From Methanobrevibacter sp. (lineage in GTDB: Archaea; Methanobacteriota; Methanobacteria; Methanobacteriales; Methanobacteriaceae), in assembly GCF_030539665.1 (NCBI RefSeq), contig NZ_JAUNXR010000003.1, forward strand, positions 122,326 through 186,325: 64,000 nt of DNA. Reading direction: 5' to 3'. Positions 1 to 64,000 of this stretch are shown piece after piece. Each line of letters begins with the position of its first letter. Position 1 is the first letter of the stretch. Under the pieces are notes generated by a model. It was not told where the DNA came from, ran no database searches, and was given only the letters and a program-made list of their open reading frames with translations. A program made the translations under genes and the position numbers.

Positions 1-205
1 AATACCTGACGGGGCATTTTATGTTTACCCTGAAGTTGAAAATCCTATGGAATTTGTCAGAACCGCTGCAGATGCTGGAGTTATTACAGTTCCGGGACTT
101 CCATTCGGTGAAAATGGTAGGAAACATGTAAGAATGTCTTATGCTAACTCTTATGAAAACATTGAAAAGGCAATGGACATATTAGAGGGATTGAATAATG
201 GATGA
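1..205 (+). CDS. Class I/II aminotransferase, C-terminal end (partial)
   Basis: The window opens inside a gene read in frame from base 2 and stopping at 203-205. The visible 67 residues begin PDGAFYVYPE and continue with a stretch ending GENGRKHVRMSYANS. This is the typical end of a fold-type I PLP aminotransferase of the aspartate aminotransferase group, where the arginine in the RMSYA-like segment normally binds the substrate carboxylate. The substrate cannot be told because the lysine-bearing core is outside the window. It overlaps the following transporter start by 8 bases, so the two are probably translated from one message. Confidence 0.8.
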   Translation, partial: IPDGAFYVYPEVENPMEFVRTAADAGVITVPGLPFGENGRKHVRMSYANSYENIEKAMDILEGLNNG

Positions 206-1103
206 AATGAGAACAAAAGGAGGAAAAAAGGCAGCTATAGTTGGAGTAGGTGCAAACTCCTTTTTAACCATTTTTAACATAATCGTTGGATTGATGTCTG
301 GAAGTTATGCATTAATTTCCGAAGGGGCGCATACATTATCCGATATAGCAACAACAATAATTGCATATATCGGTTTTAGAATCGGACAAAAGCCTGCTGA
401 TTCAGAGCATCAAAGTGGACATGGAAGAGCGGAAGCAATTGCAGGACTTTTAATCACTATTTTTTTAGTTGTAGTTGGATATGAGATAGTTACCGGAGCC
501 ATAAGGAAACTTTTAAATCCTAGCCTTATTACTGTGCCTGACTATTTGGCTGCAGTAATGGCAGTGATAGGTATCGTTACAAATATTTTAATAAGTACAT
601 ACATAATCCATTTGGGTAAAAAGATCAATTCTCCGGCAATAATCGCTGACGGCCAACATCAGAGAGTGGATGTTTATTCTTCAGTAGCTATTTTGATTGG
701 AGTTATTATTTCAAAAACAGGTTATCCTATCTTTGACCCGATTATAGGATTGTTTATTGGTTTGATGATTTTTAAAACCGCTGCAACCGTTTGTAAAGAC
801 AATATCGAAAATATCATGGGAAAAATCCCATCACAAGATCTGATTGATGAAATTGAATATCATGCAACAGAAATTCCTGAAGTTTGTGGTGCTCACAATA
901 TAAAAGTGGACTATTTTGGAGCTTATGCGATTGTAGTCCTCCATATTGAACTTGATGGTGAACTAAAATTATTCGAATCTCATAAAATTGTTCATAGAGT
1001 TCAAAACAACATTATGGAAAAGGTAGAAATCGTAAAAGAAGTTACTGTTCATTCCTGTCCATGTGGTGTTGAATATGACCATAAACAAGAAATCGATATG
1101 TAA
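198..1103 (+). CDS. Cation diffusion facilitator (CDF) family metal efflux transporter
   Basis: A 301-residue membrane protein of normal CDF length. Six hydrophobic segments fill about residues 12-205, followed by a soluble C-terminal domain of about 90 residues. The metal site in helices 2 and 5 is visible as H45-x3-D49 and H154-x3-D158, the H/D/H/D arrangement known from zinc-type members, and a histidine-rich loop (H71, H75) lies between helices 2 and 3. The family exports Zn2+ or other divalent ions from the cytoplasm against protons. The start has a GAGGG site 8 bases upstream and overlaps the end of the aminotransferase. Metal specificity is inferred from the residues only. Confidence 0.9.
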   Translation: MDEMRTKGGKKAAIVGVGANSFLTIFNIIVGLMSGSYALISEGAHTLSDIATTIIAYIGFRIGQKPADSEHQSGHGRAEAIAGLLITIFLVVVGYEIVTGAIRKLLNPSLITVPDYLAAVMAVIGIVTNILISTYIIHLGKKINSPAIIADGQHQRVDVYSSVAILIGVIISKTGYPIFDPIIGLFIGLMIFKTAATVCKDNIENIMGKIPSQDLIDEIEYHATEIPEVCGAHNIKVDYFGAYAIVVLHIELDGELKLFESHKIVHRVQNNIMEKVEIVKEVTVHSCPCGVEYDHKQEIDM

Positions 1104-1126
1104 ATTATAAAAAAAATTAAAAATAA

Positions 1127-1211
1127 CGCCGGGACCGGGATTTGAACCCGGGTGATCCAAGGGATCATCGGATTAGCAGTCCGACGCCGTACCAGGCTGG
1201 GCCATCCCGAC
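1127..1211 (-). tRNA. tRNA-Ser (anticodon GCT)
   Basis: Read on the minus strand the sequence begins GTCGGGATGG and ends TCCCGGCG. The acceptor stem pairs GTCGGGA with TCCCGGC and leaves discriminator G73, as expected for archaeal tRNA-Ser. The anticodon loop is CTGCTAA (GCT, reading AGC/AGT codons), a long variable arm lies around GATCCCTTGGATC, and the T arm is CCGGGTTCAAATCCCGG. The 85-base length fits a class II tRNA. CCA is not encoded and no intron is seen. Confidence 0.96.
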
Positions 1212-1235
1212 ATACTATTACTTATTTTGACATTC

Positions 1236-1247
1236 ATATAATATAAA
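1236..1247 (-). promoter_or_regulatory. Box A/TATA promoter of tRNA-Ser
   Basis: The minus-strand sequence TTTATATTATA lies 25-36 bases upstream of the first tRNA base, the standard archaeal TATA distance. It also separates the tRNA from the 3' end of the SRP RNA upstream, so the tRNA is probably transcribed separately. Confidence 0.6.
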
Positions 1248-1274
1248 GTTATCTAAAAAATGGCATGTTCAAAA

Positions 1275-1567
1275 GTGGACTAATGTCAGAAGCATAGGTG
1301 ATCTAAAAAAACAAGCTCCACCCCGTGATTCTACAAGCATTGAATGTAATTAAGTGGGCTGCTCCCTTCCGGGCCTGACCCATTGCTTAAAATTAAGATA
1401 AAAAATCTTTACCCTCCAGTAAAGCAGAAATCACCACCAATCCTGCAGGGCGAGGTTTCTATGCTATTTTTTTAGGCCTACACTTCATCAAAAAGCCGCC
1501 TTTTGAACTTCGACCGCACCAAAGGGGGTATGTGCTTACAGAGGACCCCTAACCCTCCAGTCTAGCC
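1275..1567 (-). ncRNA. ffs: Archaeal signal recognition particle RNA (7S/SRP RNA)
   Basis: On the minus strand the transcript starts GGCTAGACTGGAGGG, the 5' Alu-domain start shared by archaeal SRP RNAs. It then has the CCTCTGTAAGC segment and, in the S domain, GGTCAGGCCCGGAAGGGAGC, which holds the GGAA tetraloop and the asymmetric loop bound by SRP54. SRP19 and SRP54 assemble on it for cotranslational targeting. The 5' GGCTAG can pair, with one bulge, to TTAGTCC near base 1277 as helix 1, which sets the 3' end approximately. About 293 bases matches the usual archaeal length of roughly 300. The 3' end is uncertain by about 20 bases. Confidence 0.93.
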
Positions 1568-1590
1568 ATATAATATATATTAAAATAATA

Positions 1591-1600
1591 TTATATAAAT
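1591..1600 (-). promoter_or_regulatory. TATA box of SRP RNA gene
   Basis: ATTTATATAA on the minus strand is centred about 28 bases upstream of the inferred SRP RNA 5' end at 1567, which supports that end. Confidence 0.6.
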
Positions 1601-1640
1601 GTTATCAAAAAAAAAGAGTTGAAATTAGAAAAATAAAAAA

Positions 1641-2045
1641 TTATAAGATATATTTAATGATGTCCCCATCAGAGATTATGCCCACCAATTCATCACCGTC
1701 TACAACAGGCAATTGATTTAAAATATCATTTCCGGATGTAGCCTTAGTCATTGCATTAATAGCTGATTCTAAAGTGTCTTCGGGAGAAATTGTAAATACA
1801 TCCTCTACCATTATACTTCCAACTTGAGTTCCAAGTTCATACTTGTCCAAAATTAGATTATGACCCAAATCAGTAGCTGTTACAATACCAATAATCTTTT
1901 TGTCCTCATCGACGACAGGCATTGCACTTATCTTATGTTTCATTAATCTTTCAAATGCATAAACCACATCCATATCCGGATTCACGGTTATTACATTTTT
2001 AGTCATTATGTCCTTAACTTTGCTTGTTAACACTAACATCACCAT
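1641..2045 (-). CDS. Two-CBS-domain protein
   Basis: A roughly 134-residue protein made of two CBS domains in tandem: one starts near KVKDIMTKNVITVNPD, the second near VGSIMVEDVFTISPED. A CBS pair forms a Bateman module that binds adenine nucleotides or S-adenosyl ligands and usually acts as an energy sensor. No catalytic or DNA-binding domain is attached. The reading frame continues upstream to 2063, inside the preceding gene. Starts at 2045 or 2039 both overlap that gene by 24-32 bases and neither has a clear ribosome site at proper spacing. Overlap suggests coexpression with 2-phosphoglycerate kinase, but no functional link is shown. Confidence 0.85.
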   Translation of the reverse strand: MVMLVLTSKVKDIMTKNVITVNPDMDVVYAFERLMKHKISAMPVVDEDKKIIGIVTATDLGHNLILDKYELGTQVGSIMVEDVFTISPEDTLESAINAMTKATSGNDILNQLPVVDGDELVGIISDGDIIKYIL

Positions 2046-2922
2046 ATCTTTCTGTAATATCATTTATCATAATGTCAATTGTTTTTACAACATCAACATT
2101 GTTGATAATATGAGAATCAAATTCATGAGCTTGCTCAATCATGAAATCCTGTGTTTTCCTAATTGTATCGAAGTTATCCAGATAAGTTTGAAGGGACCTT
2201 TTAACCCATGGGCGCCTACATCTTGAATAAAATCTGCCCTTATGTATATCTTCATCATCCACTATTAAAGTGAATTCAACAATATTGTTATTTTCCATCA
2301 GTTCCCTGCTTACAAAACCTGGAACAATATGAACCCCTTCAATAATTGTACTTATACCTTCTTTAAGAGAACGTTCAATAATTGCCTCCACACCAACATT
2401 TACAACATCAACATGATTTATGAATCCTTCAATGACCGGATCGATGCTTGTTGTTGGAGTTCTAATACTCTCAAAAGCGTTGAAACTTGATTTATGAATA
2501 ACGGGACTCAGTTCCTTAGACACTATTTTACGCATAACTTCACGTATCATATCCGTACTGATTAAATTCTTTAAACCTAACCTACTGGCCAATTCAAAAG
2601 CCATTGAAGATGTTCCAACACCTGAAGCCCCTCCAATTAAGATAATTAAAGGTTCCTTGGTTTTTCTAATAATTCTCCATTTTTTATATTTCTCAGCAAA
2701 GACAGGATAATTTTCCTCAAGATACCTTATGATAAGCTGAGTCAAATCAGGAATTGTTATTTCATCGATATTTTCCCTTGTTAGCTTGGACTCGATTTCA
2801 GCAGCTATTTTATAAGCGTCATCTGCTCCCATATCAGTCACTACAAGAGATCTAGCCAGAATACCCTTTGAAAATGGTTCTTTGTACTCATTATTTTCCA
2901 CTTTACCTTTAACCATTATCAT
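2014..2922 (-). CDS. pgk2: 2-phosphoglycerate kinase (cyclic 2,3-diphosphoglycerate pathway)
   Basis: A 302-residue P-loop kinase. An N-terminal ATP-cone-like region (about residues 10-80) is followed by the Walker A segment GGASGVGTSS. The family phosphorylates 2-phosphoglycerate to 2,3-bisphosphoglycerate, the precursor of cyclic 2,3-DPG, a thermoprotectant and phosphate store of Methanobacteriales. The start at 2922 is chosen because GGAGG lies about 9 bases upstream; the open frame runs 28 codons further without a ribosome site. The length matches the Methanothermus enzyme, about 304 residues as I recall it. The cyclase gene is not in the window. Confidence 0.88.
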   Translation of the reverse strand: MIMVKGKVENNEYKEPFSKGILARSLVVTDMGADDAYKIAAEIESKLTRENIDEITIPDLTQLIIRYLEENYPVFAEKYKKWRIIRKTKEPLIILIGGASGVGTSSMAFELASRLGLKNLISTDMIREVMRKIVSKELSPVIHKSSFNAFESIRTPTTSIDPVIEGFINHVDVVNVGVEAIIERSLKEGISTIIEGVHIVPGFVSRELMENNNIVEFTLIVDDEDIHKGRFYSRCRRPWVKRSLQTYLDNFDTIRKTQDFMIEQAHEFDSHIINNVDVVKTIDIMINDITERYGDVSVNKQS

Positions 2923-3067
2923 TGAAGCAAGCCTCCATATAGTTATTTTGTAACTTAATCTTAAATAAACATTGTCATTTAATTTTATAAAACAAAAATT
3001 AACCAAACTAATAACAACATATAGGTAATTTTTAAAAAAAGTTCAATAAAAAGCGAAAAATTATAGA

Positions 3068-3715
3068 TTATTTCAAATTGAATTCATGATAATACTTGGC
3101 TTTCGGAAGGTCCAGATCCAGGTGTGCAGATAAAATTCTCAATATGAACACCACAATAAAGCATAGAACAATGGCCCAATTGATGTTGAAGTATAAGTTT
3201 ACGGCATAGCAAACAATAGCCCCTGCAATTGAAGCTGTAGCGTAAATATGCCTTACAAATATTATCGGTTTTTGAAGAGCAAAAATGTCCCTCATTACAC
3301 CGCCCCCAACTCCAGTTATTACCGCAACGGAAATAAGCAGAAACCATTCGCTGAATCCTGCCTCAAAACCTACGAGAAATCCGTAAGCTGTGAAGATTCC
3401 CAAACCAATTGAATCCGCAATTAAAAATATCTTTTCAAAAAGGTTTTTGTTTAAGACAATGTGCTTGTTTATCAAAGTCGGGAATATTAAAAGTGAAGTT
3501 GCACCAGCTATTAAAATAAACTCCGGACGTATAAGTGCAGAAACAGGAGTGATTCCCAGAATAGCGTCTCTCACCATACCTCCTCCAACAGCAGTGGTTA
3601 TGCCTAAAACAGCAATTCCAAAAATATCCATCTCTCTTCTCATCCCGGTAAGAGCTCCTGAAATTGCAAAGGCAATGGTTCCTATAACTTCAAAAATGAA
3701 AATATATGTGTTCAT
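3068..3715 (-). CDS. TRIC/YicG-type (UPF0126) cation channel membrane protein
   Basis: A 215-residue, seven-helix membrane protein built of two homologous halves. Each half carries a glycine-rich helix break followed by arginine-aspartate: TAVGGGMVRD near residue 42 and TGVGGGVMRD near residue 137. This is the signature of prokaryotic trimeric intracellular cation (TRIC) channels, formerly UPF0126, which conduct monovalent cations. The physiological role in archaea is not established. The start has GTGAT a few bases upstream. It stands alone between the kinase and the repeat-flanked exporter. Confidence 0.87.
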   Translation of the reverse strand: MNTYIFIFEVIGTIAFAISGALTGMRREMDIFGIAVLGITTAVGGGMVRDAILGITPVSALIRPEFILIAGATSLLIFPTLINKHIVLNKNLFEKIFLIADSIGLGIFTAYGFLVGFEAGFSEWFLLISVAVITGVGGGVMRDIFALQKPIIFVRHIYATASIAGAIVCYAVNLYFNINWAIVLCFIVVFILRILSAHLDLDLPKAKYYHEFNLK

Positions 3716-3784
3716 AAACTATCACAAAAAGATTTATGATTAAACTATCTTTCTCAAAGTATAAAAAATTTAATTTTTAGATTT

Positions 3785-3959
3785 TAGCCAACTGCCGAAA
3801 TCCAAAAAAAGAAAAAAAAATATAAGATTAATTCTTGGATCTGTAACCAACTGCCGAAATCCAAAAAAGGGAAAGAAATATAAGATCAATTCTTGGATCT
3901 GTAACCAACTGTCGAAATCCAAAAAAGGGAAAGAAATATAAGATCAATTCTTGGATCTG
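3785..3959. repeat. Three tandem 58/59-bp repeats at the 3' end of the MFS gene
   Basis: Units start at 3785, 3844 and 3902 (59, 58 and 58 bp); a fourth begins at 3960 inside the gene but diverges after about 9 bases. Units 2 and 3 differ at one base. Each unit ends, read on the minus strand, with codons for GYRSKN and a stop, so the repeats are duplications of the last codons of the transporter plus its downstream A-rich spacer. Only the innermost copy is used for translation. Confidence 0.95.
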
Positions 3960-5299
3960 TAACCAACTACAGTAGCTACAAATGAAATGAAACAGAATAC
4001 AGTACAAATTCCGCAGGTTATCTGTGAACTTAATATCAACAGGCCATAGTTGGTGCTGCTGATTACAACATTTCCCATTACAATGGCAAATATAACTGTA
4101 AATAAGGCCAAACTAAGTGTTTTTCCTACATATTTACTTGTGGAAACTGCAGATGATGCATAATCATTGTATTTTGACGGCAGTGAACTCATAATGACCT
4201 TTGTGTTTGGTGAAGCAAACAAACCATAACCTACTCCGTAAATTACCATAGCCAGTATTATATAATCCAAAGGAGTGTTCTTGAATATCAAAGTAATCAT
4301 TATCATTGAAATTAAAACTATGAAAATACCTGCCATAGCTATTACTTCCGGATTTCTCTTATCGGACAATCTGCCTGCAATGACTGCTGAGAATGTCATT
4401 ACCAAAGGCCCGATAACTAAAAGGGCACCTGACATTTCTGCAGAATATCCCATGATATATTGGAAATGGTAGTTTAAGACATAAGTCAGGACATAAATAC
4501 CTATATAACTGGTTAAAGATGCGATATTTGAACTTAAGAACTTAATATTCTTAAATAGATCCAATTTAAATACAGGATTCTTCTGTTTAAATGACAAATA
4601 AAAGCAAACCAATCCTATTATTATTAATGCAATGCCTTCAATCTGGTTCAGTATGGTGAAACCATACATCATGACAAAAATTGCTATGCTGATTAAAGTA
4701 AGGCTCTTGAAGTTGACACTTGTGCTTTTATCCCTAACCCAATCCTGCTTGATTTCAAATATTATCAGGAAAATTGCAATCAGCAAGAAAGGCACCTGAA
4801 TGTAAAAAATACTCTGCCAACCGTAATTGTTAGATAAGAAACCTCCCAAAAATGGAGCTATTGTCAACCCAACATAAAATGAAGCAAGATTGATTCCAAG
4901 AGCTGTTCCTCTCAAGCTTTCATCAACTGCCTCAACAATCATGGCTGTTCCGGAAACATAAATGAAAGCAGCCCCCAATCCTTCTATTGCCCTTGATGCA
5001 ATTATAAATAAAGATGAGGTTGAAATTCCGGATAAAATTGAACCCAGTAAAAAAATAACTACCCCAATCAACAATGACTTTTTCAAACCATGCCTTTTAG
5101 AAAAGGTACCTGCCAAAATAGAGAAGGTAGCTATAACCAATAAATAGATTAAAGAAATCCAATTTTGCATTACATTATCCATCTTAAAGAAAACGGCCAT
5201 TGTAGGAAGCACTATTGAAATGGCAGATGAAATGTATGCAACAAAAAAAGTTGTTATGGAAGTTATAATGATAACAACGTATGCCAATCGTTTATCCAT
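3944..5299 (-). CDS. MFS drug-exporter-type transporter (DHA2/EmrB-QacA group, 14 helices)
   Basis: A 451-residue integral membrane protein with about 14 hydrophobic segments. The loop between helices 2 and 3 reads GTFSKRHGLKKSLLIG, the MFS motif A, and helix 5 contains a GGFLSNNYGWQSIF motif C-like segment. Together these mark the 14-helix drug:proton antiporter group, which expels toxic organic molecules by proton motive force. The ATG at 5299 has GGTG 6 bases upstream; the frame also allows a TTG at 5311 without support. It follows the phosphoesterase by 18 bases, so they may be cotranscribed. Its last codons lie in the innermost unit of a tandem duplication that extends downstream. Confidence 0.88.
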   Translation of the reverse strand: MDKRLAYVVIIITSITTFFVAYISSAISIVLPTMAVFFKMDNVMQNWISLIYLLVIATFSILAGTFSKRHGLKKSLLIGVVIFLLGSILSGISTSSLFIIASRAIEGLGAAFIYVSGTAMIVEAVDESLRGTALGINLASFYVGLTIAPFLGGFLSNNYGWQSIFYIQVPFLLIAIFLIIFEIKQDWVRDKSTSVNFKSLTLISIAIFVMMYGFTILNQIEGIALIIIGLVCFYLSFKQKNPVFKLDLFKNIKFLSSNIASLTSYIGIYVLTYVLNYHFQYIMGYSAEMSGALLVIGPLVMTFSAVIAGRLSDKRNPEVIAMAGIFIVLISMIMITLIFKNTPLDYIILAMVIYGVGYGLFASPNTKVIMSSLPSKYNDYASSAVSTSKYVGKTLSLALFTVIFAIVMGNVVISSTNYGLLILSSQITCGICTVFCFISFVATVVGYRSKN

Positions 5300-5317
5300 A
5301 ACAAACACCAAAAAAAA

Positions 5318-6007
5318 TTATTCTGATAAGTCCACTAACTCAACATTATAATCAGAGCCATCATTAATGGTAACTAAAACGGCTCCATTGTCCTTAAGCA
5401 TTCCAGGGTTTGCAATAATTGTATTGTCACCAAGTTGATCAATTGATTTTGCTTCATGAATATGGCCGCACAAATTAATGTCAGGCTGGAATTCATGAAT
5501 GGATTTTTGAATACCCTGACTTCCAACATGCATGCCTGAATCAGTCAAATCAGCTTTTGTGTTATATGGGGGTGCATGAGTAAGTAATATCTTTACTTTA
5601 GGAACCTTATCATTGTAAATATAATCGTATTGAGCTAGCAACTCATAAACGTCCCCGTAAATCTTATTGTCTTGGATTTCGCCAGGAGTGTTGAATGGAG
5701 TTTCATTAGAACCGCCGTATCCAAATAAAATTGCATCCCCATAAGCAATAATGTTGTTATGTAAGCAGAACACGCCACTTTCATTAATTGCATTACAAAT
5801 ACCTTTAGGGTCGCAGTTACCTGGAATTGCTATTATATCAACATCACATTCTGCAAGCTTATCGAAAAATTCGCCTACAAATTCCAAAGGTCCGAAATCA
5901 GTAATATCTCCTGAAACAAGAACTAAATCAATGTCATTTTCTTTAACATATTTATATAAATTCTCATTTTCCTGACCATGAACATCACTAATTGATAATA
6001 TTTTCAT
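5318..6007 (-). CDS. Calcineurin-like metallophosphoesterase
   Basis: A 229-residue cytosolic enzyme with the full set of dimetal-binding motifs in order: SDVHG (D-x-H) near residue 7, SGDITD (GD), GNCDP (GN), LLTHAPP and CGHIHEA (GHxH). These place it with archaeal Icc/YfcE-like phosphodiesterases. The native substrate is unknown; cyclic nucleotides or other phosphodiesters are possible. The start has AGGGG about 8 bases upstream. It precedes the MFS exporter on the same strand. Confidence 0.88.
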   Translation of the reverse strand: MKILSISDVHGQENENLYKYVKENDIDLVLVSGDITDFGPLEFVGEFFDKLAECDVDIIAIPGNCDPKGICNAINESGVFCLHNNIIAYGDAILFGYGGSNETPFNTPGEIQDNKIYGDVYELLAQYDYIYNDKVPKVKILLTHAPPYNTKADLTDSGMHVGSQGIQKSIHEFQPDINLCGHIHEAKSIDQLGDNTIIANPGMLKDNGAVLVTINDGSDYNVELVDLSE

Positions 6008-6094
6008 TTTAAATGCCCCTAATTAATAAATAATTAATTATATTAAACTAAAAAGTAATAAAATTTATGATTTAATATAAAAAAATAAAAAAAG

Positions 6095-6619
6095 TTATTC
6101 TGAAAAGAATGGCCCCATTTCTTTTAAACCACTCTGAACATCGGACTTGTCACCATATAAAGCGACAGTATAATCGTCATCAAATTCGATTATAAGGCCA
6201 TTCCACTCAGCTATTTCCTGTACCCGCTCTTCTGCTAAAGGAGATTTAAGTGTAATTCTACCACTGGACATTCCAGGAGGAGTATTGATTAAAAATCTTG
6301 ATCTTGATTGAGGCATTTTGAAAACTTCTTCGCCTCTTGTAGATCTTGATAGTAAATCCAACCATTCATTAAGATAGTCCTCTCCTTCCTGTTCAGCCAT
6401 AGCCACCAATGATTCCTGAATTTCATTCATCATCATATCTGCTTTAGCTAAAGCATTGATCATTTCCATATTAGTTGGATCTTTTTTATAGAAATTGATA
6501 GAGGACCTAGCAAGAGATAAGTCAGAATTGAACTCATCTGGAATTTCATAACCTTTTTTCTTTAAATCTGTGAGAAGTTTTACGAGTACCAACCAATTTT
6601 GTTCAGAAGGTACATTCAT
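6095..6619 (-). CDS. Conserved methanogen protein, DUF2096-like
   Basis: A 174-residue soluble protein. The first 110 residues are mostly helical and acidic. The C-terminal part alternates strands and helices (GRITLKSPLAEERVQEIAEW and a following IIEFDDDYTVALYG-like strand pair), suggesting a small alpha/beta domain. I think it belongs to the archaeal DUF2096 family, from memory only. No catalytic motif is visible. Its ATG overlaps the stop of the preceding gene as ATGA, and an AGGTGG site lies 6 bases upstream, so the two genes are translationally coupled and probably work together. Confidence 0.6.
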   Translation of the reverse strand: MNVPSEQNWLVLVKLLTDLKKKGYEIPDEFNSDLSLARSSINFYKKDPTNMEMINALAKADMMMNEIQESLVAMAEQEGEDYLNEWLDLLSRSTRGEEVFKMPQSRSRFLINTPPGMSSGRITLKSPLAEERVQEIAEWNGLIIEFDDDYTVALYGDKSDVQSGLKEMGPFFSE

Positions 6620-6882
6620 AAGTGTCCACCTATAATTTTTAAAGTGGTATGATTAATTTTTGCATCAGCATCTTTTAATTCTTGTTGAATTTCTGCAATA
6701 CTATCATATGCATCTAAGAATAAAACATGGTAGCTGTCTGTACCAGTAATTTTCAAGATTGCTAATTCATCATCATCTTGTACGTCCCTTTTTTCAATAG
6801 TTGCTTTAAATTGTACGTATGGATTGTAATTTTCTGGAAGATCTCCGTATTTAAATATTCCTTCTAAAGTTGCGACAAACAT
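6616..6882 (-). CDS. Small conserved archaeal protein, DUF749-like
   Basis: An 88-residue protein beginning MFVATLEGIF, with a predicted beta-rich fold and a C-terminal helix-strand ending LKIIGGHL. I recall similar sequences as the archaeal DUF749 family; that assignment is from memory and not certain. A strong AGGTGAT ribosome site precedes the ATG. The stop is fused with the start of the DUF2096-like gene (ATGA), so the pair is one coupled operon. Confidence 0.55.
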   Translation of the reverse strand: MFVATLEGIFKYGDLPENYNPYVQFKATIEKRDVQDDDELAILKITGTDSYHVLFLDAYDSIAEIQQELKDADAKINHTTLKIIGGHL

Positions 6883-7000
6883 ATAATCACCTTAAAATTT
6901 TTTACAGTATATCATATACATTTAATAATATATAAACTTAATTGAGAATTGTTCGTAAATGATAAAACTAAATAAAAATTCATAAAAAAAAGATGAAAAA

Positions 7001-7366
7001 TTATTCCATCTTAACAGTAACAGAACCTAATGGAGCGTTAGTTGATTGATTGGAAATAACTTTTCCGTCCTTTAAAAGTTGTGCTTCAATTAAACCATCG
7101 TCATTTGATTGTTTTGTAACAGTAACACTAATAGAGGAATTTCCATTTAAAGAATATGTAGCATTACTTTCGTTGTAGAAATTAACGTATCCATCACCAT
7201 CGGTTATACTGGCAGACCATGGACCTTCACCAATAACTTTTAAAACAACCCCTGAAGATTCATTATCTGAACTGATGGAATTTAAGTCAACATTAAATGA
7301 TGAAAAAGCTACAACAGCAAAAACAACAATGATAATAACAAGCCCAATTACCCATTTATGTTTCAT
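7001..7366 (-). CDS. Membrane-tethered small extracytoplasmic protein, unknown function
   Basis: About 121 residues: a short basic N-terminus, one transmembrane helix (about residues 5-24) and a beta-rich outer domain with N-glycosylation-type sequons and segments GPWSASITDGDG and LLKDGKVIS. It probably faces the pseudomurein wall, anchored by the N-terminal helix. The ATG at 7366 is preferred over a TTG five codons earlier. The same plan, a helix then a W-A-x-I strand and an x-L-L-x-D-G-x-I-I strand, recurs in the gene at 17519-17938, so the two look like distant paralogues. No function is known. Confidence 0.7.
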   Translation of the reverse strand: MKHKWVIGLVIIIVVFAVVAFSSFNVDLNSISSDNESSGVVLKVIGEGPWSASITDGDGYVNFYNESNATYSLNGNSSISVTVTKQSNDDGLIEAQLLKDGKVISNQSTNAPLGSVTVKME

Positions 7367-7426
7367 ATTTTCAACGTCCAAATACTAAAAAAAATAAAAA
7401 AAAATTGAAAGGAAAAATCCTTACAA

Positions 7427-8335
7427 TTATTCTGTTGCTAATCTGTCGTATTCTTCTAATGCTTTAGCAAGAGCTGGAGCACAGTCAATTAAGTGGTTGT
7501 CCATGGTTAATTCTTTTGCGTCTAATCCCATAGCAATACCGTATAATTGAGCTAAGTGGAATACAGGAATGCTGAAGTTGGTTCCGTATTTTTTGTTAAC
7601 TTCAGTTTGACCTACATCAAATTGTAAGTGACAGAATGGGCAAACGTTTACAATAGCGTCTACACCTGCAGCTTGCATGTTTTCTAATTTTTCTTTGGTC
7701 ATGCTTAAGGTTACGTCGATGTCTCTAGATCTTAATCCTCCACCAGCACCACAACATAACATTTTTTCTTCGTATGGAATGGATTTTGCACCGGTGATTT
7801 CTATAAGATCATCTAAGATGGATGGGTCTTCTGCAGATTCTTCAATACCTACTTCTTTGGTAGGTTTTAAGAAGTGACATCCGTAGTGAGCAGCAACGTT
7901 TAAGTTTACTGGTTTTTCTACGATAGATGCTAATTTTTCAAATCCTACATCGTCTCTTAAAATTTGGGCAAAGTGTTTTACGTCAATGGTACCTTTGTAT
8001 TCTCTTCCTACTTCAGCGAGAATTTCGTTGATTTCTTCTTTAGCTTCTGGGTCTTCTTTTAATAAGTTGTTACATTCGAGTAAAGAACCGAAACATCCGT
8101 TACATTCAGTCATAATGTCCATTCCCATATCTTCAGCAATGGTTAAGTTACGAGCTGCGATGGATGCCCATGTTTTTTCATCGAAAGAACCGAATACACC
8201 AGGAGCAGGACAACAGGATGCTCCTTCCATATCTTTTAACTCAATATCTAATGCGTCAAATAAAATTCTGGTTGCTTTTTCTACACCAGGGTAACGGTTG
8301 TTCATAATACAACCTAAGAAATATGCTACTTCCAT
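7427..8335 (-). CDS. hdrB: CoB-CoM heterodisulfide reductase subunit B
   Basis: A 302-residue subunit carrying two cysteine-rich CCG domains, visible as the ASCCPAPG and CNGCFGS segments in the first half and MLCCGAGGGLRSR and CPFCHLQFD in the second. These ligate the noncubane [4Fe-4S] clusters that directly reduce the CoM-S-S-CoB heterodisulfide in the last step of methanogenesis. In hydrogenotrophic methanogens HdrB works in the cytoplasmic HdrABC-MvhADG electron-bifurcating complex; HdrA is not in this window, as usual for this order. GGAGAT precedes the ATG and hdrC lies 23 bases upstream in the same operon. Confidence 0.96.
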   Translation of the reverse strand: MEVAYFLGCIMNNRYPGVEKATRILFDALDIELKDMEGASCCPAPGVFGSFDEKTWASIAARNLTIAEDMGMDIMTECNGCFGSLLECNNLLKEDPEAKEEINEILAEVGREYKGTIDVKHFAQILRDDVGFEKLASIVEKPVNLNVAAHYGCHFLKPTKEVGIEESAEDPSILDDLIEITGAKSIPYEEKMLCCGAGGGLRSRDIDVTLSMTKEKLENMQAAGVDAIVNVCPFCHLQFDVGQTEVNKKYGTNFSIPVFHLAQLYGIAMGLDAKELTMDNHLIDCAPALAKALEEYDRLATE

Positions 8336-8358
8336 ATTATCTCCTCAATAAAAATAAT

Positions 8359-9489
8359 TTAATCTTTTAATTCTCCAGTTGCTTCATCATAGCCGATTAA
8401 TTCGTCAAATCCGGTAAGTTTACAGATTTTTTGAACTTCTTCTAATGCTTCTGGGAACATGTGAGTAGTAGGTGGTAAAGGTCCGAGTCCTACTCTTTCT
8501 CTTAATTCTTTAGTTACAGGGTTAATTGGTACACCGTGACCAGTGGTAATTACGAATAAACCAGTCATTTTGTGAGCTTTTGCCATGTATCCTGCGTGTG
8601 CAGCAATATTTCTTGCTTTTTTAACAATTCCTACAATAATTACACTTCTAGGACATCTTTCTTGACAGGTGTAACAGGTAGTACACATCCATAAAGCATC
8701 ATCAGAGATTACGTCGTCTTTTAATCCGAGTAAACATTTTCTTACTAATTGTCTTACTTTATAAGGAGTTCTTCTTCCTGAAGGACAGGATCCACCACAA
8801 GTACCACATTGGAAACAGTTTTTAACAGTTTCAATTCCTGCATCAATAAAAGCTGCAGTAAAGTCTTTGTCGAGACTTTCGCTAGTTATTAATTCTTTAT
8901 CTGTTAATAAAGTCATATTATCTCTCTCTTTATCATTTTCGTCAGTATTTTCATCTTCGATTTCATCTTCGTTTTCTTCAGGTTCAACTTCTTCAGCTTC
9001 ATCATCTGATTCATCTTCAGAAGCATCTTCCTCATCAATAAGATCAGAACCTTCTTCTTCAGCCTTTTCTTCCTCTTCAGCAACTTCATTAATCCTTTCT
9101 TGAGCAACTTCAGTAGCTTCTTCAGCTAACTCAGGAATAGTAGTTTCTTCAGATTTTTCTTCCTCTTCAGCAACTTCATTAATCCTTTCTTGAGCAACTT
9201 CAGTAGCTTCTTCAGCTAACTCAGGAATAGTAGTTTCTTCAGATTTTTCAACCTCAGTTTCAGGGACAGATTCTTTCTTATCTAAATCTTTTTCAGAAGG
9301 TATGTCTTTGGAACCTGATTCAGGTTTTGAAATCGGTTCAGAACTTTTTTTTCCAGAAACGATATTATCATCAAGTTTCTCTTTTGAAGATGTAACTTTA
9401 ACGTTTTCTTCAGCTTTTGCTGTAGAATCGTTTTTTTCTTCCTTATCTCCTCCTCCAAATAGAGAACGGAGACGACTTAAAATAGACAT
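8359..9489 (-). CDS. hdrC: CoB-CoM heterodisulfide reductase subunit C with long acidic N-terminal extension
   Basis: The last 185 residues (about 192-376) are a normal HdrC with two [4Fe-4S] motifs, CFQCGTCGGSCPSG and CTTCYTCQERCPR, which pass electrons from HdrA to HdrB. Upstream the frame stays open for about 190 more codons. It starts with a basic, possibly amphipathic MSILSRLRSLFGG, followed by an extremely Glu/Asp-rich stretch with a perfect 30-residue repeat (about 81-110 and 111-140). The ATG at 9489 has GGTG about 8 bases upstream, so the extended form is a credible start. An internal ATG at 8916, after a weaker AGAGAG, would give the standard 185-residue subunit. HdrC is usually about 185-190 residues, so the extension is unusual. 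Confidence 0.9.
   Translation of the reverse strand: MSILSRLRSLFGGGDKEEKNDSTAKAEENVKVTSSKEKLDDNIVSGKKSSEPISKPESGSKDIPSEKDLDKKESVPETEVEKSEETTIPELAEEATEVAQERINEVAEEEEKSEETTIPELAEEATEVAQERINEVAEEEEKAEEEGSDLIDEEDASEDESDDEAEEVEPEENEDEIEDENTDENDKERDNMTLLTDKELITSESLDKDFTAAFIDAGIETVKNCFQCGTCGGSCPSGRRTPYKVRQLVRKCLLGLKDDVISDDALWMCTTCYTCQERCPRSVIIVGIVKKARNIAAHAGYMAKAHKMTGLFVITTGHGVPINPVTKELRERVGLGPLPPTTHMFPEALEEVQKICKLTGFDELIGYDEATGELKD
9065..9248. repeat. Tandem 90-bp duplication inside the hdrC extension
   Basis: Two 90-bp units (from 9065 and 9155) are nearly identical at the DNA level and encode the repeated 30-residue acidic block. In-frame length keeps the gene open. Confidence 0.93.
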
Positions 9490-9555
9490 TGAAAACACAC
9501 CTTGGATAATCATTGGATAAATTCCTCACATCCTTACTATAAATTTTAATGAAAA

Positions 9556-9567
9556 CCATATATAAAG
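9556..9567. promoter_or_regulatory. Possible TATA element between hdrCB and the ArcS-like gene
   Basis: CCATATATAAAG is nearly symmetrical and reads as a TATA box on both strands. It lies about 70 bases before the hdrC start at 9489 and about 90 bases before the divergent gene at 9658. It could serve either; direction cannot be decided from sequence. Confidence 0.4.
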
Positions 9568-9657
9568 GTTACTAAATTTTCGATGAGTGTAACCTAAAAG
9601 GTGACACATTATTTGACAACATTAAAATAAAACAACCTATAATAAATATTAACATTA

Positions 9658-10419
9658 ATGAAAGGGTTGTTAAGCTTGATAAGAAAATTTGAAATTAAAT
9701 CACATGACGGACCAGCAAGACTAGGAAAATTAGATGGGGAACTTACCCCAAGGCTATTTAACAGGAACACCATGAAAATAGCCCCATGCGAAGGATCATC
9801 ATACAATATAGACAAAGAGATAGCTGAAATGAATGTAAGGGAAACATTGAAAAAGGCTAAAGAAAATGTTGAAGAATGCGACTTTGCAGTAATCCAAGGT
9901 TCAAAATACATTGATTTAAGAGTAAAATGCGCTAAGAAACTTGAAGAGATTGGATATAACGGTTTCCTGATAGCCAATAGTGACGAGTTACTGCTCCATC
10001 CAAGAGATCTGGTGGATATGATAGTCACATTAAAAAAAGAGTTAAGCCCAACCAGTTTTCTGATATTTACTTTTGCAGAACCATCATTCATGCCCCTTCT
10101 CTGTTATATAGGAGTTGACGGATTTCTTACAGACTCCGCAAACTATTACAGCTATTTGAATGACCTGATGACTGCCACCAAAACTTATGATTTAGACGAA
10201 TATGCCCTTTTTGATGATCTAACCAGGGAAAAACTAGAGGAATACAATATCCATACCCTTGAATTCGTAATTCGTGAAATCCAGGCACACATTAAGAACA
10301 AGTCCTTGAGAAATCTTGTAGAGGAAAGATCAACTACAACACCTCAAAACATTTCAGCCCTGAAAATACTGGATAAAAAATACATGAGCTATTTGCTTGA
10401 AAATACTCAGCTATATTAA
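9658..10419 (+). CDS. ArcS/TGT-like protein (N-terminal catalytic-fold half only)
   Basis: A 253-residue protein whose start, FEIKSHDGPARLGKL followed by a TPRLFNRNTM-like turn, resembles the opening of tRNA-guanine transglycosylase and archaeosine synthase TIM barrels. Full archaeosine synthase (ArcS) is roughly twice this length, with a C-terminal PUA domain and catalytic region that are absent here. It may be a stand-alone barrel acting with a separately encoded partner in archaeosine (G15) tRNA modification, or have another role. No zinc-binding cysteine cluster is seen. The ATG has no good ribosome site; a TTG at codon 6 is an alternative. Confidence 0.55.
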   Translation: MKGLLSLIRKFEIKSHDGPARLGKLDGELTPRLFNRNTMKIAPCEGSSYNIDKEIAEMNVRETLKKAKENVEECDFAVIQGSKYIDLRVKCAKKLEEIGYNGFLIANSDELLLHPRDLVDMIVTLKKELSPTSFLIFTFAEPSFMPLLCYIGVDGFLTDSANYYSYLNDLMTATKTYDLDEYALFDDLTREKLEEYNIHTLEFVIREIQAHIKNKSLRNLVEERSTTTPQNISALKILDKKYMSYLLENTQLY

Positions 10420-10444
10420 AAAAAAAAGAATTGAAAAAGATAAT

Positions 10445-11020
10445 TTAGATATAATTATCTATTTTTTTAATGAAGTATGCTCTTGGATGTGCACATACTG
10501 GACATTTTTCTGGTGCTTCAATACCATATTCTAAGTGACCGCAATTAGCACATTCCCAAATGATTTCTTCCTCTTTTTTAAAGACGGTACCGTCTTCTAC
10601 ATTTTTGATAAGTTCATCATATCTTTGATGGTGAGCCTTTTCCACTTCTGCAACTTTTCTGAAGTAGTCTGCAATTTCGGTGAATCCTTCTTTTTCTGCA
10701 GTTTCTGCAAAGCCAGGATACATTTCGGTCCATTCCCAATCTTCACCTGCAGTTGCATCTTTAAGATTGGTAAAAGTGTCAGGTACTCCGTCATCGTGCA
10801 TGATTTTGAACCACATTTTAGCGTGAGCCAATTCATTGTGGGAAGTGGTTTCGAATACTTCTTGGAACCCTACATAACCGTCTTTTTTAGCTTTTTTAGC
10901 GTAAATAAGGTATTTTACAACATTTTGACATTCGCCAGAATATGCTGCTTTAAGGTTTTCGAAAGTTTGAGTTCCTTCTAATTTGCTTAAGTCTTCGTTT
11001 TGGATTAATTCTTCACCCAT
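10445..11020 (-). CDS. rbr: Rubrerythrin
   Basis: A 191-residue, two-domain oxidative-stress protein. The N-terminal ferritin-like four-helix bundle carries the diiron ligands in ExxH-type helices (the [11 protein letters not shown] and [11 protein letters not shown] segments). The C-terminal rubredoxin-like domain has [10 protein letters not shown] and CPVCAHP. Rubrerythrin reduces hydrogen peroxide in strict anaerobes using rubredoxin-type electrons. The start at 11020 is fixed by AAGGAGATG 5-8 bases upstream; the frame extends 13 codons further without support. A TATA box lies about 45 bases upstream and the gene is monocistronic. Confidence 0.96.
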
Positions 11021-11060
11021 GTTAATCATCTCCTTTTTGATTAAAGTTACATAGTACAAC

Positions 11061-11072
11061 TTAATATATAAA
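11061..11072 (-). promoter_or_regulatory. TATA box of rubrerythrin
   Basis: TTTATATATTAA on the minus strand lies about 45 bases before the ATG at 11020, predicting a leader of about 20 bases that contains the AAGGAG ribosome site. Confidence 0.55.
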
Positions 11073-11092
11073 CGTTTTGCTATTATGGGAAA

Positions 11093-11518
11093 CTATAAAA
11101 TTTCAAATGAATTTATTAGTGCATCGTACTCATCCAAGAGATCATTTCTTGGATTGACTGTTCTTAGCTCAAATATGTATATGTTGTTTAAATAAATGAA
11201 AACATAAGTGTAAATTTCAAAAACGATATCTGGAGTGCTCATTTCAGCAACTACCTTAATCGCATCCTTTCCCGCTCTTGAAACCAAATCTGATTCCATG
11301 AGTACTCCGCCGTCATCGGTAATCATGTCCTCCATTTTGAGCTTGAATTCTTCTAGGTTTGCATGTGTTGGAAACATTACAACATTAAGAAGGTTTTCAT
11401 CGCCTTTTGACAGTGTAGCTATACAATCGGGATTGTTGAAAGTATCCGGTTGTTCTTTTTCCCAGGTTACGGGATATTTGAAAGAAATCTTTTTGTTTTT
11501 GAATGTTTTAAGTTCCAT
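11093..11518 (-). CDS. PsbP-like (PsbP-related) domain protein
   Basis: About 141 residues with the layout of PsbP/Mog1-like proteins: an early KISFKYPVTWE strand (physically like 'x-x-F-x-Y-P-x-x-W'), a central VVMFPTHANLEEF region and a C-terminal DEYDALINSFEIL helix. No signal peptide is seen, so it is probably cytoplasmic. The family in archaea has no assigned function. The ATG at 11518 has GGAG 9 bases upstream; another ATG at 11533 lacks one. It starts just after the stop of the coiled-coil gene, which suggests a two-gene operon. Confidence 0.65.
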   Translation of the reverse strand: MELKTFKNKKISFKYPVTWEKEQPDTFNNPDCIATLSKGDENLLNVVMFPTHANLEEFKLKMEDMITDDGGVLMESDLVSRAGKDAIKVVAEMSTPDIVFEIYTYVFIYLNNIYIFELRTVNPRNDLLDEYDALINSFEIL

Positions 11519-11534
11519 ATTTTCCATCTCCATT

Positions 11535-12422
11535 TTAATCTATTATTTCGATATCAATAGTATTTATATCTTCTTCATTATCCTCTTCTAAGGTGTCAAT
11601 ATATTTTGAAAACGGTTCTGGAAGTTTGGGCATTACCTCTTTCAGCACTTCTGCAGCATCCAGTTCAAGAATCTGGCCATCGAAGAGGTGGTCAAGATCC
11701 ATGTCAAACTCAAATGGTTTCAATAGGTCGTCGGTAGGGACAACCAAATTAATGTTCTTCTTATTCAAAAGCATTTTAATCATGCTTGTGTTCCTAATCT
11801 CTTCATTGATTGCATCCATGGTACTGTTTATCTCGAATGCTATAGCTTTATTCTTCTCATTGACCTCTTTTTTGGAGTTTTCTATTGACTGCTCCAACCT
11901 TTTGGCCAGCATCTGGTTTTTGGCATTTATATTTTCCCTTGCCTCGTCAATAACAACATTGATTGCCTTCAAGATTGACTTGTTGAGCTCCACATTGTAT
12001 GCAAGAATCATCTTGTTCTTATAGTCAAGCTCTTTAAAGATAGCTACCCTTTCCTCATCGATTTTGTTTAGTTTATCGTTCAATTCAGCAATCTTGTCAT
12101 TGGCCTGTATAAGTTTCTCCTTATCATTGAGCTGGTCTTTAAGGTCAAAAACGTCATCAAAAAAAGAATCCTTGAGGGTTTTGACCTGTTCTGTAAGTTC
12201 TTCGATTTGGCCGTCCTTTTGTTTGATTTCCTCACTGCAATTACATTTTGCCAGCTTCTCATATTCTTCAAGAGATAGGACGATTACCTCATCATCATTT
12301 TCAAACGGATCATCTTCAAGTAAATTAACCTTTTTTTGCACAACTTCCTTCTTACTGTTATCCTCACTGCTTAAAGTTGTTTCTGTATAAACCTCAACAG
12401 TTCGTATTTCCCTTTTTAGCAT
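11535..12422 (-). CDS. Coiled-coil protein, unknown function
   Basis: About 295 residues. The N-terminal 75 residues are acidic and include EVIVLSLEEYEKLAKCNCSE, with a CxC pair. Residues about 80-215 form a long charged coiled coil with heptad-like spacing. A C-terminal globular part of about 80 residues ends in an acidic tail. There is no enzyme motif. The ATG at 12422 has AGGTG 6 bases upstream. It lies directly upstream of the PsbP-like gene. A structural or scaffolding role is conceivable from the coiled coil, but I do not recognise the family. Confidence 0.7.
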   Translation of the reverse strand: MLKREIRTVEVYTETTLSSEDNSKKEVVQKKVNLLEDDPFENDDEVIVLSLEEYEKLAKCNCSEEIKQKDGQIEELTEQVKTLKDSFFDDVFDLKDQLNDKEKLIQANDKIAELNDKLNKIDEERVAIFKELDYKNKMILAYNVELNKSILKAINVVIDEARENINAKNQMLAKRLEQSIENSKKEVNEKNKAIAFEINSTMDAINEEIRNTSMIKMLLNKKNINLVVPTDDLLKPFEFDMDLDHLFDGQILELDAAEVLKEVMPKLPEPFSKYIDTLEEDNEEDINTIDIEIID

Positions 12423-12550
12423 ATACAACACCTAAAAATGATTATTTCTTATATAATCTATAATAAAATTACTAGATATAAAAAGTTTTACATTAAATTG
12501 CTAAAATCAGATTTCTGGAGAAAAAAATAAAAAATAAAAAATGAAAAAAA

Positions 12551-12709
12551 TTAGGATGCTTCTTCTTCTTTTATCCAGAGTTCCATGGCCTCCTCAACGG
12601 CTTCGGAGTACCACCCTGTTTTGAAGAGCATTTTTGATGAAGCCAGTTTTCTAAAATGCAGATCCACATCGTTGTTGATTGAAATAGTAACACGCTTTGT
12701 TTTTTTCAT
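12551..12709 (-). CDS. 52-residue ribbon-helix-helix (CopG-like) DNA-binding protein
   Basis: This small gene reads MKKTKRVTISINNDVDLHFR and goes on to KLASSKMLFKTGWYSEAVEE, ending in the acidic IKEEEAS. The pattern is a basic strand (KRVTISI) followed by two helices, the classic ribbon-helix-helix arrangement of CopG/Arc/MetJ-type repressors. They bind DNA as dimers through the strand. The length, 52 residues, is normal for CopG. No toxin gene is adjacent, so it is more likely a plain regulator than an antitoxin. An inverted repeat over its own TATA region suggests autoregulation. Confidence 0.72.
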   Translation of the reverse strand: MKKTKRVTISINNDVDLHFRKLASSKMLFKTGWYSEAVEEAMELWIKEEEAS

Positions 12710-12719
12710 ACAAAAAGGT

Positions 12720-12743
12720 AATACTTGAAAATATATAAGTATT
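12720..12743 (-). promoter_or_regulatory. Inverted repeat over the promoter of the ribbon-helix-helix gene
   Basis: AATACTT (12720-12726) and AAGTATT (12737-12743) form a perfect 7-bp inverted repeat enclosing the TATA-like ATATAT, 11-34 bases upstream of the start codon. Position and symmetry fit an autoregulatory operator for a dimeric repressor. Confidence 0.45.
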
Positions 12744-13166
12744 AAGTTTTTAAAATTATGAAATTTATGAAAAAATAATGAAAAATATCACAGAAGTAAG
12801 TTTTAAAAAAATGTGCAAAAACATGTGAAGCAACAAAAAATAAATCTGAAAGTTGTTGCCCGAAACTGTCTGAATGAAACGGATTTTTTTATTGGAGAAA
12901 TTATGATTTTATGAAAAGGAGCAACATTTTCTTCAAAACTTGAAGATACGTATAGAAAAATCATTTGTTTCTTTTTCAATTGATGAAAAAACCCTATGAA
13001 AAATTTCATGATATGAAAATTAAAACTGAAAATAAAAGAAAAATATTTAAATATAATGAACATTAAAGTATAAAACGATATGAATATAAATTCATGTCAT
13101 TCTCATAATAAAATGATCAGTCAATCATTTTATAATCTCCAAGATATAAGAGAAGATAAACAAAAA
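12744..13166. other. AT-rich intergenic region with hairpins, no supported gene
   Basis: No credible gene is seen on either strand; a phenylalanine-rich open frame on the minus strand is rejected. The stretch contains many ATGAAA-type words, a 6-bp hairpin ATGAATATAAATTCAT (13079-13094) and a perfect 9-bp stem with 6-base loop at 13109-13132 (TAAAATGAT/ATCATTTTA). Possible operators or an untranslated RNA cannot be excluded. Confidence 0.5.
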
Positions 13167-13195
13167 GTAGGGAAAAAAGGACACATTTTTCCTAC
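13167..13195 (-). terminator. Hairpin terminator downstream of dphB
   Basis: On the minus strand GTAGGAAAAA pairs with TTTTTCCCTAC (one bulged base), followed by TTTTTGTTT. It lies just beyond the dphB stop. Confidence 0.6.
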
Positions 13196-13209
13196 TACCC
13201 ATCTTATTT

Positions 13210-14001
13210 TTAAATTTCCTCAAGAATTTCAGGATCGGCCCCTGCAATCTCAACCAAATATTCAGCCTCAACAATATGAAGCTTGGATGGAATTATAATG
13301 CAATGAAGAGGACCTCCAAAATCATAATCGATTAATTCGGAGATTTTTCCCGCCTTTACGATACAGTCCTTGGAACCAACGCGAGCAATGCCCATGGCAA
13401 GGGTATCTTCATTTATAAGCCCTTCCTCATCCAGACTCTCATTGATGCTCATCAAATATTCCAGACCTTCATTTACGGTCATGTAACGATTTTTGTGAGC
13501 CTGAATATCTAATAAAACAAGAGTGTGCATATCCATCTTTAAATTTTCCTCAATAGCGAAATATGGAGATTTAGGATAGAAATTATAATCAGGAAATGGA
13601 ATTGTGGTTACCTTTCCAAACTTATAGGCCTGAAGGCCAGAAATAGCTGGTGCAGATGATAAAATTGAAGAACCGTGAATTACCTCATAGTCAATCCCCT
13701 TTTGACTGCATTCTACCAGAAATTCAGAATGTGTGGTTGCGATTAAAGGATCTCCTCCAGTGATTAAAGCTACATTGCTGTCTTTTGCCTCATCCAAGAA
13801 TTTACTTTCCTCTTCAACTTCATTGCGAACAAGAACTTCAATTTCATTGCCGATCAATTCTTCAATAGCTTCAAATGAAGAACCGAACAATCTTGAAGTG
13901 AAAAACTCGGCATAAATCTTATCAACATTTTTTAAACATTCCAAAGCTTTTAAACTCATGTCCTTTTCATCAAATAAACCTAAACCAACTAAATAAAACA
14001 T
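13210..14001 (-). CDS. dphB: Diphthine synthase
   Basis: A 263-residue SAM-dependent methyltransferase of the tetrapyrrole-methylase fold. It begins MFYLVGLGLFDEKDMS, with the GLGL SAM loop, and contains ALITGGDPLIATTH, the conserved GDP segment of DphB/CobA-like enzymes. DphB methylates the modified histidine of elongation factor 2 during diphthamide synthesis. The length matches archaeal DphB (about 260). No ribosome site is seen, so the message may be leaderless. It diverges from trm5, with which it shares a 60-base promoter region. Confidence 0.93.
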   Translation of the reverse strand: MFYLVGLGLFDEKDMSLKALECLKNVDKIYAEFFTSRLFGSSFEAIEELIGNEIEVLVRNEVEEESKFLDEAKDSNVALITGGDPLIATTHSEFLVECSQKGIDYEVIHGSSILSSAPAISGLQAYKFGKVTTIPFPDYNFYPKSPYFAIEENLKMDMHTLVLLDIQAHKNRYMTVNEGLEYLMSINESLDEEGLINEDTLAMGIARVGSKDCIVKAGKISELIDYDFGGPLHCIIIPSKLHIVEAEYLVEIAGADPEILEEI

Positions 14002-14062
14002 AAATATATATTTTAATAAAAAAAAATTTAAACTTAACTATTACAATAATTTGAGGAAAACC

Positions 14063-15058
14063 ATGAAGGCCGTAAAAGTTCCATTAAAGCAATTGAATGA
14101 CGTTCGTAAAATCCTAATGGAAGAAAAACTTATGAATATGGACTATAAAATAAAAACCGAAGATGGATTCGGCTATATTCCATTAAACGAGAATACTGAT
14201 AGCTATGAAGTATGCGATATTGAATTGGAGCCATTGAAAAAATATCCTAAGAATTTTACAGACCTGCTGAAAGGAATTCTAACTGAAGAAGAAAGCGAAG
14301 AGCTGAAAACCTCATTTGACATCATCGGAGACATCGTGATTGTAGAGATTCCCGAAAATCTTGAAAGCAAAAAGTCAGAGATTGGAGAAGCTACCTTAAG
14401 GTTTACCAAACGCAAATCCGTCTTCATGAAAAAAAGTGCAATACATGGAACTACCAGGATAAGGGATTTGGAGCTAATTGCAGGGGAGGACAACAGCGTA
14501 ACAATCCATAAGGAACATGGAACCCGTTTGAATCTGAATGTTGAAGAGGTCTATTTCTCACCAAGACTTGCCACCGAAAGAAAACGTGTCAGCGATAGCG
14601 TTGAAGATAATGAAAAAATATTGGACATGTTTTGTGGAATCGGACCGTTTCCTGTAGTTATAGCTAAAAACAACAATGTAGATGTAACTGCAGTTGACAT
14701 CAATGACAGGGCCATTGAATACCTGAAAAACAACATAAAACTCAACAAGCTGAAAGGAACAATCAGGCCAATCTGTAGCGACATAACTAAAGTTGAGTTT
14801 AAAACAAAATTTGATAGAATAATTATGAACCTTCCAGGTCTTGCATATACTTTCCTTGACCTTGCAATTGATTTGATTGATGATGGTGGAATAATCAACT
14901 ATTATGAATTCTCTGATTCATTCGGACAGGGCATTGAAAGGCTACAGAATGCGGCTTCCAAAAAAAATAAGAATGTTGAGATTTTAAACACCCGCAAAGT
15001 GAAATCCTCCAGCCCGGGAATGTGGCATGTTGCAATCGATGCCAAGATTACTGGCTAA
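14063..15058 (+). CDS. trm5: tRNA (guanine37-N1)-methyltransferase Trm5
   Basis: A 331-residue class I methyltransferase. An N-terminal D1/D2 region (to about residue 150) precedes the SAM-binding Rossmann core with ILDMFCGIGPFPVVIAK, then VDINDRAIEYLKNN and the catalytic IIMNLPG (NxPG-type motif IV of Trm5). It makes m1G37 next to the anticodon, which prevents +1 frameshifting, and is the archaeal/eukaryal counterpart of bacterial TrmD. The ATG at 14063 is preceded by TTGAGG; a TTG at 14051 is unsupported. Confidence 0.93.
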   Translation: MKAVKVPLKQLNDVRKILMEEKLMNMDYKIKTEDGFGYIPLNENTDSYEVCDIELEPLKKYPKNFTDLLKGILTEEESEELKTSFDIIGDIVIVEIPENLESKKSEIGEATLRFTKRKSVFMKKSAIHGTTRIRDLELIAGEDNSVTIHKEHGTRLNLNVEEVYFSPRLATERKRVSDSVEDNEKILDMFCGIGPFPVVIAKNNNVDVTAVDINDRAIEYLKNNIKLNKLKGTIRPICSDITKVEFKTKFDRIIMNLPGLAYTFLDLAIDLIDDGGIINYYEFSDSFGQGIERLQNAASKKNKNVEILNTRKVKSSSPGMWHVAIDAKITG

Positions 15059-15106
15059 AAACAATAATAATGCCCAAATCAATCAAATAAACCTTCTTGG
15101 AACTTT

Positions 15107-15302
15107 TATATAATGTTACATCCATAATAATAAAATAGAATGAGATGTTCTTCAACACCATTCTTAAGAAAATACTTGTATATTCTACGAGATATTTCCA
15201 TAAATCCTTCAATTCGTGTTGGGAAAATGTCTAACAGCAGATAGTATGTTTACAAAGCAAAATTCGCTTTGCGAACATTGTTAGACGCTAATGCTTTTTT
15301 TT
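15107..15302 (+). ncRNA. Candidate small RNA unit in the trm5-mtnA gap
   Basis: The 354-base gap holds a TATA box TTTATATAAT (15107-15116), then a strong hairpin at 15229-15286. Its outer arms are GTCTAACA/TGTTAGAC and its inner arms ATGTTTACAAAGC/GCTTTGCGAACAT (one mismatch region), with a 9-base internal bulge on the 5' side. An 8-T run follows at about 15295. This is promoter, structure and terminator in the right order for an RNA of about 165 bases. A 34-codon frame (15140-15244) begins MRCSSTPFLRKYLY and could instead be a small peptide or a gene remnant. No known RNA family is recognised. Confidence 0.35.
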
Positions 15303-15412
15303 GCTTTGAAACTTTAATTAAAATTAAATATAGCTCAGAAATAGTTTCATTATTTGATTTTCAATAAGATGATCGTATATGAAAAATACAATAATCACAA
15401 AATAGAAACTAT

Positions 15413-16342
15413 CTAAATCGGATCGATAATGCCCTCTTCAGTTATAATTCCTGTAATCAATTCCTTTGGAATAATGTCAAAAGCAGGATTTATAACTTCA
15501 GTTCCTTCAGGGCAGATTCTGCATCCACCATAATATCTGACTTCATCAGCATCTCTTTCCTCTATTTCAGTGTCAAAAATTGAGGCTTCAAAATCGAATG
15601 TGGATAAAGGTGCAGCTACATAAAACGGCACATGGAAATGATTGGCTGCAAGAGCAACCATCAGTGAACCGATCTTGTTGACAACCCCTCCTTTTGCTAT
15701 TCTATCGGCACCAATCACTATTTTGTTTATCTTGTACTGGGACATGAGATAACCTGACGCTACATCTGGAATAAGCTTTACCGGAATTCCTTCCTGTTGC
15801 ATTTCCCAAACGCTCAATCTTGCACCCTGACCTCTAGGCCTTGTTTCATCACAGATTACATTAATGTCCTTTCCCTGATGAAATGCTGAACGTACGACTC
15901 CCAAAGCAGTCCCATAATCCACACATGCAAGAGCGCCTGCGTTACAGTGTGTTAAAATTGTATCTCCATCCTCAATTATTTCAGCACCATGACGGCCAAT
16001 AGCCAGATTGGTATCAATGTCTTCCTGATACATTTTCAAAGCCTCTTCAAGAGGGTCTTCACTTTTAGCAACCCTGTCAACAGCCCAGAAAAGATTGATT
16101 GCAGTAGGCCTTGCCGCCTTTATCTCTTCAGCCGCCTTTTCCATATCCTCACCTGCAAGATATGCCAATGCCATACCGAATGCTGCAGCCACTCCAATAG
16201 CTGGAGCTCCCCTTACAATCATGTCCTTGATGGCCACTATAACATCCTCATAGTTTTCGCAGTAGACATAGCTAAGTTCATCCGGAATTTTAGTCTGATC
16301 GATTAGTTTCAATTTGTTGTCTTCCCATTCAAGAGTTCTCAT
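15413..16342 (-). CDS. mtnA: S-methyl-5-thioribose-1-phosphate isomerase
   Basis: A 309-residue member of the eIF2B-alpha/MtnA fold. Diagnostic elements are VRGAPAIGVAAAFG, the catalytic-cysteine segment LTHCNAGALA, DETRPRGQGARLS and the catalytic-aspartate segment GADRIAKGG. It converts 5-methylthioribose-1-phosphate to the ribulose form for methionine salvage. The related ribose-1,5-bisphosphate isomerases of archaea share the fold, but the RGAPAIG and HCNAG segments favour MtnA. The ATG at 16342 follows AGGATG; eleven upstream codons lack support. No other salvage gene is nearby. Confidence 0.88.
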   Translation of the reverse strand: MRTLEWEDNKLKLIDQTKIPDELSYVYCENYEDVIVAIKDMIVRGAPAIGVAAAFGMALAYLAGEDMEKAAEEIKAARPTAINLFWAVDRVAKSEDPLEEALKMYQEDIDTNLAIGRHGAEIIEDGDTILTHCNAGALACVDYGTALGVVRSAFHQGKDINVICDETRPRGQGARLSVWEMQQEGIPVKLIPDVASGYLMSQYKINKIVIGADRIAKGGVVNKIGSLMVALAANHFHVPFYVAAPLSTFDFEASIFDTEIEERDADEVRYYGGCRICPEGTEVINPAFDIIPKELITGIITEEGIIDPI

Positions 16343-16487
16343 TGTTAAACATCCTAAAACGTTAATTATGTTCAATTGTAATAATGATATTCATATTTAT
16401 TATAAAAGCAACTATTAAATATTGCTTATTGAATAAATCATTAGCTGATAAAAAAAAAATGATGAAAAATAAAAAGGCAATTGCACT

Positions 16488-16865
16488 CTAAAACAACCCA
16501 TTTATTCTTTCTTTGTCCTCTATTTCATCCTTACTTTTAAAATACATTTCAACGAAATATATTGATTTTTCTGCTTTGTTATAGACAAAAGTTATTCTAA
16601 AACCAGAATTGGCTCCCCTATTCATCTTTTCACAATAAAATCTTTTAACAACAAATACCGGCAAATAGACCTTCTTTGATAAACCTTGAATCTTAAAATA
16701 CTTATTGTTGTCTGTAGGCACTTCATAGTCATTGTTTCTTATATCTGTAGTTAATGCAATTTTGAACCTTTCAAAATCTTTTTCCATAGATGGGCATCTT
16801 TTGACAAATTTGCTTTTTTCCTTGAAAAATTTATCATGACCATCAAAATTAAAATCAGATATCAT
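16488..16865 (-). CDS. Putative toxin of a Panacea-type toxin-antitoxin pair
   Basis: A 125-residue basic protein. The last 60 residues, including SGFRITFVYNKAEKSIYFVE and a MYFKSKDEIED-like end, follow the pattern of RelE/HigB-like mRNA interferases and related small nucleases: R-I-x-F-x-Y followed by hydrophobic strand and K-x-D-x-E. The gene overlaps the upstream Panacea-domain gene by 11 bases, the usual coupled toxin-antitoxin layout. Assignment as toxin rests on this layout plus weak fold similarity; catalytic residues cannot be named securely. Confidence 0.55.
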   Translation of the reverse strand: MISDFNFDGHDKFFKEKSKFVKRCPSMEKDFERFKIALTTDIRNNDYEVPTDNNKYFKIQGLSKKVYLPVFVVKRFYCEKMNRGANSGFRITFVYNKAEKSIYFVEMYFKSKDEIEDKERINGLF

Positions 16866-17370
16866 AATCTCTCACAGTGTATTCCTCATCGCGATAGAAT
16901 ACAAACCCATAATCTATAATATCGTAATCTTCTGTTGCCATCCAAGGCATATCCCTATGAGAATATTCGCTTATTTCAGATGCATTCATATTCCCAATCT
17001 TGTTTATCACATCATCTATAACTTCTTTTTCTATATTCAACAGATCTTTAGCATTAGGTTCTGTTAAAGAAACCATGGAATATTGTTTTCTTTTTGAGTC
17101 AATCTGATGTTCGATTTCTTCAATTTTATTTTCAAAAATCAACTCTTCTTTAGCTTCAAAAAAATGCTTAGGGACAGGACCTCTAGGATATTTCTCATAA
17201 TCCTCATGAGCAATAAAATTTTCATATAATTCAAAGTAATTGAATTCTGAAAAATACAGCAATTTATACAGTACCGTCCTACCAAAATTTCTTTTATGTC
17301 CGCATTTACTGACAATATAATGTATCATTGCTTTGAATTTATCCTTATTGAATGCATTGCGATAACTCAT
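16855..17370 (-). CDS. Panacea-domain (DUF4065/SocA-like) antitoxin
   Basis: A 171-residue protein. It begins with a region KFKAMIHYIVSKCG, continues with a TVLYKLLYFSEFNYFELYEN helix pair and then YPRGPVPKHFFEAKEEL, the G-P-V-P motif typical of the DUF4065/Panacea domain. This domain is known from SocA and from many antitoxins that neutralise unrelated toxins. It is encoded first with GAGGAAG upstream, and its end overlaps the putative toxin start. The pair is flanked by AT-rich gaps, as expected for a mobile TA module. Confidence 0.75.
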   Translation of the reverse strand: MSYRNAFNKDKFKAMIHYIVSKCGHKRNFGRTVLYKLLYFSEFNYFELYENFIAHEDYEKYPRGPVPKHFFEAKEELIFENKIEEIEHQIDSKRKQYSMVSLTEPNAKDLLNIEKEVIDDVINKIGNMNASEISEYSHRDMPWMATEDYDIIDYGFVFYRDEEYTVRDYDI

Positions 17371-17518
17371 TTTACTTCCTCATCGTATTAAATAATATTA
17401 TGAAAATGAAGCATTTGAGCCATTGAACAACAGTTCAAATATCTCCATCATTCATAGTAACATATTACTCTTACTTTTATAATCATTTTTGGCTAGCATT
17501 AGAAAAGTATGTCAACCT

Positions 17519-17938
17519 TTACATCCTTAAATACATGAAAATTGCATTTGTTTCAGCCTCATTGGTATTGTCTGAATCAATTATATTACCATCAGGATTC
17601 AAGAGATTTACAGTTGTGGTTCCAATTCCAGTTTGATCAACTGTTATGCTTGCATAATGATTTACCTGACCCAAATCAATTGTTGCATTGGAAGTGCCTG
17701 TTTTTTGAATGTTGTGGCCATCTACGATAATGTATGCTACCCATTGAGCATTAGATTCAATTTGTACGGAATATTGGTCCGGAACCGCATTAGTAGGTAA
17801 TTCATGTTCAATATTAACATTGTAGCCGGTTTCTGTATCAACACCAATACCTAAAATGGTTACGGCTCCCCCTACTGAGACGGAAACTATGATGATGATG
17901 AAAATTGCAATAATCTTTTTATCTTCTTTCCAATTCAT
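17519..17938 (-). CDS. Membrane-tethered small extracytoplasmic protein, unknown function
   Basis: About 139 residues with a lysine/glutamate-rich start, one transmembrane helix (about residues 8-30) and a beta-rich outer domain with sequons (TSNATID). The start at 17938 is chosen because AAGGT lies a few bases upstream; the open frame extends 15 codons earlier. The helix plus W-V-A-Y-I-I and V-N-L-L-N-P-D-G-N-I-I strands resemble the protein at 7001-7366. Probably surface-exposed; role unknown. Confidence 0.68.
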   Translation of the reverse strand: MNWKEDKKIIAIFIIIIVSVSVGGAVTILGIGVDTETGYNVNIEHELPTNAVPDQYSVQIESNAQWVAYIIVDGHNIQKTGTSNATIDLGQVNHYASITVDQTGIGTTTVNLLNPDGNIIDSDNTNEAETNAIFMYLRM

Positions 17939-18049
17939 ATCTATTACCTTTAAAATTTTTTTGATAAAAATAGTATTATCCAATTAGTATATAATGTTAA
18001 TGGAAAGAAATGTTTTCTTAAAAAAAGTTGATTATTTGAAAGTTGAAAA

Positions 18050-18075
18050 GGTGAATTCCCCCCGGGAAATGCACC
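18050..18075 (-). terminator. GC-rich hairpin downstream of the 85-residue gene
   Basis: GGTG/CACC and TTCCC/GGGAA arms form an imperfect hairpin around CCCGGG in otherwise AT-rich DNA. On the minus strand it is followed by TTTT. It sits 13 bases beyond the stop at 18088. Confidence 0.5.
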
Positions 18076-18087
18076 TTCCTATCATGA

Positions 18088-18345
18088 TTAGTTTAATACT
18101 CTTACATTTTCGATTAATTCTGTTTTGACTCCGTCAGGCATATCGTCTAAAAGTTGATCAATGTCCACTGGGTCTTTGCCGAAATCAGCTATTTTGATTT
18201 TACCGTTAGGACATTCAAATTTAAGTTCGATTGCATCAGTGTGGACTTTTTCGTCGATTGTTTCTTTATGTTCTGCATAGAATTCTGCGAAGTCAGCTTT
18301 ACTGTCAAATACATATAATCCGTCTTGTGGTTTTTCATAACTCAT
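18088..18345 (-). CDS. Small acidic conserved protein, unknown function
   Basis: An 85-residue cytoplasmic protein with no membrane segment or cysteine pair. It has segments VFDSKADFAEFYAEHKE and GKIKIADFGKDPVDID. AGGAGAT sits 6 bases before the ATG, so it is likely well translated. It is monocistronic, with its own terminator-like hairpin. I do not recognise the family. Confidence 0.65.
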   Translation of the reverse strand: MSYEKPQDGLYVFDSKADFAEFYAEHKETIDEKVHTDAIELKFECPNGKIKIADFGKDPVDIDQLLDDMPDGVKTELIENVRVLN

Positions 18346-18453
18346 ATTTACATCTCCTAAATAATATTTGTTTTAACTTGAAAAGTTACAAGACTTATTA
18401 GAATAAAAATAATATATAAACTTTTGGATTTGTATTTTTTAAAAAAAAGAGAA

Positions 18454-19167
18454 TTAGCTATTTAAAAATTCCACGATTAAAATAGCTGTCTTGTTCTGCT
18501 GATCCAAACTTGAAATAATAGACTTGTTATCTCCCTTTTGAAGTCCGTAGTCCCCAAAGTTTCCATGGTTTCCGCCGGAAATTATTTTTTCAATTGAATT
18601 TTCAGGCCAGTATTTCTTAGCTTCCTTATATGACTCCAGATTCAGGACTCCGTCCTTATCCCCATAGATGGATAGCATACTGATTTTGCCGTCGATTTTT
18701 TCTGAAGGATATGATGCGAGAAGCACTATATCATCTATTTTATCCTTATGGTCATTTGCATAGCTGCTGGCCACTATTCCACCTAAAGAATGGCCTGACA
18801 TTGCCCATTGGGTGTAGTTGTACCTTTCAATTATTGGAGTTGCCTTGTCGCTTCCGAAAAATGCAAAGTTAAATGGCATGTCCACCAAAAAGCAGTCCAC
18901 TCCATCAGAAGCTATTTCATTCATCAAGTTTGCATATGCCTTTGCCTCTACCTTAGCTCCGGGATAGAATATTATTGCCTCATCTTTTCCAGGGCCGTCA
19001 AAAAAGTACCCTTCATCGATTTTGGTCACGTTTACATTCTGAGTGCTTTTCAAGGCCTCATCAGCCACATCGGTTCCATGATAATAGTCTCCGAAGTAGA
19101 TGAAGAATGCACCTGCGACTACTGCAATAATGCAGACCATTATAATACCTATTCTTTTCATATTCAT
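18454..19167 (-). CDS. Membrane-anchored alpha/beta hydrolase
   Basis: About 237 residues. An N-terminal hydrophobic segment (residues 4-23) acts as signal anchor, then comes an alpha/beta-hydrolase domain with oxyanion segment AIIFYPGAKVEAKAY, nucleophile elbow SGHSLGGIVA, an acid in IYGDKDGV and the catalytic histidine in GGNHGNFGDYG. The triad is therefore complete. It is probably an outer-face esterase, lipase-like or peptidase-like enzyme; the substrate is unknown. ATGs at 19167 and 19161 are both possible after GGGACGAG; the open frame extends 21 codons further. Confidence 0.82.
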   Translation of the reverse strand: MNMKRIGIIMVCIIAVVAGAFFIYFGDYYHGTDVADEALKSTQNVNVTKIDEGYFFDGPGKDEAIIFYPGAKVEAKAYANLMNEIASDGVDCFLVDMPFNFAFFGSDKATPIIERYNYTQWAMSGHSLGGIVASSYANDHKDKIDDIVLLASYPSEKIDGKISMLSIYGDKDGVLNLESYKEAKKYWPENSIEKIISGGNHGNFGDYGLQKGDNKSIISSLDQQNKTAILIVEFLNS

Positions 19168-19353
19168 AAAAACTCGTCCCAATAATAGCTTTGTTTGTGA
19201 TTTTAATAAATTTTGCGAAAAGCCGAGCAATTCATTTTGGTGTTGGATGAAAGGTAATTCAAAATGACCAAGTTCAAATCAAAAACTTCATTATATTATT
19301 CCTGTATTCAAAAGTTATGAAAACGAATATTTTAAAAAAAAATGGCAAATTAG

Positions 19354-19772
19354 CTACAGATATTTATCCATAAATGCTTGAATGTATCTATATGTATTTT
19401 CTGAAGGTTTTTCGAGCATTGCATATGCCGCAAATTTTTCATCATTTCCGAATAAAATAAATGGAACTCCATCTCCCAAATTCAGTTCAAATTCATCCTG
19501 ATAAGGCTGATTCAATATTTCCCCTATGTAGAGAGACTTTTCAACCACATCGTCCAGCTTACCCAGATACCCTCCTTATAAAATGCAACAATAATATCAT
19601 CTGGATTATCCTCATTTCTTAATGAATCCAATATCTTAATGTTCCTAAGCTCATCTAGCTTTTCATTTGTATAGAAAGAAGCGCTTTGTTCTGCAAGAGT
19701 CTTATATTCCTCTTTAATTCCGGGATTGTTTTCATCCAAAATCATTGATAAAGTGAAAATCCCTGATAACAT
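19354..19772 (-). pseudogene. Frameshifted small protein gene (two fragments)
   Basis: Two overlapping minus-strand frames, 19524-19772 and 19354-19548, read as one protein if one G is added to the GGG at 19572-19570. The first part ends ...IIVAFYKEG and would then continue with YLGKLDDVVEKSLYIGEI and on to ...QAFMDKYL. The start is also odd: the hydrophobic MLSGIFTLSMI lacks the usual basic residues and a stop codon lies just upstream, so the N-terminus may be lost. It could be a decayed secreted protein or a sequencing error. Function unknown. Confidence 0.6.
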
Positions 19773-19799
19773 TAATAAAACAATGTCCTACTGTTTAAT

Positions 19800-20010
19800 A
19801 TGAGTTTTTCTGGAAAATTTTAAAGAGCCATTAGCTGAAAGTTTCAGGGACAGTAAAAAATTGATGGTCGGATTGTATGTTATATTAATCGTTGCCATAA
19901 TTGTTTTATGGCTTCTCTCAGGAAGCATGATTGGATCCAAAATATCTCGTTTGGGTGTTCAAATTTGTTTTTTGGCAAAATCCATTCAGAAAAAACTGAA
20001 AATAATATAA
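19800..20010 (+). pseudogene. Frameshifted small membrane protein
   Basis: An ATG at 19800 opens MSF but stops after 7 codons. Removing one T from the T5 run at 19805-19809 joins it to a convincing frame: LENFKEPLAESFRDSKK, then a 20-residue transmembrane helix with VGLYVILIVAIIVLW, then a basic tail ending IQKKLKII, about 69 residues in all. It lies head to head with the other broken gene, with only 27 bases between, too little for two promoters, so a rearrangement joint may lie here. A shorter intact form from the ATG before VGLY is possible. Confidence 0.55.
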
Positions 20011-20037
20011 AAAAAGAGTTTGTTATAGAATTCAAAT

Positions 20038-20562
20038 CTATAACAGATTTACCGTATTAACTAAATCTTGGGATACTCTGTTTGCTTCTCCTACCGCAGC
20101 TACCTCCACTAGAGTATAATTATCATAACTGAAGGCAAATATCTGTGACATGTAAGGACCTGCTGTATATTTTAAAGGGCTTAATCCCCCCACATGACTG
20201 CCAATTTCTTGTATGGCGAATCCCTGATTCATAATCTCCTTGACAGTCAAACTTTCTGATTTTGCTAACCCCAAACTTATTAATTCTCCATTTGGACCCT
20301 CAAAATCCATAAACAACATGTCATCTTTTTCATCTACTTCCGTTACTGTGTATCCACTTGCTACGAGTTTGGATTTAATTTCTTCACGAATTTCCTCCAA
20401 TGACCTTTCCTCTGTTTCGTTCATTTCATCTTCAGACACATTTTCATCAGTCGTTTCCACACCATCTGCCGATGCATTTTCGCCGCTCAGCACAACTGCA
20501 CATACCACTCCAAATACCACTATTATGACTATGCAGATCAATGCTAACTTTTTATCGTTCAC
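20038..20562 (-). CDS. Membrane-anchored protein with acidic linker, unknown function
   Basis: About 174 residues starting at a GTG with GGGAG 7 bases upstream; the open frame continues 17 codons further without support. A transmembrane anchor (about residues 5-25) is followed by an acidic Glu/Asp/Thr-rich linker (to about 60). An outer alpha/beta domain of about 110 residues ends VSQDLVNTVNLL and includes the segment EIREEIKSKLVASGYTVTEV. It resembles other Methanobrevibacter cell-surface proteins in plan, but I recognise no family. Confidence 0.65.
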   Translation of the reverse strand: MNDKKLALICIVIIVVFGVVCAVVLSGENASADGVETTDENVSEDEMNETEERSLEEIREEIKSKLVASGYTVTEVDEKDDMLFMDFEGPNGELISLGLAKSESLTVKEIMNQGFAIQEIGSHVGGLSPLKYTAGPYMSQIFAFSYDNYTLVEVAAVGEANRVSQDLVNTVNLL

Positions 20563-21029
20563 TTTAAATCTCCCTTTTATCTTTGGTTGGTTTATGAATG
20601 ATTCAAAGAACATTGAAAAATATCATATATAACCCAATAATTCTCAGGCCTTTTTTAAAGACTGATTTCCATCCCTGCCAAAACGTTTGATTTACAGCAA
20701 GGATTGATTAAATTCATTGGACAATGCTGCCAATTCTCATTTTGGCTGTTCTATGAATCTACATAATATTCTATAATATAATTTTAAGCACTTAAGATAA
20801 ATAAAATTACACACCAATAACACATATTTCTTTTAAAATATATGAAAATATTGTTTTTAAATGAAAATGAAAATCAAAAAATATAAAATAGAAACAATGT
20901 AATTTAAGTTGCTGATTTCATGTTTAAACTAAATATGTCTGAAAAAACTCATTATTGAATGAATATCCTTAGAAACATTTAATTCGTTTTTTTATTAATA
21001 ATATTCAAAAAAATTATTTCGAGCCAGAA
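20563..21029. other. 467-base gap, nothing recognised
   Basis: AT-rich DNA between two minus-strand genes. No RNA, repeat or credible open frame is seen apart from the start region of the gene to the left. Confidence 0.5.
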
Positions 21030-21410
21030 TTACAAATTCCTGGTAAACCTACAATCGGGAAAGTTTTCGCATCCTAAAAAACTACCAAATTTCCCATTTC
21101 TTTCTTTAAGAATTCCCCCGCATTCTGGACATGTTTCAACATCATCGTCTTCATTTTGCTCCTTTTTCACATCCACGGAAAACCTGCATTCAGGAAAATT
21201 CTCACAACTCAAAAACTCACCAAACTTACCATCCTTCTTAACAAGAGCACCACCACAATTCGGACACTTTCCGGATGATCCGTCAATAGGGATGTCGTTA
21301 TCATTCACATCCACGGAAAACCTGCATTCAGGAAAATTCTCACAACTCAAAAACTCACCAAACTTACCATCCTTCTTAACAAGAGAGCCACCACAATTCG
21401 GACATTTCAT
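21030..21410 (-). CDS. Three tandem topoisomerase-type zinc ribbons, stand-alone
   Basis: A 126-residue protein consisting only of three C4 zinc ribbons of the topoisomerase I C-terminal type. Each begins CPNCGG or CPECGG and ends GCENFPDCRF or SCENFPECRF, with K-G-K-F-G-x-F-L between. In topoisomerase IA these ribbons bind single-stranded DNA at the C-terminus; here there is no topoisomerase domain and no adjacent topA. It may bind DNA or RNA alone or with a partner. The first two ribbons are almost identical at the DNA level over about 100 bases, offset by 138 bp (46 codons), pointing to recent internal duplication. Confidence 0.82.
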   Translation of the reverse strand: MKCPNCGGSLVKKDGKFGEFLSCENFPECRFSVDVNDNDIPIDGSSGKCPNCGGALVKKDGKFGEFLSCENFPECRFSVDVKKEQNEDDDVETCPECGGILKERNGKFGSFLGCENFPDCRFTRNL

Positions 21411-21630
21411 ATTAAAACCCCAAACAAAACATTAGAATTGCAATCGGTTCCTGAAAAATTCTTTCAGCAAACTTGAATTGCAATCCCTTTATAATTTTTA
21501 TGCCAATAATACCTTATAAAATCATTCAAAATAATATTTTAAATATTCTCCAATCTTCAATAAATACTCAATGAACATTCAACTGAACCACCTATTCTTA
21601 TTAAACTCCATTTATTCCATACCTGAGACA

Positions 21631-23241
21631 TTAAATTACTTGGCTGAAGAACGGTTTTGAAACTCCCTGAATGTTATATCTTGGAGCATGCTGCTTTATT
21701 GTTTCCTGTTCTAAAAAGTTCAGTTCTGATTTATGGCATTCAATTACTTCAAATTCAATGTCTTCCAAATTATCTTCAATAAATAAATACATTGCCAAAT
21801 GTTTTGTTAGATTATATTTTCCGTCATCTTTTTTTATGCTATCCAATATTTCATTAATGTCGGCATGCCAATGGTCTTTTAAGCGATTTCTCAAATTGCC
21901 GCTTTGACCAACATAAAAAACTTCATCATTATGAATTAGAAGATAAATTCCACATTTTCCTGAAAAAGACTCAATATGATCAAGATTATCCAAATTATAC
22001 CTAAATCTGCCTGTAATTTCATCCCTTTTGACTTTATCGTCTTCCAATTTGATTTTAATGTCATCATTCAAATCTGTAAAGACAACAACATTGCCTTCCT
22101 TTTCTTCATCGAATTTCCTATCAACTAAAGAAAAAGGATAAAGTCTTGGTGAAACCATATTATAATCCCAATAAAGAGTATTGACATGATTATTGTTAAT
22201 TTTCCTATCGTTAACATTGGTAATCAACAAGTCAATTTCTCCATTGTTGAATTTGTCCATGACAATCTGCTTGAACCCCTTTTTGGAATAGGTCCTAGAG
22301 CCCATGTCAAACATCTCGTTAAAGTCTTTCTGAATTTCCTTCAATTGGGATTTGATCCTATGCCTTTCCTCTAATTTGAACTCGTCGTGTCCTTTGCTAA
22401 GCACAGCTATCTTCAAATCGGTTTTTTCCTTTAAAATGTCGTAGTACCTTAAAACTGAACTTGTTGATGGGGCGAAAAGTATGGCAGAGTACTTTGAGTT
22501 TTTTGTTTTTGTTAAATGATTGCTTATTATCCATTTGCCGATTTTTTCAATCCTTTGCTGGGAACTTAAGAATCCTATGGACAAATCCAGATTGTCCAAA
22601 TTATCATCCCCAACGAATTCCAAATCGGTTTTTGATAGAAAACCGTCATTCATTGCATCATCCAATGAATATTCGCTTACCTTATTATTGAAATAATGAT
22701 TGATCTTACGAAAATGACCTAACTTTTTTTTAAAGTCTGGCATGGTCAAGAATCCGTATAGCCTATAATTTCTAAACATCCTTCTTAAAGGAGCCATATT
22801 GTCAGTCTGGGTTGTTAACATGCAATCATCAATTATGAATACACAGTTCAAATTAGAAAACTTCCCTATCTTCTTGGCCTCATATTTGAGAGAATAGTTG
22901 AAAATTGAGCTTGAAACCATAACAAGTTTTTCTGATGAAATCCTGTTGAGGAATTTTTTGGTAGGTACCGATAATAATCCGCTTTCCCTAAATAGGATAT
23001 CCCTTTTGGATGTTATAAGAATGACCTTGTCAACATCAGGCAACCTTTCAAAGCATTTTGCCAATGCATAGGAAGATATGGAATTGCCGGACGCTGAACA
23101 GTGCAGCGCATATCCATTTTCACCCTCATTGTACTTTTCCAATAATTTCCCAATAGCATTCCTTTGGTAATGCCTTAAGGATATGAGTTCATTATTAATC
23201 ACAAATTCTTCATCCAATATGTTATCTACCTTAAAATCCAT
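21631..23241 (-). CDS. Degenerate HsdR-like SF2 helicase fused to a GIY-YIG nuclease domain
   Basis: A 536-residue protein; start at 23241 with GGAGG 7 bases upstream. Residues about 20-200 resemble the first RecA-like domain of HsdR/SF2 enzymes: LRHYQRNAI (Q-motif-like) and then SASGNSISS where Walker A should read GxGKT, and FIIDDCM in place of the DEAD/DEAH box. The ATP site therefore looks inactive or altered. A second RecA-like part follows (ILFAPSTSSVLRYYDIL; IDLLITNVNDRKIN). Residues 431-523 are a GIY-YIG nuclease with all key residues visible: GIY431, YVG443, R451/R453, E511 and N523. It stands without methylase or specificity genes. Confidence 0.7.
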   Translation of the reverse strand: MDFKVDNILDEEFVINNELISLRHYQRNAIGKLLEKYNEGENGYALHCSASGNSISSYALAKCFERLPDVDKVILITSKRDILFRESGLLSVPTKKFLNRISSEKLVMVSSSIFNYSLKYEAKKIGKFSNLNCVFIIDDCMLTTQTDNMAPLRRMFRNYRLYGFLTMPDFKKKLGHFRKINHYFNNKVSEYSLDDAMNDGFLSKTDLEFVGDDNLDNLDLSIGFLSSQQRIEKIGKWIISNHLTKTKNSKYSAILFAPSTSSVLRYYDILKEKTDLKIAVLSKGHDEFKLEERHRIKSQLKEIQKDFNEMFDMGSRTYSKKGFKQIVMDKFNNGEIDLLITNVNDRKINNNHVNTLYWDYNMVSPRLYPFSLVDRKFDEEKEGNVVVFTDLNDDIKIKLEDDKVKRDEITGRFRYNLDNLDHIESFSGKCGIYLLIHNDEVFYVGQSGNLRNRLKDHWHADINEILDSIKKDDGKYNLTKHLAMYLFIEDNLEDIEFEVIECHKSELNFLEQETIKQHAPRYNIQGVSKPFFSQVI

Positions 23242-23458
23242 AAACAATCCTCCAATATAACCATTTAATAAATATGGCAAAATTTAGCTGATTACATCCA
23301 TTGTTGGCCGTGTGCATCAACATGATTAATGTTTGGATATATGCTGGGAAGAATATCTTATAAACATACTTCACTTTTCCCACATTCATCCAATCCTTCA
23401 TGAAGATTTATTACCTGACACAATATTTTTCTAAGATCCAATAAATAAGCAAAGAGAT

Positions 23459-24391
23459 TTATTCAATTATAACTCCCGCAATGTTAAGCAAGTCAATTCC
23501 GAACATGTTGAACAGTTCCGCTCCAAAATCCATATAGGTGTCTTGTTCCATATTGTGACCTCCAAAATTTAGAACTTCGCCACCATCAAAAACTAATGAT
23601 AATATCCAAGAACAGCCACCGAAAAATAGGTGATTACTATTTATGGCTTTTTTCGAATATTCAATGAAGTTCCATTTAAAGACACCAAATTTTTTTATAA
23701 GAGAAACAATATTTTTAATGTCATGATCCGAATGAGTTATTTTTTTACCTCCATGAGTTATCAATTCATTTTCCTCAAAATCCAAATGAAATGAAGCAAC
23801 AGTACTTGTAAATAAGTCTCCACATTCTTCTGAATAATCCATTTTCTTTAAAATCAATTCCTTACCTGTTTGCTTATTGTGAATTCCATTTTTATTAATA
23901 AAATAATCCTTTTCTGTAACTAATTTTTTAATGTTATCTGAATTAAAAACATCAAAACCTATCCCCTTTTCAAAGATTTCAAATAATTTTGATGGAATTT
24001 CATCGTAAAAAAATGTAAAATATTCACTTCCTTGATTAAAATATTCCACTTCCCTAGAATAAAAAACCATTACGGTCAAATCACAATCCAAAAGTGGATT
24101 TTTTTTATATTCCTCTTTAAAATTCTTTATAACACTATTTAGTTCATCCATATCTAGATTATTTAAATTAATTATCTCTTCAGTATAAAAACTATGAATA
24201 TCTTTAAAAATATTTTTGCTTTCCTCATTTAATATAATGCATATTGGCGGACCATAAATCTCTTTCTCTTTAAAATACCCTTTATTGTTTTCAAAATCAA
24301 AAATAAATCGATAAGTTTCGTAGGAAGACTCCTTTTCAGCTACATTAAACCAGGATGTAAGACTAATTTTTTTAATGGAACTTTCTTTCAT
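23459..24391 (-). CDS. Orphan 310-residue protein, unknown function
   Basis: A 310-residue soluble, acidic, aromatic-rich protein starting MKESSIKKISLTSW. The C-terminal half contains HGGKKITHSDHDIKNIVSLI and a FFGGCSWILSLVFDGGEVL segment that looks like strand-turn-strand. There is no membrane segment and no motif I can assign. No ribosome site is seen, so a leaderless message is likely. It lies upstream of the helicase-nuclease gene on the same strand with a 218-base gap; a joint role is possible but unsupported. Confidence 0.55.
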   Translation of the reverse strand: MKESSIKKISLTSWFNVAEKESSYETYRFIFDFENNKGYFKEKEIYGPPICIILNEESKNIFKDIHSFYTEEIINLNNLDMDELNSVIKNFKEEYKKNPLLDCDLTVMVFYSREVEYFNQGSEYFTFFYDEIPSKLFEIFEKGIGFDVFNSDNIKKLVTEKDYFINKNGIHNKQTGKELILKKMDYSEECGDLFTSTVASFHLDFEENELITHGGKKITHSDHDIKNIVSLIKKFGVFKWNFIEYSKKAINSNHLFFGGCSWILSLVFDGGEVLNFGGHNMEQDTYMDFGAELFNMFGIDLLNIAGVIIE

Positions 24392-24564
24392 AATATTAAT
24401 TATGTTATTAATATATTAATAAATTATGGTTAATGAGAGTTTTTTCTGTTAGGGTAATTTTTACTTATGCCAAAGGCATCTTAAAAAACTCAAACCAATC
24501 AAAAACAAAAAGTTCATTAATAGCCATATACATATAATGTGTGCAACTATTTTGGATGATAACA

Positions 24565-24648
24565 ATGTGCGAAAATGATTATGATTTGGAAGATGACTTT
24601 ATTTGTGTTAATTCATGTTTCGCCCAAAGACATCTAAAAAAACTATAG
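24565..24648 (+). pseudogene. 5' part of a split cysteine-rich small gene
   Basis: ATG at 24565 follows GGATGAT and encodes MCENDYDLEDDFIC, then runs into the first 37-bp repeat (VNSCFAQRHLKK) and stops two codons later. If the 317 bp between corresponding points of repeats 1 and 2 were removed exactly, the frame would continue into 24961-25031 and give a 49-residue protein with C-x3-C and C-x2-H, a possible small zinc protein. Confidence 0.5.
24607..24643 (+). repeat. 37-bp direct repeat, copy 1
   Basis: Exact copy; begins GTTAATTCATG and ends CATCTAAAAAAAC. It contains a short stem-loop (ATGTTT/AAGACAT with one bulge). It is identical to the copies at 24924 and 25150, with unrelated flanks on both sides. 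Confidence 0.97.
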
Positions 24649-24693
24649 AGTATGTTCAATATAAGTACGGAAAATACTAAAGAGGTGCAAAAA

Positions 24694-24906
24694 ATGGAGA
24701 ATTGTGTAAGAATACTAAAGATAAAAAAAGTCATCGTAAAAAACGATGGCATAGAGTTGTATAACCAAAATGGTGTTTTAAATGCCGTATTTAAAGGTAA
24801 CACAACAGTTGAAAAACTCAAAGCAAGATTTCCAAATCTTGAAATAAAACAAGGTACTGGAAGTTTAAAAAGTGTAAAAGAGGAATTCTTTAAGAATTCC
24901 CAATAA
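24694..24906 (+). CDS. 70-residue cargo protein between direct repeats, unknown function
   Basis: ATG at 24694 has AGAGGTG 6 bases upstream; 14 further upstream codons are unsupported. The protein begins MENCVRILKIKKVIVKNDG and ends SVKEEFFKNSQ; it is small, basic and probably alpha/beta. No recombinase, nuclease or membrane motif is seen. The whole gene lies between the first two 37-bp repeats, and its last codons form a perfect 9+1+9 palindrome (24882-24900). It is unlike anything I recognise. Confidence 0.6.
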   Translation: MENCVRILKIKKVIVKNDGIELYNQNGVLNAVFKGNTTVEKLKARFPNLEIKQGTGSLKSVKEEFFKNSQ

Positions 24907-24911
24907 ACTAA

Positions 24912-25031
24912 TTGGAGGAATACGTTAATTCATGTTTCGCCCAAAGACATCTAAAAAAACGAAAAGTACTTGCAGAAAATGACATTGTTGTAAGAGAATA
25001 CTGTAATTTACACGGTCTCTGGGAAAACTAA
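24912..25031 (+). pseudogene. 3' part of the split cysteine-rich small gene
   Basis: An open frame from a TTG at 24912 (directly after a stop) passes through repeat copy 2 as VNSCFAQRHLKK and continues RKVLAENDIVVREYCNLHGL to a stop at 25031. It completes the product begun at 24565. Independent translation from the TTG is possible but has no well-placed ribosome site. Confidence 0.45.
24924..24960 (+). repeat. 37-bp direct repeat, copy 2
   Basis: Identical to copy 1; start-to-start distance 317 bp. Preceded by the end of the 70-codon gene, followed by the 3' part of the split gene. Confidence 0.97.
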
Positions 25032-25065
25032 TTTAAGAATTTCATATTCTTAAATCTCTTTTTTT
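25032..25065 (+). terminator. Hairpin plus T-run after the split small gene
   Basis: TTTAAGAAT and ATTCTTAAA form a perfect 9-bp stem with a 5-base loop, followed by TTTTTTT. It begins one base after the stop at 25031. Confidence 0.75.
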
Positions 25066-25149
25066 ATTTTTCATTATTTTTTCTTTAATCCTAACTGTAT
25101 TTTAAACAAATTTTTTATACTTCTTTCAATAGATATTAAACTATTATAG

Positions 25150-25186
25150 GTTAATTCATGTTTCGCCCAAAGACATCTAAAAAAAC
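25150..25186 (+). repeat. 37-bp direct repeat, copy 3
   Basis: Identical to copies 1 and 2, 226 bp after copy 2. Its flanks are non-coding: a stop codon directly precedes it in the VNSCFAQ frame. A TATA-like TTTTTATAC lies about 35 bases upstream, and a 12-bp palindrome AGCTTTAAAGCT lies 24 bases downstream. Confidence 0.97.
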
Positions 25187-25317
25187 CCTTCCTAATTTTC
25201 CTTAAAACATAGCTTTAAAGCTTTCTCCATCCTTCCTTAAAAAGCATTATTAGGAACGCTGAAATTATTACTAAAATGAGGATGGTTTCCTAAATTCTAA
25301 AAAAATAAAAAAAAGAG

Positions 25318-26184
25318 TTAGTAATGACTTTGTGGAGTCATTCCTAAATGATGATCTTCTGATTTTTTGCCTGGAATTCCGTATGCGTCTGCCCTGCATT
25401 GGGTACATGCCCTGAATACCGGCAACACTTCTTCCACTTCGCCCCTTACCTTTTCCATCATTGAACAGCCAGGACGTTCGTAGTCCTTCATCTTGTTTAA
25501 TGGTATTAAAGGCAATACGTTCATAAGTGAAGCTCCGCGCTCCTTTACCTCTTTAGCTATTTCTACTATGTGGTCGTCATTCAATCCTGGAATAAGAACT
25601 GAGTTGACCTTGACCACCATTCCGTTTTCAGCTGCCTTTTGAATTCCTTCCAATTGGTTTTTGATGAGAATTTCTACAGCTTCACGTCCTTTTATGATTT
25701 CGCCATCATAGTTTATGAATGTGTAGATTTCCTTTGCTATGTCCGGATCAATTGCATTTACTGTTACGGTTACGGAGTTTACTCCTAGCTCAGCTAATTT
25801 ATCCGCATATTTTGGAAGCAGGAGTCCGTTGGTACTCATACATTTGATTAGATCAGGATTGGTATCCTGAAGTTTTTCAAAGAATTCTAGGGTTTCCTCG
25901 TTTGCAAGGGAATCTCCAGGTCCTGCAACTCCAACAACTGCGATTGGTCCTTCAGCTGTTACTTCTTCTATGTGTTTGATTGCATCGTCTGGTTTCATTA
26001 CGCAGGATGCAACCCCTGGACGGTCCTCCTGATCGTTTTTTAAGTCCCTTGTACAGAAATTACAGTAAATATTACATTTTGGTGCAACTGGAACGTGTGC
26101 TCTTCCTACTTTATCATGTACTTTTTCATTGAAGCATGGGTGTGCTTTTGTTATGTGTGCAAATTTAGAGCCATTGCCTACCAT
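25318..26184 (-). CDS. nifB: NifB-type radical SAM protein (FeS cluster maturase)
   Basis: A 288-residue radical SAM enzyme with the SAM-cluster motif C37-NIY-C41-NF-C44, AGPGDSLANEETLEF and the C-terminal CTQCRADAYG that holds further cluster ligands in NifB. It is the short archaeal form without a NifX-like tail. NifB fuses two [4Fe-4S] clusters and inserts carbide and sulfur to give the [8Fe-9S-C] L-cluster. No nifHDKEN gene is present in the window. It lies 60 bases downstream of mmp17, on the strand of the methanogenesis-marker run, with AGGTAGTGAT before its ATG and a possible TATA of its own. Confidence 0.9.
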   Translation of the reverse strand: MVGNGSKFAHITKAHPCFNEKVHDKVGRAHVPVAPKCNIYCNFCTRDLKNDQEDRPGVASCVMKPDDAIKHIEEVTAEGPIAVVGVAGPGDSLANEETLEFFEKLQDTNPDLIKCMSTNGLLLPKYADKLAELGVNSVTVTVNAIDPDIAKEIYTFINYDGEIIKGREAVEILIKNQLEGIQKAAENGMVVKVNSVLIPGLNDDHIVEIAKEVKERGASLMNVLPLIPLNKMKDYERPGCSMMEKVRGEVEEVLPVFRACTQCRADAYGIPGKKSEDHHLGMTPQSHY

Positions 26185-26244
26185 AATATCACTACCTTTT
26201 TATTATATTTGTTTGTATATTAAGGAACTAATTTAAATACTTTG

Positions 26245-26805
26245 CTATTCAACACCATTAAGTTCGTCGATGTAAACATGCATTTTCTCAATCCAATCGT
26301 CTTTAATCAACTCATCGGTAGCTATGACTGCAATGATATCCCCCTCAGACATGTCTTTAATGATCTTAAAGCCCTCAGGCAAAATTCTGAATATTGCATC
26401 ATAGATTCTTCTCTGGAGGTTAGAATGAGGGTCATCCACAACCATGGTCGCCAAATCTGTTTGATCTCCAGGAAGCTCGATGTTGAATCTTGTTGGCTGA
26501 TAAATATCCTCCCTTGAAAACATGAACCAAAGCTTCTTCAGGATATTTGGAAGGTAATTTTCATTTTCAACAAAAATGTCAGTTACATCCTCATCCTTCT
26601 TATATCTTAATTTTGCAATGTCTTCAAGCTTTTTAGCAGAGGATGTTTTCTTCATCTGAATGGCCAATATGAAAACGGGCTCTCTAGGATCGACAAATGC
26701 TTTTAAATCCTGTACAGAAGGTCCAAGAACCAAGTCCTGGAAAATTTGCTTGATAATCATTTCATATACTTCTGCACCTTTTTTATCATAGCATTCAACT
26801 AACAT
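26245..26805 (-). CDS. mmp17: Methanogenesis marker protein 17
   Basis: A 186-residue cytosolic protein with segments VECYDKKGAEVYEMIIKQIF, FVDPREPVFILAIQM and RFNIELPGDQTDLAT. I assign it to the methanogenesis marker 17 family by sequence character and by its place before marker 15, 5, 6 and 3 genes. As I recall the literature, Mmp17 is part of the complex that activates methyl-coenzyme M reductase with McrC, Mmp3, Mmp7 and the ATPase A2. GAGATGATT precedes the ATG, 17 bases after the stop of mmp15. Confidence 0.82.
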   Translation of the reverse strand: MLVECYDKKGAEVYEMIIKQIFQDLVLGPSVQDLKAFVDPREPVFILAIQMKKTSSAKKLEDIAKLRYKKDEDVTDIFVENENYLPNILKKLWFMFSREDIYQPTRFNIELPGDQTDLATMVVDDPHSNLQRRIYDAIFRILPEGFKIIKDMSEGDIIAVIATDELIKDDWIEKMHVYIDELNGVE

Positions 26806-26821
26806 AAAATCATCTCAAAGT

Positions 26822-28060
26822 CTATTTGTCTTGTCTGTGTCCCATTCCAGATACTAAAAGTGCAGCTCCAACAGCACCGATGTGTTGTGAGTATTCAGGA
26901 ACAATAACATCAATTCCACCTAACATTTCACTAACGGCTTCAACAAGACCAGAAATCAAGGAAGTTCCCCCTACCTGAATAAGAGGTTCTCTTAAGTCAA
27001 TTTCCTGGAGTTGTTGTTCATAGACCTGTTCAGCTACAGAGTGACATGCAGCTGCCGCAGCATCAGCCTTGGAACCTCCTGCAGCCAATGTAGTAACCAA
27101 GTCCTGAATACCGAATACAATACAGTAACTGTTTAGCAATGCATTGCGATAGTTACCCTGCAATGCCAATGGTCCCAATTGGTCGATTGTTACGTCCAAA
27201 CGACGGGAAGTCATGTCCAAGAATCTTCCGGAAGCACCTGCACAGATACCACCCATTGTGAAGTTGTCAGGAATTCCATCGTTTACTGTGATTACCTTGT
27301 TGTCCATACCACCAATATCTAACACGGTAGCTTCACCCTTCTGATGACCTGCCAAATATACTGCACCTTTTGCGTTAACTGACAGTTCTTCCTGAATCAA
27401 TTCTGCATTTAACTGTTTACCGATGTTTATACGACCATATCCTGTAGTTCCAATACCGTCCACATCATCGATTGTGTATCCTGTTCCTTCAAATGCCTCG
27501 TCAACACCAATGAATACGGATTCCATGATGTCCTTGGTTTCTGTCCAGCCGGTTCCTATAACCTTGTTGTTTTCCATAGCTACAACCTTGGTTGTTGTTG
27601 AACCTGAATCGATACCTAAGGTCAATCCTTCTTGTTTTTCACGAGCAAGAATGCTTCTACGTGTTACTGTAGTAGCTAACGCTTCCATACGGATAAACAA
27701 TTCGTCTGCCTTTGTTCTTTCTGTAAATGAATAGGTAACTACAGGTATACGAGTATTGTCCTGAATAAATTTACGTACCGCGTTTCTTACAAGCGCACCT
27801 TCTGCACATCTAAAACAGGTTGCAATAAATACCGCATCCGCCTTGCTTTTTCCTTCAACGATTGACATTGCTCTTGCAATCATCAACTTTAAGCTTGAAC
27901 TCTGTGCTGAAAAACCGAATTTAGCACAAGCTTCCTCAATATAATCCAAATCAATTTCAGGAAGAACGATTTCCGCTCCAAATGTAAGAGCTGCTTTTTC
28001 AATTTCTTTTTGAACACCACTGTATTCTGTTCCACATGAAACTAAAGCGATTTTAACCAT
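26822..28060 (-). CDS. mmp15: Methanogenesis marker protein 15 (BadF/BadG/HgdC-type ATPase)
   Basis: A 412-residue protein. An N-terminal domain of about 140 residues contains [11 protein letters not shown]. It is followed by an ASKHA ATPase of the BcrA/BadF/HgdC activase group with [31 protein letters not shown] and [13 protein letters not shown]; the last holds the cysteine that coordinates the bridging [4Fe-4S] cluster in HgdC-type activators. Such enzymes drive low-potential electron transfer with ATP. This makes it a plausible reductive activator in methanogenesis, though its exact target is not proven. GAGGAGG lies upstream; it follows mmp5 by 2 bases. Confidence 0.9.
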
Positions 28061-28062
28061 GA

Positions 28063-28593
28063 CTAGTCCTCCTCAAGTTCTTTTTCTACAAATTCAAGGT
28101 CTTCTTTTTCACTGACCGGTGCCTCATCCTTAAAGTCTTCATCACTTTTTACAAGTTCATCTAATGAATCAAGGAAATCATTAATTTCATTAACCATTTG
28201 ATAGGTTTCATCCTTATTAGTTGGATAGGTTACCTCTAAAGTTGGAATATCCTTATCCCTAAGCAAGAATGTTGATAATTCATTAGTTCTTGCACATCCA
28301 ACACAACCGAAACCGAATGGTGCGCCGTCCACAATAATTGCAGCCTCGGCAGCATCTATCAACGGTCCGATAATTGACATTCTTCCACGAACACCGGATG
28401 GGACCTCAATAGCCGCATATTTAAGTCCTTTGATCGGGTCGTCTTCGGTAATGTTCATAGGAGGAGAATCAATCTCCGGATCTTTTACTTTTTGCCTAAT
28501 CTGTTTTTGTAGTGCTAAAGGAGTGTGTCCTTTTCTTTCTATTAAATCTGCTAAAATTAATGAGTTTGGAGGATAAATAGCTATTTCTACCAT
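28063..28593 (-). CDS. mmp5: Methanogenesis marker protein 5
   Basis: A 176-residue protein. A conserved centre [20 protein letters not shown] is followed by [17 protein letters not shown], a C-x2-C pair that may bind metal or an FeS cluster, and there is an acidic C-terminal tail of about 30 residues. The assignment to marker 5 rests on this segment and on the fixed gene neighbourhood. AGGTGAT precedes the ATG. Function is not established; cotranscription with marker 15 is clear from the 2-base gap. Confidence 0.82.
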
Positions 28594-28608
28594 ACATAAT
28601 CACCTACT

Positions 28609-29064
28609 TTAAGATTCGTTCATAATATTTTTAACTAAATCAATGTCAACAGGATGTTTTTTGGAAACCTTAACATCTTTTCTTTTCTCTAATGCATCAG
28701 CCACATCACCAAGAAGTCTGAATTCCTTTTCCATTTGGTGGAAACCTTCACGAGGGCCGAATCTTTGACCCCTACATCTTCTAGGATCCCCAGGTGCAAA
28801 TCCCCTGTCCTTAGTAAAAATATGATTTGGATCAAGTTTTCTAATCTCTTCTAAAGCCTTCTTAACATCTTTCTCCTTTCCGCTAACCATAGCGCCGTAG
28901 CAAGTATTCTTGATTGTCAAAGGCAAGTCAAGCATGTGCATTTCACTTACAATCTCACTTTCACTTACTCTGGCACCTGGAGCAAGAATAATCATACGGG
29001 TTACAACATCAGGATCCCAATCTTCTTTACTTAATTCAGGCCTCGGGCATAAATTGTGTGACAT
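28609..29064 (-). CDS. mmp6: Methanogenesis marker protein 6
   Basis: A 151-residue protein, mainly alpha/beta, with [36 protein letters not shown] and a [20 protein letters not shown] segment rich in arginine and glycine. The start at 29064 has GGAGAT 7 bases upstream and overlaps the end of mmp3 by 29 bases. Earlier ATGs in the frame are less likely. Function is unknown; it is found only in methane-metabolising archaea. Confidence 0.82.
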
Positions 29065-30583
29065 ACAAAACATCTCCATCTTTAAGTTTTTCAAGAATTT
29101 CAAAATCACTGCAGACTTTTCCTACAATATTTGTTGCTGCAAAGGACTCTGCAGTAGGTCCGAATTCAGAATTATCTTCAAATCTTACACCAATCAATCC
29201 GACATTTTTAGCAGCCATGTTGGTGATTCCAATTTCACCAGCCTTAACAATGTCTTTTGGTACGTTTTCCGGAATTAAACCTTTTGCGTTAGCAGCATCC
29301 CCTTGGAAAATAACTATTTTCATTCCAGGAACTGCAAAGTGAACTTTTAGGCTACCGATAGGATTTTCAGCAAGGCCAGTTAATTTTTCAAGATACCATT
29401 TTGATCTTGGCGCCTTATCCGTCAACTCAATGGTACATAGCTCATCCTTGTTAATTCCTTTAGTAAACACTTTTCCCTCTTTTAGAATGTCAAGAGTGAA
29501 ATGAGGTGTTTGAGACACGATTAAAGCATCGTCATCTGTTACACCATCTCTGATTTGTTTAATTCCTAATGAGTCTAATAATTTATTAGCTTCAGCTTGG
29601 GTTGTATTTAGGGTCATTATCCTTTGCTGTTCGGAAATTACAGTAATGAAATCATTTTCCTTAGCAATATCGATTATTTCCATACCGTTTGTAATGTGTC
29701 CCACAGTAGTATGGCTTGGAGCTAGAACCCTATTTTCACGATAAACATAAACTCTTCCAACACCTATACCTTCATTTCTAACAGTTACTGTTCCCTTGCG
29801 GCGTGGTGTAAGGTCTTCCTTAGGCTTGTCAATACCTTGAAGTTCATAAAAACCAAGGAAAGAATTAGAATCGAAACTTACCTTTACCTTTCCTCCGCTA
29901 ATAAGACTGAACAGGTGTTCGGCACATACTGGTGAATTTTCATCAATATCCAATGAAACATAGGTATACAATTCATTGCCTTCCTCTAAAACAATGTCCA
30001 GATCGGAAACTGAGAGGGTATTGGTAGTTACGCTTCTTTCAATAATAGGTTCCACATTTATTACGCCGTCACGTTCTGTCAATAGATCAAGAGTCTTCTT
30101 ACCACCAATGACTCTTGCAAAAATACCCTTGTTGAATGGAGGCACACTGTAAACGTTGCTTACATTCTCTTTAATGAGAATAAGGTGGGTTGATTCATTA
30201 CTGAAACTTGACAAGCTTAAAACAACATCCCCTTCATAATACTTGTATTCGTCAGGTGTTGGTTCAAGGTCAGTGACAATAGGACCTATTGCAACCTCGC
30301 TAGGTGTAGACCATCTGATGTTAAGATCATCAAAAAGACTATAATTTTCTTTCCATAACTCAACTAAAGGAGCTGCTGCTTCTTCGTCAGTTAATTCAAT
30401 AATTATAGAACCTTTATTAGTTTTAATCTTATATTTACTAATATTCTTCTCTAATTCCTCTTTTCCTCTGATTAAACAGAGTATACTTCCTGGAGAATAT
30501 GGAGCGTTGGCCAGTTCAATAACTTCTTCGATTGTTGAACCGTCCTTGACCTCCATCTCTTCGCCATTGACTTTAATTAACAT
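29036..30583 (-). CDS. mmp3: Methanogenesis marker protein 3
   Basis: A 515-residue protein. It starts with a ubiquitin/MoaD-like domain ([20 protein letters not shown]), followed by beta-rich repeats with cyclophilin-like segments ([37 protein letters not shown]). As I recall the literature, Mmp3 is a subunit of the ATP-dependent methyl-coenzyme M reductase activation complex. GGGAG precedes the ATG at 30583; four earlier codons are unsupported. It heads the tightly packed mmp3-mmp6-mmp5-mmp15-mmp17 run and lies 44 bases after mmp2. Confidence 0.87.
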
Positions 30584-30627
30584 ACAATCTCCCATAAATA
30601 AGAATTAATTATAAATTTGATCAATAA

Positions 30628-31602
30628 TTATGTACCTTTAAAAACCGGATTTTTATTCTGATTGAAGAGTTCTACTTTCTCATCACCGCTAACTACAAAA
30701 AGACTGTTGCCGTCAGTTATTTCACCAACAACAGCCGCATTTATTGAAAATTTATTCAAGTAATCAATAATTTCAGAACAGTTTTCTTCATCTGCAGTAA
30801 ATACAAAACCAGAGCCAGGATACATTTTAAGCCAAGCATCCCACTCAACATCATCAACTTTAGGAATATCCTCCAGATTGACGATTGCTCCTTTATCTGA
30901 AGCTTCCAAAAGCATTTCCAATGTTCCTAAAATTCCAGGGTTGCTGATGTCCTTACCTGATTTGATGTAGTCGTTCTCAGCCAAATATTGAACTGCAGTT
31001 ATCTGATCCCTGACCAGTTGAGCATCCTTCCCATAGGTAGTGTCCCAATTAAGAGAAAACATTTCATGAGGTTTGCCATCCAAATCAATGGCAACAATAA
31101 CCTTATCCCCTATTTGAGCATTGAAACTAGTAATAAGCTTATCCTTTTGGGCAATACCCACAATAGCCACTCCTAAAGAATCAACAGCACCGTCCGGATG
31201 CAAATGACCTCCAACCATTGGAACTCCAAATTTCAAACATCCGTCCTTGATTCCAGTAAGCAGCTCCTCATAGATTTCATCATGAGCTATTGACATGATA
31301 TTTACCATGGCCAATGGTTTACCACCCATAGCTGCAATATCGTTCACATTAACAAGCACTGCACAATAACCAGCCCAGTAAGGGTTTACATCCATTATCT
31401 GACCCCAAATTCCATCAGCAGCAACCAGCAATGCCTGATTATTTCCAATATCAATAGCTGATGCGTCATCCCCAATGTCGATAATCACATCGCCAGAAAC
31501 ATTGTAGGCATCCTCCAATAATGAGATGACATTATTGATTGAATTTTTACGAGTGACGCCTTCGAATTCTTGAATAGATTTAGCTAGCTTTTTTAAATCC
31601 AA
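30628..31602 (-). CDS. mmp2: Methanogenesis marker protein 2 (AIR synthase/ThiL/HypE-like)
   Basis: A 324-residue protein of the PurM/ThiL/SelD/HypE superfamily: IDIGDDASAID (Mg-ATP aspartates), NVNDIAAMGGKPLAMVNIMS and VPMVGGHLHPDG, the usual ATP-binding and dimer motifs. Members phosphorylate or dehydrate small substrates using ATP; the marker 2 substrate is not known. It starts at a TTG with GGAAGTG upstream, unusual but well supported by spacing. It belongs to the run from nob1 to mmp17. Confidence 0.88.
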   Translation of the reverse strand: MDLKKLAKSIQEFEGVTRKNSINNVISLLEDAYNVSGDVIIDIGDDASAIDIGNNQALLVAADGIWGQIMDVNPYWAGYCAVLVNVNDIAAMGGKPLAMVNIMSIAHDEIYEELLTGIKDGCLKFGVPMVGGHLHPDGAVDSLGVAIVGIAQKDKLITSFNAQIGDKVIVAIDLDGKPHEMFSLNWDTTYGKDAQLVRDQITAVQYLAENDYIKSGKDISNPGILGTLEMLLEASDKGAIVNLEDIPKVDDVEWDAWLKMYPGSGFVFTADEENCSEIIDYLNKFSINAAVVGEITDGNSLFVVSGDEKVELFNQNKNPVFKGT

Positions 31603-31627
31603 TAGAATACACTTCCATAATTATATA

Positions 31628-32752
31628 TTAAATAACTTTAAGTTTATATTTACAATTCATATTATTTAATATTTCAATAATGGCCTGTTTCATATCTATT
31701 TTTTCATCACTTCCAAATTCCAAAATTGGGGAATTGTTGAAGATTCCATTAAAAATTTCCTTGCCTGCAACATCATCAAAGCCACTTTCAAGCTCGAAAA
31801 TTATGGACCCTGGAGTTTTGAAGCCATGCTCAACAACCTTGTCTAGGTCGCCGTCTGTAATTCCGATAATCGGTATTTCAAACCGGTACAGAATATCCGA
31901 TGAAATCAAGGTTGTGTCGTCCCCAACGGTTACGACCAAATCTGCATCCCTGTATCTGTAGATATCCTCCCCTGCATGGTCTACGAAGGCCACCCTATAA
32001 CTTTCGTTTTCAGAGCCCTTCTCCAAGATCCTTGGCTTCACATCACTTTTTCTCAAAAGCCCTGTCTTTATAATTGCCTTGTCCAAATCAACCTTTGAAA
32101 GCTTTTCAACCCCATGAGGCTTTAAAATACCTCCTTCAATATCAACGATGTAGCCATCTTCAGCTATCAAAACAAGCCTGTCGGAGGTTGACTTGCCTAT
32201 TATGACGCTGTTTACCATTATGTTTTCCCCAGGGCTTACTCCATGAATCAGCCTGTGAATTCTGTTGTCTTCAAAATCCATCCCGAAGTGTTTTTCGTAT
32301 ATTTCCTCGGGAGTTACCCTATTGAGATTGAATTTGCAGGCTATTTCATCTGCAACGTCTTCAGCATCCCCGTTCCAAAGGATAACACTACCATCATCTT
32401 CACCAGGCCTTTCAATCTGTATTAATGGAATGTCGTTTTCCTTGATCTTATCAAAATAATGATTTACAACCTTATAGCCAAAGACCTGCCCTGTAACATC
32501 AGACTTTCCGTAGTTTAAAAGAAAAATCATGTCCTTTCCATCATCGTTAAATAGCTTCAGGGATTCGCTTGGAACCAGCTTTCGGGAAATGTCAATGACA
32601 TTCTCCAATGAGGAGTCTATGACTGCAGTCCTTCCCATGGTTCCTCCCAACCTTGCAGATACACTGCCGAAATCCCTTAAATAATCAATTATAATTTTAG
32701 CATATCCGGAATCTATAATGTTCGGACCGTGAACAACAACACCAATATCCAT
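31628..32752 (-). CDS. Conserved methanogen protein, DUF2117-like
   Basis: A 374-residue protein. It has an N-terminal domain with HGPNIIDSGYAKIIIDYL and LGGTMGRTAVID, a middle region RLIHGVSPGENIMVNSVIIG, and a C-terminal domain with LVVTVGDDTTLISSDIL. I associate it with archaeal DUF2117 from memory; no enzyme function is known. GGTG precedes the ATG. It lies between nob1 (9 bases) and mmp2 (25 bases), so it is cotranscribed with them and may be linked to methanogen-specific cofactor biology. Confidence 0.65.
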   Translation of the reverse strand: MDIGVVVHGPNIIDSGYAKIIIDYLRDFGSVSARLGGTMGRTAVIDSSLENVIDISRKLVPSESLKLFNDDGKDMIFLLNYGKSDVTGQVFGYKVVNHYFDKIKENDIPLIQIERPGEDDGSVILWNGDAEDVADEIACKFNLNRVTPEEIYEKHFGMDFEDNRIHRLIHGVSPGENIMVNSVIIGKSTSDRLVLIAEDGYIVDIEGGILKPHGVEKLSKVDLDKAIIKTGLLRKSDVKPRILEKGSENESYRVAFVDHAGEDIYRYRDADLVVTVGDDTTLISSDILYRFEIPIIGITDGDLDKVVEHGFKTPGSIIFELESGFDDVAGKEIFNGIFNNSPILEFGSDEKIDMKQAIIEILNNMNCKYKLKVI

Positions 32753-32761
32753 TGAAAACAC

Positions 32762-33259
32762 CTATTTTACTCTTTTTTTAAATAAATCAGAACCGCATAT
32801 TTCACAGTCATCAAATGGATAGCTGTCATCATATTCCCTTTTGCAGCCTGAACATATCTTCTTCCAGTTGTAGACCTCTTTGATTCCATTGGTTAGGATT
32901 GATGAAAACGGAATATTCATTATTTTTAAAGTGTTTTGAATAGTGTAGTCATCAGTTATGACCTTAACGTTTCCACCCTCACCGGAAAATTCCAAAGCCA
33001 ATGCAATGACGGTTTTATCCTGAAGTGAAAGTCTTAGATTGTCGCCTGACTCTGCAATGATACGTTCCACCTCATCCATGAATTCGTCTTTAGGTTCCTT
33101 GATATCCAGCTTGCCATCCTCAATAGCATTGTCCATAATTAGTTTTGATTTGAAATCCTTAATCTCACAAGCTATTTCTGAAGTCGTATGGTTATTGTTT
33201 GTATCCAATGGAAAGCCATTGATAAAGGCCGAAGCGTCTAAAATATAATCGATTTTCAT
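32762..33259 (-). CDS. nob1: Endoribonuclease Nob1 (rRNA maturation)
   Basis: A 165-residue protein with a PIN-domain nuclease (acidic residues in YILDASAFING, VIALALEFSG and VITDDYTIQN) and a C-terminal zinc ribbon (CSGCKREY, CEICGSDLF). Nob1 cleaves the 3' end of pre-16S rRNA late in small-subunit assembly. The order PIN then ribbon and the length are normal for archaea. It is the first gene of the run toward mmp17. No clear ribosome site is seen, so the message may be leaderless. Confidence 0.9.
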   Translation of the reverse strand: MKIDYILDASAFINGFPLDTNNNHTTSEIACEIKDFKSKLIMDNAIEDGKLDIKEPKDEFMDEVERIIAESGDNLRLSLQDKTVIALALEFSGEGGNVKVITDDYTIQNTLKIMNIPFSSILTNGIKEVYNWKKICSGCKREYDDSYPFDDCEICGSDLFKKRVK

Positions 33260-33468
33260 AGATTTCTATTTATTTCTGAAATTTATAAAGTTAATAGTTT
33301 TGAATTTTCAGTGAAATATTGGAAAAAAATTGGTTTAAATTTGGTTTAATTTTGGTAAATCTATTTAAATTCACTTAATTAATATTAAATCAAATCAAAA
33401 TTTTTATTTTGAGAAATAAGGTGATATGAATTACCTATTTTTAAAAAAAATAATCGAGTGATGTGAAA

Positions 33469-34275
33469 ATGAATAATAGAAAAGAAAATTATAAGACATT
33501 GTCAAAAATTCAGGACGAGCTAAAATTTCTAACAAAATCAGAAATTCGTCTTGAAATATTAAATTGTCTTAACCAGGCACCATATACCGTGAAAGAGATT
33601 GTTGACATTACTGGAATGACCTATAGTTCTGTTTCAAGTAATGTGAACAAGCTGGAAAAGAACAACAACATCTATAAAAAAGACAACAAGTTCCAGATTG
33701 ATTATCTAACCAAAATCTACTTTGAAAACATCGTTAATTTTAAGAGGTCACTGGAGATCATTACCAATTTTGAGGAGTTTTGGAACAAGCACAACATCAA
33801 TAAAATCGATTATGAATCAGTGAAAAATTTAACTGACCTTTACAATTCGGAGCTTGTGGAATCAACTTCCATAGACATCTATAAAACCTACAACACCATA
33901 AAAACCCAGATGATCAATTCTAAAAGAATAGAGGCTGTTTTTCCCTACCTTCATCCCGATTATCCAAAACTAATTGAAAATGAGCTTAGGAATGGGGCTC
34001 GGATAGACCTGATAATCAATGATGCGATTTATAAGGACCTGATTTTGACAATAGAGGATGACCTTAGAAGGGAGTCTATGAAAAATGGAAACCTTACTGT
34101 AAAGTCCGTGAAAGCTCCATTAAACATCTATCTAACCATCTGTGACGATGAAATGAGTCTGGGACTGTTTAAGAACGATGATAGTTTTGATCAAAACAGG
34201 ATTTTGATTTCATCCAATGAAAAATCTGTGGATTGGGGTCATAAGCTATTTGACCATATCAAAAACAACATATGA
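33469..34275 (+). CDS. FilR1-type winged-helix transcriptional regulator
   Basis: A 268-residue regulator. An N-terminal winged helix-turn-helix (TKSEIRLEILNCLNQAPYTV, GMTYSSVSSNVNKLEKNNNI) is joined to a FilR1/DUF1724 sensor domain that ends SVDWGHKLFDHIKN, a characteristic ending. Such regulators are widespread in methanogens; ligands are mostly unknown. It diverges from nob1 across about 200 bases and lies 9 bases before a second regulator of the same type, so the two form an operon. The ATG at 33469 follows GTGAT. Confidence 0.85.
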   Translation: MNNRKENYKTLSKIQDELKFLTKSEIRLEILNCLNQAPYTVKEIVDITGMTYSSVSSNVNKLEKNNNIYKKDNKFQIDYLTKIYFENIVNFKRSLEIITNFEEFWNKHNINKIDYESVKNLTDLYNSELVESTSIDIYKTYNTIKTQMINSKRIEAVFPYLHPDYPKLIENELRNGARIDLIINDAIYKDLILTIEDDLRRESMKNGNLTVKSVKAPLNIYLTICDDEMSLGLFKNDDSFDQNRILISSNEKSVDWGHKLFDHIKNNI

Positions 34276-34284
34276 GGTGAAAAA

Positions 34285-35073
34285 ATGAAGGAAAACGAAT
34301 ACAAAGATTTGAAGTACATTCTAACATCTACAATGAGAACAAAGCTTATCATAAGCATATATGAAAAGTCCAAGAATTTGGATGATTTGAGAAACGAGCT
34401 GGGAAAGCCTTCAGCAACCATTCTCCATGGATTGAAAGAGCTTGAAAATGCAAACTATGTTAAAAAATTGAATAAGTATTATTCCCTTACCTCCAACGGA
34501 TATCTTCTTGCAGTGAACCTGATTAAACTTATTGAAAATTGGTATTCCGTTGACGTGAACAAGGTGTTTTGGAACAATCATTCCCTGGACTATTTGCCTG
34601 AAGAGGCAATGAAGAATCTTTACAGGCTGAAAAATGCAGAATGCATAACTTCCACAAACAAAGACCTATCACAGGCGTTAGGAGAGTATATCAAGCTTAT
34701 ATCCGATTGTGAGGAATTGAAAATAATATTGCCGATATTTTCAGAAATTCATTTGGACAAGATTATTGAGATTTCCAGAAATGGGAAGGCCAGGAATATT
34801 GAAATAATAACCACCAACAAGATAGCTGATTCTATAAAATCAAATCCGATTTATTCGAATGCTCTAAAAGAGAACAAACACATTGGAATTTCAATATTGA
34901 ATAAGAAAACCAATATCTACCTAACCGTAAGTGAAAAATTCGTCAGCCTGAACTTGTTTTTCAAGGACGGCCACTTTGACGATTCCCAGCTGTTGGTGGA
35001 CAAGACCAAGGAGGGAATAAACTGGGGAAATGAACTGTTTAAACACTATAAATACACAATTAGTGAACCATGA
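34285..35073 (+). CDS. FilR1-type winged-helix transcriptional regulator, second of a tandem pair
   Basis: A 262-residue protein with the same two-domain plan as its neighbour: wHTH (TSTMRTKLIISIYEKSKNLD, KPSATILHGLKELENANYV) and a FilR1/DUF1724 domain ending GINWGNELFKHYKY. The sequence is clearly different from the first copy, so this is an old duplication. AGGTGA precedes the ATG. The pair could form a heterodimer or respond to different ligands; neither is shown. Confidence 0.85.
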   Translation: MKENEYKDLKYILTSTMRTKLIISIYEKSKNLDDLRNELGKPSATILHGLKELENANYVKKLNKYYSLTSNGYLLAVNLIKLIENWYSVDVNKVFWNNHSLDYLPEEAMKNLYRLKNAECITSTNKDLSQALGEYIKLISDCEELKIILPIFSEIHLDKIIEISRNGKARNIEIITTNKIADSIKSNPIYSNALKENKHIGISILNKKTNIYLTVSEKFVSLNLFFKDGHFDDSQLLVDKTKEGINWGNELFKHYKYTISEP

Positions 35074-35137
35074 TAATATAATTTATATATTTATTGTGTA
35101 TAAAATATTTCTATCAGATGTGTAGGGAGGTGTGAGA

Positions 35138-35449
35138 TTGAATATTCTAGAGACTCTGCTTTTAGGAAGACGTGGCGGTGCAACCTCAATAAAGATAATT
35201 GATGTCCTGCTTGTTACCCCATGCAACATCAGCCAAATAGCAAAAATAATTAATATCAATTACAGTACTGCCCAGTATCACGTAACCCTACTTCTTGAAA
35301 ACAACATTCTTAAAAAAGATTCTGATAGATATGGTGCATTATACGCTCCCACATCATATTTAACAAAAAACATAAACATATATAATGATATAAAAAAAGA
35401 ATTAGAAAAAAGAGAAAACATAATTCGAGAAGCTGGTAATTATGAGTGA
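35138..35449 (+). CDS. Small winged-helix (ArsR-like) regulator
   Basis: A 103-residue protein with a single winged helix: LETLLLGRRGGATSIKIIDV, CNISQIAKIININYSTAQYH and a wing ending KKDSDRYGALYAPT. A C-terminal helix rich in lysine and glutamate probably dimerises it. The start is a TTG at 35138 with GGGAGGTG ideally placed; the GTG six bases earlier is too close to that site. Its end overlaps moaB by 8 bases, suggesting joint expression. Confidence 0.75.
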   Translation: MNILETLLLGRRGGATSIKIIDVLLVTPCNISQIAKIININYSTAQYHVTLLLENNILKKDSDRYGALYAPTSYLTKNINIYNDIKKELEKRENIIREAGNYE

Positions 35450-35945
35450 AACAACAAAGGAACATAAAAAAGGTTCATCCTCCGACATCTCATGCACAAT
35501 AATAACATTAAGCGATTCAAGAAAGGAGAAAGCAGATGATCCTTCAGGGAACTATATGGCAAATCTGATTGAGGAAAAATATAGCTTGAATTCAAGGTTC
35601 ATAATTCCCGATGAGAAAGAAAACCTTCTGAAGGCCATAGATGAAGCTATTGAAAACGATAGCGATGTAATTCTCACAACAGGAGGCACAGGTCTTGACA
35701 AAAGAGACATCACTGTAGAAACCGTTGAATCCTTATTTGAAAAGCATCTGCCTGGATTCGGAGAGATATTCAGATTGAAATCATATGAAGAGATAGGTGT
35801 GTCTGCAATTTTATCCAGAGCAACAGCAGGAGTCTACAAGAAAACATTGATATTCTCAATGCCGGGCTCTCCAAATGCCGTTAAAACAGCCATGGACATA
35901 ATAATAGATGAATTGCCACACCTAGTACATCATGCTAACAAATAG
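35442..35945 (+). CDS. moaB: Molybdenum cofactor biosynthesis protein MoaB/MogA family
   Basis: A 167-residue protein with TIITLSDSRKEKADDPSG and the molybdopterin-binding VILTTGGTGLDKRDITVE and FSMPGSPNAVKTAMD segments. The family adenylylates molybdopterin before metal insertion. Methanogens need molybdo- or tungstopterin for formylmethanofuran dehydrogenase. It is cotranscribed with the small winged-helix regulator and converges with pyrE over a T/A-rich terminator-like stretch (35950-35980). Confidence 0.9.
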   Translation: MSETTKEHKKGSSSDISCTIITLSDSRKEKADDPSGNYMANLIEEKYSLNSRFIIPDEKENLLKAIDEAIENDSDVILTTGGTGLDKRDITVETVESLFEKHLPGFGEIFRLKSYEEIGVSAILSRATAGVYKKTLIFSMPGSPNAVKTAMDIIIDELPHLVHHANK

Positions 35946-35989
35946 CGTGATGTATTTATTTTATTTTTAAAAAAAAAGAATCTGATGAA

Positions 35990-36514
35990 TTAGAAAAATT
36001 CATCAACTTTGATTAAGGGTTCGAAAGCAACCCCTTCTTTTTCAAAGGTTTCCTGAGCGCCTTCAAGCCTATCAACAACAGAAATAGCTTTTTTTACAAC
36101 CCCTCCGTTTTCCTGGATAGCCTTTATTGCCTTAAGCAATGATCCTCCGGAAGTAGTCACATCCTCCACTACTACCACCTCATCACCATCTTCCAAATCA
36201 CCTTCAATGAGCTTGGAAGTTCCATAGCCCTTTTGCTCTTTTCTAATCATCAACAATGGAAGATCGGATTCAAGAGAAACAGCTGTCGCAATCGGAACTG
36301 CACCTAAAGCTGGTCCTGCAACCTTATCGATGCCCTCATCCTGAATCTGTTCGGCAATTAGCTTAGCGATTGCAGATAAAATTTCAGGATAGGTGATTGC
36401 CTTTTTCATGTTTACATAGTAATTGCTTTTCTTGCCTGATGCTAAAGTGAAATCCCCCTCTAAAAAGACTTCGTTTTCCTTAAGCAAATCAATTAAATAT
36501 TCTTTGGTAATCAT
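35990..36514 (-). CDS. pyrE: Orotate phosphoribosyltransferase
   Basis: A 174-residue type I phosphoribosyltransferase with the PRPP motif [13 protein letters not shown], the K-E-Q-K-x-Y-G-T-S loop and [18 protein letters not shown] for orotate. It makes OMP in pyrimidine synthesis. The start directly abuts the stop of the PRC-barrel gene (TAAATG), so the two are coupled. Confidence 0.94.
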
Positions 36515-36748
36515 TTAAATCTCATCTTCTTTTTTTATGAAAATCTTATCACCAATAGCTCCCAACATTTCAATAGGAACTACATATTCCCCATTGGATT
36601 TGAGAGTTTCAGCTATTCCTTTTCCTTTAAGAACAACATCGGTGATTTCAAAAGTATCATCATCAATTATGATGTCTGATATAACTCCCATTGTTTTTGC
36701 ATCGGAGTCTAAAACTTCTTTCTTGTTTAAATCTGCATTAAATCTCAT
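36515..36748 (-). CDS. PRC-barrel domain protein
   Basis: A 77-residue protein that is one PRC-barrel domain: RFNADLNKKEVLDSDAKTMG, ISDIIIDDDTFEITDVVL and a final VPIEMLGAIGDKIFIKKE. Archaeal stand-alone PRC barrels are common; some act in cell division or RNA metabolism, but no role can be given here. GAGGGG lies 8 bases upstream. It is cotranscribed with pyrE. Confidence 0.85.
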   Translation of the reverse strand: MRFNADLNKKEVLDSDAKTMGVISDIIIDDDTFEITDVVLKGKGIAETLKSNGEYVVPIEMLGAIGDKIFIKKEDEI

Positions 36749-36792
36749 AAGAAATTCCCCTCATTATTCTTAAATTTTATAAATATGTGTTA

Positions 36793-39441
36793 TTAAATTT
36801 TTCTTTTCAATATGCACATACTTTCATCCTTTTTCATGTCATGATAAAATTCCATGTTTCCCCTTTCCATATCGTATACATGGACCATTTCATAGATTTC
36901 CTCATCCAGGTTAGGGTTGATTTCCTTAAGCTTGTTAGGGCAGTTCTCCAAAAGGTCCTTGTTGAAATCCAATCTCTTTTCGTTCTCGAAGATAGCTCCG
37001 TAGTAGATGTCTGCCTCAACCAGGTCCTGGAACATGTGGCTTCCGAATGACAGTTCCGGCATGTATCCCACTTCACTGTAGGATTCCTCAAGAATGGCAA
37101 AGAAGTTGCTTATGTCTGCAAATACGACCGGAATTCCAAGTTCTGGTGAGGAGGTTCCTATCCTTCCAGGAACTATAAGAATTGAGTTTTTGTCGTTTTC
37201 CTTGCAGTAAGCGTTGACATCGCCGATTACACGAGCTATTGAACTCTTTTTGGCATATGGATATTCATAGTACTTATGTGGGTCGACATAGCAGACTGTG
37301 TCTATTTCCTCCTTACGTGACCTTCCCATTGAAGCATCCTTAATATGGAAATAAACATTTTCCCCTTCAGGCATTTCAATGATTTCATCAGTGGTTGATA
37401 CTTTAAGCGGCCTGCATTGCAATAAATTGATAACGAATGAGTTATCCTCACCAACATTGACTGTGTACTCCATATCAACAGGATATTCATAGGCATCTTC
37501 CAGTGTTTCAAGAATGTCTTTCATAATTCCTGTGAACTTGTCGTTGTTTACAAGGCCCTGACAGTTTGCAAAGAGGACTTCCCTCTTCTGACCCCTTTCT
37601 CTGAATCTTCTCTCAGCATCCCTGTCATGTTCTGCAACAGCCCTTTTAGCATAATTGGGGATGATTCCAAATCCTTCAGTAGCAGGAATGTCGTGAATTG
37701 ACCTGTTTTTAAAGTCAAGTACATCGATATAGTGCTGGGAATACCTGTGCCTGTCGTCAACATTAGGCATTGTGACCGCCTTAGGCATGTCAAGATTTAT
37801 TACACGAGGATAATCTTCCATTGTCCTGTCAACCGCTTTTGTACCTAGCCCCATTACAAGACGAAGCATTCCTGCTTCATTGTCCATTTCAGGAAGAGGA
37901 CAATATGAACTGTATGAAAAACCAACTCCTGCAGCGGTAGGGAAGAAATAGTCTCCGTAGTAGGAGCCTGAAACCCTTTGAACAAGAAGACCCATCTGCT
38001 CGTCGACATCGTCAAGGCCGTTGATTCTTCTGTATTCCAAAGCAGAAATATTCATCATACTTCCATAAACAGTCTTTACAGCTTCTTCAAATGCCTCCAA
38101 ACGCTCTTCCAAGCTTCCCTGATTTATGCAGAACACAGACTCGTATTTTCCTGCAAATGCGTTTCCAAAACCATCCTCAAGGAAACTACTGGAACGTACA
38201 ATGATTGGACTTTGGCCGAAGTATTCCAATACCTGGATGAACTTGTTCTTGATTTCTTCTGAGAATGTTCCGTTTTTCAAGCCTTCCTCAAGCTCCTTAC
38301 CTGCTTCATAATACTCTTCCTTGGTTCTTTGATGAACCCTGATGTCCCAAAGGTTATTGGCCACTATGTAAGTGTAGAAAAGATCTGTTCCTATGTAGAA
38401 TGAATCGTCAGGCTCGAAATAAGCATAAATGTCTGGACGGTCGATTTCAATGATTTTACGTGCAAGAAGCATTCCGCACGCCTTACCTCCAATCATTCCT
38501 GTTCCAACCATCCTGTTGTAGATTGTGAAGTAGTCCTGAGGTGTGAAATACTTTTTGATCTTTGAGAGAAGGTTTATATCCTTGGCCATCATGTTGTCGC
38601 ACATGATGTCGCATTCCTTGGAGATGTCCTCTCCTGCATCGTATTTCATTTTGGTCAGTGACATGAACCTTTCCCAGCTGTCCATTGTGTGCTCGCTTTC
38701 CGAATTGTTTATGTCATTAACGATTTTATAGAACTTACTCACTTCCAAACCGTCCCTCAACGGAGTGATTTCCCCTGTTTCAGGGACGTACTTGTGACCA
38801 AGGAACATGTTTTGTGAATATCTGTTCCAGACTTTCAGAGGATGAAAATATACATCGTCCTTGCTGGAGAAAACATCCAGAAGAAGCTGAGTGGTTTCCC
38901 TGATTTTGGCTATTGCATCGAATGAATGCCTTCCACGAAGAATCGGGAAATATGCAACAGTGTCAAGAATGAATAAAAATGGACAGGTAACCTTGAAAAA
39001 GTTTCCCATCATCAAATCTGTGGACCAGACTGACTGAAGGTCTGAAAGGCAGTCAAATACGTAAAATGCGTCAAAACCTTCCTTGTCTATGATGTTGTGC
39101 ACTTCCAATGTGAATGATTCGAACTGGTCATATGGGTCAACCTTATATATTTTGACGCCGTCCCGTTCAATCATTGCAAAATCATCACCCTTGTTTTCAA
39201 AAGCCTCGTCAAGAGCCTTAACATCCTCTTCAGACATGTCAATCAAGGGATCGTGATTTGCGAATCTCATGTAAATTAGGTTTCTACCGTCCTCTTTTGC
39301 CTGTTTGACAAATGGGTCAACAAAATAGCTGAATTCCTTCAGATTGGAAACGTGCCATACGACATTGTCCCCTAAACGAATATTGTCCAAGCTTTCGTCT
39401 AATTGTGGAATTCCTGATTTAATTCTATCAAAAGCAGCCAT
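36793..39441 (-). CDS. KaiC-like domain fused to a PEP synthase/PPDK N-terminal domain
   Basis: An 882-residue protein. Residues about 1-250 start DRIKSGIPQLDESL, like KaiC/RadA-type ATPases, but the Walker A lysine loop is replaced (LGDNVVWHVSNLKEFS). Residues about 310-690 form a pyruvate, phosphate dikinase/PEP synthase ATP-binding domain: MIGGKACGMLLARK, IIVRSSSFLEDGFGNAFAGK, GLLVQRVSG and a final LQCRPLKV. The phosphohistidine domain (GGxTSHAA) and the PEP/pyruvate barrel are missing; instead about 180 residues of unknown fold follow. It therefore cannot catalyse the full PEP synthase reaction alone. GGAG precedes the ATG at 39441. Confidence 0.8.
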   Translation of the reverse strand: MAAFDRIKSGIPQLDESLDNIRLGDNVVWHVSNLKEFSYFVDPFVKQAKEDGRNLIYMRFANHDPLIDMSEEDVKALDEAFENKGDDFAMIERDGVKIYKVDPYDQFESFTLEVHNIIDKEGFDAFYVFDCLSDLQSVWSTDLMMGNFFKVTCPFLFILDTVAYFPILRGRHSFDAIAKIRETTQLLLDVFSSKDDVYFHPLKVWNRYSQNMFLGHKYVPETGEITPLRDGLEVSKFYKIVNDINNSESEHTMDSWERFMSLTKMKYDAGEDISKECDIMCDNMMAKDINLLSKIKKYFTPQDYFTIYNRMVGTGMIGGKACGMLLARKIIEIDRPDIYAYFEPDDSFYIGTDLFYTYIVANNLWDIRVHQRTKEEYYEAGKELEEGLKNGTFSEEIKNKFIQVLEYFGQSPIIVRSSSFLEDGFGNAFAGKYESVFCINQGSLEERLEAFEEAVKTVYGSMMNISALEYRRINGLDDVDEQMGLLVQRVSGSYYGDYFFPTAAGVGFSYSSYCPLPEMDNEAGMLRLVMGLGTKAVDRTMEDYPRVINLDMPKAVTMPNVDDRHRYSQHYIDVLDFKNRSIHDIPATEGFGIIPNYAKRAVAEHDRDAERRFRERGQKREVLFANCQGLVNNDKFTGIMKDILETLEDAYEYPVDMEYTVNVGEDNSFVINLLQCRPLKVSTTDEIIEMPEGENVYFHIKDASMGRSRKEEIDTVCYVDPHKYYEYPYAKKSSIARVIGDVNAYCKENDKNSILIVPGRIGTSSPELGIPVVFADISNFFAILEESYSEVGYMPELSFGSHMFQDLVEADIYYGAIFENEKRLDFNKDLLENCPNKLKEINPNLDEEIYEMVHVYDMERGNMEFYHDMKKDESMCILKRKI

Positions 39442-39690
39442 AATTAAAACTCCAAAAATATTCAATTAATTTAAATTATTTTATAATTATGTTCAAAGCC
39501 ATATATAAAAATTAGTTAAAAACTGAATTAAAACAAGAATATTTTAAAAATATTGAACATTATTAAAAATTAGACAATAAATTAAACAATTGTTATTAAA
39601 AAAATTAAACGAATAATGACTTTTAATGCAAAAACATGTTCAAAATATGAACAGTTGAATAAAATAAAAAAAAAGAAAAGAAAAGGAGAG

Positions 39691-39804
39691 CTAGTCTCCC
39701 TTGTTCCAATTTACAATACCGTAAACAACACATAAAATAGCGGACAATACGATTAATACGAATACTCCCCAAATCCATGGGTCTTCAATTCCGATAACCA
39801 TCAT
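39691..39804 (-). CDS. Symporter small accessory protein (37 residues)
   Basis: A 37-residue single-helix membrane protein: MMVIGIEDPWIWGVFVLIVL and then SAILCVVYGIVNWNKGD. Such short partners follow sodium:solute symporters in many archaea and bacteria. Its ATG overlaps the symporter stop (TAATG), so translation is coupled. It probably stabilises or modulates the transporter in the membrane. The role is inferred from position and architecture. Confidence 0.8.
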   Translation of the reverse strand: MMVIGIEDPWIWGVFVLIVLSAILCVVYGIVNWNKGD

Positions 39805-41411
39805 TATGCGTCACTTCCTTTTTTGTCAATTTGTTCAAATGCCTTATCAATAACTTCATCTTCAGGCCTTTTGGTAAGTAAACTTACAACGAATGTGAAA
39901 ATAGCTGAAATTGGTACAGCAATCAACATTACGTCAATGAACGGCCATGGATGTACTGAAATCAAGCTTGGAACTCCGAATAAGAATTGACAGATTCCTA
40001 CACCTGCTGCGGTTTTTGCAAAGACGAAAAGCAACCAGAAGACACTTATGAAAATACCGGAAATGATTCCTGCATAAGCTCCTGCTTTTGTAGTTCCTTT
40101 CCAGAAAAGAGCACCGAGAAATACAGGCAAGAAAGATGCAGCACATATTTCGAAGAAGAGAGTAGTACCTAAAGCTACAACACTTCCAGGTAAGATAAAT
40201 GCAACAATAATAGCCAAGAGCACAGCAATCAATATACCGAATCTTGTAATGGTAATTGCACCTTTTTGTTTTGACTTGTCTCTTAAGGTTCCGTAAATGT
40301 CCACACCGAATGCAGAACCTTGGGTGTGCAATTGTGAACTTACTGTTGACATAGCTGCTGCAATCAATGACAATAAGAATACGTAAACGAACCATTCTGG
40401 AAGAGCGCTTGTAATAAATGTTGGAATAATCTTATCAATGTTTCCTCCAACCACATCTACTGCGATTTTACCGACTTTATCCATGAAGTAAACATTGGAA
40501 AGTGCTCCTACAATAAATGCTGTTGGTGTTAAAACAGCGATTGCTATACCACCGATTAAAACTGATCTGTTTAATTCCTTATCAGATTTTACAGTCATGA
40601 ACCTTACGATTAAAGGTGGTTGAGCAAGTACACCGATACCTACACCAATCAATGTGGATGATACCAATGTCCACCAATAAGGACTGTTCAACGTTGGGAA
40701 GGCTGTCCAACCAATTCCTCCGTTAGCTGCTGCACTAGCAGGATATAAGTCAGCCATGTTGGTTAATGCTAAGTTTCCGACATCTACTCCTCCGAACATC
40801 CAATATACGAAAACGAGTAAGAAACACATAGCAGAAACCATAATAACACATTGCAATGCGTCTGTATACATTACACCTTTAATACCACCGAATAGTACAT
40901 AGAATGTAATGATAATTGTTAAAATCAACAAGGATATTTTGAAATCGATCATCAATGAAGATTCTAAAAATCTAGCAGCACCGATCATAACTACAGCTGC
41001 ATAAATAGGCATTGCCAAGAAAATAATTAAACCAGAAATGGTTTGAATTCCTTTACTGTTAAAACGTCTACCTAAAAATTCCGGGAAGGTAAGTGAGCCT
41101 AAAGAGTGACCCATCCTACGAGTTCTTTTACCTAAAAATACGAAAGCGATGAATATACCCACAAATACGTTTAAAAATGCGAGCCATAAAATACTCATTC
41201 CGTATTGACCTGCAACCCCACCGAAACCTACAATAGCTGCCGTAGATATAAAAGTAGCCCCATAACTTAAAGCCATAATTACCGGGTGAGTGTCAGCCCC
41301 TGCTATCATATAGTCTTCGGAGGATTTTGTTTTTTTCCATGCATAATAACCTACATAAACTAAAGCGAAAATGTAAATTATAAATACAATTGCCAAAATC
41401 ATAACATTCAT
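39804..41411 (-). CDS. Sodium:solute symporter family (SSS) transporter
   Basis: A 535-residue protein with about 13 membrane helices and the LeuT-like SSS fold. It has SYGATFISTAAIVGFGGVAG in the helix 1-2 region, GGIKGVMYTDALQ (the common G-G-x-K-x-V-x-x-T-D-x-x-Q motif), and SLIAAAMSTVSSQLHTQGSA near the sodium site. The substrate is not determined; proline, pantothenate and carboxylates are known for relatives. It is divergent from the aryl-CoA ligase gene, so uptake of an aryl or other carboxylate is a reasonable guess. GAGG precedes the ATG. Confidence 0.88.
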   Translation of the reverse strand: MNVMILAIVFIIYIFALVYVGYYAWKKTKSSEDYMIAGADTHPVIMALSYGATFISTAAIVGFGGVAGQYGMSILWLAFLNVFVGIFIAFVFLGKRTRRMGHSLGSLTFPEFLGRRFNSKGIQTISGLIIFLAMPIYAAVVMIGAARFLESSLMIDFKISLLILTIIITFYVLFGGIKGVMYTDALQCVIMVSAMCFLLVFVYWMFGGVDVGNLALTNMADLYPASAAANGGIGWTAFPTLNSPYWWTLVSSTLIGVGIGVLAQPPLIVRFMTVKSDKELNRSVLIGGIAIAVLTPTAFIVGALSNVYFMDKVGKIAVDVVGGNIDKIIPTFITSALPEWFVYVFLLSLIAAAMSTVSSQLHTQGSAFGVDIYGTLRDKSKQKGAITITRFGILIAVLLAIIVAFILPGSVVALGTTLFFEICAASFLPVFLGALFWKGTTKAGAYAGIISGIFISVFWLLFVFAKTAAGVGICQFLFGVPSLISVHPWPFIDVMLIAVPISAIFTFVVSLLTKRPEDEVIDKAFEQIDKKGSDA

Positions 41412-41512
41412 TTAAAAACCTCAAATATATCCATAAATTGAATATACAGTAAAATTTTTAAAAAAAATATTATATAAATTTTTATATTTCAAATAACAAA
41501 TATGAACATAAT

Positions 41513-41535
41513 AAAAAAAAAAAAAAAAAAAAAAA
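41513..41535 (+). repeat. Poly(A) tract of 23 bases in a divergent promoter region
   Basis: Uninterrupted A23 between the symporter and the aryl-CoA ligase, 16 bases upstream of the ligase ATG and just downstream of TATA-like sequence (about 41467-41485). It lies in the likely 5' leader. Confidence 0.9.
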
Positions 41536-41550
41536 TATATTGTGATAAAT

Positions 41551-42852
41551 ATGATTTGGAATGAAAAAGCCGAATGCATGACTCATGAAGAAAAAGAAAA
41601 ATTGCAACTTAGAAGACTACAAAAAACTGTTAAAGTTGCTTATGAAAATGTTCCTTTTTACAGACAGAAACTAGATGATGCTGGAGTTAAACCAGAAGAT
41701 ATCAAAACCCTAAAAGATATCGAAAAACTACCATTCACAACTAAAGACGACTTGAGAGCTACCTATCCGTTTGGATTGTTTGCAGTGCCTTATGATGACA
41801 TCGTCGAAATCCATGCATCTTCCGGAACTACAGGAAAACCTACCGTATCAGGATATACTAAAAAAGATTTAGACATATGGGGAGAAATTATTGCAAGAGG
41901 CCTTGGAATGGCTGGAGCTGAAAAAAATTGGATTATCCAAAATGCTTACGGATACGGATTGTTTACCGGAGGATTTGGAATTCACCATGGAGCATACAGG
42001 TTCGGAGCTATGACCGTACCTATGTCTGCCGGAAATACACAAAGACAGCTAACTAACATGCAGGATTTCCAAAGTGATATTTTAACTTGTACACCATCAT
42101 ACGCTATGTATTTAGGAGAAAGCCTCCACAAAGCAGGAATTCCATTAGAAAACATCAATCTTAAGGCAGGTATCTTCGGAGCTGAAATGTGGACCGAAGA
42201 GATGAGAGACAAGATTGAAGAAACCCTCGGATTAAAAGCATTGAACATCTACGGATTAACTGAAATCATGGGACCTGGTGTTGCTCAGGAATGTTTGGAA
42301 CAAGACGGAATCCACATATCAGATGATCATTTCTATCCTGAAATCATTGACCCTGAAACCGGAGAGGTTCTTGGAGACGATGAAAAAGGAGAACTCGTAT
42401 TAACAACACTTACCCGTGAAGGAATGCCAGTAATCAGATTCAGAACAAAAGATTTAACCTCATTAATGTCAGGTGACTGTGCATGTGGAAGAACCACCAA
42501 AAGAATGACAAGAATCACTGGAAGAAGCGATGACATGTTAAAAATCAAAGGAGTAATGGTCTTCCCATCCCAAATCGAAAAAGCATTGCTTACAGTTGAA
42601 GGAGTAACTCCAAACTATCAAATTATCGTAAGCAGACCTGAATTGACTGATGTGCTTGAAGTAAAAGTTGAAGCAACAAAAGAATTATTCTCAGATGAAG
42701 TAAAAGAAATGGAAAAAGTAGAGAAAAAGATCTTTGATGCAATACGCAGTGAAACAGGAATTAGAGCAGAGGTAATCATCTGCGAACCGGAAAGCTTGCC
42801 TAGAAGTGAAGGAAAAGCTGTAAGAGTTATTGATGAGAGAAACTTTGAATAG
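41551..42852 (+). CDS. paaK: Phenylacetate-CoA ligase (aryl-CoA ligase)
   Basis: A 433-residue adenylate-forming enzyme. It has [19 protein letters not shown] (P-loop), [13 protein letters not shown] (A5 region), [19 protein letters not shown] and [20 protein letters not shown], all in the order of PaaK. It activates phenylacetate or indoleacetate to the CoA thioester with ATP. With IorAB this allows aryl acids to be turned into aromatic 2-oxo acids, hence amino acids, or the reverse. It is followed 8 bases later by an ACT-domain gene, a usual partner. The ATG at 41551 follows a weak GTGAT. Confidence 0.93.
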
Positions 42853-42860
42853 GTGATTAA

Positions 42861-43292
42861 ATGAGTACAAAACAGATTTCTGTATTTTTAGAAAACAAAG
42901 AAGGAAGAATAAGAGATGCTATCAAAATCCTTGGAGAAGAAAATATTAACATCCATGCTCTTTCAATAGCTGACACTACAAAATATGGAATTTTAAGATT
43001 GATTGTTGACGATAATTTTAAGGCTGTTCAAAGCTTTGAGAAAAACAATTTCATTGTTCGTGAAAATGATGTGGTTATTGTAACCGTTCCTGATGAACCA
43101 AACGGTTTAAATTCCACATTGGAAGTATTGAACGACGGTAAAATCAACATTGAATACATCTATGCGTTTTCAAATGTAAAAATAGATGAAGCGATTGTTG
43201 TAATAAGACTTGAAAACATAGAAAAAGCAATTGAATTATTTAAAGAAAATGGCATTAAAGTTCTTGAACAAGAAGATATAGACAAATTATAG
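42861..43292 (+). CDS. Tandem ACT-domain regulatory protein
   Basis: A 143-residue protein containing two ACT domains (first starting QISVFLENKEGRIRDAIKIL, second near SFEKNNFIVRENDVVIVTVP and beyond). ACT domains bind amino acids and allosterically control metabolism. It is cotranscribed with the aryl-CoA ligase and close to IorAB, so sensing an aromatic amino acid is likely. AGGTGAT precedes the ATG. Its stop directly abuts the stop of the convergent gene. Confidence 0.87.
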   Translation: MSTKQISVFLENKEGRIRDAIKILGEENINIHALSIADTTKYGILRLIVDDNFKAVQSFEKNNFIVRENDVVIVTVPDEPNGLNSTLEVLNDGKINIEYIYAFSNVKIDEAIVVIRLENIEKAIELFKENGIKVLEQEDIDKL

Positions 43293-43616
43293 TCAGTCTT
43301 CCTCAGTGAGGACAACATCTATTTCTTCCTCACTAAAGTAGAAAGAATCGTTGACATTTTCCAACTTTTTTATTTTTTTTAAAAAATCCTTATTTTCAAA
43401 TAAGGCAGCTATGCTATTAGAAAAAAGATTCCATTCCTCTTGTTTTGATTCGTCACAATAGATATTGGCGTAAATTATTTCACAGGGATTTTCACACCAA
43501 TATACATCATTGTAAAATTCATGAGTTTCAATATTGCCGTCATCGTCCAGAAAAATGTCTGCAAACATTTCAAAACGGATTTCGCCTATCTGCTTGGACA
43601 ATCTGTATTCAGGCAA
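43293..43616 (-). CDS. Small acidic protein, unknown function
   Basis: A 107-residue protein starting at a TTG with GGAG 8 bases upstream. It has a beta-rich first half (FEMFADIFLDDDGNIETHEF) with two cysteines in WCENPCEIIY and an acidic helix at the end. It follows a 92-residue gene by 20 bases on the same strand; both lie between the ACT and Ior genes, convergent with the former. No family is recognised. Confidence 0.55.
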   Translation of the reverse strand: MPEYRLSKQIGEIRFEMFADIFLDDDGNIETHEFYNDVYWCENPCEIIYANIYCDESKQEEWNLFSNSIAALFENKDFLKKIKKLENVNDSFYFSEEEIDVVLTEED

Positions 43617-43636
43617 AATTGAATCTCCAAACGTGT

Positions 43637-43915
43637 TTAAAGTTCATTTAACATTTGAGCTATGTCTTCCTTTGTATAGCCTAAACGCACAAACAAGCTT
43701 TTAACAGTATCCCTATCTGAAAATTGGGTAATTTCCCTCCATCTTTTGAAGTCGTTGTTTAAGATACTGTTGATTAATAGTTGTATTGTGATTAAATCAT
43801 CACTTTTAATAGCTACAAATGCTTCCTCATTATCAAAAACCCTTTGTGGATCGATTAAAGTAATTTTACCTAATCTGTCTTTTTTTATTATAGCGTTATC
43901 GATTTTATAACTCAT
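43637..43915 (-). CDS. Small protein, unknown function
   Basis: A 92-residue protein, mostly helical after an initial strand pair (KIDNAIIKKDRLGKITLIDP). AGGGGAT lies 5 bases before the ATG. It probably forms an operon with the downstream 107-residue gene. The last 25 residues (VRLGYTKEDIAQML) look like a helix-turn-helix-type helical pair but not convincingly enough to call DNA binding. Confidence 0.55.
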   Translation of the reverse strand: MSYKIDNAIIKKDRLGKITLIDPQRVFDNEEAFVAIKSDDLITIQLLINSILNNDFKRWREITQFSDRDTVKSLFVRLGYTKEDIAQMLNEL

Positions 43916-43973
43916 CTTAAATCCCCTGTATTATTACTCATATAATGTTTATCTAAATCCAACCATAAAAACA

Positions 43974-44561
43974 TTAACCTCTAATCCACTCATATCCACT
44001 TTCGATGGCCTTAAGGTTAAGGTCGTGGAACTTCGGATTCAGGTTGTTTTTCATTGCATCGATTACGGACTCTTTTGAAATCGGGAAATTGTCATCTGCA
44101 GTAACCGCACCTAAAAGCACCATGTTTAAAGAAACTATGTTTCCCGCATCAATAGCCAATTGATTACCTTCAATCGGAAGCACGTTGTTGTAGTTTTCTT
44201 TGAGAATGGAAATCAAATTATCAATTTTTGGATAAGGCTTGTCACCGGAACTTGGAATTAAAGGGAATGTGTTGAAAACAAGCTTGGTGTCCTTGTTTGC
44301 TTTATCCAATGCCCTTACAAGTTCAATAGGTTCGAATGAAAGTATCATGTCAGCACTATGTTCCGGAAGAATTGAACTGTCGAAATCACCTATCTTCAAT
44401 TCTGTGGATACTGAACCTTCCCTTTGAGACATACCGTGAATTTCACTCATGACCACATTGTGTCCCTCATTCATTGCGGCTTCACCAATAATTACTGAGG
44501 TTTTAATAATTCCCTGTCCTCCTACACCGCAAATATACATACTATAATTATCTTCTGCCAT
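43974..44561 (-). CDS. iorB: Indolepyruvate:ferredoxin oxidoreductase subunit beta
   Basis: A 195-residue gamma-type subunit with the GVGGQGIIKTSVIIGEAAM loop and SEIHGMSQREGSV, both diagnostic for IorB/2-oxoacid oxidoreductase gamma domains. With IorA it converts aryl pyruvates to aryl-acetyl-CoA with ferredoxin, reversibly. The start at 44561 has AGGAAGGTGAG just upstream, overlapping the end of iorA; six earlier codons are open. Confidence 0.93.
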   Translation of the reverse strand: MAEDNYSMYICGVGGQGIIKTSVIIGEAAMNEGHNVVMSEIHGMSQREGSVSTELKIGDFDSSILPEHSADMILSFEPIELVRALDKANKDTKLVFNTFPLIPSSGDKPYPKIDNLISILKENYNNVLPIEGNQLAIDAGNIVSLNMVLLGAVTADDNFPISKESVIDAMKNNLNPKFHDLNLKAIESGYEWIRG

Positions 44562-44565
44562 TTTC

Positions 44566-46455
44566 TCACCTTCCTGCACTTAAAGCTCCATACTTACAAA
44601 CCTGAACACAAATATTACATCCATTACACATTGCCCCATCAAGAACTATCTTGTTGTCCTTAAATGATATTGCAGGACAAGCCAATTCATGTGAACATTT
44701 CTTACACTGGTTACATTTGCGTTCATCAAACTGAACTGTTGGCCTTTTCGGGAATCCTTTAATCAATGTACAAGGGGATTTAGCAATGATAACAGCCACA
44801 CCATCAAATTCCAATGCCTCCTTGTATGTCTTGATTACCTGTTCCAAGTTAAGAGGGTTTACGACACGGACAAACTTGACTCCTGCAGCATTAGCCAATT
44901 TACGAATTGAGATTTCAGGAGCCTCATCACCCATACCGTCAACAGGAATTCCTGGATTTGGCTGACCACCTGTCATGGCAGTAATCCTATTGTCCAAAAC
45001 TGTTAAAACGAAATTCTGTTTGTTGTGGACAGCGTTTATCAAAGGTGATACTCCGCTGTGGAAGAATGTTGAATCTCCAATGAAGCTTACCACATGCTGA
45101 TCGGTAGCTACTGAAAAACCGCAGCCGTCACCGACACTTGACCCCATGGACAGGAGATAATCTGCTGCATTGTATGGAGGGTTAATTCCAAGAGTGTAAC
45201 ATCCTATATCTGATGCGAAAACCATATCCTCGCTAGGAATTCCAAGCTCTTCAGCAGCCTTGTTGATTCCATAATACATTGCCCTATGAGGACATCCTGA
45301 ACATAGGACAGGAGCCCTGTTTGGGATTTCTGAGATTAATTTCTTTAAAGAATCAGTTAGTTTTGGCTCTTCCTTTTCGTAGAAATGCAAGTATTTGTTG
45401 AATCCGTCTTTAACAATATTTGGATTGAACTCATGATACATAGGGAATGTTCCATCAAGCTTTCCATGAACCTTAACATTCAAATTGTTTTGGGCTATGA
45501 CAATAAGAACTTCCTTTTCAAGGATAGGATCCACTTCCTCTACAACAAAGACCTCATCCAAATCCTTCAAGAATTCCACCAGCTTCTTGTCAGGAGTAGG
45601 GTTAGACAATCCCACCTTGAAGACGTCAATATCCAAATTATTTACATTTACAACATCATGAACATAGTTGAATGCACTGCTTGAAGCTATTGCACCAATC
45701 TTTGAACCTGCATCATTTGTTTGCTTATTTAGATCTGACTTGTTTGAAATGGATTTGACCTCATCCATCTTTTCAAGCAAATCAATGTGCATCTGTTGGG
45801 CAAATGCAGGGACAGGCACGAACTGTGCAGGGTTCTTTTTAAATGTTCCCTTCTTCCAATGAGTTTCCCCATTGCTGGAATTATCCTCAACATCACCGAA
45901 TTCCACAATTCCCCTCATGTGGGAAACACGTGTGGTAGTTCTTACAATAACAGGCAACTGAACCTTTTCAGACAATTCAAAACCATACTTAACCATGTCC
46001 TTGATTTCCTGACAGCTTGAAGGTTCCAAAACAGGCAAGTTAGCCAGATGTCCATAATGACGGCTGTCCTGTTCGTTTTGAGATGAAAAAATTGAAGGGT
46101 CATCTGCAATTAAAATAACCATTCCGCCACGAACACCAGTGTATGCAGTAGTCATGAACGAATCGCTAGCCACATTCATACCCACATGTTTCATAAAAGT
46201 AAATGAACGAAGCCCTGATGCAGCTGCAGTAGCTGCAACTTCCATTGCTACTTTTTCATTAGTTGAAAATTCAAAGTATATGTTTGCATCTTTTGCAAGA
46301 AAAGATAAAATATTACCAATTTCAGAGGAAGGAGTTCCCGGATAGGTTGCCGCTACAGAAAGACCTGCTTCGATTACTCCCCTTACAGCAGCCTCATTAC
46401 CTAACAGAAATTGCTTATCTCCTTTTTTTCCTGTTACTAATTCTTTTAAATTCAT
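44566..46455 (-). CDS. iorA: Indolepyruvate:ferredoxin oxidoreductase subunit alpha
   Basis: A 629-residue TPP enzyme. It has an N-terminal pyrimidine-binding part with ATYPGTPSSEIGNILSFLA, a central cysteine segment LCSGCPHRAMYYGI, TPP-phosphate binding in SFIGDSTFFHSGVSPLINAV and a C-terminal pair of [4Fe-4S] motifs (CNQCKKCSHELACP, CNGCNICVQVC). It acts with IorB on aromatic 2-oxo acids. It is divergent from tfrB. Together with the aryl-CoA ligase and ACT genes it forms the aryl-acid module. Confidence 0.95.
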   Translation of the reverse strand: MNLKELVTGKKGDKQFLLGNEAAVRGVIEAGLSVAATYPGTPSSEIGNILSFLAKDANIYFEFSTNEKVAMEVAATAAASGLRSFTFMKHVGMNVASDSFMTTAYTGVRGGMVILIADDPSIFSSQNEQDSRHYGHLANLPVLEPSSCQEIKDMVKYGFELSEKVQLPVIVRTTTRVSHMRGIVEFGDVEDNSSNGETHWKKGTFKKNPAQFVPVPAFAQQMHIDLLEKMDEVKSISNKSDLNKQTNDAGSKIGAIASSSAFNYVHDVVNVNNLDIDVFKVGLSNPTPDKKLVEFLKDLDEVFVVEEVDPILEKEVLIVIAQNNLNVKVHGKLDGTFPMYHEFNPNIVKDGFNKYLHFYEKEEPKLTDSLKKLISEIPNRAPVLCSGCPHRAMYYGINKAAEELGIPSEDMVFASDIGCYTLGINPPYNAADYLLSMGSSVGDGCGFSVATDQHVVSFIGDSTFFHSGVSPLINAVHNKQNFVLTVLDNRITAMTGGQPNPGIPVDGMGDEAPEISIRKLANAAGVKFVRVVNPLNLEQVIKTYKEALEFDGVAVIIAKSPCTLIKGFPKRPTVQFDERKCNQCKKCSHELACPAISFKDNKIVLDGAMCNGCNICVQVCKYGALSAGR

Positions 46456-46600
46456 TATCTCTCCTCAAATTAATTACAATAAAACTTGATAAAATTAAAA
46501 TTTATTAATAATGATTAATATATTATATAATAGTTTTGTATTAATATAAATGTATTTTTTTTAATCTGATTTTATGAATTTTAACACATGAGGTAATGCA

Positions 46601-48088
46601 ATGATAAAAGTTTATGTGTCTAGATTTGATAGGGAAGTAGACTCAGAACCACATATTGAATGCTACGAAATTGAAAAAACACCTGGAATGAAAGTATTGG
46701 ATGCTCTTAAAGCAATAAATGAAAAATACGATGCTGACATTAGCTATAGGGAATCTTGTCGTGCAGGCCAATGTGGATCTTGCGCTATTAAATTCAATGG
46801 AAATGGGGCTCTTGCATGCCAAAAAGAAATAAAGGACGGAGCATTGATTGAGCCACTTGACTTTCCAGTGATTAAGGATTTGATTGTCGATAAAAGTGAA
46901 ATTGAACAGAAAATAAAGGACATACATTTAAATCTAATTCCTCAACACGAAGATAAATGCTTCAATGAATCAATTACCAGTGAGGACATTAAAGAGACTA
47001 AAAAGGTCAGAGGTTGTATTGAATGTCATTCCTGCCTTTCTACCTGCCCTGTCGTCAAATACTTTAAAGATGAATACGGCGGACCCTACATAATGAGATA
47101 TCTCTCTAAATTTGACAAGGACCCAAGAGACATGGATGACAGGCTAAGGGAAAGTCTGGAGGAAGGCCTGTTCAAATGTACAAGCTGTGGAAAATGCAAA
47201 TCAGTTTGTCCTAAAAATATAAACACCTTTGGAGATGCAATTACCAAATTTAGAGAAAAGGCCTGTCAGGAAGGAGAAGGGCCTCTTCCGGCACATGTCA
47301 AGTTCAAGGAAAATATCCAAAAAACCAACCGTTCAGTTGTAAGTGACAAAAGCTTTGTAGAGGAAATCAACAAAATTAAAGCCAATAAAAAAGGAGAAAA
47401 ACCTAAAGTGGCTTTATTTACCGGTTGCATGATGGATAAAAAATTGCCTGAAGTAGGCTATGCCTTAATGGATGTTCTTGAAGCCAATGGAATAGAGGTT
47501 GACATTCCTCAAGAGCAGGTATGTTGCGGATCACCTTTGATCAATACCGGACAGACCGAGGCCGTTCAGGATTTGGTTGATAAAAATAAAGAGGTGTTTG
47601 CTGATTACGATACTGTAATAACTGTCTGTGCAGGATGCGGTGCGACACTTAAAAACAAACATCCGGAATATGGATCCGAGCTTAATGTGATGGACATAAG
47701 TGAATTTTTAGTGGATAAGCTTGACTATGACAAGATGAATGAATTGGATATGAAAGTTACCTGGCATGACCCATGTCACTTAGTTAGAGGCCAAAACATC
47801 AAAGACCAGCCAAGAGAAATCATAGAAAATATGAAAGGGGTTGAGTTTGTAGAAATGAAACATCCTTGTCAATGCTGTGGTGCTGGTGGTGGAATAAAAT
47901 CCGGAGAACCTGAAATAGCCTTGAAATTGTCATCTGAAAAGGCTAAGATGATTGACGATACAGGTGCAGAAGCAGTAATCACAATTTGTCCGTTTTGCCA
48001 GTTGAACCTTCAGGATGGTCTTGACAACGAAGAAGTTGACGTTAAATCAATGAACCTTGTAGAATTATTGCAAAAGGCATATGAATAG
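46601..48088 (+). CDS. tfrB: Thiol:fumarate reductase subunit B (fused FeS/HdrB-like)
   Basis: A 495-residue fusion. Residues 1-100 form a [2Fe-2S] ferredoxin domain (C53, C58, C61, C73). A SdhB-like part with two cluster motifs (CIECHSCLSTCP, CTSCGKCKSVCP) follows, then an HdrB-like part with two CCG domains (QVCCGSPLINTG; CQCCGAGGG). TfrB oxidises CoM-SH and CoB-SH to the heterodisulfide, coupled by TfrA to fumarate reduction in the incomplete reductive citrate pathway. TfrA is not in the window, normal for this order. GAGGTAAT precedes the ATG; it leads the run to glyS. Confidence 0.94.
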   Translation: MIKVYVSRFDREVDSEPHIECYEIEKTPGMKVLDALKAINEKYDADISYRESCRAGQCGSCAIKFNGNGALACQKEIKDGALIEPLDFPVIKDLIVDKSEIEQKIKDIHLNLIPQHEDKCFNESITSEDIKETKKVRGCIECHSCLSTCPVVKYFKDEYGGPYIMRYLSKFDKDPRDMDDRLRESLEEGLFKCTSCGKCKSVCPKNINTFGDAITKFREKACQEGEGPLPAHVKFKENIQKTNRSVVSDKSFVEEINKIKANKKGEKPKVALFTGCMMDKKLPEVGYALMDVLEANGIEVDIPQEQVCCGSPLINTGQTEAVQDLVDKNKEVFADYDTVITVCAGCGATLKNKHPEYGSELNVMDISEFLVDKLDYDKMNELDMKVTWHDPCHLVRGQNIKDQPREIIENMKGVEFVEMKHPCQCCGAGGGIKSGEPEIALKLSSEKAKMIDDTGAEAVITICPFCQLNLQDGLDNEEVDVKSMNLVELLQKAYE

Positions 48089-48103
48089 AAAGGGAGTGTA
48101 AGA

Positions 48104-48997
48104 ATGGGAGATGCTGCAGTTAGTGAACAGTCAGTTGTGAATCATGAATTAAACTCATCAAAAAATGAAAATGAAGAAAAAACTGATGCGAAGGAAACTT
48201 CTACAAAAAAAGCAAAAAAGAAATCACAATCCAGTGGCAAGGAAATCTCCATAACCCTTAAAGACAATCCTGATGAAGAATCATTAAAACTTAAAAGTAA
48301 TATTTATGTAGTTTTTGTTGAATGTGAAACTCCAGGAAACATAGGTTTTCTTGCAAGAACAATGGCCAATTTCGGACTTTCAAAATTAGTATTGATTAAT
48401 CCTCCTGAACTTAAGAAGGAAGCATTTTATCAGGCAATGCATGCTCAGCACATAGTTGAAAATGCAATGATTTTTGATAGCTTGGATGAATTCTACAAAA
48501 ATGTGAGGATTGATTTTAAAGTGGCTTCCACAGGAGTTGCTGGAGGTAGCTATAATCTTTCAAGAATTCCAATAAAACCTGAAGAATTAGGCCGTAAGTT
48601 GAATCCCAATAACAATACTGCCATCATTTTTGGACGGGAGGGAAATGGGCTTACAAATAAAGAAATTGAAAGCTGTGACATAACCGTAAGCATTCCAACC
48701 GACCCAACATATCCAATTATGAATATTTCACATGCGGCAGCGATTATTCTATATGAACTGTTTAAAAATAGAAATGAATTTCCAGTTGAAGGTCTTGAAG
48801 AGAGCACATCAATTGAAAAGGAATATCTGCTTAAAGATATGGAGGAAATCATCGATGCTCTTCCAATTCCAGACCACAAAAAGAAAACTGGATTAAGATC
48901 ATTTAAAAATATTATAAATCGCGCTTTTATTACTGGGCGTGAAGCACATACATTAAAAGGTATTTTAAGAAGATTAAAAATGAATCAAGAGGAATAA
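48104..48997 (+). CDS. TrmJ-like SPOUT RNA methyltransferase
   Basis: A 297-residue SPOUT methyltransferase with a lysine/glutamate-rich, probably disordered N-terminal 65 residues. The core has VFVECETPGNIGFLARTMAN, FGREGNGLTNKEIESCD and IPTDPTYPIMNISHAAAIIL, the three SpoU motifs in TrmJ order. TrmJ 2'-O-methylates tRNA position 32. The extension is longer than in bacterial TrmJ and may bind RNA. It lies 15 bases after tfrB and one base before dcd. Confidence 0.87.
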   Translation: MGDAAVSEQSVVNHELNSSKNENEEKTDAKETSTKKAKKKSQSSGKEISITLKDNPDEESLKLKSNIYVVFVECETPGNIGFLARTMANFGLSKLVLINPPELKKEAFYQAMHAQHIVENAMIFDSLDEFYKNVRIDFKVASTGVAGGSYNLSRIPIKPEELGRKLNPNNNTAIIFGREGNGLTNKEIESCDITVSIPTDPTYPIMNISHAAAIILYELFKNRNEFPVEGLEESTSIEKEYLLKDMEEIIDALPIPDHKKKTGLRSFKNIINRAFITGREAHTLKGILRRLKMNQEE

Positions 48998-48998
48998 A

Positions 48999-49586
48999 AT
49001 GACTATTCTAAGTGATAAAACCATAAAAGAATATCTAGAGGAAGGTAAGATTGCGATTGAACCTTTAGAAGATGAAAAGCAAATTCAACCATCTTCCGTA
49101 GATATGAGGCTTGGAAATGAGTTTAAAGTTTTTAAAGTTATTAGAAAACCATATATTGATCCGAAAGATCCCGAAGATGTTGCATCATATATGGAATCTA
49201 CCGTTGTTGAACCTGGAGAAGCTTTCATTATTCATCCCAATGAATTTGCATTGGCTACAACAAACGAATACGTTAAAGTTCCAGATGACCTTGTAGCAAG
49301 AGTAGAAGGCCGTTCTTCCATGGGAAGACTTGGTGTGACCATGCACGTTACAGCAGGATTTATCGACCCTGGTTTTGAAGGAAAAATTACTTTGGAAATT
49401 TCAAATATCGGAGCCATGCCAGTGGCATTATACCCTGGCCAAAGAGTATGTCAAATAGTATTTGAAACCATGACAACCCCATCTGAAATACCTTATGGAC
49501 ACCCAACAAGAAATAGTAAGTATATGGGTCAAGTAAAACCAGAAAGCAGTAGAATTAAACAAGATTATGAATTAAAGAAGGAATGA
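48999..49586 (+). CDS. dcd: dCTP deaminase (possibly dUMP-forming)
   Basis: A 195-residue trimeric dUTPase-fold enzyme with QPSSVDMRLGNEF, VEGRSSMGRLGV, HVTAGFIDPGFEGKITLEIS and YPGQRVCQIVFE. It deaminates dCTP for thymidylate synthesis. In methanogens related enzymes can be bifunctional deaminase-diphosphatases giving dUMP directly; which type this is cannot be told safely from sequence. GAGGA precedes the ATG. Confidence 0.92.
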   Translation: MTILSDKTIKEYLEEGKIAIEPLEDEKQIQPSSVDMRLGNEFKVFKVIRKPYIDPKDPEDVASYMESTVVEPGEAFIIHPNEFALATTNEYVKVPDDLVARVEGRSSMGRLGVTMHVTAGFIDPGFEGKITLEISNIGAMPVALYPGQRVCQIVFETMTTPSEIPYGHPTRNSKYMGQVKPESSRIKQDYELKKE

Positions 49587-49589
49587 ACC

Positions 49590-51281
49590 ATGAATCATGA
49601 TAAAATGACAAACATTAGTGCAAAAAGAGGATTTCTCTGGCCATCTTTTGAAATTTATTCTGGAGTATCCGGATTTACAGATTATGGACCTCTTGGAGCA
49701 AGTTTAAAAAACAACATAATGCAAAAATGGAGAAAGCAATACGTTTCAGGAGAAGGATTTTACGAAATCGAAGGACCTACCGTAATGCCTAAAGAAGTTT
49801 TAAAGGCATCAGGACACGTTGACAACTTTACTGATCCAATGACCAAATGTGAAGAATGTGGAGAAGTGTTTAGAGCTGACCACATCATTGAAGATGCAAT
49901 TGGAGAAGATGTTGAAAGTTTGGAAAATGAAGAGCTTGATCAGATTGTTGTTGAAAACAATATCCTATGTCCCGAATGTGGTGGAAAACTAGCCAACATT
50001 TGGAATTATAACTTGATGTTCCAAACCATGATTGGAGCAAAAGGAGATAAAGTAGGTTACATGAGGCCTGAAACCGCTCAAGGAATATTCATTCTCTTCA
50101 AAAGACTTGAAAGATTCTTTAGAGGAAAACTTCCGTTTGGTGCAGTCCAACTTGGAAAGGCATATAGGAATGAGATTTCACCAAGACAGGGAGTAATCAG
50201 ACTTAGGGAGTTTACACAGGCTGAAGCAGAAATTTTCCTAAACCCTGAAGACAAGACAACCCCTAAATTCAACAAGATCAAGGATGAAATCCTATACCTG
50301 AATTCCCAGGAAGTTCAGGAAACCGGAGGGGAACCTCTTAAAATTACAGCAGGCGAAGCATTGGAACAGGGAATTGTAGCTAATGAAATGCTCGTATATC
50401 AATTATACTTAGCTAAAAAGTTTTTAAATGAAATTGGAATTCCTGATGAAGTTTTAAGATTCAGACAACATTTGGCTGGAGAAATGGCCCATTATGCTCT
50501 TGACTGTTGGGATGTAGAATGTTTGACTGACAAGTATGGCTGGGTTGAAATAATAGGAATTGCCGATAGGGGAGATTATGACCTAACTTCACACACTAAA
50601 TTCAGTAATGACGATTTGAATGTTTTCATTGAATATGATGAACCTAAAGTCGTTAAGAAAACAGTTGTGAAACCTAACCTTTCAAAATTCGGACCTGTCT
50701 TCAAAGGAGATTCCCCAAAAGTCAAACAGGCCATCGAACAAGCAGACGCAGATGAGATTATCCAAAGCCTTGAAGAAAACGGAAAATATGTAGTTGAATT
50801 AGACAACGTATATGAGGTTCCAGAAGATCTCTTGATAATTGAAGAGGTTGAAGAGGAAATTGCCGGTGAAAAGATTGTTCCACATGTAATCGAACCTTCC
50901 TTTGGAATTGATAGAATCGTTTACTGCACACTTCTCCATTCATTCCACGATGGAGATAAAGAATACTTTAAGTTTGCAAACGAAGTAGCTCCAGTTCAGG
51001 TAGGGGTTTATCCTTTAGTAAACAAGGAAGGACCTCGTGAAATTGCAGAAGAAATTACCAACAGCCTCAGATTGGAGGGCTACACTGTAGAACACGAAGT
51101 AACTGGAACAATAGGTAAAAGATATGCAAGGGCCGATGAAATCGGTGTTCCTTTAGCTATCACTGTTGATTTTGATAGTTTAGAAGACAACAAAGTAACA
51201 ATCAGGAACAGGGATACTGAAGAACAGGAAAGAATAGCTATTGATGAAATTAGCCCATATCTTGAAGCTTATTACAAATAA
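49590..51281 (+). CDS. glyS: Glycine--tRNA ligase (dimeric type)
   Basis: A 563-residue class II synthetase: motif 1 region GFTDYGPLGASLKNN, the zinc-containing insertion (CEECGEVFRADHII, CPECGGKL), motif 2 YRNEISPRQGVIRLREFTQA, motif 3 PSFGIDRIVYCTL, and a C-terminal anticodon-binding domain with PLVNKEGPREIAEEI. This is the eukaryal/archaeal alpha2 type. GAAGGA lies upstream. A hairpin terminator follows its stop by one base, closing the tfrB-trmJ-dcd-glyS run. Confidence 0.95.
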   Translation: MNHDKMTNISAKRGFLWPSFEIYSGVSGFTDYGPLGASLKNNIMQKWRKQYVSGEGFYEIEGPTVMPKEVLKASGHVDNFTDPMTKCEECGEVFRADHIIEDAIGEDVESLENEELDQIVVENNILCPECGGKLANIWNYNLMFQTMIGAKGDKVGYMRPETAQGIFILFKRLERFFRGKLPFGAVQLGKAYRNEISPRQGVIRLREFTQAEAEIFLNPEDKTTPKFNKIKDEILYLNSQEVQETGGEPLKITAGEALEQGIVANEMLVYQLYLAKKFLNEIGIPDEVLRFRQHLAGEMAHYALDCWDVECLTDKYGWVEIIGIADRGDYDLTSHTKFSNDDLNVFIEYDEPKVVKKTVVKPNLSKFGPVFKGDSPKVKQAIEQADADEIIQSLEENGKYVVELDNVYEVPEDLLIIEEVEEEIAGEKIVPHVIEPSFGIDRIVYCTLLHSFHDGDKEYFKFANEVAPVQVGVYPLVNKEGPREIAEEITNSLRLEGYTVEHEVTGTIGKRYARADEIGVPLAITVDFDSLEDNKVTIRNRDTEEQERIAIDEISPYLEAYYK

Positions 51282-51282
51282 G

Positions 51283-51314
51283 GGAAGAATCACATTCTTC
51301 CAACTACTTTTTTT
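51283..51314 (+). terminator. Hairpin terminator after glyS
   Basis: GGAAGAAT and ATTCTTCC form a perfect 8-bp stem with loop CAC, followed six bases later by TTTTTTT. It immediately follows the glyS stop. Confidence 0.8.
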
Positions 51315-51374
51315 AAAAAAAATAATAAAATTTGTGTGAATTCATTGAATCAGCACAAATTTACATTTTATATT

Positions 51375-52151
51375 TTAAATTGTATTGAACAGCTTGTTTG
51401 CCCATTTTAAACCTTCAGAAGATTTCGATACCATTATCCTGTTTTGATCGTAACTACCATCTTTCCTATAAAGGCCGAAAATCATCATGTCATTGGCCAG
51501 TATCAGTAAAAAGTTAAAATCGTTTTTGAATTCCTTAATCTTGACATTGGGCAAATCCAGATCGATATTTCTTGTGAAATCATCAAAAATATCATGAGAC
51601 AGCTTGATTTCAACCTTTTTGTCGGAAGCTGCAAATTCCTCTATTTTTTCCCTTAAGTCCTGAAAGCTGATTGGAAGAATTGCTTTGATGGAATCTGATT
51701 TTTCAACAGCATCCAAAATGACTTTATTAATCTTATATGCATTGGTTCCACTAGATTCCAATAATTTGCTGTTTTCAACCATGCACAATTCAGATATGGA
51801 ATTTATTGAGATATTCCTAACCTTATGATTTTCAAATAAATTGAAGAACTCCTGAAGAATATGGATGGTCTTGTTAAACTCCATCAGGTTCCTAATATAT
51901 ATTTTCATGACATTTGATAGAAAATAGCGGTTATCATCCCTTTTGACGTATTGATTTGTTTCAAGAAGATGAATGTTTGAAGAAATGGAGCTGTAACTTA
52001 GGCCAGTGTCTTCATTGAGTTCTTTCATGCTTTTATTGCCTTCAAATAAACTGAACAGTAGCTGCAATCTGACTATCGAATTAGTTATATGTTTTATTTC
52101 ATCAGAAATATGTTCATAGTTTTCTAAATATTCTTCATTTTTCTTATTCAC
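51375..52151 (-). CDS. FilR1-type winged-helix transcriptional regulator
   Basis: A 258-residue regulator of the same two-domain type as the pair at 33469-35073: wHTH (NSIVRLQLLFSLFEGNKSMK, GLSYSSISSNIHLLETNQYV) and a FilR1/DUF1724 domain ending GLKWANKLFNTI. It is closest in layout to the first of that pair (S-S-x-S-S-N recognition helix in both). It starts with GTG, with GGTGG 4 bases upstream. It is monocistronic and divergent from the TatD gene. Confidence 0.85.
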   Translation of the reverse strand: MNKKNEEYLENYEHISDEIKHITNSIVRLQLLFSLFEGNKSMKELNEDTGLSYSSISSNIHLLETNQYVKRDDNRYFLSNVMKIYIRNLMEFNKTIHILQEFFNLFENHKVRNISINSISELCMVENSKLLESSGTNAYKINKVILDAVEKSDSIKAILPISFQDLREKIEEFAASDKKVEIKLSHDIFDDFTRNIDLDLPNVKIKEFKNDFNFLLILANDMMIFGLYRKDGSYDQNRIMVSKSSEGLKWANKLFNTI

Positions 52152-52292
52152 AAAACCACCAATGAGTAATACTTTACTAGTAGTTATCCTTAAGAAAAAA
52201 TATAAAAAATTTCAAAGTGCGACTGTGTGTAAAATCACAGAAACTTAAAAAACAAAGAAAACAAAAATAACAATATAGAAAATCAAAAGGTT

Positions 52293-53054
52293 ATGAAAAT
52301 GATAGACACACATATACATGCAGATGCAAGAAGTAGTGAAGATTTCGAACAAATGTATTTAAGTGGAATAGATAGTGCAATAACTTGTGCTTTTTATCCT
52401 TATGATTTATTTAATGAAACTGTTCTTTTAAATCATTTAGAAAAAATATTAAACTATGATACCGCAAGAGCAAAAAAGTATGGCCTTGACTTGAAAGTAG
52501 CTTTAGGGATACATCCATCAAACTGTGATGTCAAACCTGAACTGATATATGAAAATCTCTACAAATGGATTGAAAACAAAGATATCGTAGCCATTGGAGA
52601 AATAGGCCTTGAAAACCTGACTGACAATGAAATTGAAGTATTCAAAAAACAATTGGAAATTGGTGATGAAACAAAAACCAAAGTAATCGTCCACACACCC
52701 CGCAAACAGAAAGCTGAAGTGTTAAAAGTCATAAACGAAATAATACCAGAACATATTGACGAAAAATTAGTTGTGATTGACCATATCAATCCTGCAGTTG
52801 TTGAAGATGTTATTGACAGGGATTATACCTTAGGCCTTACAGTCCAACCTCAAAAAATGGAAAAGGAAGATGCGATAGCTATTTTAAACGAATACGGATT
52901 TGACAGATTTTTGTTAAACAGCGATATAAGCAACATGCCTTCAAACCCATTATCAGTTCCGGAAACAGTAAGGGAATTGCAAAAACAGGGATTTGAAAAT
53001 AAAAAAATAGAAAGAGTAGCATTTAAAAATGCTAAGGAATTTTTTAATATATGA
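52293..53054 (+). CDS. TatD-family metal-dependent hydrolase
   Basis: A 253-residue TIM-barrel hydrolase. The N-terminal DTHIHAD gives the H-x-H metal ligands; further ligands lie in AIGEIGLENL (E), VIVHTPRKQ (H), VVIDHINP (H) and LLNSDISNM (D). TatD relatives act as 3'-5' DNases or uncharacterised hydrolases; the archaeal group has no proven substrate. ATGs at 52293 and 52299 are both possible after AGGTT. It ends against the convergent sepF gene with no gap. Confidence 0.83.
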   Translation: MKMIDTHIHADARSSEDFEQMYLSGIDSAITCAFYPYDLFNETVLLNHLEKILNYDTARAKKYGLDLKVALGIHPSNCDVKPELIYENLYKWIENKDIVAIGEIGLENLTDNEIEVFKKQLEIGDETKTKVIVHTPRKQKAEVLKVINEIIPEHIDEKLVVIDHINPAVVEDVIDRDYTLGLTVQPQKMEKEDAIAILNEYGFDRFLLNSDISNMPSNPLSVPETVRELQKQGFENKKIERVAFKNAKEFFNI

Positions 53055-53468
53055 TTATTTTCTAACCAAACTTATGTTTTCAGGAGAGATAATAATCAAA
53101 TTCTTATCTTCAGTGCGTGAAAGAAGTATTGCTTCTACACCAAACTGATTTCTCATATCTTTAATCTTATCGGCAGCTAATTTAAAGTTAGCTGGACTTT
53201 CTTTTTCAATAAAAGCAAAATCAACAATTACCGGATTTTTCTCTTCGATTATCTGATCGATGATGTAGTTAATGTCATCGATTGTTTTTGGCTTAAGCAA
53301 CAATATTTCATAACTTGAAGAATAGTATTCATATTCAGGCTCAATGGTATATTCTTCAATATCATCATCATAATATTCAGAAATCGGATAAGATGGTGCT
53401 AAATTATTACTTTTTTCTTCAGTCTCTTCAAAACCTAAACTTCTTCTTAAAGCATTCATAAAACTCAT
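53055..53468 (-). CDS. sepF: Cell division protein SepF
   Basis: A 137-residue protein. An amphipathic N-terminal membrane-targeting helix (SFMNALRRSLGFEE) precedes a Tyr/Glu-rich linker with YEYYSSSYEI and a SepF domain of about 80 residues (ILLLKPKTIDDINYIIDQII; NPVIVDFAFIEKESPANFK). SepF anchors FtsZ to the membrane in archaea that have FtsZ but lack FtsA. GGGG precedes the ATG. It lies one base downstream of the DUF1611 gene. Confidence 0.92.
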   Translation of the reverse strand: MSFMNALRRSLGFEETEEKSNNLAPSYPISEYYDDDIEEYTIEPEYEYYSSSYEILLLKPKTIDDINYIIDQIIEEKNPVIVDFAFIEKESPANFKLAADKIKDMRNQFGVEAILLSRTEDKNLIIISPENISLVRK

Positions 53469-53469
53469 A

Positions 53470-54525
53470 TTAATCGTCCCCTAAATAATCAAAAATAGCA
53501 TCCAATAATTTTGAAGCACCATTATTATAAACATCCTGAGTAGGTAAGTCATATCTATCTTCGAAGTATTCCTCATCCATATCCTCTAAATCTGAATTTC
53601 TAAGATTGATGGAGATACCTACAACTTTAGTTGGTTCAACAGCTTCAATAGCCTTAATTTCATCAGGAATTCCTCTTGGTTCTCTATAAGGGTGATTTGG
53701 TCTGTGTGCAACAATAACTGCATCCGGTGCAGAACCTATCAAGATTGATGCAGATAGTCCTCTTGGATGAGGATTTCCTTTTTCAGTCAAACTGGATTGA
53801 CCTTCAATAAAAATGATATCAGGATTTTTAGATTCCTCAACGAATTTGATAGCGCTTAAGATAGCTGCAGGGACATCCATAACAGACAAACTTCCTGCTC
53901 TGAAATTAAAATCGGTTGGTTCTTCAATTCCCATTTCATCAGTGGAAATAATGGCTGAAGTCAATCCTCTTTTTTCAGCTTCAATACCTAAAGCTTTGGT
54001 GGTGGTCCTTTTACCACATTCCTGAGATGTACCTCCAACAAAAACAACCTTTGCCTTTGGAGTATAGGAAATTTTAGGTAAAACTTCACAGGATTTTTCT
54101 GGAGCTACGCCAGCTATTTCCTTAACCACGTCTAATCTTGGACTAATTTCCTTAATTTCCACGCCTTTTGATTCAGCAAATTTGACTAGAGATGAATTGT
54201 CCGCAACCGGGAGGGATCTAAATGAACATACTACATTTAAACCAGCATCAATAGCCTGAACAGCATACTTAAGTGCTGCTCCTTCAGCTCCAATAGGAAT
54301 CATTATTGCAATGGATTTAGCGTCATTGTCTTCTAAAGCTTCTTCAAGACTGCTAGAAACTTTAATCCCACAGAACGGTTTGCCTTGTTTTCTCTCATCA
54401 TCATCAATGAAACCTACTGTTTCAATACCCTCAAGGTTGGAGAATTTCTCTCCACCACCCCCACATCCAACTATAACGTAAGGGTTAAGATTTTGAAGAT
54501 CTTTTACTGATTTTACTGAATACAA
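53470..54525 (-). CDS. DUF1611 family protein (DgcN-like)
   Basis: About 351 residues. An N-terminal Rossmann-like domain ([20 protein letters not shown]) is joined to a P-loop-like C-terminal DUF1611 domain with [34 protein letters not shown] and an [17 protein letters not shown] stretch. Bacterial relatives such as DgcN act on D-glutamate by N-acetylation; the archaeal substrate is unknown. The best start is a TTG at 54525 with GGTGTG at proper distance; a GTG three codons earlier lies inside that site. It is cotranscribed with sepF. Confidence 0.78.
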
Positions 54526-54693
54526 AATTATCACACCTTATAAATAAATAATTATAATTATTGGAATCAACGAATAATTTATAAAATTATAATTAAGATA
54601 TATTTATAACTTTTATTATTATTAAATATGGTGATTTTATAACCTAATAAATTAAATAATATATATCAATTGAAAAAAATAGGAGGAAAAGAT

Positions 54694-55269
54694 ATGGATG
54701 AAATAAATTCAATGGTAATAAATTGTCCTGCCTGTGGAGCTGAAAATAAAGCCAAATCCATAATGAGAGAAATTGAAATCCCTCATTTCGGAAAAGTGCT
54801 TGAAACAACAATTCTTTGTGATGAATGTGGATTTAAACACAATGACATTATAGCTCTAGAACAACATGACCCAGCAAAATATACCATAGACATAAACAAA
54901 GATAATTTATCAGTGCGTGTGGTAAGATCCCAGTCTGCAACAGTAAGCATTCCAGAACTTGGAGTGAAGGTGGAACCTGGTCCAAAATCAGAGGGATACG
55001 TAACAAATGTTGAAGGAATAATAACAAGATTCAAGGATGCAACAAAAAAAGCATTGAATCTCTTTTCTGAAGAGGAAGCTCAAAAAAATGCAAAGCTAGT
55101 TCTAGAAAAATTAGATTCACTTAGTGATGGAACATCAGAAGCCACTTTAATAATTTATGACCCTTTCGGCCAAAGTAACATCGTAAGTGACAATGTAAAA
55201 ATAGAAGAAATTCCTGAAGAGGAATTAAAAGAATTGAAAACTGGTTTTACAATAATAGAAGATGAATGA
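54694..55269 (+). CDS. ZPR1 zinc-finger domain protein
   Basis: A 191-residue protein with one ZPR1 unit: a C4 zinc finger (INCPACGAENKAKS and LCDECGFKHND) followed by the beta-rich A/B domain with VRSQSATVSIPELGVKVEPG and EGIITRFKDA. Eukaryal ZPR1 has two units and helps fold eEF1A; archaeal single-unit proteins are uncharacterised. A strong AGGAGG fixes the ATG at 54694. The TATA-like region ATATATTTATAAC lies about 90 bases upstream. Confidence 0.88.
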   Translation: MDEINSMVINCPACGAENKAKSIMREIEIPHFGKVLETTILCDECGFKHNDIIALEQHDPAKYTIDINKDNLSVRVVRSQSATVSIPELGVKVEPGPKSEGYVTNVEGIITRFKDATKKALNLFSEEEAQKNAKLVLEKLDSLSDGTSEATLIIYDPFGQSNIVSDNVKIEEIPEEELKELKTGFTIIEDE

Positions 55270-55274
55270 AGAGT

Positions 55275-55727
55275 CTATTCTTCTTCATCATCAGCTACTA
55301 AACTAATGGTAAAGTCATCCTCTTCAACTACGTCTTTTAATTTTAATGTTTTCTTAACGTCCATAGCTAAAGCGTTACAATCAGCTTTAATAGCTTCCAA
55401 ATGTAATAAAATTCTTTCTTTTTCTTGGTTAATTCTTTCAATGTTAGTATATGGATAAGTTGATTCTTTTAACATCTCATATTCAATAGTAGTATATGGA
55501 TATTCGTTTAATTGTTTACATACATTTTTAAGAACTTCACCTAAAAACTTGTTCATCTCAACTTTTACTCTTTCTCTTATCATTTTGTCATCGTCGAGAT
55601 TTTCTTTCATTAAACGGACGACCTCTGCTTTTGCAAATGGCAATTTTTCATCGTCTTCGTCTAATTCTTCCATTACAATATCTTCGGTTTCTTCAATATT
55701 AGTTTCTTGTTCTTCAAAATCTACCAT
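55275..55727 (-). CDS. Histone-fold candidate with acidic N-tail and C-terminal helices
   Basis: A 150-residue protein. Residues 1-28 are very acidic. Residues 29-90 match the archaeal histone plan: [19 protein letters not shown] resembles the LPIAPIGRIIK start of HMf, a long central helix [19 protein letters not shown] follows, then [11 protein letters not shown] in place of RKTIKAEDIELA. Residues 92-132 could form a helix or coiled coil; the tail is acidic again. Basic DNA-contact residues are partly missing. It could be a histone variant, a dimerising regulator or unrelated. GTGGTGAA lies upstream of the ATG. Confidence 0.5.
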
Positions 55728-55953
55728 ATTTTTCACCACGAAAATTGCGAAATAATAAGAAAAATAAGTCTTTACATCCTTATTACAATATAATATTTAT
55801 ACGAAGTTCTATTTAAAGGTATGCAAATTATTGTAAAAAGAGTCAATAGTTTTTATAGTTATGAACAAAAGTATTAAAATTATTTAGTATTATTTCAATA
55901 ATTCGGCCACTTTAAAAAAATTAAAAAATGGATAGATTAAATACTATCCAATA

Positions 55954-58900
55954 TTATTTTCTTGAAAAATAACCAAAGCCAAATGGAATTAAAATAATGA
56001 TGGACATTATCAATATCATTATTGGAGATCCTGTTTTTTCAAGCTCCAAATGACTTAAATATGCTTTTGCAGCAGGATTTTCCATTAAGTGTCCACAAGG
56101 ATTATCAGAATTTGAATAGAGAATTTCTGAAGTTTTGTTTGAAACATTTTCCATCAGATTTTCAATAGAAACTCCCAATTCTACACAATTGTTGAACTCA
56201 TCAAAATCAAAATCATCAGAACTTACAACAGCCTTATTAAGAACAATTCCAGCATTTTGAGCCAATGCTTTAAATATTAAAGTAGCTGACTGATTATTTT
56301 CCAGTTCATCAACATGCCATAAATTACCGTTGTTTTCAAATATGCCCACATCTGCAGAATAGCTACTGAAAAGCATATACTGATCCATAATATCCTCTAC
56401 AACCACATTATGAGCATTGTCAGGCCCATTATTCTTTACCTTAACAATATACTCAATAAATTCGCCAATTGAATATGTTAGCTTTGATGCTGATTTTGAA
56501 ATATCCAAATCCACAGCAGGTCTGACATGAAGTGTGTTTAAACCATTGTTGTTTTCCAGATTGGTTTCGAATTCGTTTCCTGAAATAACACCATGATTTA
56601 TGATGTCACCAGTTTTATTGACTGAAAATTCCAAGTTTAGGATTTTGTTTTCACCGACCTTTAAATTTCCAATGTTCCATAATCCATTGTCGAAATCACC
56701 ATCACTTCCCACCAATATTAATCCATCAGGAATATTGTAAGCCACACTAACACCAGTAGCATCATCAGGACCGTTATTTGTAGCTATCAATGTTAATAAA
56801 ACCTTCTGCTTATAATCGGGATTTGAATTATTGGCTAAAATTTCAACTGCCAAATCAACAGTTGGTTGGGATGAGACTGATTCTGAATGCTTGTTATTGG
56901 TTAAGTCATTATCGTACTCGTCTGCAATTACTGAAACATCGTTTTTAATATTGCCTGTTTTAATTACCTTACAATATACATTAAGGAATTCTGAGCAACC
57001 AGGCTCGATTGAATTAACATTCCAAATACCTGAATCGACATCATAATTTCCAGATGTTGAATCATAATTGATAATCATCAATCCTTCTGAAAGTTTTTCA
57101 GCAACCTTAACATTGTTAGCTGAATCAGGGCCGTTATTCTTAACTTTTATTGTCCATTTGACCACATCACCATAATCTGGACGTTTGTTGTCAACGGTTT
57201 TTACAATTGAAAGATCGGCAGCAGGAGCAACATCTATTGTTTTGGAATCAAAATTGTTTGTTAAATCCAAATCATGTTCATTTCCATTAACTTCAACATC
57301 ATTTGCAAATTGGCCTGTCTTATTTACACGACAAACAATAGCTAAAGTTCTGGTTTCACCAACAGACAAAACACCAACATCCCAAACACCAGCATCAAAA
57401 CTACCTTCACCATCATCAGAAACCCAAACAAGACCATCAGGAATCAAATCAGACACAACAACACCAGTAGCATCATCAGGACCGTCATTGCCAACTTCAA
57501 TGATAATAGTTAACTCGCCTTTGAAATTCGGATTCAGATTGGTGACGGTTTCATTGATCCACAAATCCACAGTTTTGTCGACATGAATGGATTTTGAATC
57601 ATTATTGTTGGTTAAATCATGATCATATTCATTTCCAAAAACATCAACATCATTTGCAAATTGGCCTGTCTTATTTACACGACAAACAATAGCTAAAGTT
57701 CTGGTTTCACCAACAGACAAAACACCAACATCCCAAACACCAGCATCAAAACTACCTTCACCATCATCAGAAACCCAAACAAGACCATCAGGAATCAAAT
57801 CAGACACAACAACACCAGTAGCATCATCAGGACCATCGTTGCCTACCTTTATTGAAATTGTGATTTCATCTCCAAAACTTGGATTTGGATTGCTGATTGT
57901 TTCATTAATCCACAAATCAGCTGCAGGATTTACATAAATGGATTCTGAAGCGTCATTGTTTTCCAAATCATAATCATATTCATTTGAAGATATGTTTGCA
58001 TGGTTTACGAGATTTCCTGTTTTGTTTATTTGAGTAACAATAATCAAGTTCATTCCAGTTCCATCATCAAGTTTTGATAAACTTAAGACACCGGTTTCGG
58101 GATTATACTGTCCTTCACTATTGTCCCAGACCCAAACAAGACCTTCTGGAAGAAGATCGTTTATGACTACTTCTGTTGCATTGCTCGGTCCCCTGTTTTT
58201 AATAGTCAAGTTCCATAAAACCAAATCCTTATAATTGTACTGTGAGTTGTTAGCTATTTTGGAAATCTGAACATCAGCATTTGGAATTATTGTAAATGTT
58301 GTTTGATTTGAAATCCCCTTATAGTAATTGTCCTCAATATGGGTGGAATATACATTATAGTTACCAGCATTGAGCTTTTTTAAATTAATGCTTGCTTTAC
58401 CGTCCACATCAGAATATAATGTGTCGTTATAGACAACAGATCCATCTTCATGAACAACTGTTAATAAAATATTTGTATTGAACTCCCTATCGTCCTGATA
58501 CAATTTTCCAGAGTTGGTTGCTCCCATAACAGGGTTTGCACCGTCAATTACAATATTATGAACATTTGCAGCATTGTAAATTGCATTTGAAACACCGATG
58601 TTTGAGCAATTAGCTATATTGTTTCCTCCGTAAATGACAGAATTCAATTCAACATCCTCACCATATAAAATAGGGTTTTCTGGAGCTGATATGGATAATC
58701 TATAAACCCATGCTTGATTTTCGCACATTTCATTATTATTTATGATAATCTTGTCAGCATTTTCATCTATGTAAATTGCACTGCCGTTTCTTGCAACATT
58801 GTATCTGAATGAATTGTCATCAATGACTGCATTAATACTGTTTATGTAGATAGCTCCTCCAAGGCCATCAATTATTTTAAAAAAATGAGGAGTAGCCTCG

Positions 58901-60186
58901 TTATTGTAAAACTGATTATTCTGAATGTTTGTTAAGTCTGCATTGATATATAATGCCCCGCCATTCATATAAGCTATATTATCATCAAACAAACAGTCTT
59001 CGATTGAAGTTGATTTTGCCTTAATAAATATTGCTCCACCTTCATGAGTTGCAATATTGTTTTTCAAACTGCAATTGTCAAAGCAAACAAATTCCCCATT
59101 TAAGAAGCATGCGCCTCCTTGAGGAGCGGAATTTCCATCGAATATTGAATTAATTATAGATAAATTCATGTTGGAAGTCAAATATCCTGTATTTAATGCA
59201 CCACCATATAACTCAAATGCACTATTGTTGATAAAAACACAATCTGAGATGATTCCTGAGGAATGGTATGTTAACGCTCCACCCTGACTTGCCTTATTTG
59301 AAATAAAAGTACAGTTTCTGTATTCAACACCATCCCTAACACATCCTGCACCACCATGAGAATAAAATTCTGGAAATATTGATATGGCACTATTGTTTGT
59401 AAATAATGAGTTTATGCATTTTGAATTGGTTTTAATTTCATCCTTTCCCAATTGCAATGCTCCTCCAAAAGTTTCTGCCATATTTCCCTTTCTATTGTTT
59501 ACCTCATTTGAATCAAAAATACATCCTATAACTTCATTATTCAATCCATAAAGGCCTAATGCCCCCGCAGCAGTATAAGCGAAATTGTTAGAGAATGTGC
59601 AGTTTATAACCTTTGTATTGTCTCCAGCGTCGGGAACTGCTACCCTGACGTAATCTCCATAAACTGCACCTCCCGCTTTAGCTTCATTTTCTCTGAAAAC
59701 GCAATTTATGATTTCAACATCTGATCCGAGAATATAAATTGCTCCGCCACCACTATTAGGACAGTATCCATTTATAAATTCGCAGTTTTCAATAGTTAGA
59801 TTGTCTCCATTTCCTCCTATTCTTAAGATTCTTTCCAAATTATTTCCATTTAAAATTGGCTTCATACCTTCCTTGCCAACAATACTGACTGATTTGTCCA
59901 GATTTATTGTTTGGCCATTTCCAACATACTCCTCCTTATCAAGAATAATTTTATCACCGTTTTTTGCGCCGTTTATAGCATTTTGAATATCCTGAAATGT
60001 TCCTATATTATTTGACTTTACATTAAGCTGTTGAGAATTTTCTTCAATGATTTCCAAATTATCCATCGCATTTTCCCCAATTTCATCAACATCCTCCGCA
60101 AGAGAATTTGAAGCGGCGAATAAAACCATTGAGGACATTATAAATACAATTAGGATAAAATGTCTTATATCTTTAGATTTAAACAT
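55954..60186 (-). CDS. Adhesin-like surface protein: beta-helix plus six DUF11 repeats
   Basis: A 1410-residue secreted, membrane-anchored protein. A signal peptide (about 1-30) is followed by a right-handed parallel beta-helix (about 75-490) with many G-G-A-[IV]-Y and N-N-x-A repeats. An Ig-like region (about 500-620) comes next, then six DUF11 domains (about 630-1340), each opening like ADLWINETISNPNPSFGD. A C-terminal membrane helix and basic end (FGFGYFSRK) close the protein. Such adhesin-like proteins dominate the Methanobrevibacter surface and are thought to bind host or partner cells. AGGAGT precedes the ATG. Confidence 0.93.
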   Translation of the reverse strand: MFKSKDIRHFILIVFIMSSMVLFAASNSLAEDVDEIGENAMDNLEIIEENSQQLNVKSNNIGTFQDIQNAINGAKNGDKIILDKEEYVGNGQTINLDKSVSIVGKEGMKPILNGNNLERILRIGGNGDNLTIENCEFINGYCPNSGGGAIYILGSDVEIINCVFRENEAKAGGAVYGDYVRVAVPDAGDNTKVINCTFSNNFAYTAAGALGLYGLNNEVIGCIFDSNEVNNRKGNMAETFGGALQLGKDEIKTNSKCINSLFTNNSAISIFPEFYSHGGAGCVRDGVEYRNCTFISNKASQGGALTYHSSGIISDCVFINNSAFELYGGALNTGYLTSNMNLSIINSIFDGNSAPQGGACFLNGEFVCFDNCSLKNNIATHEGGAIFIKAKSTSIEDCLFDDNIAYMNGGALYINADLTNIQNNQFYNNEATPHFFKIIDGLGGAIYINSINAVIDDNSFRYNVARNGSAIYIDENADKIIINNNEMCENQAWVYRLSISAPENPILYGEDVELNSVIYGGNNIANCSNIGVSNAIYNAANVHNIVIDGANPVMGATNSGKLYQDDREFNTNILLTVVHEDGSVVYNDTLYSDVDGKASINLKKLNAGNYNVYSTHIEDNYYKGISNQTTFTIIPNADVQISKIANNSQYNYKDLVLWNLTIKNRGPSNATEVVINDLLPEGLVWVWDNSEGQYNPETGVLSLSKLDDGTGMNLIIVTQINKTGNLVNHANISSNEYDYDLENNDASESIYVNPAADLWINETISNPNPSFGDEITISIKVGNDGPDDATGVVVSDLIPDGLVWVSDDGEGSFDAGVWDVGVLSVGETRTLAIVCRVNKTGQFANDVDVFGNEYDHDLTNNNDSKSIHVDKTVDLWINETVTNLNPNFKGELTIIIEVGNDGPDDATGVVVSDLIPDGLVWVSDDGEGSFDAGVWDVGVLSVGETRTLAIVCRVNKTGQFANDVEVNGNEHDLDLTNNFDSKTIDVAPAADLSIVKTVDNKRPDYGDVVKWTIKVKNNGPDSANNVKVAEKLSEGLMIINYDSTSGNYDVDSGIWNVNSIEPGCSEFLNVYCKVIKTGNIKNDVSVIADEYDNDLTNNKHSESVSSQPTVDLAVEILANNSNPDYKQKVLLTLIATNNGPDDATGVSVAYNIPDGLILVGSDGDFDNGLWNIGNLKVGENKILNLEFSVNKTGDIINHGVISGNEFETNLENNNGLNTLHVRPAVDLDISKSASKLTYSIGEFIEYIVKVKNNGPDNAHNVVVEDIMDQYMLFSSYSADVGIFENNGNLWHVDELENNQSATLIFKALAQNAGIVLNKAVVSSDDFDFDEFNNCVELGVSIENLMENVSNKTSEILYSNSDNPCGHLMENPAAKAYLSHLELEKTGSPIMILIMSIIILIPFGFGYFSRK
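57295..57483. repeat. Near-identical DUF11 DNA repeat, copy A
   Basis: About 189 bp identical to 57646-57834 with a period of 351 bp (117 codons). Flanking parts of the two DUF11 units are much less alike. Confidence 0.9.
57646..57834. repeat. Near-identical DUF11 DNA repeat, copy B
   Basis: Partner of the copy at 57295-57483; encodes the same core (DATGVVVSDLIPDGLVWVS and onward to NKTGQFANDV). Confidence 0.9.
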
Positions 60187-60614
60187 TATTAATAACTCCT
60201 GAGGACGTTTTTATCTAAATTAATTAACGTGAGTTATTAAATAGCTATTAAACTTTTTATTTACTTCGCATTTACTTAAAATATTCAGCATGAATTATTA
60301 ATTTAAAAATAACGCATGAATTAAAATAAAATTATGGATTAACCTTATTAAACTTTGAAATTTTATAAAATCAAAGATATAAAAAATGCACTATTTCCAA
60401 TGCTAATATTGCCCAATATTTCCAAATAAAAAACAATATTGACTTAAATAAAAGATAACATCATCAAATCCTCCAAAAATCTTTTAGATGAGTTAAATAT
60501 TTAAAACTTTGGATTTAAAGCAATTAAATTCTATTAAAATATAAAATATTCCCATTCAAAAAAATAATCCGTTTACGAAATTTAAAATAATATAAGATTA
60601 ATAAAATAAACTTG
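60187..60614. other. 428-base divergent intergenic region
   Basis: Very AT-rich gap between the adhesin (minus) and the pseudomurein-binding candidate (plus). It must hold both promoters. CAATATT/AATATT words recur around 60400-60440. No RNA or small gene is recognised. Confidence 0.5.
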
Positions 60615-61754
60615 ATGAAAAAAAATATTTTTGTTTTTATATTGGCAATTCTGCTAATTAATGTGGTGGTAGCTGACGTATCTGCAACCACAGTATTTCT
60701 AACATCAGACAATATTGCCAATCCCGACGCAGACAAGGCATTGCTTGATTCAATTAGCAAATATGTTGAAGAACTTAGTAATGGACAAATCAAAGTTACC
60801 GTAGACAATTATGCCCCCCAACCTGGGGAAAGTTCAAGAGCTATTGAAGCTAATGACGATGTGAGAGTGGTTTTAGGAGCTTGCTGTGCTGGAAGTTTCT
60901 ATATTATGGCCAAATATGCAGCCGTTACCACAGATCAAATCATTTACATCAACAGTGGCGATTTTGACTTGGACACCTCCAATAATCTAAGAAGGGCATG
61001 GGACGACAACTATTCAAACGGAACATTTGCAGGTATTAACAATCCAGGACAATTTTTGAACGAATCTGGAGTTTCATATATCCAACCCCTTCAAAAATAT
61101 CCGGATGCAGGTCCTGACGGCTATATAAACACAAATAATGATGAAGTCAGCAAATATATTGCAGAAGAAATTATTAATGCAATTGAAAATCCTAAAAAGG
61201 GCGATTCAACCAATTCAGCATTACTTGTGACACATAAGATTCCAGTAAGCAAAATGGCTGAAGGAAGCAGTGAAATGTACTCATCTGGAGAAATAGATGC
61301 CGATAAAACATATAACGGCTATAGTGCTCCACAATTGCTTTATTTAACAAGCTCCTATCTTAACGGAAATGGTATTGACAACCCATCCAGCTATGACAAT
61401 CCATCATCCCCTTTAAAATATTCCATATTTGCAAAGGACTCCTACTCCATATACCAGTATATGGAAATGGGTGGAATCGTTAAGAAATACATGGATGAAA
61501 ATAATCAGGCTCCAGACTACATCAATTATCAGGGCGCATACCTCAGTTACGACGATCTCCAATATAATTTTGCAAAAATAACTGCAAACCATACAGATTA
61601 TAGGCATATGGATTTTGAAGGTTCATACAGCTTTGATAAAACTAATGAATCCATACTCATTGACATCCTACCATTTTTATCAATCATAATCCTTGTTTTA
61701 TTAGTATACCTATTAGTAAAACGTGTTAAAAAAATAATAAAGTTTAAAAAGTAA
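60615..61754 (+). CDS. Secreted, membrane-anchored protein with pseudomurein-binding-type repeat
   Basis: A 379-residue protein: a signal peptide (about 1-27) and an extracellular N-terminal domain (TTVFLTSDNIANPDADKALL; GACCAGSFYIMAKYAAVTTD). Around residues 275-325 a repeat IVKKYMDENNQAPDYINYQG resembles pseudomurein-binding repeats. A C-terminal membrane helix (about 350-370) and lysine-rich end complete it. It probably acts at the pseudomurein wall. Catalytic residues are not evident. The ATG at 60615 is preferred to the TTG just before it. Confidence 0.68.
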   Translation: MKKNIFVFILAILLINVVVADVSATTVFLTSDNIANPDADKALLDSISKYVEELSNGQIKVTVDNYAPQPGESSRAIEANDDVRVVLGACCAGSFYIMAKYAAVTTDQIIYINSGDFDLDTSNNLRRAWDDNYSNGTFAGINNPGQFLNESGVSYIQPLQKYPDAGPDGYINTNNDEVSKYIAEEIINAIENPKKGDSTNSALLVTHKIPVSKMAEGSSEMYSSGEIDADKTYNGYSAPQLLYLTSSYLNGNGIDNPSSYDNPSSPLKYSIFAKDSYSIYQYMEMGGIVKKYMDENNQAPDYINYQGAYLSYDDLQYNFAKITANHTDYRHMDFEGSYSFDKTNESILIDILPFLSIIILVLLVYLLVKRVKKIIKFKK

Positions 61755-61796
61755 AAGAATTTAATACTATTTAGAAAAACAAGGAGAGATGAAAAA

Positions 61797-62501
61797 ATGA
61801 AAAAGTATATTAGTGAACTTATTGGAACTTTAGTTTTAGTTCTTTTCGGATGTGGAAGTGCTGCAATAGCAGGAAACATCCTCGGTAATTTAGGAATCGC
61901 TTTTGCTTTCGGTTTATCAATCGTAGCAATGGCTTATGTAATCGGAGACATTTCAGGATGTCATATTAATCCTGCCGTATCTTTCGGTATGTGGATTACA
62001 AAGAGAATGGATACCAAAGATTTTATTTTGTACGTAATTTTCCAATGTATTGGAGCAATAATCGGAATTGCAATTCTTGCTTACTTCATTAATTCCTGCC
62101 CTTCACTTGGAGGATACTTAACCACCGGTCTCGGTCAAAACGGATTCGGATCTGCATCCAGTGTTGGAATAACTATGGGCGGAGCATTCGTAGTAGAAGC
62201 AATTTTAACATTTGTATTTGTATTTACTGTTCTTGGTGTTACCAGAACCGAAAAAACCGCTGGCGTTGCAGGTATTGTAATTGGTTTAACTTTAGCATTT
62301 GTACACATTATGGGAATTCCATTAACTGGAACTTCTGTAAACCCAGCACGTAGTTTAGCACCAGCATTATTCATGGGCGGACAAGCTTTAAGCCAAGTTT
62401 GGTTATTCATAGTAGCTCCTTTAGTAGGTGCATTAGTAGCTGGTTTAATATACAAATATCTTTATCCAGAAAACAAAACTTTACCTTATGATGAAATCTA
62501 A
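61797..62501 (+). CDS. aqpM: Aquaporin (MIP family, AqpM-like)
   Basis: A 234-residue, six-helix channel with both half-helix motifs: HINPAVSFGMW and TSVNPARSLAPAL. AqpM of Methanothermobacter conducts water and slowly glycerol and may pass CO2 or H2S. It is preceded by AAGGAGAGAT. A 10-bp hairpin terminator overlaps its stop codon, so the transcript ends here. Confidence 0.95.
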   Translation: MKKYISELIGTLVLVLFGCGSAAIAGNILGNLGIAFAFGLSIVAMAYVIGDISGCHINPAVSFGMWITKRMDTKDFILYVIFQCIGAIIGIAILAYFINSCPSLGGYLTTGLGQNGFGSASSVGITMGGAFVVEAILTFVFVFTVLGVTRTEKTAGVAGIVIGLTLAFVHIMGIPLTGTSVNPARSLAPALFMGGQALSQVWLFIVAPLVGALVAGLIYKYLYPENKTLPYDEI

Positions 62502-62523
62502 TTTCATCATTCCATTATTTTTT
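62488..62523 (+). terminator. Hairpin terminator overlapping the aquaporin stop codon
   Basis: ATGATGAAAT and ATTTCATCAT form a perfect 10-bp stem with loop CTA, followed eight bases later by a T run. The stem starts inside the last codons. Confidence 0.8.
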
Positions 62524-62578
62524 AAAACAAATAAAAATTTCAACACTTTTTTTCTAAACATCTTCTAGAAAAGACAAT

Positions 62579-62651
62579 ACTGTTTAAAGTTAAACAGTAG
62601 CTTTTTAAATAATTGTTTTAACAACAGTTGCATAGGCAACATTTATATATG
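62579..62651 (+). promoter_or_regulatory. Three palindromes and TATA box upstream of the MarR gene
   Basis: Perfect inverted repeats occur at 62579-62598 (ACTGTTTAA-AG-TTAAACAGT), 62613-62624 (TTGTTTTAACAA) and 62627-62640 (GTTGCATAGGCAAC). A TATA box ATTTATATAT follows at about 62641-62650. They sit in front of a MarR-type gene whose dimeric product would be expected to bind such sites and repress itself and the downstream exporter. Confidence 0.55.
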
Positions 62652-62713
62652 TGACTGAATAATGTAATTATATAAATTTAAAAATTTATAAAAAACAGAA
62701 ATCAGTGAATACA

Positions 62714-63187
62714 ATGAGCATAGAGAATAACAATATTCCATTAACTGCTTGTTTTTCATTCATAAAACAACAACATTATCTTTTTCTAAACAAAGTATTA
62801 GAAGATGAAGAGATTAATGCAGGCCAATCTGCATTTTTAATATACTTATTATTCAATAATAGGGCATGTCAGGATGATATAGCTAATCACTATAAAATAG
62901 GTAAGGGATCAGTAGCCAGAGGAATTAGAAAACTGGAAGATTTAAACCTAATTTCAAAAGAAACTGATGAAAACAATCGCAGAAAATGCATTCTAACCCT
63001 AAATAAAGACGGTGAAAGAATAGCTAAAAAAATTCTTGAAGCGAATAAGAAATGGGAGGAAGAAATATACTCCCAGGTAGATATTCCCAAAGAGAATCTT
63101 GAAGATATAATGAAACAAGTGGCAATCAAAACAATGGAAATAAATAAAAAAATCAATATGGAGGGCTTTGATGGCTCAGGCAAATGA
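62714..63187 (+). CDS. MarR-family transcriptional regulator
   Basis: A 157-residue regulator with a winged helix: QDDIANHYKIGKGSVARGIR and the wing TDENNRRKCILTLNKDGERI, the D-x-R-x-R-x-x-x-L-T pattern of MarR proteins. MarR dimers usually repress efflux genes until a toxic ligand binds. The ATG at 62714 is preferred; a GTG three codons earlier is open. Its end overlaps the MATE exporter by 17 bases, so the two form one operon. Confidence 0.92.
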   Translation: MSIENNNIPLTACFSFIKQQHYLFLNKVLEDEEINAGQSAFLIYLLFNNRACQDDIANHYKIGKGSVARGIRKLEDLNLISKETDENNRRKCILTLNKDGERIAKKILEANKKWEEEIYSQVDIPKENLEDIMKQVAIKTMEINKKINMEGFDGSGK

Positions 63188-64000
63188 ATTCGAAGAAGAA
63201 ACACATAAAAATATTGAAGTTATAAGGGGAGAACCAAAACGGGCTATTAGAAAATTAGCACTCCCAATGGCATTATCAATGTTATTGATTATGCTATACA
63301 ACCTTGCAGACAGTATTTGGGTATCTGGTCTTGGTGCAGATGCCTTAGCAGCTATAGGATTCATAACACCATTATTTATGATAATCATAGGTCTTGGAAA
63401 TGGAATTGGTGCAGGTGCAAACTCATTGATTGCAAGAGCAATCGGAGCAAAAAATAAGCAAGTGGCAAATAATGCTGCACTTCACTCAATTCTAATAAGT
63501 ACAATAATAGGTATCGTAATACCGATCATATTAATTCCTTTGCTTCCTACAATCATTACAATAATGGGAGGAGCACCTACAATGAAATACGCAATGGCTT
63601 ACTCCTACGTAATTTTCGGATTGATGATTGTATTTATATTCGCATCTGTAATGTCCGCAATTCTAAGATCAGAAGGTGACGTTAACAGAGCAACAATAGC
63701 GATTGCAATTACTGCAATATTGAATATAGTTTTAGATCCAATATTCATTTACTCATTAAATATGGGAATTGCTGGAGCTGCATGGGCAACAATCCTATCA
63801 TCCATAATTTCCTGTATCGTGATGTTCTACTGGATGTGGATTAAAAAGGACACATACATGGATTTAGAGCTATCCAATTTCAAGGCAAGCAAATACGTGA
63901 CAAAAGAGATTTTGAAAGTCGCCATACCTTCAACTGCGGAACAGCTAATTATTTCCCTTTTGGTAATGTGTATAAATGCAATGCTTGTAATTGTTTCAAC
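63171..64000 (+). CDS. MATE-family multidrug efflux transporter (partial, runs off the window)
   Basis: At least 276 residues, starting MAQANEFEEETHKNIEVIRG after GGAGG. It shows membrane helices with the MATE features PMALSMLLIMLYNLADSIWV, GIGAGANSLIARAIGAKN and AILRSEGDVNRAT. MATE transporters expel cationic drugs using sodium or protons. The frame remains open to the last base. Control by the overlapping MarR gene is likely. Confidence 0.92.
   Translation, partial: MAQANEFEEETHKNIEVIRGEPKRAIRKLALPMALSMLLIMLYNLADSIWVSGLGADALAAIGFITPLFMIIIGLGNGIGAGANSLIARAIGAKNKQVANNAALHSILISTIIGIVIPIILIPLLPTIITIMGGAPTMKYAMAYSYVIFGLMIVFIFASVMSAILRSEGDVNRATIAIAITAILNIVLDPIFIYSLNMGIAGAAWATILSSIISCIVMFYWMWIKKDTYMDLELSNFKASKYVTKEILKVAIPSTAEQLIISLLVMCINAMLVIVS

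Follow-up and report, generated by a model that had tools for sequence, protein, structure and literature searches.

Why does a methanogen keep nifB when it has no nitrogenase, and why does this gene follow a run of genes for the activation of methyl-coenzyme M reductase (MCR)? The question arises from the window, i.e. the whole stretch of 64,000 nucleotides analysed here (C3:122326-186325), which belongs to the 1.62 Mb genome of a Methanobrevibacter sp. (13 contigs, 95% complete). A sequence-only reading of this DNA had proposed that NifB supplies nitrogenase-like clusters to the ATP-driven MCR activation complex. The clusters that it invoked have indeed been reported: the complex carries three [8Fe-9S-C]-like clusters on McrC and Mmp7, with FeSIII located at the Mmp7/Mmp17 interface (Ramirez-Amador et al. 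2025, PMC12176620). Both the nifB-mmp17 arrangement and its meaning are already known, since the same paper noted that the mmp cluster of M. marburgensis (MTBMA c04360-c04410) is "followed by nifB" and proposed that NifB probably takes part in making the clusters of the activation complex. Earlier work had found that a methanogen nifB lies outside the nif cluster, lacks the nif operator and might have another function (Lie et al. 2022, PMC8809328), and that nifB of M. thermolithotrophicus responds weakly to diazotrophy (log2FC of 1.8, most genes of the nif operon reaching 7.0-8.8; PMC9765008). Our literature search found no study that tests directly, by depletion or in vitro transfer, whether NifB acts in MCR activation.

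Gene order and transcription unit

Profile matches gave the minus-strand order DUF2117-mmp2-mmp3-mmp6-mmp5-mmp15-mmp17-nifB (Table 1). No intergenic gap in this run exceeds 60 bases, and the mmp6 frame overlaps that of mmp3; as the Mmp6 domain begins at residue 39, the true mmp6 start is probably internal. The genes mmp3, mmp6, mmp5, mmp15 and mmp17 form one same-strand run, with family-model scores of 608, 150, 244, 702 and 179 bits (TIGR03291 for the latter), and nifB starts 60 bases (stop to ATG) after mmp17 on the strand shared by all of them, as the sequence-only reading had stated. To the members it had listed we add Mmp2 (TIGR03267, 446 bits) and the DUF2117 protein, both upstream. The mmp3-mmp6-mmp5-mmp15-mmp17 order likewise occurs in loci of the genera g12, g8, g9, g18 and g19.

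Table 1. Features of the nifB locus (positions in the window) and of the second nifB copies (positions in the loci named).
Feature	Position	Strand	Basis
Oligo-T tract (T8 A T7) directly 3' of the nifB stop; putative archaeal-type terminator	25295..25317	-	T-run comparison
nifB: predicted radical-SAM [8Fe-9S-C] cluster (L-cluster/NifB-co) synthase, short archaeal form	25318..26184	-	7BI7/7JMA alignment and ligand-region residues
mmp17-nifB spacer, 60 bases, A+T-rich, ribosome-binding-like AAAGGTAGTGAT	26185..26244	-	
mmp17 (DUF2113): MCR activation complex subunit, FeSIII cluster interface	26245..26805	-	family models; role from PMC12176620
mmp15: C-terminal HgdC/BcrAD-type ATPase ("archerase") domain	26822..28060	-	family models; 4EHT and 1HUX matches
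mmp5 (DUF2112)	28063..28593	-	family models
mmp6 (DUF2102)	28609..29109	-	family models
mmp3: MCR activation complex subunit	29036..30595	-	family model; start of 30583 given previously is an in-frame ATG
mmp2: AIR-synthase/SelD-like protein	30628..31602	-	family models; order kept in relatives
DUF2117 protein, upstream member of the run	31628..32761	-	family model; order kept in relatives
Second nifB after D-, K- and H-like genes	L122:7168-12173; L125:5316-10193; L124		

The 3' end of nifB reads TAACTCTTTTTTTTATTTTTTT, and an oligo-T tract follows nifB while none follows mmp17. In every genome examined of genus g1, which we take to be the M. smithii group, the longest T-run within the 60 bases after nifB measures 6-10, as compared to only 2-4 in the mmp17-nifB spacer; a T-run of at least 6 has a chance of 8% in random 60-mers of the window, and 28% in A+T-rich 60-mers. 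The tract after nifB is thus the probable end of the transcription unit. Given the 60-base gap, and a terminator-like tract only after nifB, we infer that nifB is probably cotranscribed with mmp17, though the A+T-rich spacer may also contain an internal promoter. In the genera g6-g10, g15 and g16 the spacer is longer (about 240-520 bases) and mostly carries T-runs, which suggests that nifB has its own transcript there.

The NifB protein and its ligand residues

The 288-residue NifB scored 306 bits against TIGR01290, under the model cut-off of 343.65; the match stops at model position 282 of 441, which indicates that the C-terminal part of the model has no counterpart in the short archaeal NifB. 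Residues 6-288 align with the crystallised archaeal NifB (7BI7/7JMA, E about 1e-137), and the protein shares with the archaeal structures (7BI7, 7JMA, 7JMB) the SAM motif, the K1 histidine (H30, equivalent to H43 of M. acetivorans NifB, hereafter MaNifB) and the C-terminal CxxC. C17, H30, C37, C41, C44, C115, C260 and C263 are all present and invariant in the 91 NifB rows aligned from the class; C37, C41 and C44 form the radical-SAM CxxxCxxC motif, while the C-terminal pair C260/C263 is the K2-site CxxC. Neither the window NifB nor 7BI7 has a counterpart of MaNifB C264, and C240 is invariant in 91/91 rows. The family and structure matches therefore agree with the identification of a clear NifB previously based on C37/C41/C44 and CTQCRADAYG, and the protein is predicted to make the [8Fe-9S-C] cluster.

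One feature counts against this picture. The K1 ligands of MaNifB are Cys30, Cys63, Cys129 and His43, C63 having been assigned to K1 by mutagenesis (PMC6053413). C17, C115 and H30 are present in the window NifB, but the equivalent of C63, which is a cysteine in 7BI7, is D51, and a cysteine occurs ten residues on, at position 61. C61 may possibly substitute for the missing K1 cysteine, and it is likely to be a relocated ligand. Among the 91 rows, which include a few duplicates, 14 have only the C51-type cysteine, 64 only C61, 13 neither and none both, these states being counted from the alignment and mapped onto the tree by eye. Neither cysteine occurs in genus g9 and in the second nifB copies described below. 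In the NifB tree, also read by eye, the C51 lineage (g7) separates two C61 groups, which implies at least two cysteine moves or one reversal. This mutually exclusive ten-residue move of a cysteine, possibly a cluster ligand, is a new side observation.

Absence of nitrogenase and presence of the proposed clients of the cluster

Family searches of the 95% complete assembly (PF00142, PF00148) found no nifH, nifD, nifK, nifE or nifN, and no nif operon anywhere, so that the absence of nitrogenase noted near the locus holds genome-wide. The only full-length PF00142 gene, on contig C5, encodes CfbC (433 bits, cut-off 402) and falls under the nifH cut-off; the only PF00148 gene, on C1, encodes CfbD (537 bits, cut-off 268). 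The proposed clients of the cluster are present, namely McrC (315 bits, C1:268000) and an Mmp7-like frame of 319 residues 5 kb away, on a contig other than that of nifB. With neither NifEN nor NifDK in the cell, the clusters would go to McrC and Mmp7.

As no Nif-family proteins other than CfbC and CfbD remain in the genome, the client of NifB might be not MCR activation but CfbCD in F430 synthesis, or some further nitrogenase-like enzyme. We consider this extremely unlikely: CfbD was reported to be devoid of [8Fe-9S-C] clusters (PMC12176620), and the genes linked to nifB are those of the activation complex and not cfb genes, cfbC and cfbD being on other contigs.

Conservation of the nifB-mmp17 linkage and persistence of nifB

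Across the phylum, we sampled 152 genomes from 20 genera in 4 families and found nifB in 144 and mmp17 in 146 of them. The two genes share a contig in 134 genomes, and in 133 of these nifB directly follows a co-oriented mmp17 within 1.5 kb (within 200 bases in 102 genomes; gaps measured between match ends), a frequency far above chance; the sole exception is G032, with a distance of 3.4 kb. Gene to gene, the spacers are 2-5 bases long in early-branching thermophiles (Methanothermus G001, g18 and two g19 genomes, including G149) and about 60-70 bases in g1. The adjacency, whose conservation had been left to be checked, is thus kept through the class; its loss was shown only in g5 and g13, where the mmp cluster continues past mmp17 without nifB, and nifB adjoins metG- or mtnA-type genes. 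We take G149 to be M. thermautotrophicus Delta H, G047 M. smithii ATCC 35061, G024 M. ruminantium M1, G001 Methanothermus fervidus, and G128 M. stadtmanae, so that g12 would be Methanosphaera.

The window locus is of the same kind as the M. marburgensis mmp cluster, with the same proposed role, and represents its g1 version. It differs by its 60-base spacer (versus 4 bases in G149) with an oligo-T after nifB, by its relocated third K1-region cysteine, and by a genome devoid of nitrogenase, whereas most g19 genomes carry nif genes.

Runs of N at or over the mmp-nifB block (L143:1-10001, L123:12002-17001, L121:1-2500 and L135:14002-16001) can mimic gene loss, as in G128, or giant frames, as in G119, where a nifB frame of 1990 residues was rejected as the product of such a run.

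Exactly one PF00148 match, of the CfbD type, was found in 96 genomes, of which 91 keep nifB. The five others are G031, G070, G087 and G137, which are 63-82% complete, and G128. We scrutinised G128 because a true absence of nifB would count against our model: this single contig, 99% complete, at first sight lacks nifB, mmp17 and mmp15 while keeping McrC. It retains mmp3, mmp2 and DUF2117, and the 10 kb that follow, the nifB region, are N in the sequence used, so this absence is a masking artefact. That nifB persists without nifHDK, as the sequence-only reading held, is thus borne out, the exceptions being incomplete or masked.

Could nifB be the leftover of a lost nitrogenase, its place beside mmp17 reflecting neutral synteny? 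Many of its relatives within this class do carry nif genes, and linked neighbours can persist by inertia. However, a leftover would be expected to decay, whereas nifB occurs in essentially every near-complete genome, including those with CfbD only, and its ligand residues are invariant. Furthermore, the main copy was inside a nif operon in none of the loci read. In the nif-bearing genera g8, g15 and g19 the single nifB still lies at mmp17, and presumably serves nitrogenase as well. Of the alternatives considered, we find this one the least credible.

Second nifB copies and limits outside the class

In genus g12, four genomes contain nifB twice, and all of them keep the mmp17-linked copy. In three (G114, G126 and G129) the second copy is beside nitrogenase-like genes. 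Complete reading of two of these loci, L122 and L125, gave the order D-like, K-like, NifH-like, nifB, and MarD of methylthio-alkane reductase (9FMG, E 4e-69) is the best match of the L122 D-like protein. Second and mmp17-linked g12 copies form one clade (100/100), which points to a duplication inside that lineage. These second copies resemble marBHDK, where a NifB relative (MarB) is associated with a client of the [8Fe-9S-C] cluster other than nitrogenase (PMC12552129); the client there is a NifDK-like reductase, and that in the window McrC/Mmp7. In the fourth genome, G130, the second nifB (L126:6879-7757) is long-branched, without nitrogenase-like neighbour, and upstream of an adenylosuccinate synthetase-like gene.

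Frames of about 960-1040 residues underlie nitrogenase-family matches in G060, G107, G113, G114, G126, G129, G133, G135 and G136, which suggests that D- and K-like genes are either fused or joined in a single frame with no intervening stop; the G114 locus reads as two adjacent genes.

In Halobacteriota, mmp2, mmp3, mmp5, mmp6, mmp15 and mmp17 were found near nifB at none of 80 loci (E 1e-5; flanks of up to 9 kb, some cut by contig ends); these were single-sequence queries, which a highly diverged mmp17 could escape, mmp15, mmp3 and mmp5 being well conserved. No nifB neighbours shared across Halobacteriota lineages were found. The nifB-mmp linkage is class-specific in this survey of the phylum and of Halobacteriota, and the separate location of nifB in Halobacteriota indicates that linkage is not required for function. 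This class-specificity, the wide occurrence of NifB in archaea, and the second copy of G130 would fit a NifB with an additional client besides MCR activation. We regard such a client as very unlikely, as PF00148 detected no other acceptor in the genome, a search that is blind to acceptors of other families.

Discussion

From the absence of a nif operon and the class-wide adjacency of nifB and mmp17, two checks that could have refuted but instead support the role of cluster supplier first suggested from the window alone, we propose (with a probability of about 0.88) that an MCR-activation operon ends here with nifB and that NifB makes the [8Fe-9S-C] clusters of the activation complex. By the chemistry known from the literature, NifB would fuse two [4Fe-4S] clusters and a SAM-derived carbide into an [8Fe-9S-C] cluster. 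The clusters would then pass to McrC and Mmp7, three per complex, with one at the Mmp7/Mmp17 interface, and would there operate as an electron relay reducing the F430 nickel from Ni(II) to Ni(I). Such a supply of clusters to MCR activation, which we infer, would explain why nifB persists without nitrogenase.

Mmp15 may provide a further element. Its activase domain is of the HgdC type (4EHT, E 1.6e-28; 1HUX, E 4e-25), and its C273 and C313 align with two HgdC cysteines that are ligands of a [4Fe-4S] cluster. In HgdC, these two cysteines hold the interdimer [4Fe-4S] cluster. At its N-terminus Mmp15 carries a further domain of about 145 residues. More tentatively, and with considerable doubt, we envisage the operon as a "make, load and charge" system, in which NifB would deliver clusters directly to the complex via Mmp17, with no need for a NifEN-like scaffold, and the relay would be charged by Mmp15 as its physiological, ATP-driven electron donor. 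The structural study of the complex noted that physiological reduction may require further Mmp proteins (PMC12176620); if our proposal is true, Mmp15 would be the part described there as missing.

Together, these data, in the form of a gene order counted throughout the class, back the view that nitrogenase-type clusters have a role in methane formation that is independent of nitrogen fixation. Non-diazotrophic gut-type methanogens are clean organisms in which to test it, and Mmp15 and the relocated NifB cysteine offer testable details.
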